Source: Natranaeroarchaeum sulfidigenes (lineage in GTDB: Archaea > Halobacteriota > Halobacteria > Halobacteriales > Natronoarchaeaceae). Taken from it: DNA of 64,000 nt. Of this stretch, positions 1-64,000 are shown piece by piece (the first letter of the stretch is position 1; every line of letters starts with the position of its first letter). The stretch is taken from the NCBI RefSeq assembly GCF_017094485.1, contig NZ_CP064786.1, positions 2,546,788-2,610,787 of the forward strand, written 5' to 3'. Both the position numbers and the translations under genes were made by a program. The notes under the pieces are model-generated. The model made no database searches and had not been told where the DNA came from. It saw only the letters and a program-made list of their open reading frames with translations.

Positions 1-80
1 CCCACGACGATTGCGATGACGAGTCTGATTGGCAAGCCCTCGATTGCCCGGTCATCCGACCGGAAGGCTTCGAATCGCAT
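1..80 (-). CDS. N-terminal fragment of a pilin-like or single-pass membrane protein (runs off left edge)
   Basis: Reading leftwards from an ATG at 80, the frame stays open to the window edge and encodes MRFEAFRSDDRAIEGLP followed by the hydrophobic stretch IRLVIAIVVG. A short charged leader that enters a hydrophobic helix is the usual start of haloarchaeal pilin-like and other N-terminally anchored proteins. A TATA-like box at 101-110 lies at leaderless spacing. Only 26 codons are visible, so the family cannot be fixed. Confidence 0.6.
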   Translation of the reverse strand, partial: MRFEAFRSDDRAIEGLPIRLVIAIVV

Positions 81-100
81 GGCGGGGCTGGCCGCCCGAT

Positions 101-110
101 CATATATAAA
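101..110 (-). promoter_or_regulatory. TATA box for the gene leaving the left edge
   Basis: On the minus strand this reads TTTATATATG. Its centre is about 25 nt before the ATG at 80, the spacing expected for a leaderless haloarchaeal transcript. Confidence 0.6.
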
Positions 111-131
111 CGGCTGGTGTCGGGGGAACGA

Positions 132-956
132 TCACACTCCCGTCCGGAAGGATAGATCGAGCGCGGGCGCGCTGTGAGTCAACGCGCCCATCGAGATGAT
201 ATCGACGCCGGTTGTCGCGTACGCCGGGACATCCTCGACGCCGATGCCGCCCGACGCCTCGGCGAGGACGCCGTCGTACTCTGCCAGCAGGTTGACGGCT
301 TCGCTGGTTTCGGCGGGCGTCATGTTGTCCAGCAGGACGATATCGGCTCCGGCTTTCGCGGCCCGCGGGGCGTCTTCGACGTGCTCGACCTCGACATCGA
401 GCTTCGTGGCGAATGAGGTCCGCTCGTCGAAGCGCTCGATTGCCTGTTCAAGCCCCAGCTCCGCGATCTGATTGTCCTTGACCATCACCATATGCGAGAG
501 ATCGAGGCGGTGGGTGTCGCCGCCGCCCGCGACTACTGCGCGTTTTTCGATCCCGCGGAGGCCCGGCGTCGTTTTGCGGGTCGCCGCGACCTCCGGAGCC
601 GTTTCCGCCCCGACCGCGGCCTCCACACGCTCGACCGTCTGGCGCGTCTTCGTGGCGATGCCCGAGGCATGGCCCGTAATGTTCACGGCGACGCGCTCGC
701 CGCGCAGGACGTCGCGGGCGGGTCCTTCGACGGAGAGGACCTGATCACCTGGCTCGACGCGGTCACCGTCCGCCAGCGCTTCGGTCACGTCGACGCCGAG
801 ATACGCGAAGACCGCGCGGACGGCGTCGAGTCCGGCGACGACACCCGCCTCTTTCGCCACGAGGCGGCCGGATGTCTCGCCGGGCACCTCGTTCGTCACG
901 TCGTGATGGCCCAGATCCTCCCGCAGCCAGCATTCGATCTGTGAGTCGGTAATCAT
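132..956 (-). CDS. nadC: nicotinate-nucleotide pyrophosphorylase (quinolinate phosphoribosyltransferase)
   Basis: NadC converts quinolinate and PRPP to nicotinate mononucleotide, the last step of the aspartate branch of de novo NAD synthesis in the cytoplasm. The 274 residues match the usual length. The substrate-binding motif TRKTTPGLR, the following EKRAVVAGGGDTHR segment and the KDNQI loop are present, and the C-terminal half has the alternating pattern of the phosphoribosyltransferase barrel (DIVLLDNM, EASGGI). Its ATG shares its A with the TGA of nadB, so translation is probably coupled. It is the last gene of nadA-nadB-nadC. Confidence 0.96.
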   Translation of the reverse strand: MITDSQIECWLREDLGHHDVTNEVPGETSGRLVAKEAGVVAGLDAVRAVFAYLGVDVTEALADGDRVEPGDQVLSVEGPARDVLRGERVAVNITGHASGIATKTRQTVERVEAAVGAETAPEVAATRKTTPGLRGIEKRAVVAGGGDTHRLDLSHMVMVKDNQIAELGLEQAIERFDERTSFATKLDVEVEHVEDAPRAAKAGADIVLLDNMTPAETSEAVNLLAEYDGVLAEASGGIGVEDVPAYATTGVDIISMGALTHSAPALDLSFRTGV

Positions 957-2533
957 CAGTCGTCCGCCGGCGTCGCAGTTGATTCAGTGGGCTCGTCGAC
1001 GAGGTAGTGACAGCCCACGGAGCGCTCGTTTTCCGCAGCGGCGCGCGCGATCAACAGGGCAGTAACGCTCGCATGTCGGAGTTCGTAGAGGTCTCTGGCC
1101 GTCCGGGTCCTGACGTAGGCGTCGACCTCACCCTTGAGCCGTCGGAGGACGGCAGCGGCGCGGGCGAGACCGTCTGAGTCGCGCCGCAGGCCGACGTGCT
1201 CGCCCATCACGCGGTGCAGGCGGGTGAACTTCTCGGCGGCGAAACGCGGTGGGAGGTCGGGATCGCTATCGAGCAGGTCCGCGGCCTCGATCGGCTCCGG
1301 CTCGTTGCCGACCGCCGTCTCGCCGGCCCGGAGCCCCCAGACCAGCCCTTCCAGCAGGCTCGTCGAGGCCAGCCGGTTTGCGCCGTGGACGCCGGTCCGG
1401 GCACACTCGCCGACGGCGAACAGGCGGTCGAGGCTGGCTCGCCCGCGGTCGTCGACGGCGATGCCGCCACAGAGGAAGTGCTCGCAGGGCGCAACCGGAA
1501 TCCCGTCTGCCGGGTCGACACCGCGCCGTTCACAGCGCTCGGCGAGGTCGGGAAACTGCGCGGCGAAATCGAAGGTCGAGACGTCGAGTCGGACCTCGCC
1601 GGTCTCGTCGCGCCCCCGAGCGACCGCGCGCGCTACCACGTCACGCGGGGCGAGTTCGGCGTCCTCGTGGATCGCGGGCATGAAGCGCTCGCCGTTTCCG
1701 TTCAGGAGGTGTGCACCCTCCCCGCGGACGGCCTCGCTGATCAGGACCGTCTCCATCGCGTCGCTGTCCGCGGCCTCTGCGACATCTGCTGACGTCTCAT
1801 CGAGTGCGGTCGGGTGGAACTGCACGTACTCCATATCCGCGATTTCAGCGCCTGCAAGCGCGGCCATCCCGATACCGTCGCCGGTCGAGCCGGTGGGGTT
1901 CGTCGAGCGTGGATACAGTGAGCCGATTCCACCAGTCGCGAGGACGGTCGATCCGGCGAAGACCGGATAGCCAGTCCGTGAACGCTCCCCGTCTGGCGTC
2001 CGATCCAGCTGAACGCCGTGGACGCGCCCTTCGTGAGTAATCAGGTCGAGCGCGGCAGTGTCTTCCAAGATCTGTACGCGGTCGTGGTCGTCGAGATAGG
2101 ATAGAAGGGGTCGGAGGATGTGAGACCCCGTTTCGGCGTTGACGTGCAGGATTCGGTTCTCGGAATGGGCCGCTTCGCGGCCGTAGTCCCAGCCCGGCGA
2201 ATCGAACTCCCCGCCAGCCGTATCGAACTCGATTCCAAGTGTTTCCAGCAGGACGTCCTCGACGGCGTCATTGGCGTTCTCGACGAGAACGTCGACGGCG
2301 CCGGGATCTGCGGTGTTACTGCTTGCCGCCAGAATATCGCGTTTGAACCCCTCGGGATCGTCCCGTGAGACGGCGATACCGCCCTGTGCCCAGTCGGTGC
2401 TGGCGTCCTCGGGGCGTTCGGCTTTCGTCGCGACCAGCACGTCGCTTCCCTCGCGTGCAGCCGCGAGCGCGGCGGCACAGCCCGCAATGCCGGTGCCGAC
2501 GACGAGCACGTCCGCAGTGATGTAGTCCGTCAT
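956..2533 (-). CDS. nadB: L-aspartate oxidase
   Basis: NadB oxidises L-aspartate to iminoaspartate using FAD; NadA then condenses this with dihydroxyacetone phosphate. The N-terminus has the dinucleotide-binding motif VVGTGIAGCAAALAAAREG. Active-site features of the succinate dehydrogenase/fumarate reductase flavoprotein family follow: DWAQGGIAV, the LATGGIGSLYPRSTNP block and the HPTAL motif. A C-terminal helical domain completes the protein. At 525 residues it is full length. It begins 3 nt after the nadA stop and overlaps nadC by one base. Confidence 0.96.
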   Translation of the reverse strand: MTDYITADVLVVGTGIAGCAAALAAAREGSDVLVATKAERPEDASTDWAQGGIAVSRDDPEGFKRDILAASSNTADPGAVDVLVENANDAVEDVLLETLGIEFDTAGGEFDSPGWDYGREAAHSENRILHVNAETGSHILRPLLSYLDDHDRVQILEDTAALDLITHEGRVHGVQLDRTPDGERSRTGYPVFAGSTVLATGGIGSLYPRSTNPTGSTGDGIGMAALAGAEIADMEYVQFHPTALDETSADVAEAADSDAMETVLISEAVRGEGAHLLNGNGERFMPAIHEDAELAPRDVVARAVARGRDETGEVRLDVSTFDFAAQFPDLAERCERRGVDPADGIPVAPCEHFLCGGIAVDDRGRASLDRLFAVGECARTGVHGANRLASTSLLEGLVWGLRAGETAVGNEPEPIEAADLLDSDPDLPPRFAAEKFTRLHRVMGEHVGLRRDSDGLARAAAVLRRLKGEVDAYVRTRTARDLYELRHASVTALLIARAAAENERSVGCHYLVDEPTESTATPADD

Positions 2534-2536
2534 CGT

Positions 2537-3667
2537 TCACCCCTGCAGCTCCAGCATTCGGTTCATCGCGATTTCGGCGAGCTCCTTTTCACGCTCTGTG
2601 ACCTCGATGACGTTGCGTTCCCTGCCCGCGACCAGCTCTTCGAGCACCCAAGTGAGGTAGTTCGGGTCGATCTGGCGCATCGCGTTACAGTCCATGCAGG
2701 CGTCGCCACACAGCGGCAGGACGTTCACCTCTGGATACCAGCGATCGAGGTGGTTCGCCAGATGAATCTCGGTCCCGATCGCCCAGGTGTCGCCCGGATC
2801 GGCCCCCTCCACGACTTCGCAGATGGTGCTCGTCGACCCGACGACGTCCGCGGCCTCGACGACTTCGCGGCGACACTCCGGATGCACCACGACGTTTGCC
2901 TCGGGATGGTCCTCGCGCAGTTGATCGATATGACTCTCGCGGAACCGCTCGTGCACCTGGCAGTACCCATCCCAGAGGATAATATCGCTTTCGGCAACCT
3001 CCTCGGCGTCTTTCCCCTCGGGATCCCACGGATCCCAGTCGGCAGTCTCGTCTTCGAGGCCGAGTCGATGGGCCGTGTTCTCGCCGAGGTGTTTGTCGGG
3101 CAGGAACAGGACCTTGTCGCCCTTTTCGAGCGCCCACTCGAAAACGAGATGGGCGTTCGAGGACGTACAGATCGCGCCGCCGTGCTCCGCGGTAAACGCC
3201 TTCAGGTCTGCGTAGGAGTTCATGTACGTGATCGGGATGATCTCCTCGTCGGGCGCGGCCGCCGTGATCTCGGCCCACGCGGCGTCGACCTGCAGGGCTT
3301 CTGCCATCCCGGCCATCGGACAGGACGCCTCCATGCTCGGAAGGATAACGGTTTGATCGTCGTCGGTGATGATGTCCGCACTCTCGGCCATGAACGTGAC
3401 GCCGCCGAAGATTACGTACTCGGCATCCGCGTTCGCGGCTTCCTTCGAGAGCTGGTAGGAATCACCGATGAAGTCGGCGTGTTCAACGATCTCCCGGCGC
3501 TGGTAGTTGTGGCCGAGGATCACGACATCGTCGCCCAGTTCGGACAGCGCGGCCTCAATGCGGTCTGTGCGCTCGGATTCGTCCAGTTCCCGATATCGTT
3601 CGGGCAACTGTTCGAGGTTGTCGTATTTGAAGAGACTCAGGTCGGTATCGATGTCTGCGGTTTCCAT
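2537..3667 (-). CDS. nadA: quinolinate synthase A
   Basis: NadA makes quinolinate from iminoaspartate and dihydroxyacetone phosphate with an oxygen-sensitive [4Fe-4S] cluster. Conserved blocks include LGHNYQRREI, GDSYQLSKEA, CTSSNAH, FLPDKHLGENTA, VHPECRREV and the C-terminal CGDACMDC, which supply the candidate cluster cysteines. I chose the ATG at 3667; a GTG three codons earlier (3676) is possible. At 376 residues it carries extra acidic residues between the FLPD and WDGYC blocks. It heads the nad operon; a palindrome at 3720-3736 overlaps the likely promoter. Confidence 0.95.
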   Translation of the reverse strand: METADIDTDLSLFKYDNLEQLPERYRELDESERTDRIEAALSELGDDVVILGHNYQRREIVEHADFIGDSYQLSKEAANADAEYVIFGGVTFMAESADIITDDDQTVILPSMEASCPMAGMAEALQVDAAWAEITAAAPDEEIIPITYMNSYADLKAFTAEHGGAICTSSNAHLVFEWALEKGDKVLFLPDKHLGENTAHRLGLEDETADWDPWDPEGKDAEEVAESDIILWDGYCQVHERFRESHIDQLREDHPEANVVVHPECRREVVEAADVVGSTSTICEVVEGADPGDTWAIGTEIHLANHLDRWYPEVNVLPLCGDACMDCNAMRQIDPNYLTWVLEELVAGRERNVIEVTEREKELAEIAMNRMLELQG

Positions 3668-3719
3668 TCGTGGCACTAACTGACACCAGTGGTTACTTCG
3701 AACTTCAGAGTCGCCTTAT

Positions 3720-3736
3720 GAAAAGATTTTCTTTTC
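3720..3736. promoter_or_regulatory. perfect palindrome over the nadA promoter (candidate operator)
   Basis: GAAAAGA-TTT-TCTTTTC is a perfect 7+7 inverted repeat with a 3-nt centre, about 53 nt before the nadA ATG. It abuts the AT-rich block (TTTTCATAAG on the minus strand) that is the best TATA candidate. That position would suit a repressor sensing NAD status; no such regulator lies in the window. Confidence 0.5.
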
Positions 3737-3952
3737 AATCGCTCATTTCGGCTGCTTTCAGGAACTGGAATCCGCTATTTGAGACTGGGCTCCTGCAGAC
3801 TGGCATCTGGACAAGTACGTGTTATAGGACGGGAGAATACGACAAAATACCACTCGGAGATGATTGTCGTGGAACTCGTTCTGGCTGAATCGGGGGGTGT
3901 CAGTTCCTGGTACAACCCCATGATTATGACTGTCTCACTCGTCACTCGACGT

Positions 3953-4276
3953 ATGGCCGACGACAAAAAAGGACGGGACAAACAGGCCCACAACGCGGAG
4001 AAACGCCAACGACAGCGCGAACTCAGGGAAGCCCTGGAACGCGGCGACGAAACGGAACCGCTCTGGGAAGACGAATCGCTTCCGAAGGAGTGTCACCGGC
4101 GTGGCTGTGCCGCGGACCCCTCATTTATCGTCGTCGAGCGCTATCAGGAAGAAACAGGGCAGGGCGCAGTCGAGGCCGTCGCGTATCTCTGTCAGACACA
4201 TACGCGTGAAGAATCGCCCGCAAACCTCGATCAGGCCTACCCGGAATATCAGTTCCGCATCGAGGCGCTACCGTAG
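3953..4276 (+). CDS. small acidic protein with a putative zinc knuckle, function unknown
   Basis: 107 residues. The N-terminal third is a highly charged helix (KKGRDKQAHNAEKRQRQREL) and the second half carries C47, C52, C80 and H83 in a CxxxxC...CxxH arrangement that could bind one zinc ion. I chose the ATG at 3953 because the upstream part of the open frame is not haloarchaeal in composition and a TATA-like TGATTATGAC sits about 28 nt before this start. No family is recognised. It is convergent with the repeat protein gene downstream and divergent from nadA. Confidence 0.75.
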   Translation: MADDKKGRDKQAHNAEKRQRQRELREALERGDETEPLWEDESLPKECHRRGCAADPSFIVVERYQEETGQGAVEAVAYLCQTHTREESPANLDQAYPEYQFRIEALP

Positions 4277-4352
4277 AACTAGGAGGCGAATCGAATCAAT
4301 GTGTTTCGAGGGGGCCTGTCCGCGGTGGTCGAGGCTCTCAGCGATCCCCGAA

Positions 4353-5189
4353 TCAGTTGTCTTCTGACGTTTCTTCGACTTTCTTTTCGACCGTTTCCTC
4401 AACCTTCTCCTCGACTTTCTCTTCGACTTTCTTTTCGACTGTATCCTCGACTTTCTCTTCGGCCGTTTCTTCAGCTGTCTCTTCGACTTTCTGCTCGACT
4501 TTCTCTTCGACTTTCTCTTCGGCCGTTTCTTCAGCTGTCTCTTCGACTTTCTGCTCGACCGTCGCTTTGACCTTCTCGTCTGCGGTCTCTTCGACTTTCA
4601 GCTCGACGGTTTCTTCGACCTTCTCGTCGACTGTTTCCTCGACCTTTTGTTCGACTTTCTTGTCGACCGTATCTTCGACCTTCTCGTCGGCTGTCTGCTC
4701 AACCTTCTGCTCGACCGTTTCCTCGACCTTTTCGTCGACTGTCTCCTCGACCTTCTTTTCGGTCGTCTCCTCGACCTTCTGCTCGACGGTCTCATCCACT
4801 TTTTCGCCGACTGTTTCTTCAACGGTCTTTTCGACGGTCTCACCGACCTGCTCGCCGACTGCGTGCTGGACGTCTTCCTCGCGCGGCCGACGATCGACAC
4901 GCTGGTTCACCTCGTCGATCTGGTTCCGGACGTCGTCGACCTCTTCTTCGACCTGTTTTTCGACGCGCTCGGAGACCTTCTGTTCGACCTCTTCTTGAAC
5001 CTGTCTGGTCATCCAGTCCGGATCGAATCGACCCATCTTCCAGACGACGTGGATGACATACGAGGCGATGATACCGAGACCGAACGCGACGCCCGTCTCT
5101 GTGCCCACGAGCACAATAATAGCGATCGCCGCCAGCAAGAGGAGCCCGTAGGCCATGTCGACGAGGAAATCGATACGGTTCGGGTTCAT
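4353..5189 (-). CDS. membrane-anchored long repeat-helix protein
   Basis: 278 residues. Residues about 8-50 contain two hydrophobic segments (YGLLLLAAIAIIVLVG and AFGLGIIASYVIHVV) that should anchor it in the membrane. Residues about 60-105 form a charged helix (EEVEQKVSERVEKQVEEEV). The rest is a nearly uninterrupted array of KVEETVEQ-like octads to the C-terminus, with valine every fourth residue rather than heptad spacing. The product is probably a long rod on one face of the membrane; its function is unknown. The coding DNA includes a recent tandem duplication (4447-4559). A palindrome lies at 5236-5249. Confidence 0.85.
   Translation of the reverse strand: MNPNRIDFLVDMAYGLLLLAAIAIIVLVGTETGVAFGLGIIASYVIHVVWKMGRFDPDWMTRQVQEEVEQKVSERVEKQVEEEVDDVRNQIDEVNQRVDRRPREEDVQHAVGEQVGETVEKTVEETVGEKVDETVEQKVEETTEKKVEETVDEKVEETVEQKVEQTADEKVEDTVDKKVEQKVEETVDEKVEETVELKVEETADEKVKATVEQKVEETAEETAEEKVEEKVEQKVEETAEETAEEKVEDTVEKKVEEKVEEKVEETVEKKVEETSEDN
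4447..4559. repeat. 60-bp tandem duplication inside the repeat-protein gene
   Basis: Positions 4447-4499 and 4507-4559 are identical over 53 bases at a 60-bp period. They encode two copies of the block VEETAEETAEEKVEEKVEQK-like, with only third-position-free identity, which indicates a recent unequal crossover or slippage event. Confidence 0.8.
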
Positions 5190-5235
5190 TGTACACCACC
5201 AGTCAGAGCGAGATATGTTGAACTCATGGAATAGG

Positions 5236-5249
5236 TACTGTTTACAGTA
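5236..5249. promoter_or_regulatory. palindrome upstream of the repeat-protein gene
   Basis: TACTGT-TT-ACAGTA is a perfect 6+6 inverted repeat about 47 nt before the ATG at 5189 and about 185 nt before the riboflavin synthase start. It may be an operator for either divergent gene; its position favours the minus-strand gene. Confidence 0.35.
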
Positions 5250-5433
5250 TTTACTTCCCCCAGATAGTAATAGTCAGTGATTCGTCGGGACTAAGCAAAA
5301 CCGCAGGTTCTGCGAAGGTCGACAAGGCCATTCCCTCCTCGCTTCGCTCAACAGTTAATGTTCTCGTCGGAAACCGATGGCTGTGGACGACGAACCCGGA
5401 ATCCTTTCGTCGTGCCCATCCCAATGCGAGCGT

Positions 5434-6024
5434 ATGTTCACCGGTATCGTCGAGGAGACGGGCGAGATTGCCGCCCGGACCGAGACTGACGACGGTCTTC
5501 GACTCCGTATCGCGGGCGAAGTAGTCACCGAGAATCTGGCACACGGGCAGAGTATCAGCGTCAGTGGGGCCTGCCTAACGGTCGAGGAGTACGGTGACGA
5601 CTGGTTCGAGACGTTCCTTGCCGCCGAAACCATCGAGAAGACGTATCTCGGAACGCTCGACGTGGGCGACGCCGTCAATCTCGAACGCGCCCTCGCGGCC
5701 GACGCGCGTCTCGACGGTCACTTCGTGCAGGGACACGTCGACGGTGTCGCCGAAGTCCGTGACAGCAGGCAGGTTGGCGAGGACTGGGAGTTCGAGTTTA
5801 CCCTTCCGGAGGAGTTCGATCAGTACGTAGTCGAAAAAGGCTCGATTGCACTCGACGGGATCAGCCTCACGGTGGCGGATCGGACGGACGACTCCGTCAC
5901 CATCGCCGTGATCCCGACGACGTACGACCTGACGACGCTTTCCGAGAAGTCGGTTGGAGATCCCGTCCACCTCGAAGTCGACGTTATCGCAAAGTACGCG
6001 GAACGCATGCTCGACGGCTACTAG
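5434..6024 (+). CDS. ribE: riboflavin synthase, bacterial-type alpha subunit
   Basis: Catalyses dismutation of two 6,7-dimethyl-8-ribityllumazine molecules to riboflavin. The 196 residues comprise two lumazine-binding repeats, the first starting MFTGIVEETGEI with SVSGACLTV, the second with FVQGHVDGVAEV and ALDGISLTVAD, which is the standard trimeric enzyme. This differs from the pentameric RibC-type of methanogens. I chose the ATG at 5434 because MFTGIVEE is the canonical N-terminus. Its TAG stop lies in a CTAG that also ends the convergent PrsW-like gene. Confidence 0.95.
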   Translation: MFTGIVEETGEIAARTETDDGLRLRIAGEVVTENLAHGQSISVSGACLTVEEYGDDWFETFLAAETIEKTYLGTLDVGDAVNLERALAADARLDGHFVQGHVDGVAEVRDSRQVGEDWEFEFTLPEEFDQYVVEKGSIALDGISLTVADRTDDSVTIAVIPTTYDLTTLSEKSVGDPVHLEVDVIAKYAERMLDGY

Positions 6025-7298
6025 AACTCCCAGTCGTCGACCGAGTCAGACTCCTGCCCGTTTTCAGTGCTGTCGAAAGACTTGCCCTCGGGCGATCCAG
6101 TGGCTCTATCCCCGGTGTCGGTCGATCCCGGTCCCTCGGCGGAGCCGGTTGCCGAGTCGCTTGGGGGGTCGGACGGTGTTCGCTGTGACGTGACTGCTAC
6201 CGCTCCAGTCGATGTCGGCGCAGTGTGTGTCGGTCCGTCGAACTCGACCAGTTCGGGCATCGGAGCGCGATCGGGGTGGCCCGCTCCGACTGCCCGGTAT
6301 GTGTCCTGATATCGTTTTAGCTTCAGGTACAGGAAGTACCCCGCGGCGATCTGGAACGTAACCACATAGATGACGACAGCCGAGAGCGAGGACAACGAGA
6401 GCGTTCCGACGAGCAAGGGCGGTACGACGCTCGCCCCGGTGTTGTAGGTGGCGTGGATAACGGCTGCCAGCAGGAGTCCTTTTGCAACCAGTGGGACTGC
6501 ATGGTCCCGGTTGAACTTCGCCAGCCCGAGATAGAACCCGGCCAGAGCGGAGTAGATGACGTGGCCCGGTCCCGCAAGTGTTCTGGCAGCCGTCGTCCCC
6601 CCAGCGGTCTGTAGCACGTCCGCCGTTGTCGTCACCGATTCGAGCGGCCGGGTGATATAGAGCGCGTTCTCAATCGTCGCAAAACCGAGGCCCGCGACTG
6701 CCCCGTAGACCGCACCGTCGATCACGGCGTCGAAGCGATCATCCCGGTAGGCATACAGCCTGATCGCGAGGAGCTTTACCGTCTCCTCCACGGGGCCGAC
6801 GACGAGGAAGAAAAACAGGACGAGCATGATCGGCGTCCCAACGACCTCCGCGCCGAGCGTCGCTGCGCCGACAACGTTGATAATCGTACTCCCGAGTTCG
6901 TTCAACAGCGCCGCGGCACCCGCGAGCACCATCGTGAGGAGGAAGGTCACGACGAGCAATGAGGCGGGTTCACCCGTCGTCACGTCGACGTGCCAGATGT
7001 AGGCGGCGATGAGCAGTGCGGGGACGACCGAAAGAACCACGAGTGCGGTAACCACTGGGTCGGTGACTGCATCGAGGTTGCCAAACTGGAACTCGGCGAC
7101 GAGGACGAGCGCGGAGACGCCGATGACTGACGCGAGGGCGAGTCCAGCGGCCAACCACACGAGAAGTCGGTAGAACGTCCGTAGCCGATCTTCCGCCCCG
7201 ACAAGCAGCCGATCTAGACGTGTTCGTGGCTCCCAGGATGAGACCTCGTAGAGATCGATGTCGTCGTCGGCGACACGCTCGACTGGCTCTCGCTCCAT
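6021..7298 (-). CDS. PrsW-family intramembrane protease
   Basis: 425 residues. A charged N-terminal segment (about 1-40) precedes eight or nine hydrophobic helices and an acidic, low-complexity cytoplasmic tail (about 325-425). The signature GPVEETVKLLAI, then FATIENALYI, GHVIYSALAGFY and AVIHATYNTG, match the glutamate and histidine motifs of PrsW/CAAX-type metallo- or glutamic-type membrane proteases. PrsW in Bacillus cleaves an anti-sigma factor; the archaeal substrate is unknown. I chose the ATG at 7298 (MEREPVERV) and not upstream frame extensions that overlap the pstB end. Confidence 0.85.
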   Translation of the reverse strand: MEREPVERVADDDIDLYEVSSWEPRTRLDRLLVGAEDRLRTFYRLLVWLAAGLALASVIGVSALVLVAEFQFGNLDAVTDPVVTALVVLSVVPALLIAAYIWHVDVTTGEPASLLVVTFLLTMVLAGAAALLNELGSTIINVVGAATLGAEVVGTPIMLVLFFFLVVGPVEETVKLLAIRLYAYRDDRFDAVIDGAVYGAVAGLGFATIENALYITRPLESVTTTADVLQTAGGTTAARTLAGPGHVIYSALAGFYLGLAKFNRDHAVPLVAKGLLLAAVIHATYNTGASVVPPLLVGTLSLSSLSAVVIYVVTFQIAAGYFLYLKLKRYQDTYRAVGAGHPDRAPMPELVEFDGPTHTAPTSTGAVAVTSQRTPSDPPSDSATGSAEGPGSTDTGDRATGSPEGKSFDSTENGQESDSVDDWEF

Positions 7299-7335
7299 AC
7301 ACTCGACAACGAACGGGTGCGGGTTAGATGTTGGC

Positions 7336-8214
7336 CTACCCGAACTTCCCGGTGATATAATCCTCGACGCGCTGGTGTTTGGGATTCTCGAAGATCGTAT
7401 TCGTGTCGTCGAACTCCACGAGCTGGCCGCCGGTGAGGAAGACTGCTGTCTTGTCGGAGATTCGCGCCGCCTGCTGCATGTTGTGTGTGACAACGACGAC
7501 GGTGTAATCCTCCGATAGCTCGGCGATTAGGTCCTCGATCTGAGAGGTGGCGACGGGATCGAGCGCGCTTGCAGGCTCGTCCATGAGGATGACTTCTGGG
7601 TCCGGCGCGATCGCCCGGGCGATACAGAGACGTTGCTGCTGGCCCCCGGAGAGGTCGAGACCGCTCTTGTCGAGCTGGTCTTTTACTTCGTCCCACAGCG
7701 CAGCACGTTTCAGTGCCTGCTCGACGGCCTCGTCCATGTTCTCGGTCTGGCCCTTGATGCGCAGGCCGTAGGCGACGTTGTCGTAGATCGACTTGGGGAA
7801 CGGGTTGGGCTTTTGAAACACCATCCCGATCTTGCGCCGGAGCGCGACGGGGTCGACATCGTCGTCGTAGATGTCCTTTCCACGAAACCGGAGGCTCCCG
7901 GTGATGTCGGCGGCGTCGACCAGATCGTTCATCCGGTTGATACAGCGCAGGAACGTGGACTTCCCACAGCCAGAGGGACCGATGATCGCCGTGACCTCCT
8001 TTTCCGGGAGGCCAACCGAAACCGGTTGTAGCGCCTGAATATCGCCGTACTGGACGACCAGCTCCTCGGCTTCGAGGATCGGGCTCCGTACGTCGGTGAT
8101 CCACGGTTCCATCTCGTTGTCCGTTTCGGTGCCCAAACTCCGATCGGCGCTTTCCTCGTCAGTTTCCGTGTCGATCTCCGTCGCCGTCGTCGTACCGAGT
8201 GATGTGTCGCTCAT
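7336..8214 (-). CDS. pstB: phosphate ABC transporter ATP-binding protein
   Basis: PstB powers high-affinity phosphate uptake with PstC and PstA at the inner face of the membrane. It contains Walker [10 protein letters not shown], the ABC signature [14 protein letters not shown], Walker [14 protein letters not shown] and the H-loop VVTHNMQQA. At 292 residues it is longer than bacterial PstB because of an acidic N-terminal extension of about 40 residues (rich in T, E and D), common in halophiles. It starts 3 nt after the pstA stop and is the last gene of the pst operon. Confidence 0.97.
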
Positions 8215-8217
8215 TGG

Positions 8218-9165
8218 TTATGTTGGTGTATCGTACTTGTTACGGATATAGATCGCCGTCGCGTTCATCAGCAAGAGCACCGTCAGCAGCACAACGATCC
8301 CCGCCGCGGCGACGTGCTGGAACTCCGCTGCTGGCTGCTTGGCCCAGTCGAAGATCTGCATAGGCATCGCGGCAAACGCCCCGAGTGGACCGTCCGGCGG
8401 CGCGAACATCGCCGTCGCCGCGCCGATCAGCACCAGCGGTGCCGTCTCACCGATCGCCCGGGAGAGCGAGAGGATCATCCCGGTCATGATGCCCGGCAGG
8501 GCGTTCGGAAGCACCACGTTCCTGATCGTCTGCCAGCGCGTCGCGCCGACGCCGTAGGATGCGTTCCGCAGTGAGTCCGGAACCGCTCGTAACGCCTCCT
8601 GTGAGGAGACGATCACGATTGGTAGAATCAGCAGCGTCAGCGTTAGCGCACCCGCGAGCAGGCTCGATCCGGTGTTGAGCGCCCGGACGAAGATCGCCAG
8701 TCCGAGCAGGCCGTAGACGATCGAGGGGACGCCAGCGAGATTGGCGATGTTGGCGTTGATCAGTGTCGTCAACCAGTTGTCGCTGGCGTATTCTTCCAGA
8801 TAGATTGCCGCACCGACACCGAGGAACACGGTAAACAGCGCGGTCATCGCGATCAGGTAGATCGAACCGATCAGCGCCGGGTAGATACCGGCCGGACGTG
8901 TATCGGGATCGGCATACAGCGCGGGATCGAAATTCTCGACGAACCGCGATGGTGGGTACGTCAGGAACTCCCAGGTCACCCATCCCCACGACTCGTAAAT
9001 CACGTCTGCGATCAACGCGATCAGGGCGACGATACCGACCATCGTCGCCGACAGGCAGAGACCGACAAAGATCTTTCCGTACAGCCGTTTGCGCTGGACC
9101 TGTTCGCCTCCGTCGAGTGGGAAATCGTCGACGACTCCGCCGTCAGTTCGTGGTTTGTCGCTCAT
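8218..9165 (-). CDS. pstA: phosphate ABC transporter permease PstA
   Basis: One of two channel subunits for phosphate uptake. The 315 residues give six hydrophobic helices. The cytoplasmic EAA loop that contacts PstB is visible ([20 protein letters not shown] then [21 protein letters not shown]). The start overlaps the pstC stop in an ATGA, so the two permeases are probably translated together. Confidence 0.95.
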
Positions 9166-10097
9166 TGATACTCCTCCCTGTAGCGCGCTTTGATCGCCAG
9201 ACTCAGCATGTTCATCGCCAGCGTCATCATGAACAGCGTCATGCCGACCGCAAAGAGGCTCTGATAGCCGACCGAGCCCACCGAGACGTCACCCATCCCG
9301 ACGTTAACCATGTAGGATGTCATCGTCTGGATCGGTTCGAGTGGGTTCGCGGTGATCTGTGGCGTGATCCCTGCCGCCAGCGCGACCGCCATCGTCTCGC
9401 CGATCGCCCGCGAGATCGCGAGGATGTACGATGCCAGGATGCCCGACATCGCGGAGGGGACGACGATTCCGGTACTGACCTCGAATTTGGTCGCGCCGAG
9501 GCCGTAGCCCGCATTCCGCAACTCGTCCGGCACCGCGCTCATCGCGTCTTCCGACAGCGAGGAGACCATCGGGATGATCATGATTCCGACGACGATCGCC
9601 GCCGAGGCGGCGTTAAACGTCCCGGTCTGTGGGAAGACACGCTGGATGAGCGGCGTGATAAAGGACAGGGCGAAGAACCCGTAGACGATCGTCGGGACGC
9701 CAGCAAGCACTTCGAGTGTCGGCTTGATAATCGACCGAACACGAGCGCTCGCGTACTCGCTGAGGTAGATCGCCGTTGCCGTCCCGACCGGTAGAGCGAC
9801 GATTGCCGATCCGACCGTAATCAGCAGTGTCCCGTAGACCAGCGAGAGCACACCGTAACTCGGTGGGTTACGCTGTGGCGACCACTCTGAACCGGTGTAA
9901 AACGTCACGATCGATACATCCGAAAAGAACGCCCATGCGCCGCGGAACAACACGACGATGATACCAACTGTGGTTAGTACTGACAGGAACGCACAGGCGA
10001 AAAACACCCACTTCACGAACGTATTTCGGCGCTGTTCGCTCGCTGTCCCCGCGTTCGTGAGCTCCGTGCTATCGCTGTAGGAATCCGCGCCCGCCAT
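9162..10097 (-). CDS. pstC: phosphate ABC transporter permease PstC
   Basis: Partner permease to PstA. 311 residues with six transmembrane helices and the EAA-type loop [20 protein letters not shown] followed by [19 protein letters not shown]. The polar N-terminal 30 residues are typical of haloarchaeal PstC. It shares one base with the pstS stop (TGATG) and four with the pstA start. Confidence 0.95.
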
Positions 10098-11119
10098 CAG
10101 CGTACCTCCTCGATCTTTGCTTCGAGTCGGTCCGATTCACGTTCGACGAGTGAGTCCGGGATCGGGTAGAACTTCACCCGTGGTGCGACCCGCTGTGTCC
10201 ACGCGGGACTATCCGGGTCCTCGCGCCGGAAAAAGAACCGTGCGAACTCGCGGACGACATCGCGCTCAAGGTCGTTCACGTTGACGTAGATGTACATCGA
10301 TCGCGAGAGCGGCGTGTAAGCGGGTCCGTCAGGGTCGTCCTCGAACGCCCGGGCCACCGTTTCGTCAGTCGGGATGACGCCGCCGTTGTCGTCATCGACC
10401 TCGATCAGCTTCAGGTCGTCCTCGTTCTCGTAAAAGTAGCCTGCACCCCCGAAGCCGAGGGCGTCCCTGTTTCCACTGACTCCTCGAACGATGACGTTCG
10501 TATCTGCCGTCTCGTTGTAATCCCGGCGAATGTTCCCCGGCTCATCGTTGATTGCTTCGGTGAAGTAATCGTAGGTCCCCGACGCCGAGTCACGGCCGTA
10601 CAGCGAAATTTCCCTGTCGGGCCACTCGGAATCGAGATCACTCCACCGCTCTACATCGGAATCCTGCCGCCAGAGCCGGTGGAGCTGATCGACGGTCAAC
10701 CGGTCGACTGGTCCATCAGGATGGGCCATGATCGCGATTCCGTCGAGGACGGCTTCGAGTTCGAGGAACTCGATGCCGTTTGCCTCTGCATCCGCACGCT
10801 CCTCGTCGGTAATTCGACGACTGGCGTTCTGTAGCGCGGTTTCACCGGCTATGAACTGCTGAAAGCCAGCGCCGGTTCCCGAGCCACGGACGGGGATCCG
10901 AACCCGGTTGTTTCGCCACTGGAACTCCTCGGCGACTGCGGCGGTGTGGGGCAACACCGTATTTGAGCCGTCGACGATGATCTCTCCGGTCAGGTCGCTT
11001 TCCTCACCGCGAGTGATACATCCCGAAAGCCCAGCCAGTCCGACAGAACCCGCAGCAAAAAGGAACCCACGGCGCGACGATCCGCGAGTTCGCTCACCAG
11101 ACTCCCGGTGACTTGCCAT
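10097..11119 (-). CDS. pstS: phosphate-binding lipoprotein PstS
   Basis: Extracytoplasmic phosphate receptor that delivers phosphate to PstCAB. 340 residues. The N-terminus has a twin-arginine signal ([11 protein letters not shown]) ending in the lipobox LSGC (C34), so it is exported folded and lipid-anchored. The mature part has the PstS pattern: [13 protein letters not shown], the [11 protein letters not shown] phosphate loop, [13 protein letters not shown] and the AIEVxx-like C-terminal lobe. Two adjacent ATGs (11119, 11122) are possible starts. A TATA-like box lies at 11143-11152. Confidence 0.93.
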
Positions 11120-11142
11120 CATCAGTACTGTGGTGATAGGAG

Positions 11143-11152
11143 GTCTAAATAC
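11143..11152 (-). promoter_or_regulatory. TATA box of the pst operon
   Basis: The minus strand reads GTATTTAGAC, centred about 25-28 nt before the paired ATGs of pstS, giving a leaderless or nearly leaderless operon mRNA. Confidence 0.55.
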
Positions 11153-11166
11153 CCTTCTATTATTAG

Positions 11167-11182
11167 TATATAGCACTATATA
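11167..11182. promoter_or_regulatory. palindrome in the pstS-phoU intergenic region
   Basis: TATATAG-CA-CTATATA is a perfect 7+7 inverted repeat just upstream of the pst TATA box. The position matches that of phosphate-control elements upstream of other haloarchaeal pst promoters, although the sequence itself was not compared with any known element. Confidence 0.45.
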
Positions 11183-11287
11183 GAGATATGTTGGGAAATT
11201 CATCATATACTGTAGAGTGTCGAAAACACCATACAGAACACATTTAGCGCGACAATGGAATAGATGTCGACTCCATAGATAGGAGGT

Positions 11288-11296
11288 GTTTAGTAT
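11288..11296 (+). promoter_or_regulatory. TATA box of phoU
   Basis: GTTTAGTAT, centred about 25 nt before the phoU ATG at 11317, implies a leaderless transcript divergent from pstS. Confidence 0.5.
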
Positions 11297-11316
11297 CGGC
11301 TACACTATCTACCCGT

Positions 11317-12312
11317 ATGGAGACGCGGAAAGTCCAGATCACCGGCGGCTCGACGTACACGGTCTCACTTCCGAAGTCGTGGGCGACCGAGAACGACGTC
11401 GCCGCCGGGACGGAAGTCGAATTTCACGTCGAGGAAGACTCGCTTCTATTGACACCGAAGAGCGAGCGTGAACACACCGAGGGGACGCTTGACGTAACTG
11501 ATCTCGAAGGGGATCAGCTGACGCGTGCCGTGATGACGATGTACGTTAGCGGGTTCGACCGAATCGCCCTCGAAGGCGCGGTGATCACGAGCGACCAGCG
11601 CCGCGCCATTCGAGGTGCTACACAGAGCCTGATCGGCGTCGAGGTACTCGAAGAGACCGGCGAGCGTGTCGTCCTACAGGATCTTCTCGACTCTTCGGAG
11701 CTGTCGATCACCAACGCTGTCACACGTATGCGCCTGATCGCCGAATCGATGCTTGCGGACGCCGTCACAGCACTCACCGAGAACGACGACGACCTCGCTC
11801 GTGACGTCATCCAGCGCGACGACGACGTCGATCGGCTCTGGTTCGTCGTCTCACGGACCTTCCGGGCAACCTTGCGCTCGGCGAGCGCGGCGACAGATCT
11901 CGGCCTCCCACGCGAGGACTGTTTCGATTACCACTCCAGCGCTCGCCAGCTCGAACGCAGCGCCGATCACGCCGCCAAGATCAGCCAGCTCACGCTCCAG
12001 CTCGACGATATTCCCGAGGCAGTCAGCGAGGAGATCGTCGAACTCCACGAGGATGCTGCCGGCATCATCGACGAGGCCATGGACGCGCTGCTGGCCGACG
12101 ACAGTTCCCGGTCGAGCGAGATCGCCCACGAGGTCCGCGAGTCGATCCTTGGCCTCGACGAACAGACCCGCCGCATTCACGACAAACTCCGTCAGCTCGA
12201 TCCCCACGAGGCACAGCTGCTGGGGATCATCGTCGATTCGCTCTCCCGCAGTGCGGACTACGGCGGCAACATCGCCGAGACGGCACTGCAGAAGGCCGCG
12301 CCGCGGCCGTGA
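11317..12312 (+). CDS. phoU: PhoU-family phosphate regulator with N-terminal AbrB/SpoVT domain
   Basis: 331 residues. Residues 1-50 form a swapped-hairpin AbrB/SpoVT DNA-binding domain (METRKVQITGGSTYTVSLPK, then DVAAGTEVEFHVEEDSLLL). The rest is a helical PhoU repeat with the metal-binding pattern (AESMLADAV, HSSARQLERSADHAAKI, DSLSRSADYGGNIAETA). Bacterial PhoU represses the Pho regulon and restrains Pst activity. The DNA-binding domain suggests this protein could act directly at promoters, the closest being the shared pst/phoU region. Confidence 0.92.
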   Translation: METRKVQITGGSTYTVSLPKSWATENDVAAGTEVEFHVEEDSLLLTPKSEREHTEGTLDVTDLEGDQLTRAVMTMYVSGFDRIALEGAVITSDQRRAIRGATQSLIGVEVLEETGERVVLQDLLDSSELSITNAVTRMRLIAESMLADAVTALTENDDDLARDVIQRDDDVDRLWFVVSRTFRATLRSASAATDLGLPREDCFDYHSSARQLERSADHAAKISQLTLQLDDIPEAVSEEIVELHEDAAGIIDEAMDALLADDSSRSSEIAHEVRESILGLDEQTRRIHDKLRQLDPHEAQLLGIIVDSLSRSADYGGNIAETALQKAAPRP

Positions 12313-12326
12313 GCAAGCGTGTTACC

Positions 12327-12839
12327 TCAGTCACATTCGACTGTTCGATCGAGCGAAGTACTCACATCTGAGCCGGACGCTGTAATCGTGATGTCGGCAC
12401 CGCACTCGACCGACTCGAACGTGAGCGTTCGGCTCTCCCCGGCTGCGAGACTGATCTCCTCGTGTTGCTTTCCGACGCGTACTTCGACGTTGTCGAGTGT
12501 TACTCCGGGGGAAAATCGGTTGGTGAGCGTGAGCTCCAGCGTCGGTCCACCGTGGGCCGGTGCGGACGTCGCATTGTTCGCCGGAGCCGAGTCGTTGGCC
12601 ACATCGTCCGGTGGCGCTGTCGTCTCGCTCGTCGAGTTGCCTACTCCGGACGAGTTATCGGCTACACTCGACTGATCTACCGTCTGTTCGATACTCAGGT
12701 ACGCGTCCCCGTCATCGACGACCGCAACCTCGGTCGGTCGGTCGGCCGTCATCGCGCTGAACGCCCCGCTCGCGGAGACCAGCGATAGCGCGACCAGCAG
12801 TGCCACCGCCGCCACGAGAAACCGATGGTGTGCACTCAT
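12327..12839 (-). CDS. exported DUF1102-like protein of the secretion locus
   Basis: 170 residues. A signal peptide (about 1-26, LVAAVALLVALSLVSASGAF) is followed by a short segment ADRPTEVAVVDDGDAYLSI, which is shared in form with the exported proteins at 13936 and 14560. A T/S/N-rich linker (about 60-100) leads to a beta-rich C-terminal domain (LELTLTNRFSPGVTLDNVEV...) with two cysteines (VECGAD, TVECD). No enzyme motif is visible. The ATG at 12839 overlaps the stop of the upstream winged-helix gene in an ATGA, so the two are co-expressed. Confidence 0.8.
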   Translation of the reverse strand: MSAHHRFLVAAVALLVALSLVSASGAFSAMTADRPTEVAVVDDGDAYLSIEQTVDQSSVADNSSGVGNSTSETTAPPDDVANDSAPANNATSAPAHGGPTLELTLTNRFSPGVTLDNVEVRVGKQHEEISLAAGESRTLTFESVECGADITITASGSDVSTSLDRTVECD

Positions 12840-13456
12840 CGTTCGGCCACCTCCGGCGGTTCCTCGCGGGCCCCGACCCGCATTCGGTAGTGGTTGTCGT
12901 AGTAGTGGCCGAGCGCCGAAACGCCGAAGACGGTGACGAAAAAGACGTTCCAGGCGAACATCGAAAAGAACGTGAAGGGGACGACCCCGAGCCCGATCCC
13001 GACGAGACAGAGTCCACAGACTGCGGCCAGTCCGAGGTGATAGCTCCCCCATGGGATGCCGCGCTCGGGCAGGACGTCGACGTAGAAATCCGCGCTGGCG
13101 GCGGGTTCCGTGAGCCGGATAGTTCCCCGCTGGGCGTCGTACTCGACAAACCCGTATTCGTCCATCTTTGGTAGATGAAACTGTCGAAGCGCGTTCACCA
13201 CCCGTTTGCGCTCCTGAGCGGTGAGTCGCTCCGGCGGCTTGTCGTACTCCCAGCCAGCGATCCGTTCAGCCAACTCACTCAGTTCGACCGGCTCGGGATG
13301 CCGTCCGTTGAATCCGTGCTGGCGCTTGAGATAGTGAATCGCGAACCGTCGTCGCCGGTTGCTCAACACCTCCAGTACGGAATCGCGCGAGAAATCGTGC
13401 TGAGCGATCGAAGCGTTCCGCGTGTTGCCTGACGTGTCGGAAGACGTGCTCATCAC
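12836..13456 (-). CDS. membrane-anchored winged-helix regulator (DUF7344-like)
   Basis: 206 residues. Residues about 25-125 look like a winged helix: the LSNRRRRFAIHYLKRQ helix, a recognition-helix region around RKRVVNALRQFHLPKMDEYG and a wing FVEYDAQRGTIRLTEPA. Two transmembrane helices follow (about 145-190). This architecture is common in haloarchaea and is paralogous to the product at 20883-21497. It is probably a membrane-tethered transcription factor for the adjoining exported protein, with which it overlaps by 4 nt. The start may be the first or second of two ATGs. Confidence 0.82.
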   Translation of the reverse strand: MMSTSSDTSGNTRNASIAQHDFSRDSVLEVLSNRRRRFAIHYLKRQHGFNGRHPEPVELSELAERIAGWEYDKPPERLTAQERKRVVNALRQFHLPKMDEYGFVEYDAQRGTIRLTEPAASADFYVDVLPERGIPWGSYHLGLAAVCGLCLVGIGLGVVPFTFFSMFAWNVFFVTVFGVSALGHYYDNHYRMRVGAREEPPEVAER

Positions 13457-13935
13457 TCGTTAAAAGAGTTCAATGTGGTATCATTTTAGTATATTCAGCT
13501 AAACCGTGGTAACCTCATACAACAAATGACGAGAGTCTGACACGGATATGCGGACCGAGCAGTCGGTTCAGGATCAAAAAAGTGAGTGACCGCAGAAAAT
13601 ATGTTTGCCCAATAATATGATCCATTTGAAAAATTCTATGTGATTTCGGCGGTTCCGAGGACGAACCAGTATCATATCTTCCAGAAGGAACCGAAATCGA
13701 TCGTACTGTCCTGAAGACACACACGATGGTATCAGTATCCTAACTGATTAGAAGAGGCCCTTTGTCCACTCTCCATAGACTCTATTGCCATAGTACAGGC
13801 GTTCTATCCGTCACTGCTGGTCGTATATTCCAAAGTGGGATACTGTGGTGTGATCCAATGCACGCCGGAGTTGATACGGTAGGACGAGACGAGCTGTCGA
13901 GCGTACCGGCGTACGACAATGACGGTGACAACACT
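13457..13935. other. divergent intergenic region (479 nt) with promoter elements and an inverted repeat
   Basis: No convincing gene is present. At its left end is the promoter of the minus-strand regulator (13481-13490). An inverted repeat pairs 13642-13656 (GATTTCGGCGGTTCC) with 13687-13698 (GGAACCGAAATC) with a two-base bulge and could fold in RNA. A TATA-like CGTATATTCC near 13824 may drive the exported protein at 13936 with a leader of roughly 85 nt. Base composition is more AT-rich than in the neighbouring genes. Confidence 0.5.
13481..13490 (-). promoter_or_regulatory. TATA-like box for the winged-helix/exported-protein operon
   Basis: The minus strand reads ACTAAAATGA, centred about 29-32 nt before the paired ATGs of the regulator gene. 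Confidence 0.45.
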
Positions 13936-14514
13936 ATGGAACGACGCAAATTCGTAATCGGATTGGGGAGTGCAGCCGCAGGAGCAAGCGCGCTTGTGGG
14001 TAGTGGTGCGTTCAATGTTGCCCGTGCCGACCGTGAGATGACTGTCGAAGTCGTCGACGATGAGGATGCATATCTCGGGCTTGAAGCGACGAGTGCTTAT
14101 TCGGAAATGGATGGCGGTCAGCTACGCGTTGCATTTGACGGGTCCATCGGAGGGCAGAATGGAGATGGGCTCAGTGAAAACGCAAACTACGTATTCACGG
14201 ACGTATTCGCGATCCGAAATAACGGGACGGACACGATCAGTGTCACCCTGTCGGAGGAACTAGGTGCAATCACGTGGGACACGAACTACCCGCGTGCGTA
14301 CTACTCATTCGACCAAATTGGCACTTCAAACGATGTGGATGGTGATGGTGATTTCACTGGTGGTACCGCAGCCGACGACGCGGATCTCAACCCAGGAGAT
14401 AGGCTATTCGTTCACTTCGAGTTCGTCGGTCGCGAGGAGTCTGATCGGTTCGACCAAGGTGATGTCGATGACCCACCAGAGAACATCGGCATCTATACAG
14501 AGGTAACTGACTAG
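13936..14514 (+). CDS. exported DUF1102-like protein A
   Basis: 192 residues. The N-terminus MERRKFVIGLGSAAAGASAL is a Tat-like signal that ends in VGSGAFNVARADREMTVEVV and then DDEDAYLGLEAT, the same exit segment found in the proteins at 12327 and 14560. The mature domain is beta-rich and very acidic (YVFTDVFAIRNNGTDTISVTL; GDRLFVHFEFVG), resembling a surface or fibre subunit. I chose the ATG at 13936 because the signal peptide begins there. It is followed at 45 nt by a paralogue. Confidence 0.82.
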   Translation: MERRKFVIGLGSAAAGASALVGSGAFNVARADREMTVEVVDDEDAYLGLEATSAYSEMDGGQLRVAFDGSIGGQNGDGLSENANYVFTDVFAIRNNGTDTISVTLSEELGAITWDTNYPRAYYSFDQIGTSNDVDGDGDFTGGTAADDADLNPGDRLFVHFEFVGREESDRFDQGDVDDPPENIGIYTEVTD

Positions 14515-14559
14515 TTCTTACTTTCTGCTTAAGTAGGATAAAAACCGACTACCTAAACA

Positions 14560-15078
14560 ATGAATCGAAGACGATTTCTCGGCGTAACTGCCGGGACAGC
14601 AGCTGGCTCTGCCCTCCTCGGGAGCGGAGCGTTCAACATCGCCCGCGTAGACCGGGGACTGGACGTCGAAGTTGTCAAAGACCAGCTCGCATACCTCAGT
14701 CTCAGCGAGACACCCGACGATCAGGGGCGATCGTATGAAGTCGGTGGTCAGGTTTTCCTCGAAATTCCAGGTATCCACGAGGAGGCGGACGCAGAGGGCG
14801 TCGGGATGGATTCCGAGTACTGGTTCGACGATATCCTTCAGATCACGAACCGGGGGACTGAAACGATCGAGGTGGATACGAAAATCGAGATGGATGACGG
14901 GATCGAGGTAACGCTATACGATTCCGACGACCCTGACAGAACACTGTTCACGGACGAACCATTCGTCCTGTCAGTCGGTGAGTCCATCACAGCTGGTCTG
15001 TACATCAACACGTTCGGCGTCAGTACTGGTTCGTACTCGGGAGAACTAACGATCGCCGGGGAGGCAACTGAAGACTGA
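14560..15078 (+). CDS. exported DUF1102-like protein B
   Basis: 172 residues, paralogous to the preceding gene. The signal MNRRRFLGVTAGTAAGSALL carries RRRF, then GSGAFNIARVDRGLDVEVV and a DQLAYLSLSE segment. The mature part has the pattern of a beta sandwich with repeated 'nrGtetIeV' and 'vGeSitagl' strands (YWFDDILQITNRGTETIEV; FVLSVGESITAGLYI). It is probably extracellular. A T-run at 15085-15091 follows the stop. Function is inferred only from context: subunit or accessory of the secretion locus. Confidence 0.82.
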   Translation: MNRRRFLGVTAGTAAGSALLGSGAFNIARVDRGLDVEVVKDQLAYLSLSETPDDQGRSYEVGGQVFLEIPGIHEEADAEGVGMDSEYWFDDILQITNRGTETIEVDTKIEMDDGIEVTLYDSDDPDRTLFTDEPFVLSVGESITAGLYINTFGVSTGSYSGELTIAGEATED

Positions 15079-15084
15079 TCGGTC

Positions 15085-15091
15085 TTTTTTT
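15085..15091 (+). terminator. oligo-T terminator after the DUF1102-like pair
   Basis: A run of seven T residues begins 7 nt after the stop at 15078, a typical archaeal termination signal. It separates the two exported-protein genes from the signal-peptidase operon, which has its own TATA box. Confidence 0.5.
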
Positions 15092-15167
15092 CAACACCAC
15101 CATTGTCCCCCGGCGCATGCAATATTGGCTGTCGAGCCAGAATATCTATCCTAACCATAGTATGTGG

Positions 15168-15179
15168 CATATATAAAAG
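15168..15179 (+). promoter_or_regulatory. strong TATA box for the signal peptidase/DUF5305 operon
   Basis: GCATATATAAAAG-type element. The first start codon is at 15326, so transcription beginning about 27 nt downstream would leave a leader of roughly 125 nt, unusually long for a halophile, in which leaderless messages dominate. Confidence 0.6.
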
Positions 15180-15325
15180 AAATGTAAGGACGGTTCTGTA
15201 GTTGGGATGTCCTGTCTTGACCCGGAGGTGCGGCCACAAACTGGACCTCAACACAATCGGCGAAGCATAGAGGTCGTCTGGTTCTCGTCGGTACCCGTCG
15301 ACACGAGTGATCCAAGGCGATAACT

Positions 15326-16459
15326 ATGCGTTCGTATCTCAAAACTGGGCTCGTCGTCCTGCTGTTACTCCTGGTCGCCGCTTTGCTTGTCGGCCAGATC
15401 CTCGGCCAGCCGATCCTGCTCTCGTACGCCGAAACCGACAGCATGGAGCCGACGATCGACGCCGGTGACGGCTTCGTCGCGATTCCGGGCGAGCTCACCG
15501 GCGAGGTCGAGGAAGGCGACGTCATCGTCTTCCAGTCCGAGGCGGTCCACGGCGGTGACGTGACCACACACCGCGTCGTCGGGGTCACCGAGGAGGGTTA
15601 CATCACACAGGGCGACGCCAACCCATTCACCGATCAGGCGGACGGCGAACCGCCCGTAACAGACGGGCAGGTACTGGCGAAAGCCTGGCAGGTGAACGGA
15701 CAGATCGTGACGATCCCTCACCTCGGCACGGCCGTCGAAACAGTCGAAGGTGGCGTCGACCGCGTGCAGTTCACGGTCGCGTCCGTCCTCGGACTCGCCG
15801 CGCTTGCCCGGGTCCCGTGGCTCGCGTTCCTGTTCTTGCTCGTGAGTGCCGCCGCGTTCCTGGCCGGGATACTCGACGGAGGTCGCCGACATCGCGAGCG
15901 TGGCCGAACGCGGTCGAGAGAGGGCGTGTACAACGCCGGAGTGGTGATCGCGGTTCTGACGTTCGTCCTGATCGCGACCGCGGCCGGAACCATGCTCGTC
16001 GCCGGGGGGTCACAGGAGTACGGGATTGTGAGCGCGGAGTTCGACTCCGACCGATCGGACGTAATCTTGCAGGGCGAAACGGCGGAGTGGACGGTCACCA
16101 CGCGGAACAGCGGCGTCCTGCCGATGTATGTCCTGACGGAGCCGACCAGCCCCGGCATCGAGGTCGAGCCCGACAGCCAGTATCTCGGCCAGCGCAGCGA
16201 GGCAAACGCCACCGTGCACGTGAGTGCGCCGCCGGAGACCGGCTACTACGTCAGAACTGTCTCCGAGTATCGCTATCTGGCGGTGCTTCCACCCGCGGTG
16301 ATCGGGGCGCTGCACTCGGTGCATCCGTGGGTGGCGATCGGCACGATCAGCGCCACGATCGGGGCGGCGTTCGCCCTGCCGCTGGCGTTGCTGTTCGGGA
16401 CGGGGACGATCCGGACGCGACAGTCGAGACGAACGATTCTGGGGGGAAGACAATCATGA
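15326..16459 (+). CDS. Sec11-type signal peptidase I fused to a membrane/Ig-like module
   Basis: 377 residues. An N-terminal helix (about 7-30) leads to a signal peptidase domain with the archaeal/ER catalytic set: serine S39 in TDSMEPTI, histidine H82 in TTHRVVGV and aspartate D97 in TQGDANP. Two hydrophobic helices (about 150-182) and one at about 213-232 follow. A beta-rich extracytoplasmic domain (about 240-310, AEWTVTTRNSGVLPMYVLTE) and a last helix end the protein. The extra C-terminal half is absent from ordinary signal peptidases. It overlaps the DUF5305-like gene in an ATGA, indicating a joint role in maturing the local exported proteins. Confidence 0.88.
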   Translation: MRSYLKTGLVVLLLLLVAALLVGQILGQPILLSYAETDSMEPTIDAGDGFVAIPGELTGEVEEGDVIVFQSEAVHGGDVTTHRVVGVTEEGYITQGDANPFTDQADGEPPVTDGQVLAKAWQVNGQIVTIPHLGTAVETVEGGVDRVQFTVASVLGLAALARVPWLAFLFLLVSAAAFLAGILDGGRRHRERGRTRSREGVYNAGVVIAVLTFVLIATAAGTMLVAGGSQEYGIVSAEFDSDRSDVILQGETAEWTVTTRNSGVLPMYVLTEPTSPGIEVEPDSQYLGQRSEANATVHVSAPPETGYYVRTVSEYRYLAVLPPAVIGALHSVHPWVAIGTISATIGAAFALPLALLFGTGTIRTRQSRRTILGGRQS

Positions 16460-17580
16460 CTGACGACGACCGACAGACTGAGGTATCGACATCGGAACGA
16501 ATGGGGGACGTCCGCAGGGTTCTCGCGGATCGGTACACGATCGTTGTCGTGACACTCGTCGTACTGGCGCTCGTCGGCGGGGCGTTCACGGCGACGACGA
16601 TCGCCGGGTCCGGCGATGCCGAGCAAGAAGAGGGGACTACGTGGAGCGACTCCGGCGAGTTCACGCATTCGGCGATCGTGCAGAACGATACCGGGGTGTT
16701 CGAACAGGGCGACGAGTTACGCGACAGAGGGACGTACTTTACGCGCGCCACTCCCGAGCTGGACGTCGCGTACGAGTACCGTCTGGATACGGAAAACGCG
16801 TCAGCTGACGTCGAGACGGAGCTACTGCTGATACTTCAGTCGGTCGGCGACGACGAAGTCTACTGGGAACTGACGGAACCACTCGATAGCCAGCAGAGCG
16901 ACTCGCTCGCAACAGGGGAGTCCCACGCCGTCGGAGCGACGGTCGACGTTGTGGAGATCGAGGAACGTTTCGCAGCCATCGAGGACGACCTCGGAGCGTC
17001 TCCGGGCGACACTGAAGCGCGAATCGTCGCTCGCTCGGAGATCGACGGTACTGTGGGAACCGAGTCGGTCACCCACCACCGCGAGGACGTGCTCGTCATC
17101 AGCCCCGACGGAGATACCTACGGTGTCGACGCGCAACTGGAGCAGCGACCGAGTGGCCAGCAGGTCGAAGGCGTGGCCCAAACCGGGGACGACGGCTGGT
17201 TCCAGGCTGTCGGTGCCCCACTGGTGGCAACAGTCTCGTTACTCGGACTCGTCGGCGTCGTTCTCGCACGGAAGCGGGGGTATCTGGACGTTTCGGCGGA
17301 CACGAGACACCGGGCCGACCGCGAGCGATTCGACGACTGGATCACCGTCGGGGCTCTGCCCGCCGCGCTCACCGATCAGCCGAGGATAGATGTGGATTCA
17401 CTGGAAGGACTCGTCGACGTGGCGATCGACAGCGGGCGGCGCGTCATCGAGGACACGAACGACAACTGCTACTACGTTACTGACGGCCCGCTGCTGTACA
17501 GATACGAGCCACCAGTGGGGACGGTGGTCGGCGAAGACGAATCGGACGAACCGACTGACGGGGCCGACGCTCCTGAGTGA
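16456..17580 (+). CDS. DUF5305-like bitopic membrane protein
   Basis: 374 residues. A short polar N-terminus is followed by a transmembrane helix (about 28-48, IVVVTLVVLALVGGAF). A large extracytoplasmic domain (about 50-250) is rich in beta-strand pattern (FTHSAIVQNDTGVFEQGDEL; VAYEYRLDTENASADVETEL). A second helix (about 255-275) precedes a cytoplasmic domain (about 280-374) with YVTDGPLLYRYEPP near its end. Genes of this kind commonly neighbour archaeal signal peptidases and SipW-type substrates; I infer a chaperone, anchor or assembly role. Start and stop overlap with the signal peptidase gene. Confidence 0.8.
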   Translation: MTDDDRQTEVSTSERMGDVRRVLADRYTIVVVTLVVLALVGGAFTATTIAGSGDAEQEEGTTWSDSGEFTHSAIVQNDTGVFEQGDELRDRGTYFTRATPELDVAYEYRLDTENASADVETELLLILQSVGDDEVYWELTEPLDSQQSDSLATGESHAVGATVDVVEIEERFAAIEDDLGASPGDTEARIVARSEIDGTVGTESVTHHREDVLVISPDGDTYGVDAQLEQRPSGQQVEGVAQTGDDGWFQAVGAPLVATVSLLGLVGVVLARKRGYLDVSADTRHRADRERFDDWITVGALPAALTDQPRIDVDSLEGLVDVAIDSGRRVIEDTNDNCYYVTDGPLLYRYEPPVGTVVGEDESDEPTDGADAPE

Positions 17581-17959
17581 TCCCGTTCGACGAGGTTCGA
17601 GAGGGTTCTTCGGTATCGTCCGGGACTGGTCCCCGGGCCGGTGGACGGGCCCGACCGGTCGACGCGAATAGATCGGAGGACCGGATAATGATCGTTCCGC
17701 CACCGGAGTCACTGACTGACAGACAGAAAGCGGATGCCCGTGTCTTCAAGCGCGGTGAGGATGTCAATGTAGGGACCCCACGACACTGTTACAGTCCGTT
17801 CTGATCCCGTTATTAAGCCACTACGATAAGTTATACACATACTTTCGATCTAGTGGTCCCTTCTAGGAACTTTTCAGATAGTGTATATATACGCCCCCGT
17901 ATCCGGCCACTCTCTCTTACGTGGCAGTCGGCGGGACGCCGCTGTCGCGTGTGACAACT
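17581..17959 (+). other. intergenic region (379 nt) before the large SipW-type gene
   Basis: Upstream half has no supported gene; a frame that starts at the GTG overlapping the previous stop would make only 75 residues with no recognisable features. The downstream half turns AT-rich and holds the TATA box at 17884-17891, which is best assigned to the gene at 17960. Confidence 0.5.
17884..17891 (+). promoter_or_regulatory. TATA box for the SipW-type exported protein
   Basis: TATATATA-type sequence (TATATATA within GTGTATATATACG). Initiation about 27 nt downstream gives a leader of about 45 nt to the ATG at 17960; an in-frame GTG at 17921 is closer but would put extra residues before the signal peptide. 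Confidence 0.55.
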
Positions 17960-19603
17960 ATGGCAGACGAAGACAGCGGACGACTCAATCGACGGAGCGT
18001 ACTGGCCGGGATCGGCGCAGCCGGTGCCGGTGCAGCGCTTGGAGGATTCGGCACATCAGCACTCTTCACCGACGAAGAGCATCTAGACGACAACGAGATC
18101 GTTGCGGGCGAGCTAGACCTGTTCATCGACTGGCAGGAGAAGTACGACAAGGGAGATGGGCTAAAGCTCATCGACGTGTTCCCTGCGGATGAAAAAGGGG
18201 GTAAAGAACAGGCAGACCTCGAAATAGACGACTTCTGTAAGACGTTCGGCGAGCTCGGTCCACCGCTCCACAGCAAGCGGCGGTCAATCATCGACTACGA
18301 CGATGACCGGGAAGTAACGAAAGGCAACGAGACGGACGGGACGGAGCCGCTCGTACAACTCGACGACGTCAAGCCCGGTGACCGCTGGGAGACGACCTTC
18401 AGCTATCACCTCTGTGGCAACGACGGCTGGGTCTGGTTCCGGACGAAGAACAAGCGCTACGAGGACGAAGACGCGAACAACAAGCCGGAGAACCACCTCG
18501 CCGACAAAGCGACCGCTCGCGTCTGGTACGATATGGACGACGGCGACGACGCGGAGCCCGGCGACAACGTCTACCAGCCTGGCAAAGAGCCCATCATCGC
18601 GCAGGGCACGCTCCGGGAAGTGTTGGACGAGCTCAACGACGGCGTGTTGCTCGACGCGGATCCCGCGATCGCTCCAACGAATGGGGACAACGATGGGTTC
18701 GAGTGTATCGAGCTGGACAAAATCGACAACGAAGACGATACCGAGCTCGAGGTCGGCCGGGAGTACACTTTCGAGGACGGCGACGAGGAGATTACGGTCA
18801 CGATCACCGGCCTCCGGCTCAAAGACGAAGACGAAAACGGAGAGGTCGTCGGCTTCGACTGGATGAGCGACACCCCGATCTGTCAGATCGACATGGTTGG
18901 CGGTCCGCCTGGCGATACACGCACACAAGAGAATGTCTACGACTGTGAGATGAGCGGGACTGCGTTCACCTCGTTCGGTGCCGGTCGCGACGGCGAGAAG
19001 CGCTTCGGCGTCAGTAACTTCACGTTCTACTACTGCGATATCGACGAGAAAAACGATGAGGAGAACGGTCCGACCTGCACCGAAGCGTCGACGACCCGGT
19101 ACATCGGCTTCGAGTGGCAGCTCCCACTGGACGTCGGCAACGAGATCCAGCGTGATCGGCTGGAGTTCGACCTCGGCTTCTACACCGAGCAGTGCCGTCA
19201 CAATGACGACCCGCAGAATCCGTTCGTCGACGAGGAATTCCCCAACAACCCGTGGCTCGCTGACGCACAAACTCCGAAAGGAGGCGTCTTCTGGAACAAC
19301 CCTGAAGACGATTTTGCCCTACAAGAGGGAGACGAGTTTGGCGAGTTGCCGAGTCAGGGTCAACCACTCTACGCTAATCCAACAGACCAGACTGTCACTG
19401 TCTCGGATAGCGATGGGACGAGTGCGACTAGTACGTTTGATCTGGAACCCTATGATGGAAATCCTCTTGGCGAAGGGCCTGGAGAATGGTATCGGATTCC
19501 AACGGGTGCTGGAACTCCAATGCCCGACCAAGGAGACTTCAGGCTGGTTTCCATCGAGGAGACGGCGGACGGTTTCGATGTCGTATGGGAACCGGTTGAG
19601 TAA
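17960..19603 (+). CDS. large SipW-dependent/TasA-camelysin-like exported protein
   Basis: 547 residues. The N-terminus has a twin-arginine/h-region signal (NRRSVLAGIGAAGAGAALGG) whose exit reads FGTSALFTDEE..., then NEIVAGELDLFIDW. That pattern of a phenylalanine-aspartate motif followed by 'agxLDLxxdW' is the hallmark of SipW-dependent precursors such as TasA and camelysin. The mature protein is very acidic and unusually contains eight cysteines spread between about residues 90 and 420, so disulfides are likely. The middle (about 200-300) has an EF-hand-like density of acids but no clear loop. The 3' end is more AT-rich than the rest. Confidence 0.82.
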   Translation: MADEDSGRLNRRSVLAGIGAAGAGAALGGFGTSALFTDEEHLDDNEIVAGELDLFIDWQEKYDKGDGLKLIDVFPADEKGGKEQADLEIDDFCKTFGELGPPLHSKRRSIIDYDDDREVTKGNETDGTEPLVQLDDVKPGDRWETTFSYHLCGNDGWVWFRTKNKRYEDEDANNKPENHLADKATARVWYDMDDGDDAEPGDNVYQPGKEPIIAQGTLREVLDELNDGVLLDADPAIAPTNGDNDGFECIELDKIDNEDDTELEVGREYTFEDGDEEITVTITGLRLKDEDENGEVVGFDWMSDTPICQIDMVGGPPGDTRTQENVYDCEMSGTAFTSFGAGRDGEKRFGVSNFTFYYCDIDEKNDEENGPTCTEASTTRYIGFEWQLPLDVGNEIQRDRLEFDLGFYTEQCRHNDDPQNPFVDEEFPNNPWLADAQTPKGGVFWNNPEDDFALQEGDEFGELPSQGQPLYANPTDQTVTVSDSDGTSATSTFDLEPYDGNPLGEGPGEWYRIPTGAGTPMPDQGDFRLVSIEETADGFDVVWEPVE

Positions 19604-19917
19604 ATAACCACTATTGTCTCCCTACCTTTTTGCTAATACCAGATTGGATTAGTTTAATCACCTTCTCAATTGAGAGGTACAGTAATTCCAGACGTGATCT
19701 TCAGATCTCCGTTGGTTGCCGGTCTATAGCTACAAACTCTGAATACACCTGTTAGTTCTGGATCAGACCGACCTACCAAACTGTATATAATTCGGTGAGG
19801 ATTCGGAGTGCTTGATTCAGTATATGAACTCTTCTTATCAAAAACGCTCCACGGGTTATTGTACAATCCCGCCAAATCACCATCTAAAACGGCTAGACTA
19901 ATTTGCAAAAAAGACTA
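19604..19917. other. AT-rich intergenic region (314 nt) between converging transcripts
   Basis: A frame on the minus strand (19666-19908) runs 80 codons with AT-rich but protein-like usage, beginning at a TTG 9 nt after the preceding minus-strand stop; it could be a remnant of a longer gene. A short T-run at 19627-19631 may terminate the plus-strand gene. The composition differs visibly from the genes on both sides. Confidence 0.45.
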
Positions 19918-20262
19918 CTAGTCGTCCGCATCCGTCTCGTTCGCAGTCGCCTCACCCTCTGCCGCTTCGTCGTCCGCGTCTGCAGTGGAGTCCTCACTAT
20001 CGTCCGCCTCGTCATCGCTATCCTCCGTCGTGTCTTCAGCCTCAGCATCCGACGATTCGTTCACGTCCGACTGGCCGGGCGATTCATCGTGCGGTCCACC
20101 CGCAGTTTCATCCGGCGTCCCGGCGTCCTCACTCCCTTCGATCTCGTTTCCGTCCAGACTCACGCCGTCGCTCAACAGCCCGCCGGTCATCCCGATCGAG
20201 AGGCTGAGCAGCCCCACGAGCGCGATCACGCAGACGAGCGCGACTCGACGTCGACGCCTCAT
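19918..20262 (-). CDS. small exported acidic protein with SipW-type signal exit
   Basis: 114 residues. A basic start (MRRRRRVALV) and one hydrophobic helix lead to GGLLSDGVSLDGNEI, which resembles the SipW-type exit but without the following large domain. The remaining 75 residues are almost entirely D, E, S, T and A (for example EDTTEDSDDEADDSEDS). It could be a short substrate or a propeptide-like partner of the signal peptidase with which its start overlaps (ATGA at 20259-20262). Confidence 0.75.
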   Translation of the reverse strand: MRRRRRVALVCVIALVGLLSLSIGMTGGLLSDGVSLDGNEIEGSEDAGTPDETAGGPHDESPGQSDVNESSDAEAEDTTEDSDDEADDSEDSTADADDEAAEGEATANETDADD

Positions 20263-20876
20263 CGATCCACCTCCTCGTCGTCCGTCTCGGCGTCGTCCGA
20301 CTGATCAGATTCGTCGTCAGTATCGGCTTCGGCGGAGTCATCGGAGTCGTCGGTCTCCGACTCGTCCATCCCTTTTTTCAGCTCCCAGAGTTCGGTGCCG
20401 ACCAGCGCCAGCCCCGGCAGGATGATCAGCGAGACGATGCCGATCGTCGTCTGCGCGAAGGCGACGAAGCGTCCGAAGTACGGGATCGTCAGCGTGACCT
20501 CGCCGATCACGCGGTCAGCGGGAACCGGCGCGGGGTCCACGGCGTCGTTGGCATCGCCCTGAGTGAGGAACTGGAGCTGACTGTCTTCCTCCTGCACCTC
20601 GACGACGCGGTGGGTAGTCCGCCGGTCGTCGTCACCCGGCGGGGCGAACGTGATCACGTCGTCCTCCTCGATCCGTTCCGGAGGACGTTCGGTGACGATC
20701 ACGACGTCACCGCCCTCGATCTCGGGCGACATGCTGTCGGAGGTGACGACGTAGCTTTCGTCGGCACCGATCACCTGCGGGACGGCGACCACGACGACCG
20801 CACAGAGCGTGATGATGAGGGCAAATCCCAGCAGGACGCGCGCGGCGGCGCTTGCCTTCCGGCGAAGATACGACAT
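20259..20876 (-). CDS. Sec11-type signal peptidase I
   Basis: 205 residues. An N-terminal anchor (about 14-35) precedes the catalytic domain with serine S48 (TSDSMSPEI), histidine H89 (TTHRVVEV) and aspartate D108 (LTQGDAND), the Sec11 triad that replaces the bacterial lysine by histidine. A second helix (about 129-158) is followed by a strongly acidic tail. It is unlike the 15326 enzyme in lacking the extra beta domain. Sandwiched between a winged-helix regulator and a small exported protein, it is probably a dedicated rather than general peptidase. Confidence 0.88.
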   Translation of the reverse strand: MSYLRRKASAAARVLLGFALIITLCAVVVVAVPQVIGADESYVVTSDSMSPEIEGGDVVIVTERPPERIEEDDVITFAPPGDDDRRTTHRVVEVQEEDSQLQFLTQGDANDAVDPAPVPADRVIGEVTLTIPYFGRFVAFAQTTIGIVSLIILPGLALVGTELWELKKGMDESETDDSDDSAEADTDDESDQSDDAETDDEEVDR

Positions 20877-20882
20877 GCTCGA

Positions 20883-21497
20883 TCACCCCCTGGGCGGCCC
20901 CTCGCTCCCGACCTGCATGCGTCTATCGTGCAGTACGTGCGCTACCCCTGAGGCGAAAAACAGCGTCGAGAACAGCAACGCCGCGACCCCGCCGGCCAGC
21001 ATCGAAAAGGGTGGGAGTCCGATCAGGACGAGTGTAGCGAACCCCACACAGAGCGCGCCGAGCCCGGCGTAATACGTACTCCACGGGATATCGTCGTGCG
21101 GGACGACATCGAGGTAGACGTCCAGTTGTGCTGCGGCGTCAGTCAGTACGACCGTCGACCGGTCGGCATCGAACTCGACGACGCCGCCGTCGTCCATCTT
21201 CGGCAGGTGTGACTGCCGGAGCGCGGTATACACGCGAACCCGTTGCTGGTAGGTGATCTCCTCGGGATCCGTGTCGTTTTCCCACGCGGCGATCTGCCGC
21301 GAGAGCGTCCTGAGCGTTGCGCTCCCGTCATTCTGCCGGAGATAGTGCAGGACGTGGCGGCGTCGACGACAACTCAACATCTGAAAGGCCAGTTCCTGGT
21401 CGATCGGCTGACGATCGGTCCGAGCCTGTGTCTCATCGTCTGGTTCCGTTCCATCGGGAGTGACCGTCTCACTCTGCTGGACCGCCGTTGCGCTCAC
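20883..21497 (-). CDS. membrane-anchored winged-helix regulator (DUF7344-like), paralogue
   Basis: 204 residues. The winged-helix part (about 33-130) has LSCRRRRHVLHYLRQN, VRVYTALRQSHLPKMDDGG and VVEFDADRSTVVLTDAAA, aligning closely with the product at 12836-13456. Two transmembrane helices (about 148-195) end in a short tail. It starts at a GTG, and a TATA-like element (TAATATATTT on the minus strand) is seen near 21590, giving a leader of about 65 nt. It heads a three-gene operon with a signal peptidase and an exported protein, so it is a candidate local regulator. Confidence 0.82.
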   Translation of the reverse strand: MSATAVQQSETVTPDGTEPDDETQARTDRQPIDQELAFQMLSCRRRRHVLHYLRQNDGSATLRTLSRQIAAWENDTDPEEITYQQRVRVYTALRQSHLPKMDDGGVVEFDADRSTVVLTDAAAQLDVYLDVVPHDDIPWSTYYAGLGALCVGFATLVLIGLPPFSMLAGGVAALLFSTLFFASGVAHVLHDRRMQVGSEGPPRG

Positions 21498-21658
21498 GCC
21501 CGACCACCGCCGGGCTGGACCCCGGTAGCGATGTAGTTGCTAGATGGCATCGTTCCATTGTCCGATGCAATCTTACTACCGATAGTTATGAAATATATTA
21601 CAGCGAGTAGACGACGGCATCGTTCGGTAGGAAGTTGTATCGCGACGGTAAGCCCCTT

Positions 21659-22489
21659 CTAGCGGTACTGGTTGAGTCGGCGTTTCAGCCGCTTGGCGGC
21701 GTCACCAGCGGCGCTGGCGAACCGGTCGGCGTCCTGCTCGTCCCGAGCGGCGTTCTCGCCCGCAAAAATAATACCTCGCGAGGAGTTGACGACGCCGATG
21801 TCGTCTGCGAGACCGTATTCGACCGCCGCTTCGGCGTCACCGCCCTGACTGCCGACGCCGGGGACGAGGAAGGGGAGGTCAGGAACCTGCTCGCGAACTT
21901 CTTCGAGCTCTTCGGGCGTCGTCGCGCCGACGACCAGCCCGATGTTTCCATGCTCGTTCCAGGTATCCGCGAGGGCGGCGACGCGCTCGTACAGCAGGTC
22001 GCCCTCGGCGAGTTCGAGCTCCTGCAGGTCCGCGCCGCCCGGATTCGACGTCCGACAGAGGATGAACACGCCCGCCCCTTCGGTGTCGAGGAACGGCTGG
22101 AGCGAGTCCCGGCCCATGTAGGGGTTGACCGTGATCGCGTCCGCGCCGGTGTTCGCGTCGGGGTCGAGGAGGTCGGCGTACTGGCGCGTCGTGTTGCCGA
22201 TATCCGCCCGCTTGGCGTCGAGGAGTACCGGGACGCCCTTGCCCTTGACGTAGGCGATGGTCTCTTCGAGTGCACGCCAGCCGTCGGGGTCCTCGTAGAA
22301 CGCCGCGTTTGGCTTGAACGCCGCGGCGTGTTCGTGGGTGGCGTCGATGATCCGGCGGTTGAACGCGAATCGCGGGAGATCGTACCCGTGAAATACGTCG
22401 GGAAGTCGGTCCATGTCGGGATCGAGACCGACGCTGACGACGCTATCCGCCGTCTCGATGCGGTCGGCCAGCCGATCGAAGAAGTTCAT
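21659..22489 (-). CDS. pyrF: orotidine 5'-phosphate decarboxylase
   Basis: Last step of de novo UMP synthesis. 276 residues, the longer archaeal/mycobacterial-like group. The catalytic Asp-Lys-Asp array is in VLLDAKRADIGNT. An N-terminal VSVGLDPDMDRLP strand, the AFKPNAAFYE block and the C-terminal phosphate loop (VPGVGSQGGD...NSSRGI) complete the TIM barrel. A monocistronic gene; its left neighbour is the 21497 operon start and its right neighbour is divergent. Confidence 0.96.
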   Translation of the reverse strand: MNFFDRLADRIETADSVVSVGLDPDMDRLPDVFHGYDLPRFAFNRRIIDATHEHAAAFKPNAAFYEDPDGWRALEETIAYVKGKGVPVLLDAKRADIGNTTRQYADLLDPDANTGADAITVNPYMGRDSLQPFLDTEGAGVFILCRTSNPGGADLQELELAEGDLLYERVAALADTWNEHGNIGLVVGATTPEELEEVREQVPDLPFLVPGVGSQGGDAEAAVEYGLADDIGVVNSSRGIIFAGENAARDEQDADRFASAAGDAAKRLKRRLNQYR

Positions 22490-22618
22490 GGCTCCCTCTG
22501 GGCGACCGGTCCACTACAAGATATCGATCGCTGCCGGGATGAACTATTCCTGCCTTCCCAGCGGCTAATCCGCGATCGGGACGGATAGGCTCAAATCCGT
22601 GGCCGCGAACTACTACCT

Positions 22619-23278
22619 ATGACGGTGTCCGCGGTCGTCTTCGATCTGGACGAGACGCTCGCTATCCCTCGACGCGAACGACAGACGCTGATGACCGACG
22701 CGATGGCATCGATCGATGCGCCCGCACCCACGCGCGAGGAATATCTGGAAGCCCACAGCCAGCATCTCACCGGGGAGACGCGTGCACCTATTTTCACGGA
22801 TATTTTCGAGACCTACGACACCGACGTCGATCCTGCCGACGCGGCGACGGCCTACCGTGGTGAGATTGCCGCCGCCCTGAAGCCCGTCGAGGACGCCGAA
22901 TCGCTCCTTGCGGAGCTGCGTGGACGCTACCGGGTCGGACTGCTGACCAACGGTCCAGTCGTCGCCCAGCGGGACAAGATCGAAACGCTCGGGTGGGAGA
23001 CGCTCTTCGACGAGGCGATCGTTACGGGGGAACTGAGTGCGGGGAAACCGGATTCTCGCGCGTTCGAGGCGATCCTCGCCGCGCTCGACGTTCCGGCGGC
23101 GGAGACCGTCTACGTCGGTGATCAGGTCCGCACCGACATTCACGGCGCGAAAGACGCCGGACTGCAGGCGATTCAGGTGCTCTACGACGGTGGTCCGGGG
23201 CCGGACGAGCGCGCCGACACTCACGTCGACCGGGCGGCGATGGCGACCGAACTACCGGACGCGCTCGGCACCATGTGA
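22619..23278 (+). CDS. HAD-superfamily hydrolase
   Basis: 219 residues. Motif I VVFDLDETLA supplies the nucleophile and acid/base aspartates, motif II is LLTNGP, motif III lysine is in GKPDSRAF, and motif IV is VYVGDQVRTDIHGAKDAG. The cap segment (about 15-85) is helical, typical of a C1-cap phosphatase such as phosphoglycolate- or pyridoxal phosphate-type enzymes. Substrate cannot be told. The gene stands alone between pyrF and an unrelated minus-strand gene. Confidence 0.88.
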   Translation: MTVSAVVFDLDETLAIPRRERQTLMTDAMASIDAPAPTREEYLEAHSQHLTGETRAPIFTDIFETYDTDVDPADAATAYRGEIAAALKPVEDAESLLAELRGRYRVGLLTNGPVVAQRDKIETLGWETLFDEAIVTGELSAGKPDSRAFEAILAALDVPAAETVYVGDQVRTDIHGAKDAGLQAIQVLYDGGPGPDERADTHVDRAAMATELPDALGTM

Positions 23279-23383
23279 TGTCTCGGCGGGGGGTTCGTCA
23301 TATTGTGAACAATGTTACAATGTAACATCGGGGTAGGCGTCGGGATGCACGAGATCGGTCATCGGTCGGCGCCATGCTGACCG

Positions 23384-23821
23384 CTACTCGGTGAGGGCAT
23401 CGCTCACAGCGTCGAGGACGGCCGCCCCGCGTTTGGTCTCCGCTCCGCTCTCGACGAAGACGAGCGTCTTCGGCGGGTGGATGGCTTTCGGGCGGACGCG
23501 AAGTCCCTCCGCTTTGGCACGCTCGGCCGCCACCTCCTGTGCCGCCGAGAGCTCGATCCGAACCCGGTCGTCGTGGACGAATACCTGTGCGACCTGCCGC
23601 CCGCCCTCGACGTCGCCCTGCCGTCTGGCGTCGTCCGGGTCCTCGATCGGCTCCTCCGTCCACTCGATGTCGTACGCCCGCTCGCCCTCGGTGGTTCCCG
23701 AGACCGTTCGATCCGGGTTCGTCACCGAGAGGCGGGCGAGCGCGCCGTCGACGCGTCCGTCGATCTCCGAGGAGAGTAGCTGGGCGATCCGGACGCCGTC
23801 GGTGACGCGTTCTTCGACCAT
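23384..23821 (-). CDS. conserved-looking protein of unknown function
   Basis: 145 residues, with no signal peptide or membrane segment. It mixes beta strands in the first half (RVDGALARLSVTNPDRTVSGT, YDIEWTEEPIED) with helices in the second (LSAAQEVAAERAKAEGLRVRP). The DNA has normal haloarchaeal codon usage, so the gene is real. I do not recognise a family or catalytic motif. Confidence 0.75.
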   Translation of the reverse strand: MVEERVTDGVRIAQLLSSEIDGRVDGALARLSVTNPDRTVSGTTEGERAYDIEWTEEPIEDPDDARRQGDVEGGRQVAQVFVHDDRVRIELSAAQEVAAERAKAEGLRVRPKAIHPPKTLVFVESGAETKRGAAVLDAVSDALTE

Positions 23822-23878
23822 ACCCGCTGTTCGAGTGCAGGGGCTTTCGGCGTTGTGTTCCGGGACGCCGATCGGATC

Positions 23879-24229
23879 TCAGACGGGCTCCGTCTCGTGC
23901 AGGAACGTCTGGATCTCGATCGTGCGCCCCTCCGGATCCGTCCCGAAGCACTGGTAGATCCGGTAGCGCTCGTTCTCGGTCGGCTCGCCATCAGCGACGT
24001 GTGTCAGTCGTCGATACAGCGTGTCGACCGCCTCTTTCGTATCGACGACGAACGTTATCGTCCCCTCCGTGTCGGCGGTCTCACGCTCACAGAAGCCCAG
24101 AAGCTGGTTGTCGTACTGGAGGATCGTGCAATCGGGCTGTTCGAGCCAGACTGTCGCACCGATCGTGTCGACGTAAAAGTCGACGACTTCGTCGTGGGAT
24201 TCGGTTCCGAAAAAGACGATACCGGGCAT
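23879..24229 (-). CDS. VOC-family (glyoxalase/dioxygenase fold) protein
   Basis: 116 residues with a single VOC module: MPGIVFFGTESHDEVVDFYVDTIG opening, LEQPDCTILQYDNQLLGF middle and a PEGRTIEIQTF ending, the last being the usual metal-ligand strand. The expected histidine ligand is not obvious, so it may bind rather than transform a small molecule. No functional partner is seen beside it. Confidence 0.8.
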   Translation of the reverse strand: MPGIVFFGTESHDEVVDFYVDTIGATVWLEQPDCTILQYDNQLLGFCERETADTEGTITFVVDTKEAVDTLYRRLTHVADGEPTENERYRIYQCFGTDPEGRTIEIQTFLHETEPV

Positions 24230-24276
24230 ACGGGATCACACGACTGAGAGGAAAAATCAGTTCTGGTCGCGCTCGC

Positions 24277-24714
24277 TCAGAACTTGCCCAGAATCGCTCC
24301 ATCCGCGTATCGGCGCTCGTATTCGGCGTCGTCGGCGACGAGCATCAGGATCCCTTCGATGAGCCCGAGGAGGGCCGGGATGCCTGTCCAGAAGAAACAC
24401 AGGTAGAGGACACCGTACTTGACGTTCCCCTGATAGAACTTGTGCACGCCGATACCACCGAGCAGCAGGGCGAAGATCCCCGCAACGATCTTGTCCGTGC
24501 TTGCGTCGCCGCTGACGCCGGGTTGCCGGACTCCACACTCGGGGCAGATTTCGGCTTTTCGGTTGATCGCCTCCCCACACTCGGCACAGTACTTTTCGTT
24601 GTCGCTGCGGGTCTGTTGATCCTCTCCGACTGTCGCCGACTGGTTGACGCCACAGTCGAGACAGAGGTCTGCATCCCCGTCGATCTGTGACCCGCAATTT
24701 CTGCAGTAGCTCAT
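24277..24714 (-). CDS. double zinc-ribbon protein with TM2 domain
   Basis: 145 residues. Two four-cysteine zinc ribbons (YCRNCG...LCLDCG at 4-22 and YCAECG...CPECG at 42-61) precede a TM2 domain with two helices (about 72-125) containing the GIGVHKFYQG turn. Proteins of this type are small membrane proteins that may report redox or zinc status; their partners are unknown. It is monocistronic. Confidence 0.86.
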   Translation of the reverse strand: MSYCRNCGSQIDGDADLCLDCGVNQSATVGEDQQTRSDNEKYCAECGEAINRKAEICPECGVRQPGVSGDASTDKIVAGIFALLLGGIGVHKFYQGNVKYGVLYLCFFWTGIPALLGLIEGILMLVADDAEYERRYADGAILGKF

Positions 24715-24756
24715 AACTGGCTCTGGATTCTCACGAGGATCATAAAGGTGTACGGA

Positions 24757-25212
24757 TCACTCTGTTTGTGACAGCGCGACCAAACTACCGGCTGCAAGCG
24801 CGTAGCCAGCCCCGACTGCGACAACCCACATGTCCCCGACGACCACGAGTCGATACAGTCCGATACCGTAGCCGTAACCGAGCAAGAGTCCGGTGGCTGT
24901 GCGGACCACATTGTACCCTCGACGTTCGGTGAACGTCGTCACGGTCCAGTCGACCAGAGCGGGGAGCGGGAAGGCGGGGATGATGAGCAGCGCGACTGTC
25001 GACGAGTGTGCGAGCATGGGGACGAACAGCGCGATTACAAGGGCAATGACGATTCCCGGATAGATCCCCGCACAGCGCGCACAGAGATGCACTCGTCTGC
25101 CGAGGAGTTCGGGGGCGTAACACCGATACTGCTCACTGGGTGTGTGATGTGAGAGCAGGTATGGCCACGTTCGGGCCAGCCCCGTTCGGAACTCCTCGCG
25201 ATCGATCTTCAC
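24757..25212 (-). CDS. DUF2085 integral membrane protein
   Basis: 151 residues with a GTG start. The N-terminal part contains the cysteine pattern LCARCAGIYPG typical of DUF2085, and an earlier cysteine (YRCYAPELL). Four hydrophobic segments follow. The family is unassigned; a redox or metal role is plausible because of the conserved cysteines. Confidence 0.82.
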   Translation of the reverse strand: MKIDREEFRTGLARTWPYLLSHHTPSEQYRCYAPELLGRRVHLCARCAGIYPGIVIALVIALFVPMLAHSSTVALLIIPAFPLPALVDWTVTTFTERRGYNVVRTATGLLLGYGYGIGLYRLVVVGDMWVVAVGAGYALAAGSLVALSQTE

Positions 25213-25898
25213 GTCATGGCGGTTCGGCGGCGGTTGACAAAAGTCGTCTGCAATCCACGGGGCCAGTGTTGTTGCTGACGCTCTCCATCCGAAACCGCGG
25301 ATACCGGGACCGTTGAGATCGGGCGGGACGGAGAACTCTCTCAGGGGTCAGCTTTAGCCACCGGGTTTCGGCTGGCCTCGGCACTCACGACTCACGATCT
25401 GTCTATAATGAACGTGTACCGTTAAACAAGGAGTTACTGAGCAATTCAATAGTATTCCTGGCATTTCCGGACTTCAACAATGATGAAATCCCGCCGAAGT
25501 AGGTATCCCCGGAATTTCCGGGTATCGAATATAGTGTTCTGTTGACCTCACTCAGTGTATAATAGGTAAACCCGCCCATTGATACCCTATAGGAGTATAC
25601 GGAGAAGTAGACAACTCCGAAAACTACAGTTGTGAATGGGGCTACACGACAGATAATTCCCAAGACGAACTGATACAGAAGACAGGACGTCCAAGCAGTT
25701 TGTTCAGTCTAGAAAACTCTGAATTAACGGATGTTTTGCTTGACCGTCATAATAATGATGTTACTTTCCAGGATGAACTTAGGGAAGTCTATACAGGTGA
25801 CAGCTTCGTCGAACAGATGCAAGACTGGGGTAACACCGACCTAGGTACACAGATAATGATAGAGTAAAAGAAGTATGTGTATTCGTGGAAGTTGCTTT
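25213..25898. other. intergenic region (686 nt), right part AT-rich with gene debris
   Basis: The first 190 nt are high in G+C with no gene seen. From about 25403 the base composition falls sharply and several frames are interrupted. A small hairpin (CCCGGA-ATT-TCCGGG, 25508-25522) is present. The clearest remnant is the start-less frame at 25583-25867 on the plus strand. Confidence 0.5.
25583..25867 (+). pseudogene. decayed C-terminal gene fragment in the AT-rich islet
   Basis: After an in-frame TGA at 25580 the frame runs 94 codons to TAA. It contains no ATG near its start. The translation is protein-like and rich in D, E, N and Y (YPIGVYGEVDNSENYS..., then QDELREVYTGDSFVEQM). Upstream frames carry further plausible but broken stretches, which suggests a frameshifted gene. 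Codon use matches the AT-rich lipoprotein beside it, so both may derive from one acquisition. No family is recognised. Confidence 0.4.
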
Positions 25899-27239
25899 CT
25901 AGGCGGCTTCTTCTAGAATGTCTTCAACTTCTTGGAACTCAGGATTTTCAATAATCCTTTTGTTTATTCTTGGCTGCCGGGTGCTAAGAAGAACAGGTTC
26001 ATCAGGCGTACCCATGACTGAAATATTGTTTCCTGTTTCTCTATGGTAGCTTGTTGCAGTATCGATTGCAGGCATAACGTTTTCACGTGGCTGGTTCTCC
26101 CTTATCATCTCCAAACTTTTAGAACCAAACTCATCAGTAACCATGACGTCCTCGTCAACAGTTCCATTAGGATTAGAATTTGTACGGAAAAACGTATTCA
26201 TCCTTTCCATCTTTGTACTGTATAGTAGTCCGTTCATTTCACCTTCCTCAAAATCAGCTATAATCGGTATGTAATTGTCGTTGCTGCCTGTCTTCATATC
26301 AATGTCCTCTAAGTTAGTCACATGGTTTACTTCGTTGAACCATGTTTCATGGTGGAACCAGTCGCCGTCAATATAGAGGAGTTTACTACCATGACCGTTA
26401 CCATCTTTGTCAATGTGTGCGGGATTGCTGAATCCTGCTGCGTATATTTCGTCTTCCTCATAGTTAGTCTTCTCAATTATTATCTGTTTCTCTGCTGCAG
26501 CTTTCTGTGCTGCCCATCCTGAGTTTGTACTCATTTCTTCTCTTACGTGTTCTCCGACTATGCCTATTATCTCTTTTTTACTATTTGCGTTATTTAGTTT
26601 TGTTCCGTCGAAGTTTCTTACTACGCCTGAACCTCCGGGTACATCTGACGGTCTTCCTGATTCATAACTTTGTAGTCTTCCACGGAACACCTCCATATCT
26701 AGCTTGTATGTATCAAAGTTGTATGGTGATTCGAAACCGGTTATTTTTTCGTTATTGACGTAGGCTTCAAGAACATAGTTGAGAGGGACTTTCTTTTCTA
26801 ACAGTATTTCTTCGTTCACTTGTTCTCCGTCTTTTTCTGCTGTTATCTGTAAGCGGTTTTCTCCGTTGTACGGTAGTTGTGCGGTGCTGATCCGGTATAA
26901 ACTGTCTTGTGTGTCGTATTCTAGTTGTTCTTCTATACTTAGTTTTAAGTTGTCTGGATTTACTGTTTCTCCGTCTTTTATTAGGTTTATTTGTAGTTCT
27001 GCGTAATCTTGATCTCTTACTGTGTCTTCTGTGTATTCCCAGTTGTTTAACTCTCTCAAGCTGATCTGCGTTTTAACTTCATTAACTTCTATATTATGTC
27101 TTGTCTCCTCCGTTGTATCCGCAGGAATAACGTCTCTACCATCCGTGTTCTCTGTCTCCGTGCATCCAGCTAAACCGCCAGCTGTTGCTGCGGTGGTTGA
27201 CAATAGGAATTTCCGGCGTGAGTAAACCTCTTGGTTCAT
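25899..27239 (-). CDS. Tat lipoprotein encoded by an AT-rich gene, function unknown
   Basis: 446 residues. A twin-arginine signal SRRKFLLSTTAATAGGLAGC has RR at 8-9 and the lipid-modified cysteine at 26, so the product is exported folded and anchored. The mature part is rich in N, E, K and Y. It carries two beta-rich segments (about 60-165) and a mixed C-terminal half containing HIDKDGNGHGSK, HHETWFNEVNH and DNYIPIIADFEEGEMNG. No enzyme motif is recognised. The gene is strikingly more AT-rich than its neighbours and its codons favour A/T endings, which points to recent transfer. Promoter elements appear at 27276-27285. Confidence 0.8.
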   Translation of the reverse strand: MNQEVYSRRKFLLSTTAATAGGLAGCTETENTDGRDVIPADTTEETRHNIEVNEVKTQISLRELNNWEYTEDTVRDQDYAELQINLIKDGETVNPDNLKLSIEEQLEYDTQDSLYRISTAQLPYNGENRLQITAEKDGEQVNEEILLEKKVPLNYVLEAYVNNEKITGFESPYNFDTYKLDMEVFRGRLQSYESGRPSDVPGGSGVVRNFDGTKLNNANSKKEIIGIVGEHVREEMSTNSGWAAQKAAAEKQIIIEKTNYEEDEIYAAGFSNPAHIDKDGNGHGSKLLYIDGDWFHHETWFNEVNHVTNLEDIDMKTGSNDNYIPIIADFEEGEMNGLLYSTKMERMNTFFRTNSNPNGTVDEDVMVTDEFGSKSLEMIRENQPRENVMPAIDTATSYHRETGNNISVMGTPDEPVLLSTRQPRINKRIIENPEFQEVEDILEEAA

Positions 27240-27629
27240 AGACAGTTGTTACCACTGAATTGGTAGTCCAGGTTTCAAATAATTACCGGCAAGTAAACAC
27301 AACCGGTCCAACGAAATCTACTGAGATCGAGCCCACAGAAGCATTTAACTGTAAAACATCAACTCTCTCTCTCTCGAAAACCCAAACGAAACGAGGAGAG
27401 TGAAAGAGGACTTGAAAAACGGCCTTTCAACCGTTTATAGTATGGACCGATCGGCCACCAAACCAACAGTTACTGCCCGTATATTCGCACTTAGGAGAAG
27501 CGGCCTCGGCACTCATAGGGCTCGTCGTCGCCGGGTGCCGAGTCCGGCTCGGAGCGAGTGCGTCGTCATCGGCCAACCGGTGCTACAGAGGGCGCGTGCA
27601 AGGCGGTTTCGGAACGCGCTCCCGTCTGT
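27240..27629. other. intergenic region (390 nt) between the AT-rich gene and an amylase gene
   Basis: No supported gene. The left half is still AT-rich and carries the lipoprotein promoter, a CT-dinucleotide tract (about 27363-27375) and an inverted repeat AAACGG...CCGTTT (27417-27436) beside TTTATAGTAT. The right half returns to high G+C. Confidence 0.5.
27276..27285 (-). promoter_or_regulatory. TATA-like box for the AT-rich Tat lipoprotein gene
   Basis: The minus strand reads TAATTATTTG, about 41 nt before the ATG at 27239; the leader would be about 15 nt. The region is AT-rich throughout, so the assignment is tentative. Confidence 0.35.
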
Positions 27630-29129
27630 TCAGGCGCCCAGCGTGTACATGACCCAACTCCGGGCCGGGACGGTGACCTCGGCTTCGCCGTCCTCGCCGA
27701 CATCGATACTTGGCTGATGACCAGTGTAGTCCACAAGCGTCGTCCCCTCGTCCCAGGACGTCTCGACCGTGTAGCTTTGCGCGCTCTGGGAGACGTTGAT
27801 CCCGGCAAGCAGGTTCCCCTCGCGTTCGTATAGATAGGTGCCCTCGCTGACATGTCGGTCGATCAGCGCGCCGCGGGCGAGTCGGTTCTTGACATCGATC
27901 AGTCGCTGGGTGTCGGCGTCAAGATCCGCGCCGATATCCGTGCTGAACAGATGAGGCGTGCCGGGATAGGACAGGATGAAGGCGTTGGCGAGTGCCATTG
28001 CCTCGCCCTCGGGGTCCCCGGGACCCACTCCCGGTCCCGCGGTGTCGTGGTTCTGGGCGAATGTGACGGCTGCGTCGGGATCTTCGTAGACAACGCCGTT
28101 GCCGCCGTCCTGTGCGAGGCCGGTGAGATCGTCCTCCTCGAAGGCAGTGACGATATTGCTGTACAGCGGGAAATCAAACGCGTTCATCCCGGTATCGACG
28201 AACTCCATGAGGAAATCGGTGTCTCCCTCGTCCCACATCTCGCCGACGCGCCAGAGACCCAACTCCTCACAGAGGGGGTTTACCTCCTCGGCGAAGTACC
28301 ACGGCCAGACGTGGGCGGCGGCGTCAAAGCGGATGCCGTCGATCCCGAACTCCGCGATCTTCCTCAGATACGCTTCGTGGGCCTCCTGAACCTCGGGATG
28401 GGAGACGTCTAGATTCGGCAGTCCGAGCAACGATTCGTCGTACTGCTCGTCTTCGATCTCGCCGCGGTAGTCGTAGGTGGGAACCTCCGTGAAGTGTTCT
28501 TCCACCTCGAACTGGGGCCACTCCAGTTGGGTCGTTTCCGTGGGATCGTCGGAGTCGCCCCACCGATCTGCGGGCGCGGGATCGGGGTTCGCGACGTGGT
28601 TCAGGACGGTGTCGACGATTATCTCGATCCCGCGATCGTGTGCGGCATCGACGAGGGACTGGAGCTCCTCCTCGGTCCCGAACACCGAGTCGAACTCCCG
28701 GAGATCGACCGGCTGGTACCCGAGCGGCGGGTGCGGTTCGAGGTGCCCGAAGTCGGGATGTTCCGGTTCGTAGAACCCGTCCTGGTCTTCGGTCGCCAGG
28801 TGCTGGAAATCGAGCTTGCCGACCGCCGGCTGGGGGAGCCAGAGGGCGTCGATCCCAGCCTCGGCGAGCATCGGAAGATCGTCCTCAACCTCGGCCCACG
28901 GCGTGTGAAAGTACTGGTAGATGACACCCTCTCCATCCGAGTCAGTCGTGACGCTCGCCTCGATATCGGGCACGACTGCGGCGTCCGGTCCGCCGAAGTC
29001 GCGACCGGGTGTTGTACAGCCTGCAGTCGATACGCCGAGCACCGCCGCCGAGGCGGCTGCCGCCCCGCGAAGGAACTCGCGTCTCTCCGTTCGACCGTCG
29101 GCCGGTTCGTCGTCGGTGAGATCTATCAC
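27630..29129 (-). CDS. exported GH13 alpha-amylase-family lipoprotein
   Basis: 499 residues. The N-terminus has a Tat motif (ERREFLRGAAAASAA) and a lipobox-like STAGC (C38), so it is likely exported and anchored. The TIM barrel holds the catalytic set: nucleophile D269 in GIRFDAAAH, acid E297 in GEMWD and stabilising D362 in FAQNHDTAG, and the VDTVLNHV calcium-site motif. A C-terminal beta domain (about 420-499) closes it. It probably degrades starch-like glucans outside the cell. The next gene upstream on the same strand encodes a related enzyme. Confidence 0.9.
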   Translation of the reverse strand: MIDLTDDEPADGRTERREFLRGAAAASAAVLGVSTAGCTTPGRDFGGPDAAVVPDIEASVTTDSDGEGVIYQYFHTPWAEVEDDLPMLAEAGIDALWLPQPAVGKLDFQHLATEDQDGFYEPEHPDFGHLEPHPPLGYQPVDLREFDSVFGTEEELQSLVDAAHDRGIEIIVDTVLNHVANPDPAPADRWGDSDDPTETTQLEWPQFEVEEHFTEVPTYDYRGEIEDEQYDESLLGLPNLDVSHPEVQEAHEAYLRKIAEFGIDGIRFDAAAHVWPWYFAEEVNPLCEELGLWRVGEMWDEGDTDFLMEFVDTGMNAFDFPLYSNIVTAFEEDDLTGLAQDGGNGVVYEDPDAAVTFAQNHDTAGPGVGPGDPEGEAMALANAFILSYPGTPHLFSTDIGADLDADTQRLIDVKNRLARGALIDRHVSEGTYLYEREGNLLAGINVSQSAQSYTVETSWDEGTTLVDYTGHQPSIDVGEDGEAEVTVPARSWVMYTLGA

Positions 29130-29318
29130 GATGATCTATTACATCGTCGTTCTCGCGTCGTATAGGCTCCCGGATTTCGTGGCGTCTACGAGAGCCGAGA
29201 TCGAGTCTGTTCGTCTCGTTGACTCTCCGTTATACCAATGTATCAACTACTGGTCGAGGAACTCGTACCCATGGGGGTCGTCCCCCTGTTCGAGTTCCGA
29301 CGCCTACACGTTCTCCGA

Positions 29319-31709
29319 CTACTCGCTGATCTCGAAGACACCGACGGTATCGACACTGACCGTCTGCCCATCTGCAGTCGTGTCGTCAATCGCGACGAGG
29401 TTCTCCGTATCGACAGACTCCGGGAGATCCATCCGAACCGGCTCGGATTCGAAGTTCACGACGACGAGCACTGAGCGGGGGCCGGACACGTCGGCTGCCT
29501 CTCCGGCCTCGCGTGTGAACGCCACCGCGTTGACGTTTTCGTCAGTCGACTGGAGTCGCACGTCGGCATCGGGGCCAAGCACGTCGAGGTCGTGGTACAG
29601 GTCGATCAGGGCCCTGTAGAACTCCAGATGCGCCTCGTCGTACTCGTCCCAGTTCATGAACGCGCGCTGGCGGCCACCCGGACGGACATCTGCGTGGGCG
29701 ATGACGCTCCCATCGTCGTTGCGGCCACGGTGGTCGTCGGGATCGGTGACCCGACCCTCTCCGTAGCGGCTGATCTGTCGTTCCTGACCGTAGTAGAGCA
29801 TCGGCACGCCGGGTAAGGTAACACAGGCAGCGAAGGCGGCGCGCTGGCCCTTCGCTGCGGCCTCCCACTCTTCGTCGGTGACTGCATCGTGATCGGGGTC
29901 GGCAAGGTCGACTGCAGTGCGGTTGAGCAACCGTTGCTCGTCGTGGTTTTCGACGGCGTTGATGACCCGCGAGTGATCGGGAATGCCGTGGTCCCGCCGG
30001 GTCAGGATATCCTCGACGAGCTGGTCCGGATTCCCGGGATCCTCGGGGAACTCGTACTGGTCGGACATCTCCTGTTGGTTCTCGGTGAGTCCGTCTCCGT
30101 CTTCCAGAATATTCTGGACGGTGTAGGTGAACCCGTAGGAGTCATAATGCATGTCGAACTCGTTTTCCGAGAACTTCGGATCGGTCGGCAGCGTCTCGTC
30201 GAGCATGATGAAGTCGCTGTTGTTCGCCCGCACGACCTCACGGAGCTCCTTCCAGAAGCTGTGGGGGACGCCGTACGCGACGTCACAGCGGAACCCGTCG
30301 ACACCAACCTCGCCGGACCAGAAGTCCGCGACTGCGAGGATATATTCTCGCATCGCCAGGTTCTCGTAGTTGATGTTCGGCATCCACTGCAGGTCGGCAA
30401 ACCCGGTCGCCCGCGGTGCGGCCTCTATTTGTGTGCCGTCCTCGTCGTAGCGTGGGACGTCGACGCGGTCCCACCAGTCGAAGTACTTCGAGTCCTCGTT
30501 CCACGCCTCAACGGTAGCGCTGTCGCCTGCCTCGACCGACTGATCACCCTCCGCGATAGTATCGACGAATTGATCTATCCACCGGCCCGCGTGGTTGATT
30601 ACGAGGTCGAAGAGGACGGCGATACCGTGGTCGTTACACGCCTCGACGAAGTCGGCGTACGCCTCGACTGGATCGTCGTATCCCTCGGGAACGAGGTCCT
30701 CGGCGATCCCCAGGTAATCGAGGGTGCTATAGCCGTGCGGGCCGCCCGGCGGCAGATCCATCTGTACACTGGTCGCGGGGACGACGGGGGTCACCCAGAG
30801 CACATCGACGCCCAGTTCGTCCAGATACTCGACGCCGCGTGCGCCGGTTTCTTCGTCCCCCTCGATCAGCGTCTCGAAGGTCGTTGCGCCGCGCTCGCCC
30901 GCCCACGAGCGCGGGAAGATCTGGTACATAACGGCGTCGTCGATCCACTCGGGTGGCCGGTTCGGCAGGTGTACGTCGCCAGCGGGATCGAGCTCGATCG
31001 AATCCTGTGCGCTCGCCGCCTGCCCGTCGAACGCGGCGGCGTGGACGCGTGCTGGCTCGCCCGCCAGCGCGTCAACTGGAACCGTCGCCGTCCGGGCGTC
31101 CGCGCCGATCTCGATATTCTCGGTCGATAGGGCGTCCCGATCGTCCGCGAGGAACTCGACCCGAATATCCTCGGGCTCCGCGTCGCTCGAGGGCGCGAGT
31201 GTAGCATTCGACTCGATCCGGAACTCCCTGGCGTCGGCGTCGTACTCGCCGTCGAGTTCGATTCGTGGGAGAGGGGCGTCGGTTCCCTTGGGGAAGGCGT
31301 ACAGCGTCAGTTCGTGGTGTCCGTCCGGCGCGTCCAGCCCGAGTACGTACTCGCCCGGCACGTCTGCCTCGAACTCGGCGGCGTGGTCGTAGCCCGCGTC
31401 GTAGCGCGGGATTTCGGTGTCGTCGGTCGCAAACGAAAGCACGTCGCCGTCGCTGTCGGCGGGCGTCGAAACAACTGACCACTCGAACTCTTCGGGGTCG
31501 TAGTTGTCGGGATCGACCGAGAGCTCGGTCAGGCGCGGTGCGAGATTGTCGCGGCCCCCGTGCTCGATATCGACATCGACGTCGATGCCGGTCGTGTCGG
31601 CGTCGATGACGAACACCGAGTCGTGGATCCGTTCACCTACCTGTACGAATCGGGGATGTCCGGGGTGGTGCGACTCGACTGGCGTCTGCGGATCGAACAG
31701 GGATGACAT
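29319..31709 (-). CDS. GH13 alpha-glucanase, cyclomaltodextrinase/neopullulanase-like
   Basis: 796 residues. An N-terminal beta-sandwich region (about 1-240) precedes the catalytic barrel. The latter carries FDLVINHAGRW, nucleophile aspartate in GVDGFRCDVAYG, acid glutamate in FIMLDETLP and NAVENHDEQRLLNR. A C-terminal beta domain finishes it. No signal peptide is seen from the ATG at 31709 (MSSLFDPQTPVES), so it should act in the cytoplasm on oligosaccharides imported after extracellular digestion. An in-frame upstream extension lacks haloarchaeal character and overlaps the next gene, so I excluded it. Confidence 0.88.
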   Translation of the reverse strand: MSSLFDPQTPVESHHPGHPRFVQVGERIHDSVFVIDADTTGIDVDVDIEHGGRDNLAPRLTELSVDPDNYDPEEFEWSVVSTPADSDGDVLSFATDDTEIPRYDAGYDHAAEFEADVPGEYVLGLDAPDGHHELTLYAFPKGTDAPLPRIELDGEYDADAREFRIESNATLAPSSDAEPEDIRVEFLADDRDALSTENIEIGADARTATVPVDALAGEPARVHAAAFDGQAASAQDSIELDPAGDVHLPNRPPEWIDDAVMYQIFPRSWAGERGATTFETLIEGDEETGARGVEYLDELGVDVLWVTPVVPATSVQMDLPPGGPHGYSTLDYLGIAEDLVPEGYDDPVEAYADFVEACNDHGIAVLFDLVINHAGRWIDQFVDTIAEGDQSVEAGDSATVEAWNEDSKYFDWWDRVDVPRYDEDGTQIEAAPRATGFADLQWMPNINYENLAMREYILAVADFWSGEVGVDGFRCDVAYGVPHSFWKELREVVRANNSDFIMLDETLPTDPKFSENEFDMHYDSYGFTYTVQNILEDGDGLTENQQEMSDQYEFPEDPGNPDQLVEDILTRRDHGIPDHSRVINAVENHDEQRLLNRTAVDLADPDHDAVTDEEWEAAAKGQRAAFAACVTLPGVPMLYYGQERQISRYGEGRVTDPDDHRGRNDDGSVIAHADVRPGGRQRAFMNWDEYDEAHLEFYRALIDLYHDLDVLGPDADVRLQSTDENVNAVAFTREAGEAADVSGPRSVLVVVNFESEPVRMDLPESVDTENLVAIDDTTADGQTVSVDTVGVFEISE

Positions 31710-31749
31710 AATTCTTCGTTTCTCACCAAGGGTCAATATCGCTTCGGTC

Positions 31750-33423
31750 TCACTCCTCGCCCTGTCGCTGCCGCATCCCCTGCCGGGTGAACTGCAGGCG
31801 GGCACGGATTCCGCGGCGCTTGGTGAATGAGCGGTAGAGGAGTATTGCGACGATCGCGGTCGGGACGCTTGCCACTGCTGCGGACTCTGGCGTGGCGAAA
31901 GCATAGAGCACGGCAACGGAGAGTACACCCGCTGCCACGACCAGACCCAGAACGAGTCGTTTCGCCAGTCGGTCCAGCAGGTTATCGGAGTCTTCGATAT
32001 CGGCGCGCAGGTGGAAGTTCTCGCGTTCGATCCGGTCGAGCGCGTTTTCGGCTTTCGGCGGAACGTTCAGGAGGGATCTGGCGGTCCCCTGTAGCTCCTC
32101 ACCGGCCTCCGCGAGATAGCGACGCGCCGTCTCCTCGCGATACCCCTCCTCGGTGAGATACTCGGTTGCGATGGTGATGAAATCGAAGTCGGGATCGAGC
32201 GTGACACAGACGCCCTCGACCACCGTTGCGACGCGGAGAACGAGGGCGAGATTTTTCGGTAGGCGAAAGGGGAACTCGTAGATCGAATCCTCGATCTGGC
32301 CGACGATTTCCTGAACGCGGTAGGTCTCGATGTCTTCCCCACGGGCGTCAGCGATCGCCAGTTCGAGCGCGTCGGCCATCACCGCCCGGTCCGCGTCCGG
32401 AGAGAGGGTCCCGAGTTCGATCAGCACGTCCAGAATCGCATCGATGTCCTGGTTCGCTACTGCGACGTAGAAATCGACGACCTTCTCCTGGACGAACGGG
32501 TCGACCTGCCCGCTCATCCCGAAGTCGTAGAAGACGATAGTACCGTCCTCCTGTACCGCGAGGTTACCGGGATGAGGATCGGCGTGGAAGACGCCGTCGT
32601 CGATGATCATCTTGAGGTAGGATCGCTGGAGATTCGTCGCGATTTCGGTCCGGTCGAGCCCCTGCTCGTCGAGGCGTTCGATCTCGTTGATCTTCGTCCC
32701 CGGGACGTACTCCATAGTGAGCACTTTCGGTCCCGAGTGGGAGTCTACCACAGAAGGGATGCGAACGGTCTCGTCGTCGGCGAAGTTCCCCTTGATCTCC
32801 TCGAGCATCGCCGCCTCGCGCTGGTAGTTCATCTCCTCGCGGATCGTCTTGGCGAACTCTTCGGAGAGGTTTCGCAGCGAGAACGATCGGGCCTCGCCGA
32901 CGAAGAACATCAGGATCGGTAGCGACCAGTTGATCACGCGCAGGTCGGCCTCGACCAGCGACTCGATGTTCGGTCGGCGGATCTTCACCGCCACGTCCTG
33001 CCCATCGATCTCCGCACGATGGACCTGTCCGAGGCTCGCGCCGCTGATCGAGTCGGTGTCGAACGAGTCAAATCGTTCGTCGACCGGTCCCAGTTCGTCC
33101 TCGATAACCCGTTTCGCATCCCTCCACTCCGCAGGTGGCACCTCATCCTGTAGCTGGGAGAGGACCTGAATGTACTCGGGTGGGAGGATATCCGGCCGAG
33201 TCGAGAGCAACTGCCCGAGTTTGATAAAGGTCGGCCCGAGCGTCAACAGCGACTCCAGCAGGTGCTCGGCACGCCGTTGTCGCGTCTCGCTATCGACCGA
33301 GCGCCCCCGACCGAACAGGAAGAACCGGTTGCGGTCGCGGGCATAGGCGATCAGGAGGGGAAGGAACTGTCTCGCGACGACGAAAAAACGCCAGTACGCA
33401 CGGAGGTTTACCAGCGTCACCAC
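31750..33423 (-). CDS. UbiB/ABC1-type atypical kinase
   Basis: 557 residues, starting at GTG. The kinase-like fold has the KxGQ motif (TFIKLGQLLSTRPDILPP), the alanine-rich loop variant SGASLGQVH, the invariant lysine in DVAVKIRRP, the HADPHPGN catalytic-loop equivalent and the DFGMSG metal motif. Two C-terminal membrane helices (about 495-535) anchor it. Family members support synthesis or handling of isoprenoid quinones and lipids; in halophiles menaquinone is the likely context. It is followed closely by the GH13 gene downstream and preceded by a small Hsp20 gene. Confidence 0.9.
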   Translation of the reverse strand: MVTLVNLRAYWRFFVVARQFLPLLIAYARDRNRFFLFGRGRSVDSETRQRRAEHLLESLLTLGPTFIKLGQLLSTRPDILPPEYIQVLSQLQDEVPPAEWRDAKRVIEDELGPVDERFDSFDTDSISGASLGQVHRAEIDGQDVAVKIRRPNIESLVEADLRVINWSLPILMFFVGEARSFSLRNLSEEFAKTIREEMNYQREAAMLEEIKGNFADDETVRIPSVVDSHSGPKVLTMEYVPGTKINEIERLDEQGLDRTEIATNLQRSYLKMIIDDGVFHADPHPGNLAVQEDGTIVFYDFGMSGQVDPFVQEKVVDFYVAVANQDIDAILDVLIELGTLSPDADRAVMADALELAIADARGEDIETYRVQEIVGQIEDSIYEFPFRLPKNLALVLRVATVVEGVCVTLDPDFDFITIATEYLTEEGYREETARRYLAEAGEELQGTARSLLNVPPKAENALDRIERENFHLRADIEDSDNLLDRLAKRLVLGLVVAAGVLSVAVLYAFATPESAAVASVPTAIVAILLYRSFTKRRGIRARLQFTRQGMRQRQGEE

Positions 33424-33429
33424 CCCCGT

Positions 33430-33786
33430 CTACTCGTCATTGATGTCGATCGTCGTCTCGACCTCGGCTGTCGTCTTCGGGAGCGTGAGTTCGAGCACCC
33501 CCCGGTCGATCGTCGCCGACCCGTCCCGCCCCGTCGCGTCGGGTGGAAGCGGGAGTTCGGCGTCGAGAAACAGCGATCGATCCTCGCGGAGATACTCGTA
33601 TTCCCGCGATAACGCCTTCTCGCGACGAGCCTCGATAATCAGTCGCCCGTCCGTCACCTGCAGATCGAGTGTTTCCGCGGTCACGCCGGGGAGATCGATC
33701 ACCAGTAGATACTCCTCCTCGCTCTCTAGGAGATCGGCGAACACGGCGTCGGGCAGGTCCCGCAGAGCATCGCGCAGCGCTGACAT
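33430..33786 (-). CDS. Hsp20/alpha-crystallin-family small chaperone
   Basis: 118 residues. The core has the alpha-crystallin strands YLLVIDLPGVTAETLDLQVTD, RLIIEARRE, and the C-terminal GVLELTLPKT. The IxI tail anchor is weak (TTIDINDE). A function in preventing protein aggregation is inferred from family. It ends 6 nt before the UbiB-type start, so the two are probably one transcript. Confidence 0.86.
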   Translation of the reverse strand: MSALRDALRDLPDAVFADLLESEEEYLLVIDLPGVTAETLDLQVTDGRLIIEARREKALSREYEYLREDRSLFLDAELPLPPDATGRDGSATIDRGVLELTLPKTTAEVETTIDINDE

Positions 33787-33906
33787 GAGAGTACCTTAGG
33801 AACGGGAAGCGAAAAAGGCGGTGGTCGCGGTACGTCACTGGTTCACAGGGGAGACAACTCCTCATCGTGCAGTCGGTTTTTTGCGTCCGCGACGCCACAC
33901 TCCCGT

Positions 33907-35139
33907 ATGAGCGATACAGATGCCGACCGGCGGCGGTCGGGGTTCAAACACCGGACGCCGGTCGATGAGGCCAGAGAGCGACTGCGCGAGGCGACGACCC
34001 GGCGTGTCGGGACGACGGAGCTCCCGCTCACGCGGGCCGACGAGCGCGTCCTCGCCGAGTCGGTGAGCGCGAAGCGAAACGTCCCCCATTACCGTCGGGC
34101 CGCGATGGACGGCTACGCCGTGCAGGCAGCGGATACCTTCGGTGCGAGCGAGCGCTCGCCGGAACTTCTTCGTGTTGCCGACCGGGACGCCGAGCCTGCA
34201 CCGGGCGAGGCCTTTCGGGTCCACACGGGCAGCGAGGTGCCCGATAGCTGCAATGCAGTCGTGATGATCGAGGACGTCGACGAGGTCCGCGACGAGCTGG
34301 AGGTGTACGACGCGGTCGCCGAGGGCGAGAACGTCGCGCCGATCGGCGAGGACGTCGAGCGCGGTCAGGAACTGTACGAGCCCGGTCACCGGCTCAGACC
34401 CTCTGATCTCGGTTTGCTGAAATCCCTCGCCGTGGACGAGGTCGAAGTGTACGAGGCGCCGACGGTCGGCGTGATCCCGACGGGCGAGGAGCTGGTCCAG
34501 CACGACCCCGATCCCGGAGAAATCATCGAGACGAACGGGTTGACGGTCTCGCGACTCGTCTCCCGCTGGGGCGGGCGTGTGGAGTACCGGAACGTCGTCA
34601 CCGACGACCCCGAGAGCCTGCGCGCGGCGATCCAGCGCGATCTGACAAAGGATATTATCGTCACGACCGGGGGTTCCTCGGTCGGGGAGCGCGACCTCAT
34701 CCCGGAGGTCGTCGACGAACTCGGCGAGGTGCTGGTCCATGGTGTCGGCCTCAAGCCCGGCCATCCGGTTGCGCTGGGCGTCGTCGAGGAAACGCCGGTG
34801 ATCATGCTGCCGGGCTACCCGGTCGCGTGTATCGTCAACGCCGTCCAGTTCCTGCGCCCCACGATGCACTGGGTGCAGGGGCGCTCGCCGCCGTCACATC
34901 CCACTCAGCAGGCACGGTTGACCCGCAAGATCGCCAGCGAGCCCGGCACTAGGACGTTTGCGCGCGTCCGGACCGAGCAGGATGGCGAGGAACTGGTTGC
35001 CGAACCGACCCGCGCTAAGGGCTCGGGCGTCCTCTCCAGCGTGGCACTCGCGGACGGCTGGGTCGTGGTGCCCGAAGCGCGCGAGGGAATCCCGGAGGGC
35101 GAGACGGTCCCGGTCGAGCACTGGGAGTGGTCGGCATGA
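33907..35139 (+). CDS. moeA1: molybdopterin molybdenumtransferase, first paralogue
   Basis: MoeA inserts molybdenum or tungsten into adenylylated molybdopterin. 410 residues with all four MoeA domains: the RRAAMDGYAV block, the VMIEDVDEV region, the MPT-binding GEELV-type loop in GVIPTGEELVQ, TTGGSSVGERD, and the LPGYPVACIV segment. A C-terminal beta domain closes it. Its stop overlaps the next moeA in an ATGA. A pair like this may divide molybdenum and tungsten cofactor, since haloarchaea carry enzymes for both. Confidence 0.94.
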   Translation: MSDTDADRRRSGFKHRTPVDEARERLREATTRRVGTTELPLTRADERVLAESVSAKRNVPHYRRAAMDGYAVQAADTFGASERSPELLRVADRDAEPAPGEAFRVHTGSEVPDSCNAVVMIEDVDEVRDELEVYDAVAEGENVAPIGEDVERGQELYEPGHRLRPSDLGLLKSLAVDEVEVYEAPTVGVIPTGEELVQHDPDPGEIIETNGLTVSRLVSRWGGRVEYRNVVTDDPESLRAAIQRDLTKDIIVTTGGSSVGERDLIPEVVDELGEVLVHGVGLKPGHPVALGVVEETPVIMLPGYPVACIVNAVQFLRPTMHWVQGRSPPSHPTQQARLTRKIASEPGTRTFARVRTEQDGEELVAEPTRAKGSGVLSSVALADGWVVVPEAREGIPEGETVPVEHWEWSA

Positions 35140-37028
35140 GCGAGCGCCGCGAGTTCCGCGAGTTGACTGATCCCGACGTTGCTCACGAGATCGTCGACGA
35201 CCTCGAACTCGATCCGGCTCCCGAACGCGTCTCGCTGACTGACGCCCGCGGACGGGTGCTGGCCGAGCGCGTCGACGCTGACCTCGACGTACCGGGGTTC
35301 GATCGCGCCAGTCTGGACGGTTACGCGCTCCGTGCAAAGGACACGTTCGGCGCGGACGAGGTCGATCCTGCACGGCTCGACGTGATCGGTGTAGTCCACG
35401 CAGGGGCCGAACCGGATGTCGAACTCGGCGAGGGTGAAGCAGTCGAGATCTCGACCGGCGCGGTGATGCCGCCCGGGGCAGACGCGATGGTGCCGGTCGA
35501 GCAAACCGACGAGGAGCGCGTGGATGGTCAGCGAACCGTGCTGGTTCGCACTGCGGTTGCACCGGGCGACAACGTCATGCTCGCGGGTGCGGACATCGCC
35601 GCGGGCGAGCGAGCGCTCGGTCCCGGAACGCGACTCACGGCCCGCGAGATCGGCCTGCTCTCGGCGCTGGGCGTCAACGAGGTGTCAGTCCGCGGGAAAC
35701 CCACAGTCGGCATCGTCTCGACGGGTGACGAACTCGTCCGGCCGGGCGAGCCCCTGAACAGCGACGCCGGGCAGATCTACGACGTCAACAGCTATACGAT
35801 CGCTACCGCAGTCGAGGAGGCGGGCGGCGAGCCCGTACTCTACCCCCACGCTGGCGACGATTACGAGGAGATGGAACGGATCCTGATCGAGGCGGGCGAG
35901 GAGTGCGATCTCGTACTCTCCTCGGGGTCGACCAGCGCCAGCGCGGTCGACGTGATCTACCGGGTGATCGAGGATCGGGGCGAACTCCTGCTCCACGGCG
36001 TCGCTATCAAGCCCGGCAAGCCGATGCTTGTCGGCGAACTTCCGGGCGGCGCGTACGTCGGGTTACCGGGCTATCCCGTCTCCGCGATGATGACGTTCCG
36101 GGTCTTCGTCGCGCCGCTGGTTCGGGAGGCTGCAGGACTCCCGGAGCCCGACTCAGCGACGCTGACTGGCGAGATGGCAACTGAAATCCGGCACGATCAG
36201 GGTCGCCGCCGCCTCATGCCGGTCGGACTGGTCGAGAACGCCCACGGCGACCGGCTCGTCTACCCGGTTGACAAGGGCAGTGGGGCGACCACGAGCCTCG
36301 CGGATGCCGATGGCCTCGTCACGATCGGCGCCGAAACCGACTACCTTGCGGCGGGAGAGTCGGTGACAGTCACGCTGTTCTCACCGGACGTCCGCCCGCC
36401 GACCCTGTTCGGCGTCGGCGAGGACGACCCCGCACTCTCCCGATTGCTCGATCGGCTCTCGAACCCGCGATACCTCTCGATCGGTACGCGACAGGGGCTC
36501 CGGCGGCTCCGCGAGGGCGTTCCTGATATAGTGGTGACGAGCGGTTCGGCGAGTGTAGATGTCGAACACGAGGTGCTCGCCACGTGGAAGCGCGAGTGGG
36601 GGCTGATCGTTCCGGCAGGCAATCCCGAGGGAATCGAGGGGATCCCCGACCTCGTCGACCGTGACCTCCGGTTGATCAACCGGACGACTGACTCGGGCCT
36701 CCGAACGACCCTCGGCGAGGCCGTCGCGGAACTCGCTGACGAGCGCGGGACGACTCGCCACGAACTGGTCGAATCGATCGACGGGTTCGAGCTGGCGGCC
36801 CGCGCGCACGAGAGCCCAGCACGCAAGGTCGCCGCGGGCGCGGGTGACGCTGGACTCGGACTACGGGCAACAGCAACGAAGCTCGACCTTGAGTTCGTCC
36901 CGCTGGGGACCGAAACGGTTCGCTTACTGGGGAATTCGGACAGGATGGGGAAAGCGGGGATGTCGGAGCTACGTGATGCCCTGACCGCGGCCGATAGCGT
37001 GCTGGACGGTCTCGCGGGATATCAGTAG
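35136..37028 (+). CDS. moeA2: MoeA-type protein fused to a periplasmic-binding-protein-like domain
   Basis: 630 residues. The first 400 or so are MoeA-like: DRASLDGYALRAKDT, VPVEQTD, GIVSTGDELVRPG, SSGSTSAS and LPGYPVSAMMTF. From about residue 415, TLFGVGEDDPALSRLLDRLS begins a substrate-binding-protein-like domain with AGNPEGIEGIPDLVDRDL, of the kind that binds molybdate or tungstate or a cofactor in bacterial/archaeal MoeA fusions. The final 50 residues may form a helical lid. The start overlaps the first moeA; the ATG chosen is 35136. Confidence 0.93.
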   Translation: MSERREFRELTDPDVAHEIVDDLELDPAPERVSLTDARGRVLAERVDADLDVPGFDRASLDGYALRAKDTFGADEVDPARLDVIGVVHAGAEPDVELGEGEAVEISTGAVMPPGADAMVPVEQTDEERVDGQRTVLVRTAVAPGDNVMLAGADIAAGERALGPGTRLTAREIGLLSALGVNEVSVRGKPTVGIVSTGDELVRPGEPLNSDAGQIYDVNSYTIATAVEEAGGEPVLYPHAGDDYEEMERILIEAGEECDLVLSSGSTSASAVDVIYRVIEDRGELLLHGVAIKPGKPMLVGELPGGAYVGLPGYPVSAMMTFRVFVAPLVREAAGLPEPDSATLTGEMATEIRHDQGRRRLMPVGLVENAHGDRLVYPVDKGSGATTSLADADGLVTIGAETDYLAAGESVTVTLFSPDVRPPTLFGVGEDDPALSRLLDRLSNPRYLSIGTRQGLRRLREGVPDIVVTSGSASVDVEHEVLATWKREWGLIVPAGNPEGIEGIPDLVDRDLRLINRTTDSGLRTTLGEAVAELADERGTTRHELVESIDGFELAARAHESPARKVAAGAGDAGLGLRATATKLDLEFVPLGTETVRLLGNSDRMGKAGMSELRDALTAADSVLDGLAGYQ

Positions 37029-37663
37029 TTTCGGGGGCCGAGCTCGTCGAACGACCGGATCATTCGGTCTCCCCACACGACGAAGCCGCGCTCGTGAGGG
37101 TCGTATCGCTGGACGTGGATCCCGTCGAGTCCGGCGTTTCTGGCCGCACCGACGTCCTCGGCACTGTCGCCGACGAGCGCGCCGACGTGGCCGTTGTGCG
37201 CGACACCGAGATCGGTCATCGCCCGCTCGACAGGGGCAGGATCGGGCTTCCAGCCCAGATCGTCGGTACAGCAGACGACTGTATCGAACCAGTCTGTGAT
37301 ATCGTGATGCTCCAGCACGGGGCCGGTCAGGTAGTTCTGGCAGTGCGTGACGAGCCCGGTCGGCTGGTCCAGGTCGCCGACGAACTCGGCGTCCTCGTAC
37401 AGGAACGTCGACTCGGCGCGAGTGATCGGGTCCTCGACCTCGTGAAACGTTGCCCAGAAGCGCTGTGGGTCGATGTCCAGCCGTCTCAGGAGCTGGTCGC
37501 GCTGGCCGCCGTAGCCGTGCCAGAGGAGTTCGGCCTCTCGGGAGGTGAACTCCTTCCCGAGTCGTCTCCCCACCTCGCCGATCACGTCGTAGACGTAGGC
37601 GGGCTCGACGTCGACGAGCGTGCCGTCGAGGTCCAGCAGCCAGAAGTCGTAGTCGGGAACCAT
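37022..37663 (-). CDS. HAD-superfamily hydrolase
   Basis: 213 residues. The sequence FWLLDLDGTLVD holds the catalytic aspartates, VTHCQNYL the motif II threonine, KPDPAPVE the lysine and LVGDSAEDVGAARNAG the acidic motif IV. It is probably a phosphatase of the phosphoglycolate or beta-phosphoglucomutase-like branch; substrate unknown. I selected ATG 37663 over the TTG three codons earlier. It overlaps the converging moeA2 by 7 nt at its 3' end. Confidence 0.88.
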   Translation of the reverse strand: MVPDYDFWLLDLDGTLVDVEPAYVYDVIGEVGRRLGKEFTSREAELLWHGYGGQRDQLLRRLDIDPQRFWATFHEVEDPITRAESTFLYEDAEFVGDLDQPTGLVTHCQNYLTGPVLEHHDITDWFDTVVCCTDDLGWKPDPAPVERAMTDLGVAHNGHVGALVGDSAEDVGAARNAGLDGIHVQRYDPHERGFVVWGDRMIRSFDELGPRNY

Positions 37664-37780
37664 CGGACACAAACGTAGTGCCGGGACGTGAATAAGTATT
37701 CTCCCTGTTCTGCGTCGCAGGTACTCTCTAGGTATCGGTACGGAATTCCTTCGGGACGCTGCTGGTCGTCGACCGAGTGC

Positions 37781-38149
37781 TCACTCGATTTCCAGCGAAC
37801 TCTTGAAATAGTTCGAGAGCACTTCGCTGACGCTGTCGGCGTTGAACTGCCCGAGATCCCTTGCAATCTCGGTTTTCAGTGCATCCAGATATTCCTCGTC
37901 GGTCTCGAATGCGCGGTACTCGACCGCCTCGACATCGACGCCGAGCTCCTCGGACGCGACTTTGCACATGTGTTCTTCGTCGCCCACCGCGCCACGCCAG
38001 AGGTTATCACGGAAGAACAGCCAGCCCTCCTCACCCGGCGGGTCGGCTGTGCGGTAGAGCCTCGTCTCGAAGGTCGCCGGATCGAGCCGCAGCTCCGCAG
38101 ACGATGTCGGAATCCGGAACTCCACGGCGAAGACGTACCGGGCGTCCAC
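37781..38149 (-). CDS. LWR-salt family protein
   Basis: 122 residues. The conserved haloarchaeal block around GWLFFRDNLWRGAVGDEEHM gives the family its name. The remainder is beta-rich at the front (RYVFAVEFRIPTSSAEL) and helical at the back. No catalytic motif is seen. I chose the GTG at 38149 (MDARYVFAV) since it follows the upstream gene's stop by 2 nt; no ATG is near. It is in an operon with the pterin dehydratase-like gene. Confidence 0.8.
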   Translation of the reverse strand: MDARYVFAVEFRIPTSSAELRLDPATFETRLYRTADPPGEEGWLFFRDNLWRGAVGDEEHMCKVASEELGVDVEAVEYRAFETDEEYLDALKTEIARDLGQFNADSVSEVLSNYFKSSLEIE

Positions 38150-38151
38150 GG

Positions 38152-38430
38152 TTAGCTGTGTTCGGACTCGATCAGCTCCGCCATATGGATGTCCTGGTCC
38201 GTGATCCCGCCCTCCTCGTGGCTGGTAAAGCGGATTTCGACTTCCTTGTAGCGGATCTCGATCGTCGGATGGTGAAACTCCGCCTCCGAGATCTCCCCGA
38301 CCATCTGGGCGAAGGCGACGCCACGAAGATACTCGTCGAACTCGTAGACACGGACGATCTCGTCGCCGTCCCGTTCCCATCCGTCGGGGAGTTGCTCACT
38401 GATCTCGTCGTCGGATAGCAGGTCAGCCAT
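38152..38430 (-). CDS. pterin-4a-carbinolamine dehydratase-like protein
   Basis: 92 residues. The motifs GWERDGDEIVRVYEFDEYL, AEFHHPTIEIRYKEVEIRFTSHEEGGITDQD include the family histidines (HHP and GGIT-D). The usual reaction is dehydration of 4a-hydroxytetrahydrobiopterin. No aromatic amino acid hydroxylase is in the window, so a molybdopterin- or tetrapyrrole-related role cannot be excluded, as it sits at the end of the haem operon. ATG at 38430 chosen. Confidence 0.88.
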   Translation of the reverse strand: MADLLSDDEISEQLPDGWERDGDEIVRVYEFDEYLRGVAFAQMVGEISEAEFHHPTIEIRYKEVEIRFTSHEEGGITDQDIHMAELIESEHS

Positions 38431-38490
38431 ACAACGCTTATCGACCCGGGGCAAAATAAAAGGCATCCCCGATGAACCCCCTGTCGTCAG

Positions 38491-39876
38491 TTAATCGTCC
38501 GAGAGTACGCTCTCGACGATCTCATCCGGGACCTCGTCGGGAAGTTCGTCGGGGGAGATCCCCTCTAGCGCATCGGGCAGCTCCGAGGGATCGAACCCAT
38601 CGGGGAACGGCGGGTACGCCTCGCCGTCGAACTCGGGATCGAACAGCTGTAACGCCGTGTTGATCGTCGTCCAGTCGTCCTCGCCCGCGGCTTCGCGCAG
38701 ACTCTTGGTCGGCGGCGCGAGCAGTTTGTTCACGAGCGCGTCGGCCATCGACTCGACGACTTCGCGTTCGCCCGCGGTGAGTTCGCCGTCCGTCTCGGCT
38801 TCCAGTTGCGTGATCGCGGTCGAGACCTCCTGTGATTTCACGCGATCCGCACTCTCGTACATCGCCGCGATGACCTCATCGGCACGTTTTCGCTTGTACT
38901 GGTCGAGCAGGCGGTCGAACTCGGCGGCGATGATTCGCTTGGCTTCTTCGGCCGCGGCCCGACGCTGTCGCCGGGTCTGTTCGGTGACCGACGTAAGCGT
39001 GTCGAGATCGTACACCGTCACGTCGTCGAGGTCGGCGACGGCAGGATCGACGTCACGGGGCTGAGCGAGATCTACCACGACAGTCTTCCCGCCCTGTTTG
39101 AACGGCTCGGGGCCGATCACCGGCTCCTCACTGGCCGTCGTCGAGACGACGAGATCCGCCCGTCGTGCAACGGTGTCGACGCCCTGCAGCGGGACTGCGC
39201 CCGCGTCGGCGTCGACCTCGTTCGCCAGATGCTCGGCGTGGGGCACCGTCCGGTTGGCGACGACCATGTCGTCGATTCCGCGATCCGCCAGCGCCTTGAC
39301 TGCGGTCGTTCCCATCTCGCCCGCCCCGATGACGAGCGCTGTCGGGTCGTCGACGTCGAGGTCGTCGATGGCAACCGTCGCGGCGGCACTTCCCAGCGAG
39401 ACGATCCCTTCGTTGATTTCGGTCTCGGTTCGAACGCGCTCACCGACTCGGATTGCCTTCGTGACGGCGTCTTCGAGCATCGGGCCGACCCCGTCTTCAC
39501 CGCGTGCATCCTCGTAGGCAGTCCTGACCTGTCCGAGGATCTGATCCTCGCCGAGCACGAGGGATTCGAGCCCTGCGGCGACCCGCATGAGGTGTTCGAG
39601 GCTCTCCTCGTGATCTAGATGCCGAATCGAGTCCTCGTCGACATGGGGCGCGAACGTCTCGAACGCCGCCCGCCCGACTGCGGCATCGTCGGTGACGACG
39701 AACGCTTCGGTGCGGTTGCAGGTGTGGAGCGCGAACGCCTCGCTCACGTAGGGTTTGGCGATCAGTTCGGCGACTTCGGCGCGCTGGTCGTCTGCCCCCG
39801 CTCGCGCCACGTCGTCGACGGACGCACTGCTGTGCGAGACGGTGATTCCAGTGACGACGCCAGTCGCTCGCATCAT
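38491..39876 (-). CDS. hemA: glutamyl-tRNA reductase
   Basis: Makes glutamate-1-semialdehyde, the first tetrapyrrole precursor. 461 residues. The catalytic cysteine is C53 in HTCNRTEAF. The linker, then the NADPH-binding domain (ALVIGAGEMGTTAVKAL) and the shikimate dehydrogenase-like and dimerisation domains (QRRAAAEEAKRIIAAEF) are in order. An acidic 50-residue tail (PSELPDALEGISPDELPDEVP) extends beyond typical enzymes. The start lies in an ATGA with the precorrin-2 dehydrogenase gene. Confidence 0.95.
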   Translation of the reverse strand: MMRATGVVTGITVSHSSASVDDVARAGADDQRAEVAELIAKPYVSEAFALHTCNRTEAFVVTDDAAVGRAAFETFAPHVDEDSIRHLDHEESLEHLMRVAAGLESLVLGEDQILGQVRTAYEDARGEDGVGPMLEDAVTKAIRVGERVRTETEINEGIVSLGSAAATVAIDDLDVDDPTALVIGAGEMGTTAVKALADRGIDDMVVANRTVPHAEHLANEVDADAGAVPLQGVDTVARRADLVVSTTASEEPVIGPEPFKQGGKTVVVDLAQPRDVDPAVADLDDVTVYDLDTLTSVTEQTRRQRRAAAEEAKRIIAAEFDRLLDQYKRKRADEVIAAMYESADRVKSQEVSTAITQLEAETDGELTAGEREVVESMADALVNKLLAPPTKSLREAAGEDDWTTINTALQLFDPEFDGEAYPPFPDGFDPSELPDALEGISPDELPDEVPDEIVESVLSDD

Positions 39877-40541
39877 TGCTCACCTCCGTGGGTCTCCCCG
39901 AACTCCTCCTGAATCACGTCCTCAGCCACTTTCCGACCCTTGGATGTTCGGGTACGTAAAGCCTTCCAAACGTCGGAAGAATTGACGACGGCTCTGACGG
40001 CATCCCGTCGCTCGCTCGGAGAGGGCGATCCCTCCCGGAGTTCGCCGCGTAACTTGCCCGTCAACTCGGCCATCGCACCGGCTCCCTCGATATCCGATTC
40101 GATCTCCTGGCGAAGGTATCTCGATACTGCCGGACTCGCGCCGCCGGTCGAGACGGACACGACGACGGGATCGTCCCGGATCGTCGCCGGGACCACCACG
40201 TCGTCGATTGGTCGGTCCTCACCGGTCGCATCGCTCCGATCCGTCCGGTTTACCAGTGCACCGACCTCTCGGGCCGCCTGCTCTACCGTCTCGTTGATCG
40301 ACGCATCGTCGGTCGCCGCGACGACCAGTGCGGGTTCGGTTCGGTCGACCCACTCCTGGATCGCTTCAGCGTCCGGCGCGTCACGCACCAGCTCGCTATC
40401 CCCGAACTCGCCATCGAAAGACGGGCTAACGACGATCACCTCGGCTTCCCTGGCGAACCGGCGGGCCTTCCGTGCACCGACGGATCCCCCGCCGAAGACG
40501 AGTACGGTTTCGTCAGTAAAGTCGTGCAATAGTGGAATCAT
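39873..40541 (-). CDS. precorrin-2 dehydrogenase/sirohydrochlorin ferrochelatase-like protein
   Basis: 222 residues. NAD-binding loop VLVFGGGSVGARKARRF, then VVAATDDASINETV and VPATIRDDPVVVSVSTGGASPAVSRYLR, the last matching the Met8/CysG-B second domain. It oxidises precorrin-2 to sirohydrochlorin. The uroporphyrinogen methyltransferase domain of CysG is absent, so this is a single-function form. ATG 40541 was chosen; upstream codons run through an unlikely sequence. Order in the operon is ahbAB, this gene, hemA. Confidence 0.93.
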   Translation of the reverse strand: MIPLLHDFTDETVLVFGGGSVGARKARRFAREAEVIVVSPSFDGEFGDSELVRDAPDAEAIQEWVDRTEPALVVAATDDASINETVEQAAREVGALVNRTDRSDATGEDRPIDDVVVPATIRDDPVVVSVSTGGASPAVSRYLRQEIESDIEGAGAMAELTGKLRGELREGSPSPSERRDAVRAVVNSSDVWKALRTRTSKGRKVAEDVIQEEFGETHGGEQ

Positions 40542-40612
40542 ATGAGATGACCGGCGGTATCCGACGTGTTTACGCCGTCCATAATCAGTGCTGTCCCGGA
40601 CATGTTCGGAGA

Positions 40613-41680
40613 TCACTCCGCCACGGTATTCGCTTCCGCGCGCTCGTCCAGCCTGATCCCGGTCTTTTTCAGAATACGCGTCGAGAACAGCGAGTCCCAG
40701 TCCTCGTCGTCGACGTCCCAGTAGTCTGCCATCCGGTCGCGCACCTGCTCGATCCGGCGCTCGCTCTCGGCCTCGGTACGCCCGTGGGTCATCGCGAAGA
40801 AGTTGTACGGCCAGACCCCCTCGTGGCGAGGTCGCCGATAGCAGTGTGTGACGAACGGAAGCCCTGCAATCTCCGGCCCGACCTCGTCGACCAGTTCGTC
40901 GGGGACGTTCCAGACGGTCATCCCGTTCTCGGTGTACCCCAGCGCGTAGTGGTTCGGGATCACACCGACCCGGCGGATCTTCCCCTCCGCGTCGAACCGC
41001 TTTACCGTCTCGACGACCCAGTCAGTGTCGGCACCGATCGCATCAGCGACGTCCGCGTAGGGCGTCGAAGACAGCGGCAAGCCGTCCTGAATCTCCAGAA
41101 CGAGATCGAGTTCCGCGGGAGTGAGCGTGCCGCGCTCGCTCGGCGTGACGTCCGGGCCGAGCGCAGAGCAGTCGACCGTCCCGCCCTCGATCGGCCCGTC
41201 GACATAGAACTTCGCCTCGACGCGGAACTCGCGTTTTTTCGGCATGTTGTACGTCTGCTGGCCCGTCGCGTCCTCGATTTCCGCGAGGACTTCCTCGACC
41301 CGGTCGGGATCGGCGACGCTCACGACGAACCACATATTGAGGTGGGGGTGTTCGCGCTCGTAGTTGTGTGCGACCTCGGTGAACGCGTTGACCTGTTCTG
41401 CAACCTCGTCGAAGCGCTCCTCGGGAGCGTGCATGGCGACGAGCGTTGCCGCGCCGCCGATCTCCTGTGCGTTGATCAGCGCGCCAAAGCGGGTCAGAGT
41501 GCCGTCCTCGTCCAGTTGCTTGATCCGTGCCAGTAGCTCGTCCGCAGTGATATCGATCCCGTGGTCAGACAGTGCCGCCGCTGCCGGTTCGAAGGGATCG
41601 CGGACCACGGGGAACCCCCCCTGAAACGCGTTGACGATCGCCCGGTCTCGATCGTCCAGCTCCGCGGAGTCAGTGCTCAT
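40613..41680 (-). CDS. ahbAB: siroheme decarboxylase, AhbA-AhbB fusion
   Basis: 355 residues made of two Lrp/AsnC-like units in tandem (about 1-175 and 190-355). Each unit has an N-terminal helix-turn-helix-like part (GFPVVRDPFEPAA; GLPLSSTPYADVA) and a C-terminal ferredoxin-like fold (HPHLNMWFVVSVADPDRVEEV; HEGVWPYNFFAMTHGRTEA). Key residues typical of the decarboxylase (YNMPKK, HNYERE, HCYRR) are present. It removes acetate carboxyls of siroheme to make didecarboxysiroheme in the alternative haem pathway; often miscalled a transcription regulator. ATG 41680 was chosen. Confidence 0.88.
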   Translation of the reverse strand: MSTDSAELDDRDRAIVNAFQGGFPVVRDPFEPAAAALSDHGIDITADELLARIKQLDEDGTLTRFGALINAQEIGGAATLVAMHAPEERFDEVAEQVNAFTEVAHNYEREHPHLNMWFVVSVADPDRVEEVLAEIEDATGQQTYNMPKKREFRVEAKFYVDGPIEGGTVDCSALGPDVTPSERGTLTPAELDLVLEIQDGLPLSSTPYADVADAIGADTDWVVETVKRFDAEGKIRRVGVIPNHYALGYTENGMTVWNVPDELVDEVGPEIAGLPFVTHCYRRPRHEGVWPYNFFAMTHGRTEAESERRIEQVRDRMADYWDVDDEDWDSLFSTRILKKTGIRLDERAEANTVAE

Positions 41681-41795
41681 ACACGTCATTCGGGAACGGC
41701 CGGTCATAAGTCCCTCGGCACCGTGCGGGCACGCGGTTCCGAGGTATACTCCCGTTTGTCCAAGGAGTTAATCGGGTACGGTTCTATCGGCTGAT

Positions 41796-42221
41796 ATGAG
41801 CGGTCGATATCGGTTGACGAGCATCGAGACAGTCCGAGAGTCGGGGTCGTGGCTGTTCCGGATCCGGGACGCACACGGCGCGCGCGAGGAAGTGATACTC
41901 GTCCCCTGCGAGGAGTCGGGTGTCGAGGCGTGGAGCAATAATTGCACGCACGAGGACCAGCGTCTACACCGCGAGGGCGTCGGCGCGACGATCCGCAACT
42001 CCGGCATCGTCTGCCCACGTCACGGCTCGATCTTCGACACCTGCTCGGGAGACTGTGACAACGGCGAGGCCGCAGGCACGACGCTTCCGTCAGTCGAGGT
42101 CACGGTAGAGGACGGACAGGTGTATCTGACCGACGATGATGTCGACTACCTCGGGAGCGGCGGCTTCGACGACAGTAGCGGTGATGATGGTCCGGATTCG
42201 ACCTCACACCTGCAGCTTTGA
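41796..42221 (+). CDS. Rieske [2Fe-2S] ferredoxin-type protein
   Basis: 141 residues. The cluster motifs are C50-T-H52 and C73-P-R-H76, followed by SIFDTCSGDCDNGEAAG with additional cysteines. It is soluble, without the N-terminal helix of respiratory Rieske proteins, and resembles ferredoxin components of oxygenases or assimilation enzymes. The acidic C-terminal 20 residues are typical of halophiles. It stands alone; its redox partner is unknown. Confidence 0.92.
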   Translation: MSGRYRLTSIETVRESGSWLFRIRDAHGAREEVILVPCEESGVEAWSNNCTHEDQRLHREGVGATIRNSGIVCPRHGSIFDTCSGDCDNGEAAGTTLPSVEVTVEDGQVYLTDDDVDYLGSGGFDDSSGDDGPDSTSHLQL

Positions 42222-42241
42222 CCATCTACGTGTGCCCGTTT

Positions 42242-42325
42242 CTGCATCCTCGATAGCCGCGAGGGTTAGTTCACTCGCCTTTGACGCCCGTAACCGCAAA
42301 GCCTGCGTCCTCGATAGCCGTGAGG
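42242..42325. repeat. 23-bp near-direct repeat at the 3' end of a conserved gene
   Basis: CTGCATCCTCGATAGCCGCGAGG (42242-42264) recurs as CTGCGTCCTCGATAGCCGTGAGG (42303-42325), differing at two positions. The second copy codes for the AIEDAG segment of the minus-strand gene; the first lies just beyond its stop in another frame. It looks like a small local duplication. Confidence 0.6.
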
Positions 42326-42681
42326 ATCGCCTCGTGATCAGCGCTGGCTTCATAATAGAAAACGATATCGAAGGAGCCCTCACGCAATAGTTGCTGGCAC
42401 TCCCAGACGAACTCCTCGTCGTCGAGTGTCAGCCCCTGATGCTGGTTCGAGGAGAAGTCCGGATCGTCGTTGCCCGAGTAGACGTAGGTGTCTTTCGGGT
42501 CCAGTCCCGCGTGTTCGGCGATGATGTCGCCGACGTCAAGCGTCGCTTGCATCATATCAATCTCGTCTGCGGAGCCAAGATCGGTGTGGACGACCGCGCC
42601 GTTGAGCTGGATCTCGCCCGGTTCGAGTAGCTGTTTGGTGCGTCGATGCAGATCCTCGTCGAGTACCTCGGGCATACCCAT
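42271..42681 (-). CDS. conserved haloarchaeal protein (DUF5778-like), function unknown
   Basis: 136 residues, soluble and acidic. Two ATGs at its start (42681, 42675). Blocks QLLEPGEIQLNGAVVHTDLG, YVYSGNDDPDFSSNQHQG and the C-terminal FYYEASADHEAILTAIEDAG are typical of a small haloarchaeal family I associate with DUF5778, without certainty. The last segment reads like a wing of a ligand-binding helix-strand unit. No partner gene. Confidence 0.75.
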   Translation of the reverse strand: MGMPEVLDEDLHRRTKQLLEPGEIQLNGAVVHTDLGSADEIDMMQATLDVGDIIAEHAGLDPKDTYVYSGNDDPDFSSNQHQGLTLDDEEFVWECQQLLREGSFDIVFYYEASADHEAILTAIEDAGFAVTGVKGE

Positions 42682-42899
42682 ACTTTCGGAACTGAACGTA
42701 TATCGCTCACGGTATCGTTGCCGATTCACGTTCGCGTGATGCGGTGAGTGATTGGGAGGCCATCGGCTCAACGGGACACGGTCGGCTTGATCAGGATACC
42801 AGCGGCTGATCGGTCTTGAAAATACGGGAAGACATACTGCACGGGCGGACCGCCTGAGAGTAACCCCAACGCGACGCCCGGAGTCGCACCGTTCGGGTC

Positions 42900-43094
42900 T
42901 TACAGGCGGACGAGGTTCGTCGCTCGTGGGCCTTTATCGGCCTCTTCGATCTCGAACTCGACTTCCTGCCCCTCCTCGAGGTCAGGACCGCCGACGTCTT
43001 CCATGTGGAAGAACACGTCTTCGTCCGCGTCGTCAGTTTCGATGAATCCGTAGCCGCCCGTGTCGTTGAAGAAGTCAACCGTACCTTTCGCCAT
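42900..43094 (-). CDS. cold-shock domain protein
   Basis: 64 residues. The RNP-1-like KGTVDFFNDTGGYGFIETDD and RNP-2-like EDVFFHMEDV motifs are those of CspA-type single-stranded nucleic-acid binding proteins. The acidic loop (ADKGPRATNLV at the end) is normal for halophiles. The ATG at 43094 follows a leaderless promoter at 43119-43128. Likely an RNA chaperone. Confidence 0.92.
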   Translation of the reverse strand: MAKGTVDFFNDTGGYGFIETDDADEDVFFHMEDVGGPDLEEGQEVEFEIEEADKGPRATNLVRL

Positions 43095-43118
43095 TGCATC
43101 CACATATCGTTCGTACGA

Positions 43119-43128
43119 GTATAAAAAC
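43119..43128 (-). promoter_or_regulatory. TATA box of the cold-shock gene
   Basis: The minus strand reads GTTTTTATAC, centred 29 nt before the ATG at 43094; leaderless transcription is likely. Confidence 0.6.
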
Positions 43129-43175
43129 GATTGGGTTCCGTCCGCAGATTGGCCAATCACGCTCCATCTCTCGAA

Positions 43176-43784
43176 CTACCGACCGAACCGGCGCGAACGC
43201 TGTTTAAACTCCCGTATCGCCCGCAGGTAGTCTCGCCGCCGGAAGTCCCGCCAGTTGATGTCGGTAAAGTACAGCTCCGAGTAGACCGACTGCCAGATCA
43301 TGAAATCCGAGAGCCGTTCGGCTCCGGTTTTGACCACCAGATCCGGCGCGTCGGGAAATACCAGCCGCTCCTCGACATCCGCTTCGGTAACTGCATCAGG
43401 CTGGAGGTCGCCGTTTGCGACCTCTCCAGCGAGCGATCGTACAGCCGCGGTGAACTCGTGTTTCCCGCCGAGACCGATGCTCACCTGGATCGGGGCGTCC
43501 GCCCGGGTACGGTCTGTCGGTCCCCTGATCGCCATCGGTTTCGGCGCATCGACATCCTGTAGCGCGCGTTCGAGCGTCGGAGCAACCGCCTCATCGAGCA
43601 CACTGACGTAGACCGTCACACGGTCCGTTCCGTACTCGAAGGCGAGCTCGAAAAACGACTCCAGCGTGTCGTAGGCACCGCGTTCCAGCAGGTCGCGCTC
43701 CGCGAGGACGAGCGCGACGTGTGCTGGCGGCGCGGCCTCGTGGCGGCGGACGCGAAGCGAGAGATATCGGTCGTACAGTCCCAC
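43176..43784 (-). CDS. degenerate cis-prenyltransferase (UppS-like) homologue
   Basis: 202 residues, GTG start. The C-terminal half matches UppS closely (PDLVVKTGAERLSDFMIWQ, then YSELYFTDINWRDFRRRDY, ending RRFGR). The N-terminal active-site block that normally reads HVAIIMDGNRRWA is here HVALVLAERDLLE, without the catalytic aspartate, and the central FSTEN region is shortened. Family knowledge: such inactive partners (Nus1/NgBR in eukaryotes) pair with a catalytic subunit. I infer a regulatory or heteromeric role in polyprenyl lipid-carrier synthesis, which suits the divergent DUF92 gene beside it. Confidence 0.85.
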   Translation of the reverse strand: MGLYDRYLSLRVRRHEAAPPAHVALVLAERDLLERGAYDTLESFFELAFEYGTDRVTVYVSVLDEAVAPTLERALQDVDAPKPMAIRGPTDRTRADAPIQVSIGLGGKHEFTAAVRSLAGEVANGDLQPDAVTEADVEERLVFPDAPDLVVKTGAERLSDFMIWQSVYSELYFTDINWRDFRRRDYLRAIREFKQRSRRFGR

Positions 43785-43809
43785 GTCTCATCGATCACCC
43801 CGCTCCGAA

Positions 43810-43819
43810 GTAAAAACAC
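43810..43819 (-). promoter_or_regulatory. TATA box of the UppS-like gene
   Basis: The minus strand reads GTGTTTTTAC, centred about 30 nt before the GTG at 43784. Confidence 0.45.
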
Positions 43820-43847
43820 TGGGTCGGAACAGGATCGGTTCGGGACT

Positions 43848-43857
43848 CTTATGTAAG
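43848..43857 (+). promoter_or_regulatory. TATA box of the DUF92 gene
   Basis: CTTATGTAAG, centred about 29 nt before the GTG at 43882, divergent from the UppS-like promoter with about 30 nt between the two boxes. Confidence 0.45.
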
Positions 43858-43881
43858 CGACAGGTAAAGGAAGGCAATAGT

Positions 43882-45198
43882 GTGAGTTCGCCAGTACGAC
43901 GAGCGGGTGCGTTTGCCGGTGTCGGGACGCTCGCGCTTGTCGCACCAATCGACGAACGCGTCGCGACCGCGCTCTTTGCGGTGGTCGCGCTCGCTGCCGT
44001 CTTCGTTACCGACGGGCCGGTCTTCGAGCTGTTTGCCCGCCCCGGCGACCATCGCGACGAGCGTCTGAAGGGTCTGGTCGGCTTCTCCGTTGCCGCCGTC
44101 GTTCTCGGCTTTCTCACGAGTTTTACCGGGCTCACTGTGCAGGTCTTTGCCGGATCGATCGTCCTGTACGCCTACGGGAACCTCGCTGCTGAACTCGGCC
44201 GAAGCTACGGCGATGGTCCCTTTGCGGACGCCGCCGGCTTCGTGGTCGGCGGGCTACTGGCAGGTATTTCAGCCCAGTACATCGCGCTCGTACTCGCCGG
44301 GAGTCCGCTGCCACACGCCTCGCAGATCGTCGTCATGGCGACCTGCGGGGCGCTGGTCGGCGCGCTGATACGGACGGTGCTGCTCGGGCGGGATGATCCC
44401 CCTGTGATCCTCTCGATCGGGCTGCTCCTCTGGTTGCTCTCGGAAGTGACGGTAACGCCGAGTACGGTGGATGTCGCGATCGCCCTCGTCGTTACCGTCG
44501 CGGTCGGCTATCTCTCCTACGCACTGGAGACAGCCTCCGTCGAGGGGATGCTGACCGGTGTCTTCCTCGCGTTTGTCGCCATCGTGCTCGGCGGCTACGC
44601 CTGGTTCGCCGTCATGATCGCCTTCTTCGGCATCGGCGGGCTTTCGACGAAGTATCGTTTCGAGGAGAAACAGGCCCGCGGGGTCGCCGAGGGGAACGAT
44701 GGCGCGCGCGGGAGCGCGAACGTCCTTGGCAACGCCACGGTCGCACTCGCGTCGGTGTTCGGCTACGCCGCGGCTGATGCGGGTCTGATCGATATCGCCC
44801 CGCTCCTCTTTCTGTTTGCGTTTGCAGGCTCGCTCTCGACCGCGCTGGCCGATACCCTCTCCAGTGAGATCGGGAGCGTCTTCGACGACCCGCGGCTCAT
44901 TACGACGTTCAAGCGCGTCGAACCCGGTACTGACGGCGCGGTAACCTGGCAGGGCGAACTCGCGGGGGGTATCGGGGCAGGGACGATCGGCCTCCTGACC
45001 GGGCTACTGTTTGCGAGCATCGGAACGACTGGATCGATCGTGGTCGTCGTCGCTGGCATCGCCGGGATGACCGTCGACAGCCTCGTCGGCGCGACGCTCG
45101 AAGGCACGTACCTCGCTAACCAGAGTGTCAACTTCCTCGCGACGCTCTCGGGCGGTCTCGTCGGCGTCGGGCTGGCGATCGGACTGGCTCTCGTATGA
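43882..45198 (+). CDS. DUF92 integral membrane protein, VTE6-like polyprenyl/phytyl-phosphate kinase candidate
   Basis: 438 residues with a GTG start. Eleven or so hydrophobic helices are visible. The DUF92 signature appears in the C-terminal half: TALADTLSSEIGSVF, LITTFKRVEPGTDGAVTWQG and DSLVGATLEGTYLANQSVNF. Plant VTE6 phosphorylates phytyl phosphate; archaeal DUF92 genes are widely found with prenyl-lipid genes. The adjacent UppS-like gene makes polyprenol or isoprenoid salvage plausible. Its stop overlaps a GNAT gene in an ATGA. Confidence 0.85.
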   Translation: MSSPVRRAGAFAGVGTLALVAPIDERVATALFAVVALAAVFVTDGPVFELFARPGDHRDERLKGLVGFSVAAVVLGFLTSFTGLTVQVFAGSIVLYAYGNLAAELGRSYGDGPFADAAGFVVGGLLAGISAQYIALVLAGSPLPHASQIVVMATCGALVGALIRTVLLGRDDPPVILSIGLLLWLLSEVTVTPSTVDVAIALVVTVAVGYLSYALETASVEGMLTGVFLAFVAIVLGGYAWFAVMIAFFGIGGLSTKYRFEEKQARGVAEGNDGARGSANVLGNATVALASVFGYAAADAGLIDIAPLLFLFAFAGSLSTALADTLSSEIGSVFDDPRLITTFKRVEPGTDGAVTWQGELAGGIGAGTIGLLTGLLFASIGTTGSIVVVVAGIAGMTVDSLVGATLEGTYLANQSVNFLATLSGGLVGVGLAIGLALV

Positions 45199-45611
45199 TC
45201 CGCCTTGCCGACCCGGGTGACGCGCCAATCCTCCGTGCGCTCCAGTCAATACTTCCAGAACCTGCTCCGGAGACGCTGGAGCGTGCGCTTTCGGGCTACG
45301 GCCTCCTCCTCGTCTCGACGGACGACACCGACACCCCGGTCGGCTACGCCCTCACCCTCCCCGGCGACGAGCGCGCCTACCTGGCCGAACTCGTCGTCGC
45401 TCCGGCTGCCCGCCGTGAGGGGCGCGCGACGTCGTTGCTCGAGGCGACTGTCGCACGGCTCTCCGAGGATGTGACGACGCTCTCGCTTGCGGTTTCGCCC
45501 GACAACGAGGCGGCGCGGGAGCTGTACGAAACGGCTGGGTTCCGGGTCGTCGACGTCGATCCCGAGTACTACGATAGCGGGCCAGCGTTGATACTCGCGC
45601 GGACAGTGTAG
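45195..45611 (+). CDS. GNAT-family N-acetyltransferase
   Basis: 138 residues. AELVVAPAARREGRATSLL provides the acetyl-CoA pyrophosphate loop (RREGRA), and NEAARELYETAGFRVVD the C-terminal strand of the GNAT fold. The length suits a small-molecule or N-terminal acetyltransferase of the RimI type. It overlaps the DUF92 stop in an ATGA, so it is likely co-translated; the substrate is unknown. Confidence 0.86.
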   Translation: MIRLADPGDAPILRALQSILPEPAPETLERALSGYGLLLVSTDDTDTPVGYALTLPGDERAYLAELVVAPAARREGRATSLLEATVARLSEDVTTLSLAVSPDNEAARELYETAGFRVVDVDPEYYDSGPALILARTV

Positions 45612-45637
45612 GCAGGAGAAGAGATCGACCGCTGGCG

Positions 45638-46990
45638 CTACACCGGATCGTCGACCAGCTGATCTATCGTTCGCAGCCTGACGTTCGTCGGGCGTTTCGT
45701 GAACTCTCCGAGCGACGCCGACACCGTCTGGGTGACTCCCCGCTGGGCGGCCAGATCGAGCAGTCGCTGTGTGAGTGGCCCGTCGAGCACGAGTGCGGTC
45801 GGCGTCTCTTCAGTCCTGTCCAGTAGCTCGAACGCCTCCGAAACGGCCCCTTCGACGACGACGGTAGACTCGTCGTCCAGTAGCCGGACGAGAGCGTTTC
45901 CGGCGACGGCGTTCGCATGGCCCTGAATCGTCTCTGGCTGGGTAGCTCCGTCGTCCGTCGCATCGTCCGCTGGCTCCTCGCTTGCGTCGATGGTGACACC
46001 GGTCTCCGGTATCGGGTTACTGTCGGCCGATGTGGCGACTGCCTCATTGCTCTCTACCGCTGTGGTGTCGGGTTCCGGGTCGATTGTGGTCGCTGGCCGG
46101 GTCTCGCCGCCATCCGTCCCGTCGCTCGTCGGTGCCGGGCTGGCACTCCCATCGGTCGCGGCGACGGCAGACCGCGGCGTCGAGGCGTCCTCGACGACGC
46201 TGTAAGGTACCTTCTCCCGGAGCGCCTCGAAGACCTCGTCTCTGGAAAGGTCCTCGACGGACTTGCCGTCCGGCGCGAACGTGACGTAGTCGATGTCTCC
46301 GACCTGGCTGAACTCTTTGAGTATCAGGTCGCCACCGCGGTCGCCGTCGAGAAAGACAGTGGTCGTGCGCTCGTTCGACAGCGCCGCGACCGACTCGGGG
46401 ATGTCGGTCCCCTCGACTGCAATAGCGTTTTTGACGCCGTACTGCAGTAGCGTCAGGACGTCTGCACGCCCCTCGACGACGATGATCGCGTCGCTGTCCT
46501 CGACACGTGGCCCGGCGGGCAACCCCCTGTGTTCGGTGATATCGGCGACCCGAACCTGCTGGCGTACCTCTTCGAGGATGCGCTCGCTGGAACCAGTCGT
46601 CTCGTCGAAGGCCTCGACGAACAGCTCCTGGGCGCGCTCGATCACTTCTCGGCGTTTGGCAGCGCGGACGTCCTCGATGTTCGTCACTTCGAGGTCCGCG
46701 CGGCAGGGCCCGATCCGGGTGAGCGTTTCCAGTGCCGCCGCCAGCGTCGCCGTCTCCACCTTGTCGAGGCTCGTCGCGATGGTTACTGTTCCATGCGTCT
46801 CGCCGCCCGTGGCGTCGATTTCGACGTCGATGCGACCGACTTTCGAGGACTGCTGTAGGCTCCGGAGATCCAGCTCGTCGCCGAGGAGCCCTTCGGTCTG
46901 TCCGAAGATCGCACCGACGACGTCACTGCGTTCGACCACCCCGCTGGCGATGACGTCGGCGTGAATGAGATATTTCGTGGTGTCGTCCAT
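45638..46990 (-). CDS. dnaG: archaeal DnaG-type primase
   Basis: 450 residues. The N-terminal unique region (MDDTTKYLIHADVIASGVVERSD...) is followed by the Toprim domain: AIIVVEGRADVLTLLQYGVK, with the acidic DGD motif in VFLDGDRGGDL. A low-complexity S/T/P/D linker (about 285-365) separates it from the C-terminal HFVRLL-type domain (GNALVRLLDDESTVVVEGA). In archaea this protein is also found with the RNA exosome. The linker is longer than in many archaea. A TATA box is at 47052-47060 and a small hairpin (47000-47014) lies in the leader. Confidence 0.94.
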   Translation of the reverse strand: MDDTTKYLIHADVIASGVVERSDVVGAIFGQTEGLLGDELDLRSLQQSSKVGRIDVEIDATGGETHGTVTIATSLDKVETATLAAALETLTRIGPCRADLEVTNIEDVRAAKRREVIERAQELFVEAFDETTGSSERILEEVRQQVRVADITEHRGLPAGPRVEDSDAIIVVEGRADVLTLLQYGVKNAIAVEGTDIPESVAALSNERTTTVFLDGDRGGDLILKEFSQVGDIDYVTFAPDGKSVEDLSRDEVFEALREKVPYSVVEDASTPRSAVAATDGSASPAPTSDGTDGGETRPATTIDPEPDTTAVESNEAVATSADSNPIPETGVTIDASEEPADDATDDGATQPETIQGHANAVAGNALVRLLDDESTVVVEGAVSEAFELLDRTEETPTALVLDGPLTQRLLDLAAQRGVTQTVSASLGEFTKRPTNVRLRTIDQLVDDPV

Positions 46991-46999
46991 TGATGATCT

Positions 47000-47014
47000 G
47001 CCCCGATGTGGGGC
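47000..47014 (-). promoter_or_regulatory. hairpin in the dnaG 5' leader
   Basis: GCCCC-GATGT-GGGGC can form a 5-bp stem with a 5-nt loop that ends about 10 nt before the dnaG ATG. It could affect translation start. Confidence 0.35.
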
Positions 47015-47051
47015 GTGAGTGTGATGTGCCCATGATGATAGCCATGGAACA

Positions 47052-47060
47052 GTTTATATA
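47052..47060 (-). promoter_or_regulatory. TATA box of dnaG
   Basis: The minus strand reads TATATAAAC, about 66 nt before the ATG, implying a leader of about 40 nt. A second AT motif (CATATATACG, 47107-47116) may serve another start. Confidence 0.5.
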
Positions 47061-47159
47061 CGAGTTCGGCGGCCCAAATAGCTGTCGTCATTCCCTCGTA
47101 GAGCCCATATATACGGGTACTCGCCGTTTTGCTCGCTAACTACATATCTCGAAGCGGCA

Positions 47160-47222
47160 CACTACAATTTTCGAAGTGTAATACTACAGGGAATGAATCT
47201 TTACACTTCAATTTCTGTAGTT
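47160..47222. other. AT-rich imperfect inverted repeat upstream of dnaG
   Basis: 47160-47182 (CACTACAATTTTCGAAGTGTA...) and 47200-47222 are inverted copies: GAAGTGTAA pairs with TTACACTTC, and ACTACA pairs with TGTAGT, 16 of 23 positions matching, around an 17-nt loop. The stretch is AT-rich amid high-G+C genes and lies downstream of the 47244 gene's stop; it may be a terminator, an RNA or a protein-binding site. Confidence 0.45.
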
Positions 47223-47243
47223 TGCACTACGACATCTGTCGTC

Positions 47244-47984
47244 TTATCGCGCCCGATGCGGATCCTGCAGAACGGCATCGGCGGTCGCCAGCGAGGCTAA
47301 TGGATCCTCGGGATGGTCGTGCTCGAACAGCACCCACTCGACGCCCGCCTCCCGTGCAGCGTCGACGCAGCCGGGAATATCGAGCACGCCGTCGCCGAGG
47401 TCCGTCGGCTCGCCATCCGCCGTGACGTCCTTGAGATGGACAAGTGGGATCCGATCGCTGTACTGGTCAAGCAGGTCGACGGGATCCTGTCCGGCGGCTT
47501 CGGCCCAGCCCAGATCCAGTTCGAAGCCGACCGATTCGTCGGTTTCCTCGACGAGCAGGTCGAAAGCCGTCGCGGCGTCCGTGTCGGTCGGCGTGACGAA
47601 CTCGTGGTCGTGGTTGTGATAGAGCAGGCGACAGTCGTGCTCGTCGAGCAGCTCTGCGAGTGTCTCCAGCCGTTCGGCGGTCTCGATCACCGCTTCGCGG
47701 TCCACGAAGTGTGATTCGTCGAGATACGGGACGATGACTGTCACGCAGTCGAGCGCGCGGCAGGCGTCGGCGACCGCTTCGGGATCGTGTTCGATCTCCT
47801 CGGCCTGTACGTGTGCCCCGGCCATGGTGAGTCCAGTAGCGGCCAATGCTTCCTGTAGGCCGTCCCCGCTCGGGACGCCCGCGAACTCGACGCCGTCGAG
47901 CGACGTCTCGCCAACGGCCGAGAGCTGCTCGGGAAGCGACGCATCCAGTTCGCGCAACGTATACAGCTGAATACCAGTCTGCAT
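47244..47984 (-). CDS. sugar phosphate isomerase/epimerase family (xylose isomerase-like TIM barrel)
   Basis: 246 residues. Blocks QTGIQLYTLRELDASLPEQL, AGAHVQAEEIEHDPEAVADA, YHNHDHEF and VHLKDVTADGEP place it in the AP endonuclease-2/xylose isomerase-like superfamily. Metal ligands are likely in NHDHEF and in GFELDLGWAE. Many relatives act on inositol or sugar phosphates. ATG 47984 was selected; it starts the typical MQTGIQLYT. No pathway partner is seen. Confidence 0.85.
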   Translation of the reverse strand: MQTGIQLYTLRELDASLPEQLSAVGETSLDGVEFAGVPSGDGLQEALAATGLTMAGAHVQAEEIEHDPEAVADACRALDCVTVIVPYLDESHFVDREAVIETAERLETLAELLDEHDCRLLYHNHDHEFVTPTDTDAATAFDLLVEETDESVGFELDLGWAEAAGQDPVDLLDQYSDRIPLVHLKDVTADGEPTDLGDGVLDIPGCVDAAREAGVEWVLFEHDHPEDPLASLATADAVLQDPHRAR

Positions 47985-48077
47985 GTCCTCCACTCGGACG
48001 CCGACGGTGAAAAAGCTCGGCGTCGGTTTCGGCTCGTCCGGAACGAGATCGTCGACGATCCGACACAATGCGACAGG

Positions 48078-48087
48078 CCTTAACATC
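48078..48087 (+). promoter_or_regulatory. TATA box of the DUF3311/symporter operon
   Basis: CCTTAACATC, centred about 28 nt before the ATG at 48110; leaderless transcription fits. Confidence 0.45.
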
Positions 48088-48109
48088 CACCACCCTCACT
48101 CATTGACAA

Positions 48110-48367
48110 ATGGCGACACGTTTGCGACGGGTTGGCTGGGCGCTGGCGTTTCTCTCGCTGGGGGTGTTTGGAATCCCGTGGTTCCTCTGGGGCGTCGATA
48201 CGATCGTACTCGGGCTTCCCGTCTGGCTCTGGTGGCATATCGGCGTGATGGTCGGGGCGACGCTTTTGTTCTGGCTGTTCGCCCGCACTGACTGGGGTAT
48301 CTGGATCGAGCCGGACGCGGATTCGACCGCGGAACCGAACGGCGACGGCGGGGGCGATGGGCGATGA
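48110..48367 (+). CDS. DUF3311 small membrane protein
   Basis: 85 residues with two transmembrane helices and the family's GIPWFLWGVDT motif, ending in an acidic/glycine tail. DUF3311 proteins accompany sodium:solute symporters and are thought to be a small subunit or assembly factor. It overlaps the symporter gene in an ATGA. Confidence 0.88.
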   Translation: MATRLRRVGWALAFLSLGVFGIPWFLWGVDTIVLGLPVWLWWHIGVMVGATLLFWLFARTDWGIWIEPDADSTAEPNGDGGGDGR

Positions 48368-49842
48368 ACGCGATCGGCATCCAGCTTGGTATCGTCGTTG
48401 CCTACCTGTGTCTGGCGCTCGTGATTGGCCTGCTCGCGTTTCGGGTCACCGAACGCACCGCCGAGGACTTCTATCTCGCGAGCCGCTCGTTTGGCACGAT
48501 CGTCCTCCTCTTTACGACCTTTGCGACGCTGCTCTCGGCGTTCACGTTCTTCGGCGGGCCGAACCTCGCCTACGCACAGGGGCCCGAGTGGATCCTCGTG
48601 ATGGGGCTGATGGACGGAATCATCTTCGCCGTCCTCTGGTACGTGATCGGCTACAAGCAGTGGTTGATCGGGAACCGCCACGACTACGTCACGCTCGGGG
48701 AGATGCTGGGCGACCGCTTTGGCTCCGTCGGCCTCCGCGGACTGGTCGCCGTTGCCAGCCTCTTCTGGCTCTTTCCGTACGTGATGCTCCAGCAGATGGG
48801 GGCCGGGGCGGCGCTGTCGGGGCTGACCGACGGCGTCCTGCCCTTCTGGGCCGGTGCCGCGCTCGTGACCGTGTTCATGATCGTCTACGTTGTGCTCGCC
48901 GGGATGCGCGGGATCGCCTGGACCGACACGGTACAGGGTGCGTTCATGCTCGTGATTATCTGGGTCGCCGCGCTGTGGGTGCTGGACGCCGTCAGTGGGG
49001 CTGGCGCGGCGACAGCCACCGTCGCGGAGTCGAACCCCGAGTTCCTCGCGCTCGGTAGCGACTTCTACACGCCCGAATACATGCTCTCGACGGCGATCTC
49101 GATCGGATTCGGCGTCGCCATGTTTCCGCAGGTTAACCAGCGCTTCTTTACAGCGGGCTCGAAAACGGTGTTCAAACAGACGTTCGTCCTCTGGCCCGTG
49201 CTCGTCCTCCTGCTGTTCGTCCCCGCGTTCATGCTCGGAACGTGGGCTGCCGGGCTTGGGATCGAGGTCGACGTCGCCGCAGGCGAGAACGTCGTGCCGC
49301 TCCTGCTCAACGAGTACACGCCGGTCTGGTTCGCCGCGCTCGTCATCGCCGGCGCGATGGCTGCAATGATGTCCTCTAGCGACTCGATGTTGCTCTCGGG
49401 GTCGTCGTACTTTACGCGGGACATCTACCGGCCATTCGTCGACGCCGACATCTCCGACCGGCGCGAGGACCTGCTCGGTCGGATCGGCGTCGTCGTCTTT
49501 GCCACCGCCACCTTCTTTGCCAGTCTGCGCCAGCCGGGGACGCTCATCGAGATCGGTGATCTCGCCTTCTCGGGCTTCGCACAGCTTGCGTTCCCGGTGA
49601 TCGTCGCACTGTACTGGCGGAAGACCACACTGTCGGGCATGTACGCGGGAATCGGCGGCAGTCAGCTCTTTTACCTGCTGGCCGTCTTCACGCCGGTCGT
49701 TCCGGCGACCTACTTCGGCTGGAACGCCTCGGTCGTCGGCATGGGTCTCGGGCTCGTCCTGACGGTCGGTGTCTCGGCGGCAACGACGGCAGCTCCTGGC
49801 GAGCGCCGCTCGCGCTTTCTGTACGGGAGTGGCGCTGACTGA
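48364..49842 (+). CDS. sodium:solute symporter family permease
   Basis: 492 residues, about 13 helices. AEDFYLASRSFG at the front is the SSS signature start. The middle has FGVAMFPQVNQRFF and the sodium-site region MMSSSDSMLLSGSSYFTRD. Substrate cannot be told; the DUF3311 partner fits organic acid or pantothenate/acetate transporters. Transport across the cell membrane driven by sodium is inferred from family. Confidence 0.92.
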   Translation: MNAIGIQLGIVVAYLCLALVIGLLAFRVTERTAEDFYLASRSFGTIVLLFTTFATLLSAFTFFGGPNLAYAQGPEWILVMGLMDGIIFAVLWYVIGYKQWLIGNRHDYVTLGEMLGDRFGSVGLRGLVAVASLFWLFPYVMLQQMGAGAALSGLTDGVLPFWAGAALVTVFMIVYVVLAGMRGIAWTDTVQGAFMLVIIWVAALWVLDAVSGAGAATATVAESNPEFLALGSDFYTPEYMLSTAISIGFGVAMFPQVNQRFFTAGSKTVFKQTFVLWPVLVLLLFVPAFMLGTWAAGLGIEVDVAAGENVVPLLLNEYTPVWFAALVIAGAMAAMMSSSDSMLLSGSSYFTRDIYRPFVDADISDRREDLLGRIGVVVFATATFFASLRQPGTLIEIGDLAFSGFAQLAFPVIVALYWRKTTLSGMYAGIGGSQLFYLLAVFTPVVPATYFGWNASVVGMGLGLVLTVGVSAATTAAPGERRSRFLYGSGAD

Positions 49843-49875
49843 GCCGATCCCCGGCCGCGATCCTTCGGTTTCTAG

Positions 49876-51456
49876 CTAGCCCACCGTAACGTCCTGGATG
49901 ACTGTCGGTTCACGATCCCCACAGCCATGGCGATAGATCGTGTGTGTCGACCGATCCCGATCCTCCGGGCTGTCGATCGTCTCCAGTGTGACATTTTCGC
50001 TGACGTAGTACATGTTGACGTGAGTGAGATCCTCGCCGTCCTCGCCCTCCCACGTTTCACAGAGGTGCTCCGCGAGCGCGAGCGATGCGGGACCGGTGTC
50101 ACCGGCGCGCCGAACGCTGTTCATATAGAACCGCTCGCGGTAGGTGCCATACTGCTGTTGTAGCTCCTTACCCGGCCGCTCGAAGGAGAGTTCGCGGTCG
50201 TTGTACACGTCGATTCGCTCGCCGGAAGTAGTCTGCGCGGGGAAGACGTGATACCGGTCGGTCGTCCGGGGGACCGGCGCGAAGATACTCCATTCGGGCT
50301 GGTAGATCATCGTGTCGTAGGCCACGTCCTCGACCTGCTCTTTTGGCCCCTCGTCCGCCGGGACGACGCCTGCGCCAGTACCGACCGCCAGCAGCGCAAG
50401 CGCGACGACGAGGAAGGCGGCGATCCCGTAGAACCCGGTGTACACCGCTCGCCGGGTCCACAATTCGCCGCCTGCGGTTGGGATACGACGGGGGAATACA
50501 CGTGCCACTGCGCCAAGCCGTCTCACGGCAGCGTGAAGCCGATCGACTGGAAGGCCGACCAGCCGTGCCAGCCGGTCCAGATCACGCCAGAACTGCCCCT
50601 GTGCGAACAACAGAAGACCTGCCATCGCGACGTACGGGAACGCGCCGATTCGGACGGTAACGGCGAAACTCGCGTGGGCGATGACGAACATTCCCGCGAA
50701 GACGAGCCGGAGACGGCCAGTCAGGAAGAAGAGAAGCCAGCCGTACAGCAGCATGTAGTACCAGGTCAGCCCACCCAGCTGCAGCAGCTCGGGGAACTGT
50801 CGCATCGTCTCGCCAAGCAGAAAGGTCGTATCGTCGAGTCCCATGATCAGCGGCGTGGCCTCCCCGCCAGTCCACAGCTCCTCGCCCGACTTGTGGTAGC
50901 CGTTGATCACGTACATCGCGATCATCTGGAAGAGCGCACCGAGCGTGGCGAGACTGAACACCGACGTCCGTGGCTCTCGATTTCGGTGGACGGCGTCGAT
51001 CGACCAGCGCTCGCCAAGTGGCAGAAACAGCGCCCAGAAGAGCAGCAGTCGGAAGAGTACGTCGGCGTAGCTCGTCACGTACGGATTGTGCTGATCCAGC
51101 GAGATCACGAAGACGAAGGAGATGATCATCGCCACGCGCGTCTTGTAGCCGACAAGCAGTTGCAAGGCAACCAGCGCGTGGATCACGAAGAGCGCGGCGA
51201 TGATCGTCGGATCGCTCGTGTACGCGAAGACGTTTACTCCGTCGCTCGCCATCGACGCCGTCACGGCACCGTCATCAGTATAATAGAAGTGGAAGTTTCG
51301 CGAGCGCGAGAGCACGTCGGCGACGATGAGCACCGCGACGAACATCCGGAAGACAGCGAGCGTCCGGGTGTCGATCGAGCCGCGGCGCTTGAGGCCGCCA
51401 TAGAGAACACGTCCTGTCCGGGCCGCTCGGCTCCGGACCGCACCGAGATCAGCCAT
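49876..51456 (-). CDS. HTTM-domain membrane protein (vitamin K-dependent carboxylase-related)
   Basis: 526 residues with about seven to nine hydrophobic helices in the N-terminal 330 (LAVFRMFVAVLIVADVLSRS; VAMIISFVFVISLDQHNPY). The C-terminal extracytoplasmic part contains FAPVPRTTDRYHVFPA and TSGERIDVYNDRE. HTTM proteins are related to the gamma-carboxylase membrane core but prokaryotic function is unknown. Flanked by a convergent symporter and a divergent regulator. Confidence 0.83.
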   Translation of the reverse strand: MADLGAVRSRAARTGRVLYGGLKRRGSIDTRTLAVFRMFVAVLIVADVLSRSRNFHFYYTDDGAVTASMASDGVNVFAYTSDPTIIAALFVIHALVALQLLVGYKTRVAMIISFVFVISLDQHNPYVTSYADVLFRLLLFWALFLPLGERWSIDAVHRNREPRTSVFSLATLGALFQMIAMYVINGYHKSGEELWTGGEATPLIMGLDDTTFLLGETMRQFPELLQLGGLTWYYMLLYGWLLFFLTGRLRLVFAGMFVIAHASFAVTVRIGAFPYVAMAGLLLFAQGQFWRDLDRLARLVGLPVDRLHAAVRRLGAVARVFPRRIPTAGGELWTRRAVYTGFYGIAAFLVVALALLAVGTGAGVVPADEGPKEQVEDVAYDTMIYQPEWSIFAPVPRTTDRYHVFPAQTTSGERIDVYNDRELSFERPGKELQQQYGTYRERFYMNSVRRAGDTGPASLALAEHLCETWEGEDGEDLTHVNMYYVSENVTLETIDSPEDRDRSTHTIYRHGCGDREPTVIQDVTVG

Positions 51457-51620
51457 GGGTGATCGGCTTGGTCGTCAGTCGAAGTGATGTGGAGGGCGAC
51501 ATCTCTCGTTTCCAGTTCGTTTCCTATCCGCTGGCATATGTTTTGTGTCTTGGACGGCGATGTGCCGGCTGAGACAGCCTGACTCCTCGCTGTGGGCGAA
51601 CTCCGGTGGAGTTGGGGAGA

Positions 51621-51628
51621 TTCTTAAG
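51621..51628 (+). promoter_or_regulatory. TATA box of the CARF-like regulator
   Basis: TTCTTAAG, centred about 25 nt before the ATG at 51650, which identifies this ATG and not the upstream ones as the start. Confidence 0.5.
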
Positions 51629-51649
51629 CGCCCCGGCCAATTATCGGCT

Positions 51650-52555
51650 ATGCAAACGCACATCGTTCCGGTCGGCTTCGATTACGACCGGTTGATCGCG
51701 CCGCTGGTTCGCGATCAGCAGGACGTCGATCGGGTGATCCTGCTTGAAGGGGCCGTCGGAAGCGAGGAGAACGTCGAGTACGCACAGAACCTCTCACAGA
51801 AGCTCGACAAGGACTTTCAGAACCTGCTCGGCGCGGAAACCGATCGGTTCGTTATCGAGGACGTCTACGACTACGACGTCGCCTTCGAACAGGCCTTCGA
51901 CCTGATCAACGCCGAACTCGATCGCGGCAACGAGATCTGGGTCAACATCAGCGCGATGCCCCGGACCATCTCCTTTGCCTTTGCGACCGCGGCCCACTCG
52001 ATCATGGTCGAGCGACAGGAAGACAGGGACAAGATCCACACCTACTACACGGCCCCCGAAAAGTATCTGGAGACCGAACTCGCCAAGGAGCTCCGCAAGC
52101 AGCGCGAGCTACTGGAAAGTTTGCTAGACGAGGAGGGTGTACCGGACGAGCACATTGACGAGCGACTCGACAGCGCCACCCACCTCCTCTCGGAGTTCGA
52201 CGAGCGCGGGACGACTATCGGTGCGAAGGAGATCGACGGAAGTCACATCGTCGAACTGCCCGTCGCCTCCTTCTCGAACGTCAAGCCGTTTGAGGAGCTG
52301 ATTCTCTTCACGCTGGGCGAGCACGGCGAGTTCGAGAGCGTCTCCGAGCTGGCCGAGGCGCTCGCGCGCGAGCTCAACGAGGAATACACCGATAGCTTCC
52401 GCTCGAAAGTCATCTACAACGTGGATCTGCTTGGACCCGGCGGGAAAGGGTACATCGAACAGGAATCCCACGGGAAGTCCCACCGGACCCGACTCTCGCG
52501 GATCGGCGAACTGTGGGTGCGGGCCCACTCGGACGACCGTGAGAAGGGCCACTGA
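51650..52555 (+). CDS. CARF-like ligand-binding regulator (HFX_2341/DUF6293 family)
   Basis: 301 residues. The N-terminal domain (1 to about 165) has a Rossmann-like opening (MQTHIVPVGFDYDRLIAPLV), FDLINAELDRGNEIWVNISAM and FAFATAAHSIMVERQ, matching the CARF-type fold that binds cyclic oligonucleotides. The C-terminal part (about 200-295) is a winged helix with ELILFTLGEHGEFESVSELAEAL. The family is annotated as an HFX_2341-type transcription regulator. No CRISPR array or cas gene is present here, so the trigger is unknown. Confidence 0.82.
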   Translation: MQTHIVPVGFDYDRLIAPLVRDQQDVDRVILLEGAVGSEENVEYAQNLSQKLDKDFQNLLGAETDRFVIEDVYDYDVAFEQAFDLINAELDRGNEIWVNISAMPRTISFAFATAAHSIMVERQEDRDKIHTYYTAPEKYLETELAKELRKQRELLESLLDEEGVPDEHIDERLDSATHLLSEFDERGTTIGAKEIDGSHIVELPVASFSNVKPFEELILFTLGEHGEFESVSELAEALARELNEEYTDSFRSKVIYNVDLLGPGGKGYIEQESHGKSHRTRLSRIGELWVRAHSDDREKGH

Positions 52556-52568
52556 TCCTCGGCGAGTA

Positions 52569-52988
52569 TCACACGCGCTCGGTAACACGCTGACCCAGAT
52601 CCGGTAGCACCTCTGTGAGAGTAAGCATGTAGCCGAGCGCCAGCATAGTTGCGAGGGTTACGGGCGGGACGGCCTCGGACGGCAGGCCTGCAGGCACGAG
52701 CGCCCCGACGTCGACGATGGGCAATGCCGGAGCGGCGACGAGATACCAGACGCCGACGGCGACCACGATCAGAATCGTCGACCCAAGCGCTGCCATGTTC
52801 CCGGTGCGATAAGCGTGAAAGACCAGCAGGAGCCCGGCGATATCGGAGATGATCGGGTAGTTGCTGGTCGGATTACCGACCAGCGTCGCGCCGATCAGCA
52901 GGATGGCGATGATATAGGTGACGGCGACCACCGACCGCACCAGTTCCTCGTGGTCGTCCACCCACGCGCCGACTGCGCTCCAGTCCAT
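52569..52988 (-). CDS. four-helix membrane protein, function unknown
   Basis: 139 residues with about four transmembrane helices (VVAVTYIIAILLIGATL; IISDIAGLLLVFHAYR; STILIVVAVGVWYLVA; TLATMLALGYMLTLTE). No motif allows a function. It is downstream of the RND exporter on the same strand, with about 50 nt between them, so the two may share a transcript. Confidence 0.78.
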   Translation of the reverse strand: MDWSAVGAWVDDHEELVRSVVAVTYIIAILLIGATLVGNPTSNYPIISDIAGLLLVFHAYRTGNMAALGSTILIVVAVGVWYLVAAPALPIVDVGALVPAGLPSEAVPPVTLATMLALGYMLTLTEVLPDLGQRVTERV

Positions 52989-53038
52989 CGGTCGAGTGTA
53001 CGTACCGCAACCGACAAATCGGTTGTCGTTTCGGATGG

Positions 53039-55618
53039 TCAGCGACCGATCTGACCATCTGCCCGCCAGTCCCTGATACGCTCACGGAGCACGAACAGGA
53101 CGGGTAACAGGATCACACAGGCGATAAAGGCGTAGACGATGCTTAGCCCGGTCACCAACCCGAACCGACGGAGGGGTGGGGCGAGCGCCAGTGCGAGAAC
53201 GCCAAAGCCCGCCGCGGTCGTCGCCGCACTCCCGACCAGCGCGCCGCCCGTTCCGGCGACTGCCCGTGCGAGCGCCTCGTCCAGTGACTGGCCCTCGCTG
53301 TCGAGCAACTCGTCCTGTATCCGTTCGCTCAGGTGGATGCTGTAGTCGACGCCAAGCCCGATTGCGAGGCTCGTGATGACCGCAGTCTCGCTGTTGAACG
53401 GGATGTCGAGCGCAGCCATCGTCCCCAGCAGCCATGCGAGCGCGACCAGTACCGGCGTGATCGTCACGACTGCAAGGTCCGGCGCGCCCTGGCGAGTCCA
53501 GTACAGCACGGAAAGGAACGTCATGATGACGACCAGCGTTACGGCAAACGCCTGCACCAGCGTCTCCAGCAGGGCGTCCTGCAGGACCGCGGTGATCACC
53601 GGTCCACCGGTTGCGATGGCGCTGACCGACCCGCTCGCTTCGATCCCGGCTGCCAGCCCACGCGTGTCTTCCGCGACCGACTGGGCCGAGGCGTCGCCCT
53701 GCACACCGACGAGCAGGCGCGCGCTCTCGTAGCCGTCGTCGGTCCGGTAGAGCACCTCGGACGCGCGATCCGGTGCGACATCGTAGAGCGTATCATACAC
53801 CGCCGCGACCTCCTCGTCGGGTAATCCGTTGGCGGTTTCGTCGCGTTCGTCGATTGCCTCGGCAAGGTCGTCTTCCTCGGCGGCGACCTCGCGCAGCACG
53901 GTTGCCGGGCTTTCGACCGCCGCGTCGCCGTTCGGCTGTGTGACGATCGTGCTCCCCTCCGCTGGCGGCGCGCTGGCCTCGTCTATCGCCGCCAGCGCGT
54001 CGGGATCCGTCACAGCCCCCCTGACGAGTATCTGTGTTTCCGTTCCGTCCCCTTGCTGGCGGAAGTTGTCGCCGAGGTAGGCAGCGTTCTCGCGGACATC
54101 GTAGTCGCCCGGAGCGAGCGGCCCGGGAAGGGATTTGATCCAGTCAGGCGGATCTTCGGGCAGAAAGTCGGCCTCGTTGAACTCGGTGTCGATCCCGGTC
54201 GCGCCGTAGGCTCCTGCCGAGGCGAGCAGGAGTGCAACCACGAGCACTGCGACGGGCTGTCGCTGCACGAGCGCCACGACCCCGGAGAGGACACGGTTTA
54301 GTGGCCCTGCGTCCACGCCAATGGCGGGATTGCGTCGGCCTCTACCTCGCCGTGCCAGGAGCCGTTCGACTTCGAGTTTCGTCGCCGGGACGAGCGCGCC
54401 GAACACGATCAGCGTCGCGAGGATCCCGCCCGCGCTGAGCAGGGCGAAATCCTGGATCGCTTCGAGCGGACTGACGTAGTTCGAGAGGAAGCCGATGCCG
54501 GTCGAGAAGGTTGCGGCCGCCAGCGCGAGTACGACGCTTGCGACCCCGAGTTGCATCGCCCTGGTCGGCTCGCGGGGGATCGCCGCATCCGGACCGTCGT
54601 CCCGCAGCTGTCCCTCGCGGGCCTCGCGATAGCGCATCACGACGTGCAACGAGTAGTCGATGCTCAGCCCGATCACGAGGAAGGGCACGGCGATCAACAG
54701 CTGACTGGAGGGGATCGAGAGCCAGCCCTGAATACCGGCGAGCCACGCCATCACGCAGGCGATCCCGAAGACGCCGAGCAACACGTCGACGAGGTCCCGA
54801 TAGGCGAAGCCGAGCACGCCCAGCACGAGGACGAGTGCGACCGGCGTGATGATGGCGAAGCTATCGCCGACCGCGCGGGTCGAGGCGTCGTCGGTGATGC
54901 CCTGACCGAAGGCGAAGCCGTCTGCGAAGCGATCGTCGACCAGCTCCGCAATGCCGAGCTGGGCCGCCCCGACGGCATCCTCGCCGCCCTCGACGCTGTC
55001 GGCGTCGGCGTGGAACACGAACGTGAGACGGGCGTCTGCAGTCGTCTCGCCCGGCTCGTAGCTCGTCGGGAGGAACGTCGTGGCGTCCGGACCGGGCGTG
55101 TCGGCGTCCGGATCTAGCACCTCCGCGAGCAGCTCGTCGACCTCGTTCTCTTCGAGGGCGTCGAGCGCCGCCACCTGCTCGTCGAGCGTCGGTGGACCCG
55201 ATGGTTGCTCGCCCTGTTCGGCCTGCCGCTGGAAGTACGCAGCCGTCCCGACGACGTTCTCGACGCCGGTAATAGCGTCCTCGTCCTGTAGTGTGGCGTT
55301 GATCGACTCGTCATCTCGGATGTCCTGCTGGAGTTCGAGTCCATCGAGCAGCGACTCACGGGTGAGCACGTCACCGTCCTCGTCACGGACAACGACCTGT
55401 GTAACCACCCCCTCGTCGGTGCCGTAGGTGGCATCGATCTCGTCGAGCGCCTGCTGCTCGTCCCCGTCGGTCTCGAACTGGCCGATCTGCCCGGCTTCCG
55501 TGTCATCGACCACCGCTCCTGCAGCCACGAGCGCCGTCGCTGCGAGCAAGAGCAGGATAATCAGTTTGCTGTTGTCGACGAGCGCGTCGGCGTACCGGTC
55601 GACGATGCGGCCGTTCAT
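53039..55618 (-). CDS. RND-superfamily exporter, MMPL/HAE3-like
   Basis: 859 residues. Two repeats, each with one helix, a large extracytoplasmic loop and five helices. The first repeat has PFLVIGLSIDYSLHVVMRYREA, the second AIGLGVDYSIHLSERIQDE, the typical GxxxDYs motif of the proton-relay helix. Substrate is unknown; relatives export lipids or hydrophobic compounds. It lies next to a small membrane protein gene. Confidence 0.9.
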   Translation of the reverse strand: MNGRIVDRYADALVDNSKLIILLLLAATALVAAGAVVDDTEAGQIGQFETDGDEQQALDEIDATYGTDEGVVTQVVVRDEDGDVLTRESLLDGLELQQDIRDDESINATLQDEDAITGVENVVGTAAYFQRQAEQGEQPSGPPTLDEQVAALDALEENEVDELLAEVLDPDADTPGPDATTFLPTSYEPGETTADARLTFVFHADADSVEGGEDAVGAAQLGIAELVDDRFADGFAFGQGITDDASTRAVGDSFAIITPVALVLVLGVLGFAYRDLVDVLLGVFGIACVMAWLAGIQGWLSIPSSQLLIAVPFLVIGLSIDYSLHVVMRYREAREGQLRDDGPDAAIPREPTRAMQLGVASVVLALAAATFSTGIGFLSNYVSPLEAIQDFALLSAGGILATLIVFGALVPATKLEVERLLARRGRGRRNPAIGVDAGPLNRVLSGVVALVQRQPVAVLVVALLLASAGAYGATGIDTEFNEADFLPEDPPDWIKSLPGPLAPGDYDVRENAAYLGDNFRQQGDGTETQILVRGAVTDPDALAAIDEASAPPAEGSTIVTQPNGDAAVESPATVLREVAAEEDDLAEAIDERDETANGLPDEEVAAVYDTLYDVAPDRASEVLYRTDDGYESARLLVGVQGDASAQSVAEDTRGLAAGIEASGSVSAIATGGPVITAVLQDALLETLVQAFAVTLVVIMTFLSVLYWTRQGAPDLAVVTITPVLVALAWLLGTMAALDIPFNSETAVITSLAIGLGVDYSIHLSERIQDELLDSEGQSLDEALARAVAGTGGALVGSAATTAAGFGVLALALAPPLRRFGLVTGLSIVYAFIACVILLPVLFVLRERIRDWRADGQIGR

Positions 55619-56000
55619 CGGTTCGGCCGCCGTGTCGTGCGGTTGTGACGTGGGGAGTGGGTTTCGGGATGTTTACTGCTGTCCGAAGACACTGTGATCG
55701 TCCGATACATCGCCCCATCGGAGCCTATACCTTTTGATATACGCATATACAGCGAGGTCGACACCCGTAGATCCGAAATAAATAACAGCGTCCCTGTACT
55801 ACTGCGGATATGCATCGACTCGGTCCATCCGCCGGTCACGACGACGTTTTCGTAGGGGCCTTCTAGCCCCATCTCTCCCACCCCGTTTCGACGGATGTAT
55901 TGTGCCCGACCAGTATTCAGCGAACAACGACCAGTATGTACGACAACGACAACGAGCGAACGACGCAGTATCGACGTCGCCCGATCCGGGCGGTGAGAGC
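55619..56000. other. divergent intergenic region (382 nt) before valS
   Basis: A frame from GTG 55902 leads into valS and could add 33 residues (MPDQYSANNDQY...). AT-rich elements (ATAAATAACA near 55778; TATACCTTTTGATATACG near 55726) may be promoters for valS and the RND gene. A small hairpin GGGGC...GCCCC (about 55856-55871) is seen. No other gene. Confidence 0.45.
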
Positions 56001-58661
56001 ATGAGCACGGACGACGCGAGCGACGGGGAAAGCGACATCTCCGGAGCTAGCGACGGCCTCGACGGTAGCTACGACCCGAGCGAGATCGAGCCGTCCTGGC
56101 AGGACTACTGGATCGAGCAGGGCGTCAACCAGTACGACGAGTCGGTTACCGACCCGAACACCCTGTTCTCGATCGACACGCCGCCGCCGACGGTCTCGGG
56201 GAACCTGCACATGGGCCATCTCTACCAGTTCACCCTGCAGGACTTCGTCGCGCGCTTTCGTCGGATGCACGAGGAGACGACGTTTTTCCCCTTCGGTTAC
56301 GACGACAACGGTATCGCCTCCGAGCGCCTGACCGAGCGCGAACTCGACATCCGTCATCAGGAGTTCGAGCGTCACGTCTTCCAGGAGAAGTGCCGCGAAG
56401 TCTGTCAGCAGTACGAGGACGCGTTCACCAGGGACGTCCAGTCGCTCGCCGTCTCGGTCGACTGGGAGAACACCTACAAGACGATCGAGCCGCGCGTCCA
56501 GCGCATCTCCCAGCTGTCCTTTATCGACCTGTACGAGCAGGGCCGCGAGTACCGCCAGAAAGCGCCGGCGATCTGGTGTCCCGACTGCGAGACCGCGATC
56601 TCGCAGGTCGAGATGGAGGGTGCCGAACGGGATTCACACTACAACGACATCGCGTTCACCCACACCGAAACTGGCGAGGATATCGTCATCGCGACGACTC
56701 GTCCCGAACTGCTGCCCGCCTGTGTCGCGATGTTCGTCCATCCCGACGACGAGGACAACGAACACCTCGTCGGCGACACCGCCCGCGTCCCGATCTTCGA
56801 TCACGAGGTGCCGATCATCGCGGACGAGCGCGTCGATATGGAGAAAGGGACCGGCGTCGTCATGTCCTGTACCTTCGGCGACCAGACCGACATCGAGTGG
56901 TACCAGGCCCACGACCTCCCCCTACGAGTGGCCATCGACGAGTCGGGGACGATGACCGATCTTGCGGGCCAGTACGAGGGACTATCGACCCACGAGGCCC
57001 GCGAAGAGATCGTCGAAGAACTGGACGAGGAGGGCTACCTGCAGGACCGCCGCGCGATCACCCACGACGTCAACGTCCACGAGCGCTGTGAGACCGACGT
57101 CGAGTTCCTCGTCACCGAGCAGTGGTACGTCAAGATGCTCGACAAGAAAGACGAGTACCTGCAGGCGGGCCGGGAGATGGACTGGTACCCCGAGAAGATG
57201 TTCACCCGGTACAAACACTGGATCGAGGGACTCGAATGGGACTGGTGTATCTCCCGCCAGCGCGACTCGGGCATTCCGATCCCGGTCTGGTACTGCGAGG
57301 ACTGCGGCGAGACGATCGTCGCCGACCGCGAGGATCTCCCGACCGACCCGCTTTCCGACGATCCGCCGGTCGACGCCTGCCACGACTGTGGCAGCGAGAA
57401 TCTGCGACCCGAAGAAGACGTCTTCGACACATGGGCGACCTCCTCGTTGACGCCGCTGATCAACGCTGGCTGGGACTGGGACGCTGAGGCCGAGGAATTT
57501 ACCATGGACCGGCCACAGCTCTATCCCTTCGACCTGCGCCCCCAGGGCCACGACATCATCTCCTTCTGGCTGTTCCACACCATCGTCAAGTGTTACGAGC
57601 ACACCGGCGAGGTGCCCTTCGACGCGACGATGATCAACGGGATGGTTCTCGATGAGAACCGCGAGGCGATGTCCAAATCGAAGGGCAACGTTGTTCGGCC
57701 CGAGGAAGTTCTTGATCGGTTCCCGGTCGACGCTGCCCGGTACTGGGCCGCCGGGACGTCGATCGGCGACGACTTCCCGTTCAAAGAGCAGGACCTCGTG
57801 ACCGGAGAGAAGCTACTCCGGAAGCTCTGGAACGCCTCGAAGCTCGTCGGCCACCTCGTCGACGAGACCGAGCCCGAAGAGCCCGAGGAACTCGCAGCCA
57901 TCGACGAGTGGCTGCTGGCGAAACAGAACGCCGTTATCGAGGACGTCACAGAGAAGCTCGAAAACTACGAGTTCTCGAAGGCTCGCAACCAGCTTCGGGG
58001 CTTCTTCTGGAACACGTTCTGTGACGACTACCTCGAAATCGCGAAACAGCGACTCAATGAAACCGACGACCCGTCAACAGCCTACGCCCTGCGGACGGCC
58101 CATCGACGGTTCCTCACACTGTTCGCGCCACTCCTCCCGCACATCACCGAGGAGATCTGGCAGTCGGTGTACGCCGAGGGCGAAAGCATCCACACCGCCG
58201 ACTGGCCGACGACGACCGACCACGAGGCCGACCTCGCGGCGGGCGAGACGGCGACCGCGGTGATCGGCGCGCTGCGGCGGTACAAGAGCGAACACCAGCT
58301 TCCGCTGAACGCCGAACTCGACCGCGTCGAGGTGTACGGCTCGATCGACGGCTTCGAGAGCGCGATCAGCGAGGTCATGCACGTCGGCGAACTGGACGCC
58401 TTCGAGGAGGCACCGGACGTGACGACCGAGATCGATGAGATCAGCCTCGATTATTCGCAGGTCGGGCCGAAGTTCGGCGGCAAGGTCGGCGAGTTCGACG
58501 CCGCGCTCGAAAGCGGAGAGTACGAACTCGACAACGGAACGCTGAAACTCGCTGGCGAGGAACTCGACGCCGACCTGTTCGAGGTGCGTGAAGAACGGAC
58601 CTACGCGGGCGAGGGCGAGATGGTCGAGGCCGACGACCTCGTCGTCGTGGTCGATACCTAG
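56001..58661 (+). CDS. valS: valyl-tRNA synthetase
   Basis: 886 residues. Class I synthetase for valine with the HIGH motif in GNLHMGHLYQF, the editing domain, the CPDCETAISQVEM zinc region and the KMSKS motif in MSKSKGN. An anticodon-binding domain and a short helical tail complete it. Archaeal ValRS is of this long type. The ATG at 56001 follows a GTG-begun extension of acidic/polar residues; I think 56001 is right, as the extension is not conserved. It ends in a CTAG shared with the next gene. Confidence 0.95.
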   Translation: MSTDDASDGESDISGASDGLDGSYDPSEIEPSWQDYWIEQGVNQYDESVTDPNTLFSIDTPPPTVSGNLHMGHLYQFTLQDFVARFRRMHEETTFFPFGYDDNGIASERLTERELDIRHQEFERHVFQEKCREVCQQYEDAFTRDVQSLAVSVDWENTYKTIEPRVQRISQLSFIDLYEQGREYRQKAPAIWCPDCETAISQVEMEGAERDSHYNDIAFTHTETGEDIVIATTRPELLPACVAMFVHPDDEDNEHLVGDTARVPIFDHEVPIIADERVDMEKGTGVVMSCTFGDQTDIEWYQAHDLPLRVAIDESGTMTDLAGQYEGLSTHEAREEIVEELDEEGYLQDRRAITHDVNVHERCETDVEFLVTEQWYVKMLDKKDEYLQAGREMDWYPEKMFTRYKHWIEGLEWDWCISRQRDSGIPIPVWYCEDCGETIVADREDLPTDPLSDDPPVDACHDCGSENLRPEEDVFDTWATSSLTPLINAGWDWDAEAEEFTMDRPQLYPFDLRPQGHDIISFWLFHTIVKCYEHTGEVPFDATMINGMVLDENREAMSKSKGNVVRPEEVLDRFPVDAARYWAAGTSIGDDFPFKEQDLVTGEKLLRKLWNASKLVGHLVDETEPEEPEELAAIDEWLLAKQNAVIEDVTEKLENYEFSKARNQLRGFFWNTFCDDYLEIAKQRLNETDDPSTAYALRTAHRRFLTLFAPLLPHITEEIWQSVYAEGESIHTADWPTTTDHEADLAAGETATAVIGALRRYKSEHQLPLNAELDRVEVYGSIDGFESAISEVMHVGELDAFEEAPDVTTEIDEISLDYSQVGPKFGGKVGEFDAALESGEYELDNGTLKLAGEELDADLFEVREERTYAGEGEMVEADDLVVVVDT

Positions 58662-58981
58662 TCGTCCTGTAGGCTCAGCCACGCCACCACGGCTGCGACG
58701 ATCAGCAGTCCACCGAGCCCGACGAGACCGACAGTGCCGCCGAGAAGAGCGATCTGTCCGGCTACTAGTGCAGCAACTGCAAGTCCGTAGCGTCTGGTTC
58801 GCTCTCCTGGCGTTGCGAGATACACGATTCCGGCGAGTGAGAGTGCGAGACCGAATGCGAGGACGATGGTCCCGATTCCGTCGATGTCGAGGACAGTTCC
58901 GACCGAGACCAGAACGATCCCGGCGGCAGTGATTGCCTGCACTGTGCGGTCGTCCAGCTCGGGGAGGGTGTCTGCGGCCAT
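58658..58981 (-). CDS. small membrane protein, function unknown
   Basis: 107 residues with about four hydrophobic segments (AITAAGIVLVSVGTVLDIDG; TIVLAFGLALSLAGIVYLA; LAVAALVAGQIALLGGTVG; LGGLLIVAAVVAWLS) joined by short polar turns. No family is recognised. Its stop is in the CTAG shared with valS. Confidence 0.76.
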   Translation of the reverse strand: MAADTLPELDDRTVQAITAAGIVLVSVGTVLDIDGIGTIVLAFGLALSLAGIVYLATPGERTRRYGLAVAALVAGQIALLGGTVGLVGLGGLLIVAAVVAWLSLQDD

Positions 58982-59085
58982 GGCTACGATCTATCCCAGT
59001 ACTGACTTAATCGTGCTGGAACGATCCTGTGTCGTCGATGGTAGCACTGGCACTAATTCGCGTTCTGTCCGTCGAAGTGCCCGGA

Positions 59086-59094
59086 TTTATATAT
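59086..59094 (+). promoter_or_regulatory. TATA box of the 46-residue membrane protein
   Basis: TTTATATAT, centred about 26-29 nt before the paired ATGs at 59116/59119. Confidence 0.55.
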
Positions 59095-59115
59095 TTCCGA
59101 TTATTTCCCGAATGT

Positions 59116-59256
59116 ATGATGTCAATCAAGCAGAAGGCGATCGCACTGGGCGTCATTGTCGTGATGAACACGGTCGTCTTCTTCCTGTTCGGTCTGTTGG
59201 CGGTCATCTCCTTTGTGGCGTCCGCACCGCTTGCCTTTGCGATCCTGAAACGTTAG
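59116..59256 (+). CDS. 46-residue two-helix membrane protein
   Basis: MMSIKQKAIALGVIVVMNTV begins the first helix; FGLLAVISFVASAPLAFAI forms the second, ending ILKR. A well-placed TATA box supports it as a real gene despite its size; ATGs at 59116 and 59119 are adjacent. The stop overlaps the convergent DUF1405 gene in TTAG. Function is unknown. Confidence 0.65.
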   Translation: MMSIKQKAIALGVIVVMNTVVFFLFGLLAVISFVASAPLAFAILKR

Positions 59257-59939
59257 TCGAGCCTCGCCTCCAGTTTCTTCGACCGGATCGTCAGCGCCAG
59301 ATACGCCGCCAGCAGGGTAAACGCGAACGTCCCCGCGGCTGTGACGTCGAGCGCAGTCGCGCCGAGTCCGACGTCTGTATCACGCGGCACCGGCAGGACG
59401 GTGTGGTGTGGGTCGCCGACGATGGGGACGAGGAAGTCGACGATGAAATCGAAGCCGTACCAGAGGACGGCGACGCCGACGGCCCACGGCGGGAACTCGC
59501 TGATCCGGTGGAGCACCAGCGCCTGGACGACCATTGCCAGATGGCTGAAAAACATGAAGGCATAGAGCGCGGGCGATGGCCCGGCGAGATAGACGTCCCA
59601 GAAGACCAGAATGGTGTAGGGCGTCCACAGTCCGAGAATGATGTTCCCGAAAAAGGCCAGCGCGGTGAGCCACTCACGAGGGTTCCCACGCGCCCAGCTG
59701 GCGAAGGCGGCCGCCGCAAAGAGGGTCGCCAGTGGACTGTCGGGAACCCACGGCCACATGACCAGTGGCGTGTCGAGCAACTGGCCCGTCTCGAAGGCGT
59801 AAAACCAGAACCCGAAGGCGGTCCCGACGAGGTTGATCGCGACGACGACCCAGACCAGTCGTAGCCCGAGGTCCTCGACGGCGCGCGGGACCGGCGCAAG
59901 CCAGCGTGGCAGCGGATCGCGGTCCGGAAGCTCTGGCAT
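59253..59939 (-). CDS. DUF1405 integral membrane protein
   Basis: 228 residues with about six helices. Typical blocks are VVVAINLVGTAFGFWFYAFET, MWPWVPDSPLATLFAAAAF and WYGFDFIVDFLVPI. A polar N-terminus precedes the first helix. The family is widespread in Bacillota and haloarchaea but unassigned. ATG 59939 was chosen. Confidence 0.82.
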   Translation of the reverse strand: MPELPDRDPLPRWLAPVPRAVEDLGLRLVWVVVAINLVGTAFGFWFYAFETGQLLDTPLVMWPWVPDSPLATLFAAAAFASWARGNPREWLTALAFFGNIILGLWTPYTILVFWDVYLAGPSPALYAFMFFSHLAMVVQALVLHRISEFPPWAVGVAVLWYGFDFIVDFLVPIVGDPHHTVLPVPRDTDVGLGATALDVTAAGTFAFTLLAAYLALTIRSKKLEARLD

Positions 59940-60010
59940 CGTCGTGTACGACACGCGATTGGTTAAAAACGATAGCGGTTCCGGCACGCAGAGACGTCCT
60001 GTTGACTCCG

Positions 60011-60577
60011 CTATGATTGTTGTGTATCGGGTCGCCATCGACCGCCAATCTCGTCGCGGGGGTAATCCTGATACGTACCATTTAGATACGTGGTGACGCG
60101 ACCGTCTTCTTCACTGAGTGTGATCGCCCAGAGGACGTTCTCGCGAAGCGATGTTTCCAGTGCACTCATGTGCTTTGTTCCCATCCAGTCCGGATAGCTC
60201 AGTTCTTCGACGTCCTGGACTTCTGTTGGACTGGGACTCCGAACCCGAACCATCTGTTTTTGGATTGTCCCATCTCCCGTCACGATGATTGCTCCATCTC
60301 GACTGAATGCGACATCCTCGGCGACCCGTCGAAACGCCTCTCGAGAGTTCAGGACGACCTGGCATCGATCAACTGGCCACTCATTCTCCCCCAGCGAGTC
60401 GGTATACGCCTCGAAATCGGTTTCGGCAACGAGCAAAAAATACAGACTGGGCCCACTCACATACTGTTCGTCCCACCTGTCGAAGCCGATACTCAACGAC
60501 TCGGCGACGTACCGAATCTGGTCCATGAGCTCCTGACTGGTTGCGTACTTGCTCAACACCCGGTCGATTTCTTCCAT
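60011..60577 (-). CDS. short diadenylate-cyclase (DisA_N/DacZ)-like protein with altered motif
   Basis: 188 residues. The C-terminal half is a DAC domain: DGA at 94-96 (FSRDGAIIVTGDGT), then GTKHMSALETSLRENVLW at about 133-150, and SEEDGRVTTYLNG. The canonical RHR of the second motif is KHM here, so ATP binding or catalysis may be changed. The N-terminal 80 residues differ from DacZ of Haloferax, which is longer. It may be a regulatory or inactive paralogue of c-di-AMP synthesis, or a minor cyclase. Confidence 0.83.
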   Translation of the reverse strand: MEEIDRVLSKYATSQELMDQIRYVAESLSIGFDRWDEQYVSGPSLYFLLVAETDFEAYTDSLGENEWPVDRCQVVLNSREAFRRVAEDVAFSRDGAIIVTGDGTIQKQMVRVRSPSPTEVQDVEELSYPDWMGTKHMSALETSLRENVLWAITLSEEDGRVTTYLNGTYQDYPRDEIGGRWRPDTQQS

Positions 60578-60720
60578 ATGATTCTATTGGTATTAGACAC
60601 CGTCTGGGATTAAGTCCTACCCCGACTCTGAGGTCCACAACCTCTCGATCACGAGCGTGTCGTAGGTAACCGTCCTGTCGTCGGATTCGATACCGTGTCC
60701 GGGGCCGAATACAGGAGTGT

Positions 60721-61080
60721 TCACATATCGTCGGGTGAATCGGGATCTGACTCTGTCTGCGAATCTTCCGGCACCGCTCCGAATGATATCCCCTGTTCAC
60801 TCTGGGCCTGGAGCATGGCTTCTTCGAGGACCGATTCCGGATCACGACCCTCGGCGTCGATCCGGTGTTCGAGGACCCAGCCGTCCGATTTGTACGCGCC
60901 AACGACTGCTGCCGAGTCAGTCTGGACGATGACCCGATCGGCAACCTCCTGTTGCTCCTGAAACTGCGTCATCATCGGGATTGCGTTCCGGATTTCGTCG
61001 TGATCTTCGAGATCGTGGAGCGTTGTTGTCGATACCGGGCTGTCCGGAAACGAATCGAGTAGCGTGCTCTCTGCAACCAT
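60721..61080 (-). CDS. acidic protein of unknown function
   Basis: 119 residues, soluble. A core (about 25-90) has EEQQEVADRVIVQTDSAAVVGA and GWVLEHRIDAEGRDPESVLEEA, suggesting a small alpha/beta fold; the last 25 are acidic and disordered. It follows the diadenylate-cyclase-like gene on the same strand with a gap of about 140 nt in the direction of transcription, and lies upstream of it. No known motif. Confidence 0.7.
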   Translation of the reverse strand: MVAESTLLDSFPDSPVSTTTLHDLEDHDEIRNAIPMMTQFQEQQEVADRVIVQTDSAAVVGAYKSDGWVLEHRIDAEGRDPESVLEEAMLQAQSEQGISFGAVPEDSQTESDPDSPDDM

Positions 61081-61137
61081 AGGTCGATGCAGTATACGAT
61101 TACGGATAACACTGTCTCACTCTCTGCACTGGCTCGA

Positions 61138-61368
61138 CTACGGCGGATACACCTCGGTGTACCTGTCCAGCACTGACTGGAGATGCTGTCGGTTCGAGAT
61201 CTCGTAGGTCTCGCGCTCGATCTCTTCGCCGGTACTCGTGTCGGTGATCTCGACCGTCCACTCGGCGTGGCCGTCCCGTTCCTGTCCCCGTCGCGCGTAT
61301 AGCAGGAACTCCTCGTCGTGAACCAGTGAGACGGCGTCGTCGTCGTCGAAATCGACGCTCCAGCTCAT
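61138..61368 (-). CDS. small beta-rich acidic protein of unknown function
   Basis: 76 residues. Blocks SWSVDFDDDDAVSLVHDEEF, LLYARRGQERDGHAEWTVEI and ERETYEISNRQHLQSVLDRY read as an antiparallel sheet with a final helix. Haloarchaeal genomes have many such single-domain proteins; no function is assigned. It is about 57 nt upstream of the 61080 start. Confidence 0.7.
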   Translation of the reverse strand: MSWSVDFDDDDAVSLVHDEEFLLYARRGQERDGHAEWTVEITDTSTGEEIERETYEISNRQHLQSVLDRYTEVYPP

Positions 61369-61506
61369 GGGTACGAGTGCAAGTCGTGGCCCAAAAGCTC
61401 TGACGGCATCGCGGCCCGATCGAGCCGGGGCTGGCGGCTCCTCGATCGGCCGAGACGCGCCCCCGATCCTGCCGTTTTTGGCTGTCGAGAGTACCCCAAA
61501 GGAGGG

Positions 61507-61516
61507 GGTTAAGTGT
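61507..61516 (+). promoter_or_regulatory. TATA-like box of pdxS
   Basis: GGTTAAGTGT, centred about 27 nt before the ATG at 61538. Confidence 0.45.
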
Positions 61517-61537
61517 GCTGAGTCCTAAGCCGAATTC

Positions 61538-62446
61538 ATGCCAGAGGAGACCGATCTAGAGGAGCTCAAACGCGGAACCGAACTCGTGAAACGCGGGTTC
61601 GCTCGCATGCAGAAAGGCGGCGTCATCATGGATGTCGTCAACCGGGAGCAAGCGCGGATCGCGGAGGACGTCGGTGCGGTGGCAGTGATGGCGCTCGAAG
61701 CCGTTCCGGCCGACATCCGCAAGCGAGGCGGCGTGGCCCGGATGCCCGATCCGGTCGAGGTCGAAGCGATCATCGACGAGGTGTCGATCCCCGTGATGGG
61801 CAAGTCCCGGATCGGTCACACGGCCGAAGCACAGATCCTCGAATCGCTCGGCGTCGACATGATCGACGAGTCCGAGGTCCTCACGCCCGCCGACGACCGC
61901 TTCCACATCGACAAACGCGAGTTTACCTCCCCCTTCGTCTGTGGGGCCCGGAACCTCGGCGAGGCCCTCCGTCGAATCAACGAGGGCGCTGCGATGATCC
62001 GCACCAAGGGTGAGGCGGGAACCGGCGACGTGAATCAGGCGGTCCACCACCAGCGCAACATCAAGAGCGCGATCCGAACGCTCACGGGCATGAACCACGA
62101 GGAACGCGAGGAGTGGGCTCGCGCGAACGAGGCACCGCTTGACCTGGTCCACGAGACCGCAGAGCAGGGCCGACTGCCGGTCGTCAACTTCGCGGCAGGG
62201 GGCATCGCGACGCCAGCAGACGCCGCGCTGATGATGCATCACGGCTGTGACGGCATCTTCGTCGGGTCGGGCATCTTCGGGGCGGAAGATCCCGAGGAGA
62301 TGGGTGCGGCTATCGTCGAGGCCGTCAACAACTGGGACGATCCGGACGCCCTCGCGGAGATCAGCAAGGACATCGGCTCGGGCATGCGCGGCGACGCCAA
62401 CGCCGACTTGCCCGAGGACGAACAGCTCCAGCATCGCGGCGTCTGA
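61538..62446 (+). CDS. pdxS: pyridoxal 5'-phosphate synthase subunit PdxS
   Basis: Makes PLP from ribose 5-phosphate, glyceraldehyde 3-phosphate and ammonia supplied by PdxT. 302 residues. The barrel has the catalytic lysines in VMGKSRIGH and RTKGEAGTG, and the phosphate loop in [15 protein letters not shown] and FVGSGIF. No pdxT is in the window. Confidence 0.97.
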
Positions 62447-62540
62447 TCCACGACGTAGGCTCCGTTTTTGCAGCCACCGAGAGGCATCGTCGCGCTGATA
62501 TTACCTTTCGGTCATTTTCAAGTGTTAACAATTGCCGGTA

Positions 62541-62550
62541 AGTTAAATAG
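62541..62550 (+). promoter_or_regulatory. TATA box of the CBS gene
   Basis: AGTTAAATAG, centred 27 nt before the GTG at 62573 and 36 nt before the ATG at 62582. It raises the possibility that the GTG is the true leaderless start (MSTMDIS). Confidence 0.5.
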
Positions 62551-62581
62551 CCGGGACAGCAAAGTCCCTAGTGTGAGTACT

Positions 62582-63739
62582 ATGGATATTTCTGAAATCG
62601 CGTCACAGGAGTACGTCGAAGTCGATGTTGGGACGAGGCTCGGGAAGGTGCGCTCGTTGTTCGACGAGGAGAACCCGAAAGGGATCATCGTCACCCGTGA
62701 CGGCGAGTACGCCGGTGTGCTCGGGGAGCAAGACGTGCTCCAGTCTCACGTTGAGGACGACGCGAAGGCGGGGGCGCTGATCAAACCCAGTCGGAACGAT
62801 CCCGCGCCGAAGATCGACCGAACAGAAGGCATCCGGGACGTTGCTCGCCAGCTCGTCGAGGGCGGTACCAAGGTCGCTCCGGTGTTCGAGGGCGAGCAGC
62901 GCTACGGGATAATCACGGCCGACGCAATTCTCACGGATGTCCTCGACAATCTCGACGCGCTGACTGTCGAGCAGATCTACACGGACAACGTGATTTCGAT
63001 CGAGGAGACTGCAGGCGTCGGAAAAGCGATCAACTACCTGCGCGAGAACGGCATCTCCCGGCTCCCGGTCGTCAACGAAAACGGCCACCTGTCTGGAGTC
63101 ATCACGACCCACGATATCAGCGACATCGCGATCCGTCGGATGCACAAACAGACGACCGGCGACCGGAAAGGTGACGTCGAGCGGGTGCTCGATATGCCCG
63201 TCTACGATGCGATGAACAGCCCGGTGACGACGACGACGACCACTGCATCGGTCGAGGACGCCGTACGGACAATGCTCGACCACGACTACGGCGGACTGGT
63301 CGTGACGCCGGAAGAGGACGACAGGCTGGTGCAGGGAATCCTGACCAAGACTGACGTTCTCCGTGCCCTCTCCTACACCGAGGAGGAGCGACTCGACGTC
63401 CAGATCACGAACATCCGGTTGCTCGATACGATCACTCGTGAGGACATCCGGGAACAGATCCAGGGGATCGCTGACAAGTACCGGAAGATGCAGGTGCAAC
63501 ATGCACACGTCCGCTTCCACAAGCACAAGGAGAAACTGCGCGGCACGCCGCTGATCCAGTGTCAGATCCGGCTGCGGACGAACAAGGGGCAGGTCGCCGG
63601 CAGCGGTGAGGGCTACGGTGCTGACAACGCGTTCCGTGTCGCCAGCGACAAACTCGAACGGAACGTCCTCGAACTGAAAGGCGTCATTAGCGACGAGGAG
63701 TACAGGGGACAGGTACTCCGAAAGCTCGGCGAGATGTGA
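62582..63739 (+). CDS. four-CBS-domain protein with a RaiA/HPF-like C-terminal domain
   Basis: 385 residues. CBS repeats 1-2 (about 1-115) include VDVGTRLGKVRSLF and the nucleotide-site-like VARQLVEGGTKVAPVF; repeats 3-4 (about 130-270) include KAINYLRENGISRLPVVNE and TMLDHDYGGLVVTPEE. The C-terminal (about 285-385) resembles HPF/RaiA: QHAHVRFHKHKEKLRG..., IRLRTNKGQVAGSGEGYGA, ending VLRKLGEM. Such a fusion suggests energy-sensed control of ribosome dormancy. The start could be GTG 62573. Confidence 0.85.
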   Translation: MDISEIASQEYVEVDVGTRLGKVRSLFDEENPKGIIVTRDGEYAGVLGEQDVLQSHVEDDAKAGALIKPSRNDPAPKIDRTEGIRDVARQLVEGGTKVAPVFEGEQRYGIITADAILTDVLDNLDALTVEQIYTDNVISIEETAGVGKAINYLRENGISRLPVVNENGHLSGVITTHDISDIAIRRMHKQTTGDRKGDVERVLDMPVYDAMNSPVTTTTTTASVEDAVRTMLDHDYGGLVVTPEEDDRLVQGILTKTDVLRALSYTEEERLDVQITNIRLLDTITREDIREQIQGIADKYRKMQVQHAHVRFHKHKEKLRGTPLIQCQIRLRTNKGQVAGSGEGYGADNAFRVASDKLERNVLELKGVISDEEYRGQVLRKLGEM

Positions 63740-63740
63740 G

Positions 63741-64000
63741 CTAGGGCGTCCGTCCGTCCGCCGATTTCAGTCCGGATTCGGTGATCCGAAATTGCGCCGT
63801 TTCGCCTGCGGCTTTTGCCCGATGTTTTTCCAGTGTTGCGCGTCTGTTTCCGCCCCTGTAGCGATCCAGTCTGAGCACCGTCCCCGTCCAGTGTTCGAGC
63901 GTGTTCCCGCCCAGCGCTCGCGTCTGGTCGCTGTCGGGGTCGGCGAACACCTGATTCGTAACGATCACTGCAAGGTCGTGTTTCCGCGCCAGTGAGAGCA
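63741..64000 (-). CDS. radB: C-terminal end of DNA repair protein RadB (runs off right edge)
   Basis: The frame is open from the window edge; translation reads LSLARKHDLAVIVTNQVFAD, LGGNTLEHWTGTVLRLDRY and GGNRRATLEKHR with RAAGETAQFRI-like end. This is the C-terminal third of a RadA/RadB-type recombinase, where VTNQV and GGNxxxHW are conserved, and the short RadB tail fits better than RadA. It ends a base after the stop of the CBS gene on the opposite strand. Confidence 0.88.
   Translation of the reverse strand, partial: LSLARKHDLAVIVTNQVFADPDSDQTRALGGNTLEHWTGTVLRLDRYRGGNRRATLEKHRAKAAGETAQFRITESGLKSADGRTP

Follow-up and report, generated by a model that had tools for sequence, protein, structure and literature searches.

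Two adjoining candidate surface-fibre modules, one tafi-like and one TasA/SipW-type, in the haloarchaeon Natranaeroarchaeum sulfidigenes

Two modules at one site

Side by side in the genome of Natranaeroarchaeum sulfidigenes lie two sets of genes, each of which would make and process a surface fibre of its own. Our best explanation, which we hold with a probability of about 0.8, is that phoU and an older TasA/SipW-type module (module B, 17960-21497) were split apart by the insertion of a tafi-like module (module A, 12327-17580), and that the two modules are independent surface-fibre loci. Positions are those of the window, the whole 64,000-nucleotide stretch of DNA that we analysed, and genes are called by their first coordinate.

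Module A holds three pilins of the TafA/TafE/DUF1102 type, a long signal peptidase, a DUF5305 protein and a membrane-tethered DUF7344 regulator. In module B there are two substrates, a large one with a SipW exit and a small one whose gene overlaps by 4 bp with that of a short SipW-like peptidase; a DUF7344 regulator completes the set (Table 1). A sequence-only reading had already counted two Sec11-type signal peptidases, two membrane-tethered winged-helix regulators, a DUF5305-like membrane protein and at least four exported proteins (12327, 13936, 14560 and 17960). All of these are present, together with a fifth exported protein, 19918, that had been missed. That reading had also treated the signal exits as one related class. 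They are two: the products of 12327, 13936 and 14560 carry the tafi/DUF1102 type, '(S)GAF...[A/V]DR', and 17960 carries the SipW/TasA type. Twin-arginine (Tat-like) signals occur in the products of 13936, 14560 and 17960.

Table 1. Features of the two modules and of their junction, in window coordinates
Feature	Position	Strand	Details
Small exported DUF1102-like protein	12327..12842	-	Sec-type signal; 'SGAF..ADR' exit; well short of the TafE model cut-off (E=2.3e-4)
Membrane-tethered DUF7344 winged-helix regulator	12836..13456	-	Pfam 97.8 bits; C-terminal hydrophobic region, 138-182
Tafi-like pilin subunit (DUF1102)	13936..14514	+	Twin-arginine signal; PF06510 30.9 bits (cut-off 22.2)
Tafi-like pilin subunit (DUF1102)	14560..15078	+	Twin-arginine signal; PF06510 24.0 bits
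Long tafi-type Sec11-like signal peptidase	15326..16459	+	TIGR02228 56.4 bits (cut-off 51.85); Ser/His/Asp motifs
DUF5305 membrane protein	16459..17580	+	PF17231 169.8 bits; one-base overlap with peptidase gene
Segment absent from sister species at phoU/module B junction	12315..17842	.	Nucleotide homology break
Large TasA/camelysin-like fibre subunit (predicted)	17960..19603	+	Tat-like signal; SipW exit; TIGR04088 25.9 bits (cut-off 19)
Small exported protein, 114 aa	19918..20262	-	Degenerate SipW exit; 4-bp overlap with second peptidase
Short SipW-like signal peptidase	20259..20876	-	TIGR02228 107.4 bits; Ser, His, Asp motifs
Membrane-tethered DUF7344 winged-helix regulator	20883..21497	-	Pfam 104.5 bits; C-terminal hydrophobic segment

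The junction and the wider neighbourhoods

In the sister species, phoU is followed directly by the counterpart of 17960-21497 and then by pyrF, with no 12327-17580 block. Nucleotide homology to that species breaks off at 12314 and picks up again at 17843; because phoU there leads straight into module B, we take module A to have been inserted. The same phoU-substrate-regulator-pyrF order, without module A, is found in two genomes of another genus. Signs of a mobile element or of direct repeats were sought at both ends of the segment, and the idea was rejected: no direct repeats of at least 16 bases were found there, there is no tRNA in the window, and the GC difference is modest (59% in the segment, 61-62% in its flanks, 54% in the 13936 gene). 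A PHROGs search returned nothing meaningful.

We compared 147 genomes and 80 named loci, with 20 kb as the size of a scored locus. Each module is kept as a neighbourhood across this set, and modules of the two types almost never adjoin. At 78 of 102 DUF5305 loci a TafE-like gene is found no more than 10 kb away, where 1.4 would be expected, and across the 147 genomes only 3 of 116 DUF5305 loci are near a SipW-exit gene. SipW-like peptidase homologues are near SipW-exit genes in 43 of 49 cases; 45 of the genomes have SipW exits, 44 have a SipW-like peptidase and 41 have both. Each peptidase stays with its own substrates. There are 41 loci of tafi type and 28 of SipW type, their sole overlap is the window, and the window is the only scored locus to hold both types of peptidase. 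In dozens of species a cluster of the module A type occurs by itself; of the species compared, only this one has the two types side by side.

The DUF7344 regulators largely sort by module type as well. On the regulator tree this sorting takes 3 label changes, against 28 with shuffled labels. Regulator 20883 groups with other module B regulators (support 100/99), and 12836 goes with module A, though its branch is long and its placement unsure. A subunit gene lies directly downstream in 26 of 42 tafi-type regulators.

Module A is related to the Tat-fimbriae

Tat-fimbriae (tafi) of haloarchaea are the subject of Galeva et al. (2025, iScience 28:111793; via PMC12687288), and the Tafi pilus of Natrinema sp. 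J7-2 has a solved structure (PDB 9P0A). For our comparison, the published cluster map is the one given by the NCBIfam names and the title of the PDB entry. By sequence comparison, the module A pilins are homologous to the solved subunit: a family profile built with 74 relatives matches 9P0A_C across its whole length (E=2.3e-18), and the 14560 sequence by itself matches 9P0A at E=6.7e-5. The predicted structure of 14560 (pLDDT 82.9) has FimA, the archaeal thread, Tafi and AbpA among its top five fold matches, which supports a donor-strand-type beta-sandwich. It shares this predicted fold with AbpA (PDB 7UEG; Wang et al. 2022) and the Sulfolobus thread (PDB 7PNB; PMC9715654); the likeness is one of fold, whereas in sequence the pilin profile has no significant match to either.

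The pilins are homologues of TafA and TafE, not equivalogs. Both fall short of the curated cut-offs (155 bits for TafE, 190 for TafA): 13936 reaches 49.8 bits for TafE (E=3.1e-13) and 36.6 for TafA (E=4.6e-9), and 14560 reaches 29.8 and 26.9. Among the window proteins there is no TafF match, and TafC has only marginal matches below its cut-off (E 0.02-0.1). A reference taf cluster passes every curated cut-off (TafA 250.6, TafC 567.6, TafE 224.6 and TafF 581.7 bits). This cluster has the same long peptidase as module A, and likewise DUF5305 and DUF7344. Module A resembles the Tat-fimbriae in these neighbours and in its homologous pilins with twin-arginine signals; it departs from them in its sub-threshold pilins, in having no equivalog of TafF or of the lectin-like TafC, and in its extra small subunit, 12327. 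The start of the 12327 gene is at 12842, not 13052, and overlaps the upstream regulator. Its place downstream of the regulator is that of TafC in the curated cluster. Since the pilins score so far below the equivalog cut-offs, and TafC and TafF equivalogs are missing from the module, a complete module A fibre is not guaranteed.

The signals of 13936 and 14560 include the RR motifs ERRKFVIGLG and NRRRFLGVTAG, and the TAT_signal model gives a weak match, below its cut-off, on 14560. The 15326 peptidase has additional membrane segments, seen as hydrophobic stretches, is extended at its C terminus, and is 50% identical to the peptidase of a taf-like cluster in Natrinema salsiterrestre. We propose that DUF5305 is an assembly or anchoring part. 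The two pilins would be exported via Tat, cut by the long peptidase and polymerised by donor-strand complementation, with the 12327 product as a minor, tip or base subunit and the DUF5305 protein anchoring or assembling the fibre.

Module B is probably of the TasA/SipW type

The sequence-only reading had taken the whole block for a candidate TasA/camelysin-like system. For module B this is probably right; module A is tafi-like instead. The exit that the reading had noticed in 17960 ('SALFTDEE...AGELDL') is confirmed by the curated SipW-substrate model TIGR04088, whose cut-off it exceeds. The best PDB match of the 17960 model in Foldseek is 8AUR, the fibre of the bacterial biofilm protein TasA (probability 0.99, E=1.8e-3, with a low TM of 0.18/0.36), for a model of moderate quality (mean pLDDT 64.4). 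Camelysin (PF12389), the nearest Pfam family, gives a sub-threshold 18.9 bits (threshold 22.5), and a relative passes it at 24.7. The 17960 family profile has no match among PDB sequences. In the family alignment, the product has a putative display region inserted in a TasA-like core. Such inserts differ even between sister species, and in several relatives they are von Willebrand A domains.

The 20259 peptidase matches the SipW model at E=2.3e-31, below the cut-off for the Bacillus equivalog. The arrangement of small protein and peptidase seen at 19918 recurs at 11 of the 30 peptidase loci of module B type, and by its position the 19918 product is possibly a TapA-like starter or anchor. Module B invites comparison with the TasA-SipW-TapA system of Bacillus subtilis (PMC9674648, PMC10151520), with which it shares a SipW-type exit, a SipW-like peptidase, a main subunit whose best fold match is the TasA fibre and a second, small substrate whose gene is coupled to that of the peptidase. 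It differs in the twin-arginine signal of 17960, in a mature subunit of about 510 aa with its inserted region (TasA has 233 residues in the fibre entry), in its DUF7344 regulator, and in that 19918 is likened to TapA by position alone. RefSeq already lists 17960 homologues beside a signal peptidase gene, for example on the Halomontanus rarus plasmid NZ_CP119798. They include relatives with von Willebrand A inserts and are annotated by signal or domain only, as 'SipW-dependent-type signal peptide-containing protein' or 'VWA domain-containing protein', without a stated fibre role.

After export, the 17960 product would be cut at its SipW-type exit by the short peptidase and would polymerise as TasA does, with the inserted region exposed; the small coupled protein may start or anchor the fibre in the manner of TapA. 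Each module would be controlled by its own membrane-tethered regulator. We suggest, tentatively and at somewhat less than even odds, that module B stands for a type of fibre found across the haloarchaeal order and made for exchanging surface domains. Its TasA-like subunit would carry interchangeable display regions between the two halves of the core, and it would have a SipW-like peptidase and a membrane-tethered regulator of its own, as well as a small starter protein linked by translational coupling.

Alternative explanations

Could the block be a single fibre or matrix system, integrated and regulated as a whole, self-contained within 9 kb and served by both peptidases as dedicated enzymes, as the sequence-only reading had it? 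The modules are adjacent here, their parts lists are similar and their DUF7344 regulators are related (38% identical). We nevertheless consider a single system very improbable, and as an ancestral unit it is already contradicted by synteny. By that reading's own criterion the view fails, since its genes occur apart in related genomes; we reject it on the sister-species junction and on the positions of the two types across the order. The two pilin profiles are moreover unrelated in sequence (hhalign probability 0.3%). Functional cross-talk between the neighbouring modules A and B may still occur.

Elsewhere in the same genome, at about 369-376 kb, lies another tafi-like cluster that is fuller, with TafA-like (94 bits), TafE-like (90 bits) and TafC-like proteins, a peptidase and DUF5305; one further protein stands where TafF would. 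Module A might then be an incomplete or degenerate tafi cluster that gives only minor or variant subunits to the fibres made there, as its want of TafC and TafF equivalogs would suggest. Against this, its own peptidase, DUF5305 and regulator are intact, its frames are open, and two compact clusters of similar content exist elsewhere; we think this reading rather unlikely. Less probable still is that the exported proteins are non-polymerising adhesins or enzymes of the cell surface or S-layer, such as camelysin-like proteases. Camelysin's place as nearest Pfam family speaks for it, as do the von Willebrand A inserts, which suggest adhesion; yet the fold and profile matches go to polymerising donor-strand pilins, and for the tafi relative the structure of the pilus has been solved.

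What two modules would mean

Both kinds of fibre are already known, tafi from 2025 and TasA/AbpA from 2022. Less familiar are the domain inserts inside TasA-like subunits, the coupled small substrates and the module-specific regulators. Two fibre systems that are merged when the sequence alone is read are now separated, and each type has a genomic signature: a long peptidase, DUF5305 and TafE-like pilins for module A, a short SipW-like peptidase and SipW-exit substrates for module B. Should the fibres prove real, a Tat-fimbria and a TasA-type matrix fibre would occur together in some haloarchaea. It would then become testable whether bacterial and archaeal TasA/SipW systems have a common descent, and how donor-strand fibres display inserted domains such as von Willebrand A.

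Two modules at one site

The sequence-only reading took this block for one candidate self-contained fibre system of TasA/camelysin type with two signal peptidases. On re-identification in the window its gene list proved right in substance, if incomplete: the exported protein at 19918-20262 had been overlooked. The block lies between the pst genes and phoU on the left and pyrF and a HAD hydrolase gene on the right, and holds a Tat-fimbria (tafi)-like cluster, module A (12327-17580), and a SipW/TasA-type cluster, module B (17960-21497). Genes are named here by their start coordinates.

Gene content of the block (window coordinates)
Feature	Position	Strand
Small exported DUF1102-like protein	12327-12842	minus
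DUF7344 regulator with membrane segments	12836-13456	minus
DUF1102 protein, twin-arginine signal, 'GSGAFN' exit	13936-14514	plus
DUF1102 protein, twin-arginine signal, 'GSGAFN' exit	14560-15078	plus
Signal peptidase, 377 aa, Ser/His/Asp motifs, several hydrophobic segments	15326-16459	plus
DUF5305 protein	16459-17580	plus
547-aa protein, SipW-type exit passing TIGR04088	17960-19603	plus
Exported protein, 114 aa, 4-bp overlap with 20259-20876 peptidase	19918-20262	minus
Module B signal peptidase	20259-20876	minus
Second DUF7344 regulator	20883-21497	minus

Elsewhere in the window, the minus strand at 25899-27239 encodes a 446-aa exported protein, Tat-lipobox-like and matching no Pfam family, in a low-GC stretch (about 40%); this gene is possibly foreign.

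The single system did not survive comparison with relatives. In the sister species (locus L052), the genes directly after phoU are orthologues of 17960, 19918, 20259 and 20883, then pyrF, and a counterpart of 12327-17580 is absent between phoU and module B. Nucleotide identity with the window runs up to base 12314 and picks up again at 17843. In two genomes of another genus (L055 and L056) phoU likewise adjoins the 17960 homologue, without the 12327-17580 block. The simplest reading is that the lineage of the window gained 5.5 kb here; neither repeats nor traces of a mobile element were found. The pstA-pstC-pstS genes and phoU (8218-12312 in the window) adjoin module B both in the sister species and in the two genomes of the other genus.

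Neighbourhoods and regulators across the order

Each module's neighbourhood does recur across the order; the two together almost never do. In 147 genomes, at least 78 of 102 scorable loci have a TafE-like gene within 10 kb of a DUF5305 gene (1.4 expected by chance), SipW-exit genes lie near SipW-like peptidases in 43 of 49 cases, and, of 62 weaker peptidase matches, which are mostly of the long type, 42 have DUF5305 nearby. A SipW exit near DUF5305 occurs at only 3 of 116 DUF5305 loci, the window being one. We also scanned the regulator profile over 84,980 species and took the best 80 of 410 loci, from named haloarchaea; among these and the loci taken earlier, 41 carry a tafi-type set and 28 a SipW-type set, some carry neither, and the window alone has both peptidase types. 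The side-by-side position of the two fibre systems looks like a local accident.

In a maximum-likelihood tree of 84 DUF7344 regulators, module-type labels change 3 times, compared with 28 on average when the labels are shuffled, a clustering that owes something to near-copies. The 20883 regulator sits firmly among module B regulators; 12836 falls with those of module A, but its branch is long and its placement unsure.

Module A, a tafi-like cluster

At a reference locus (L060), TafA, TafC, TafE and TafF each exceed the NCBIfam curated cut-offs, in a cluster that also has the long peptidase, DUF5305 and DUF7344. The window's pilins are homologous, yet far under the TafA and TafE cut-offs, and module A has no TafC or TafF equivalog; it is therefore tafi-like rather than made up of taf equivalogs. 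A pilin profile drawn from 74 relatives matched PDB 9P0A, 'Structure of Natrinema sp. J7-2 Tafi pilus', at E=2.3e-18. The AlphaFold2 model of mature 14560 is all beta (pLDDT 82.9), and its matches are donor-strand pilins throughout: FimA, the Sulfolobus thread, the Tafi pilus, the bundling pilus AbpA and FimG, with modest E-values (9e-4 to 5e-3) and TM-scores of about 0.44-0.54.

A second, fuller tafi-like cluster of the same genome (G000:C1:369000-376200; L054, 6806-14299) has TafA-like, TafE-like and TafC-like proteins, a CARDB protein in the TafF position, the long peptidase, DUF5305 and DUF7344, and its orthologue exists in the sister species. In the sister species' tafi-like cluster, the gene at L053 11544-15920 encodes a 1458-aa product that has a Taf-like exit and may be a giant adhesin subunit.

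Module B, a SipW/TasA-type cluster

The 17960 product combines a Tat-like signal with its SipW exit. In an alignment of relatives the family runs from an AGELDL strand through 'DVKPGD..E.TFS.HLCDNPGY.WL' and 'WYD' to a variable insert, then 'GFEWWLP..VGNEIQ.D...FDLGFYTEQCRHND'. Of 35 members, 8 have a von Willebrand A domain as their insert; the window has a different one, and that of the sister species is different again. L091 (4750-6528), L153 (3849-5972) and related loci have von Willebrand A inside TasA-like subunits, and the subunit genes there often form tandem arrays.

For mature 17960 the AlphaFold2 model is of moderate quality, with a mean pLDDT of 64.4 and values of 75-92 over much of the strand core. 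Among PDB entries the TasA fibre 8AUR matches it best (probability 0.99, E=1.8e-3), and the other matches listed all fall below a probability of 0.5. The TM-score to 8AUR is low, probably on account of the insert and tail; a TasA fold is therefore no more than likely.

The 19918 product has a degenerate SipW exit, and the same pairing, with the small gene overlapping or abutting that of the peptidase, recurs at 11 of the 30 loci with a module B peptidase. TapA is the accessory protein of tapA-sipW-tasA (PMC9674648), and the small protein is its analogue by position. The 17960 homologues between phoU and pyrF in the other genus (L055, 7947-10337; L056, 7810-9699) have lost the SipW exit and have no SipW-like peptidase adjacent, which is consistent, in two genomes only, with an exit that depends on the peptidase.

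How the fibres may be built

The analysis shows homology, gene neighbourhoods and predicted folds for both modules; from these we infer how the subunits are exported, which peptidase cuts which of them, their polymerisation and their regulation. Module A subunits would be exported via Tat, cleaved by the long peptidase and polymerised by a donor-strand mechanism, with DUF5305 anchoring the fibre. The module B subunit would be exported, cut by the SipW-like peptidase and polymerised in TasA-like fashion with its insert exposed, the small protein starting or anchoring the fibre. Each module may be governed by its own membrane-tethered regulator.

Tafi were described in 2025 (Galeva et al., iScience 28:111793, as cited in PMC12687288), and the Tafi pilus structure was released in 2025 (PDB entry). 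The donor-strand fibres TasA and AbpA have been known since 2022 (PMC9674648), archaeal threads likewise were already known (PMC9715654), and module B relatives in RefSeq are already labelled by SipW signal or vWA domain. The window's two systems are therefore variants of already known kinds of fibre.
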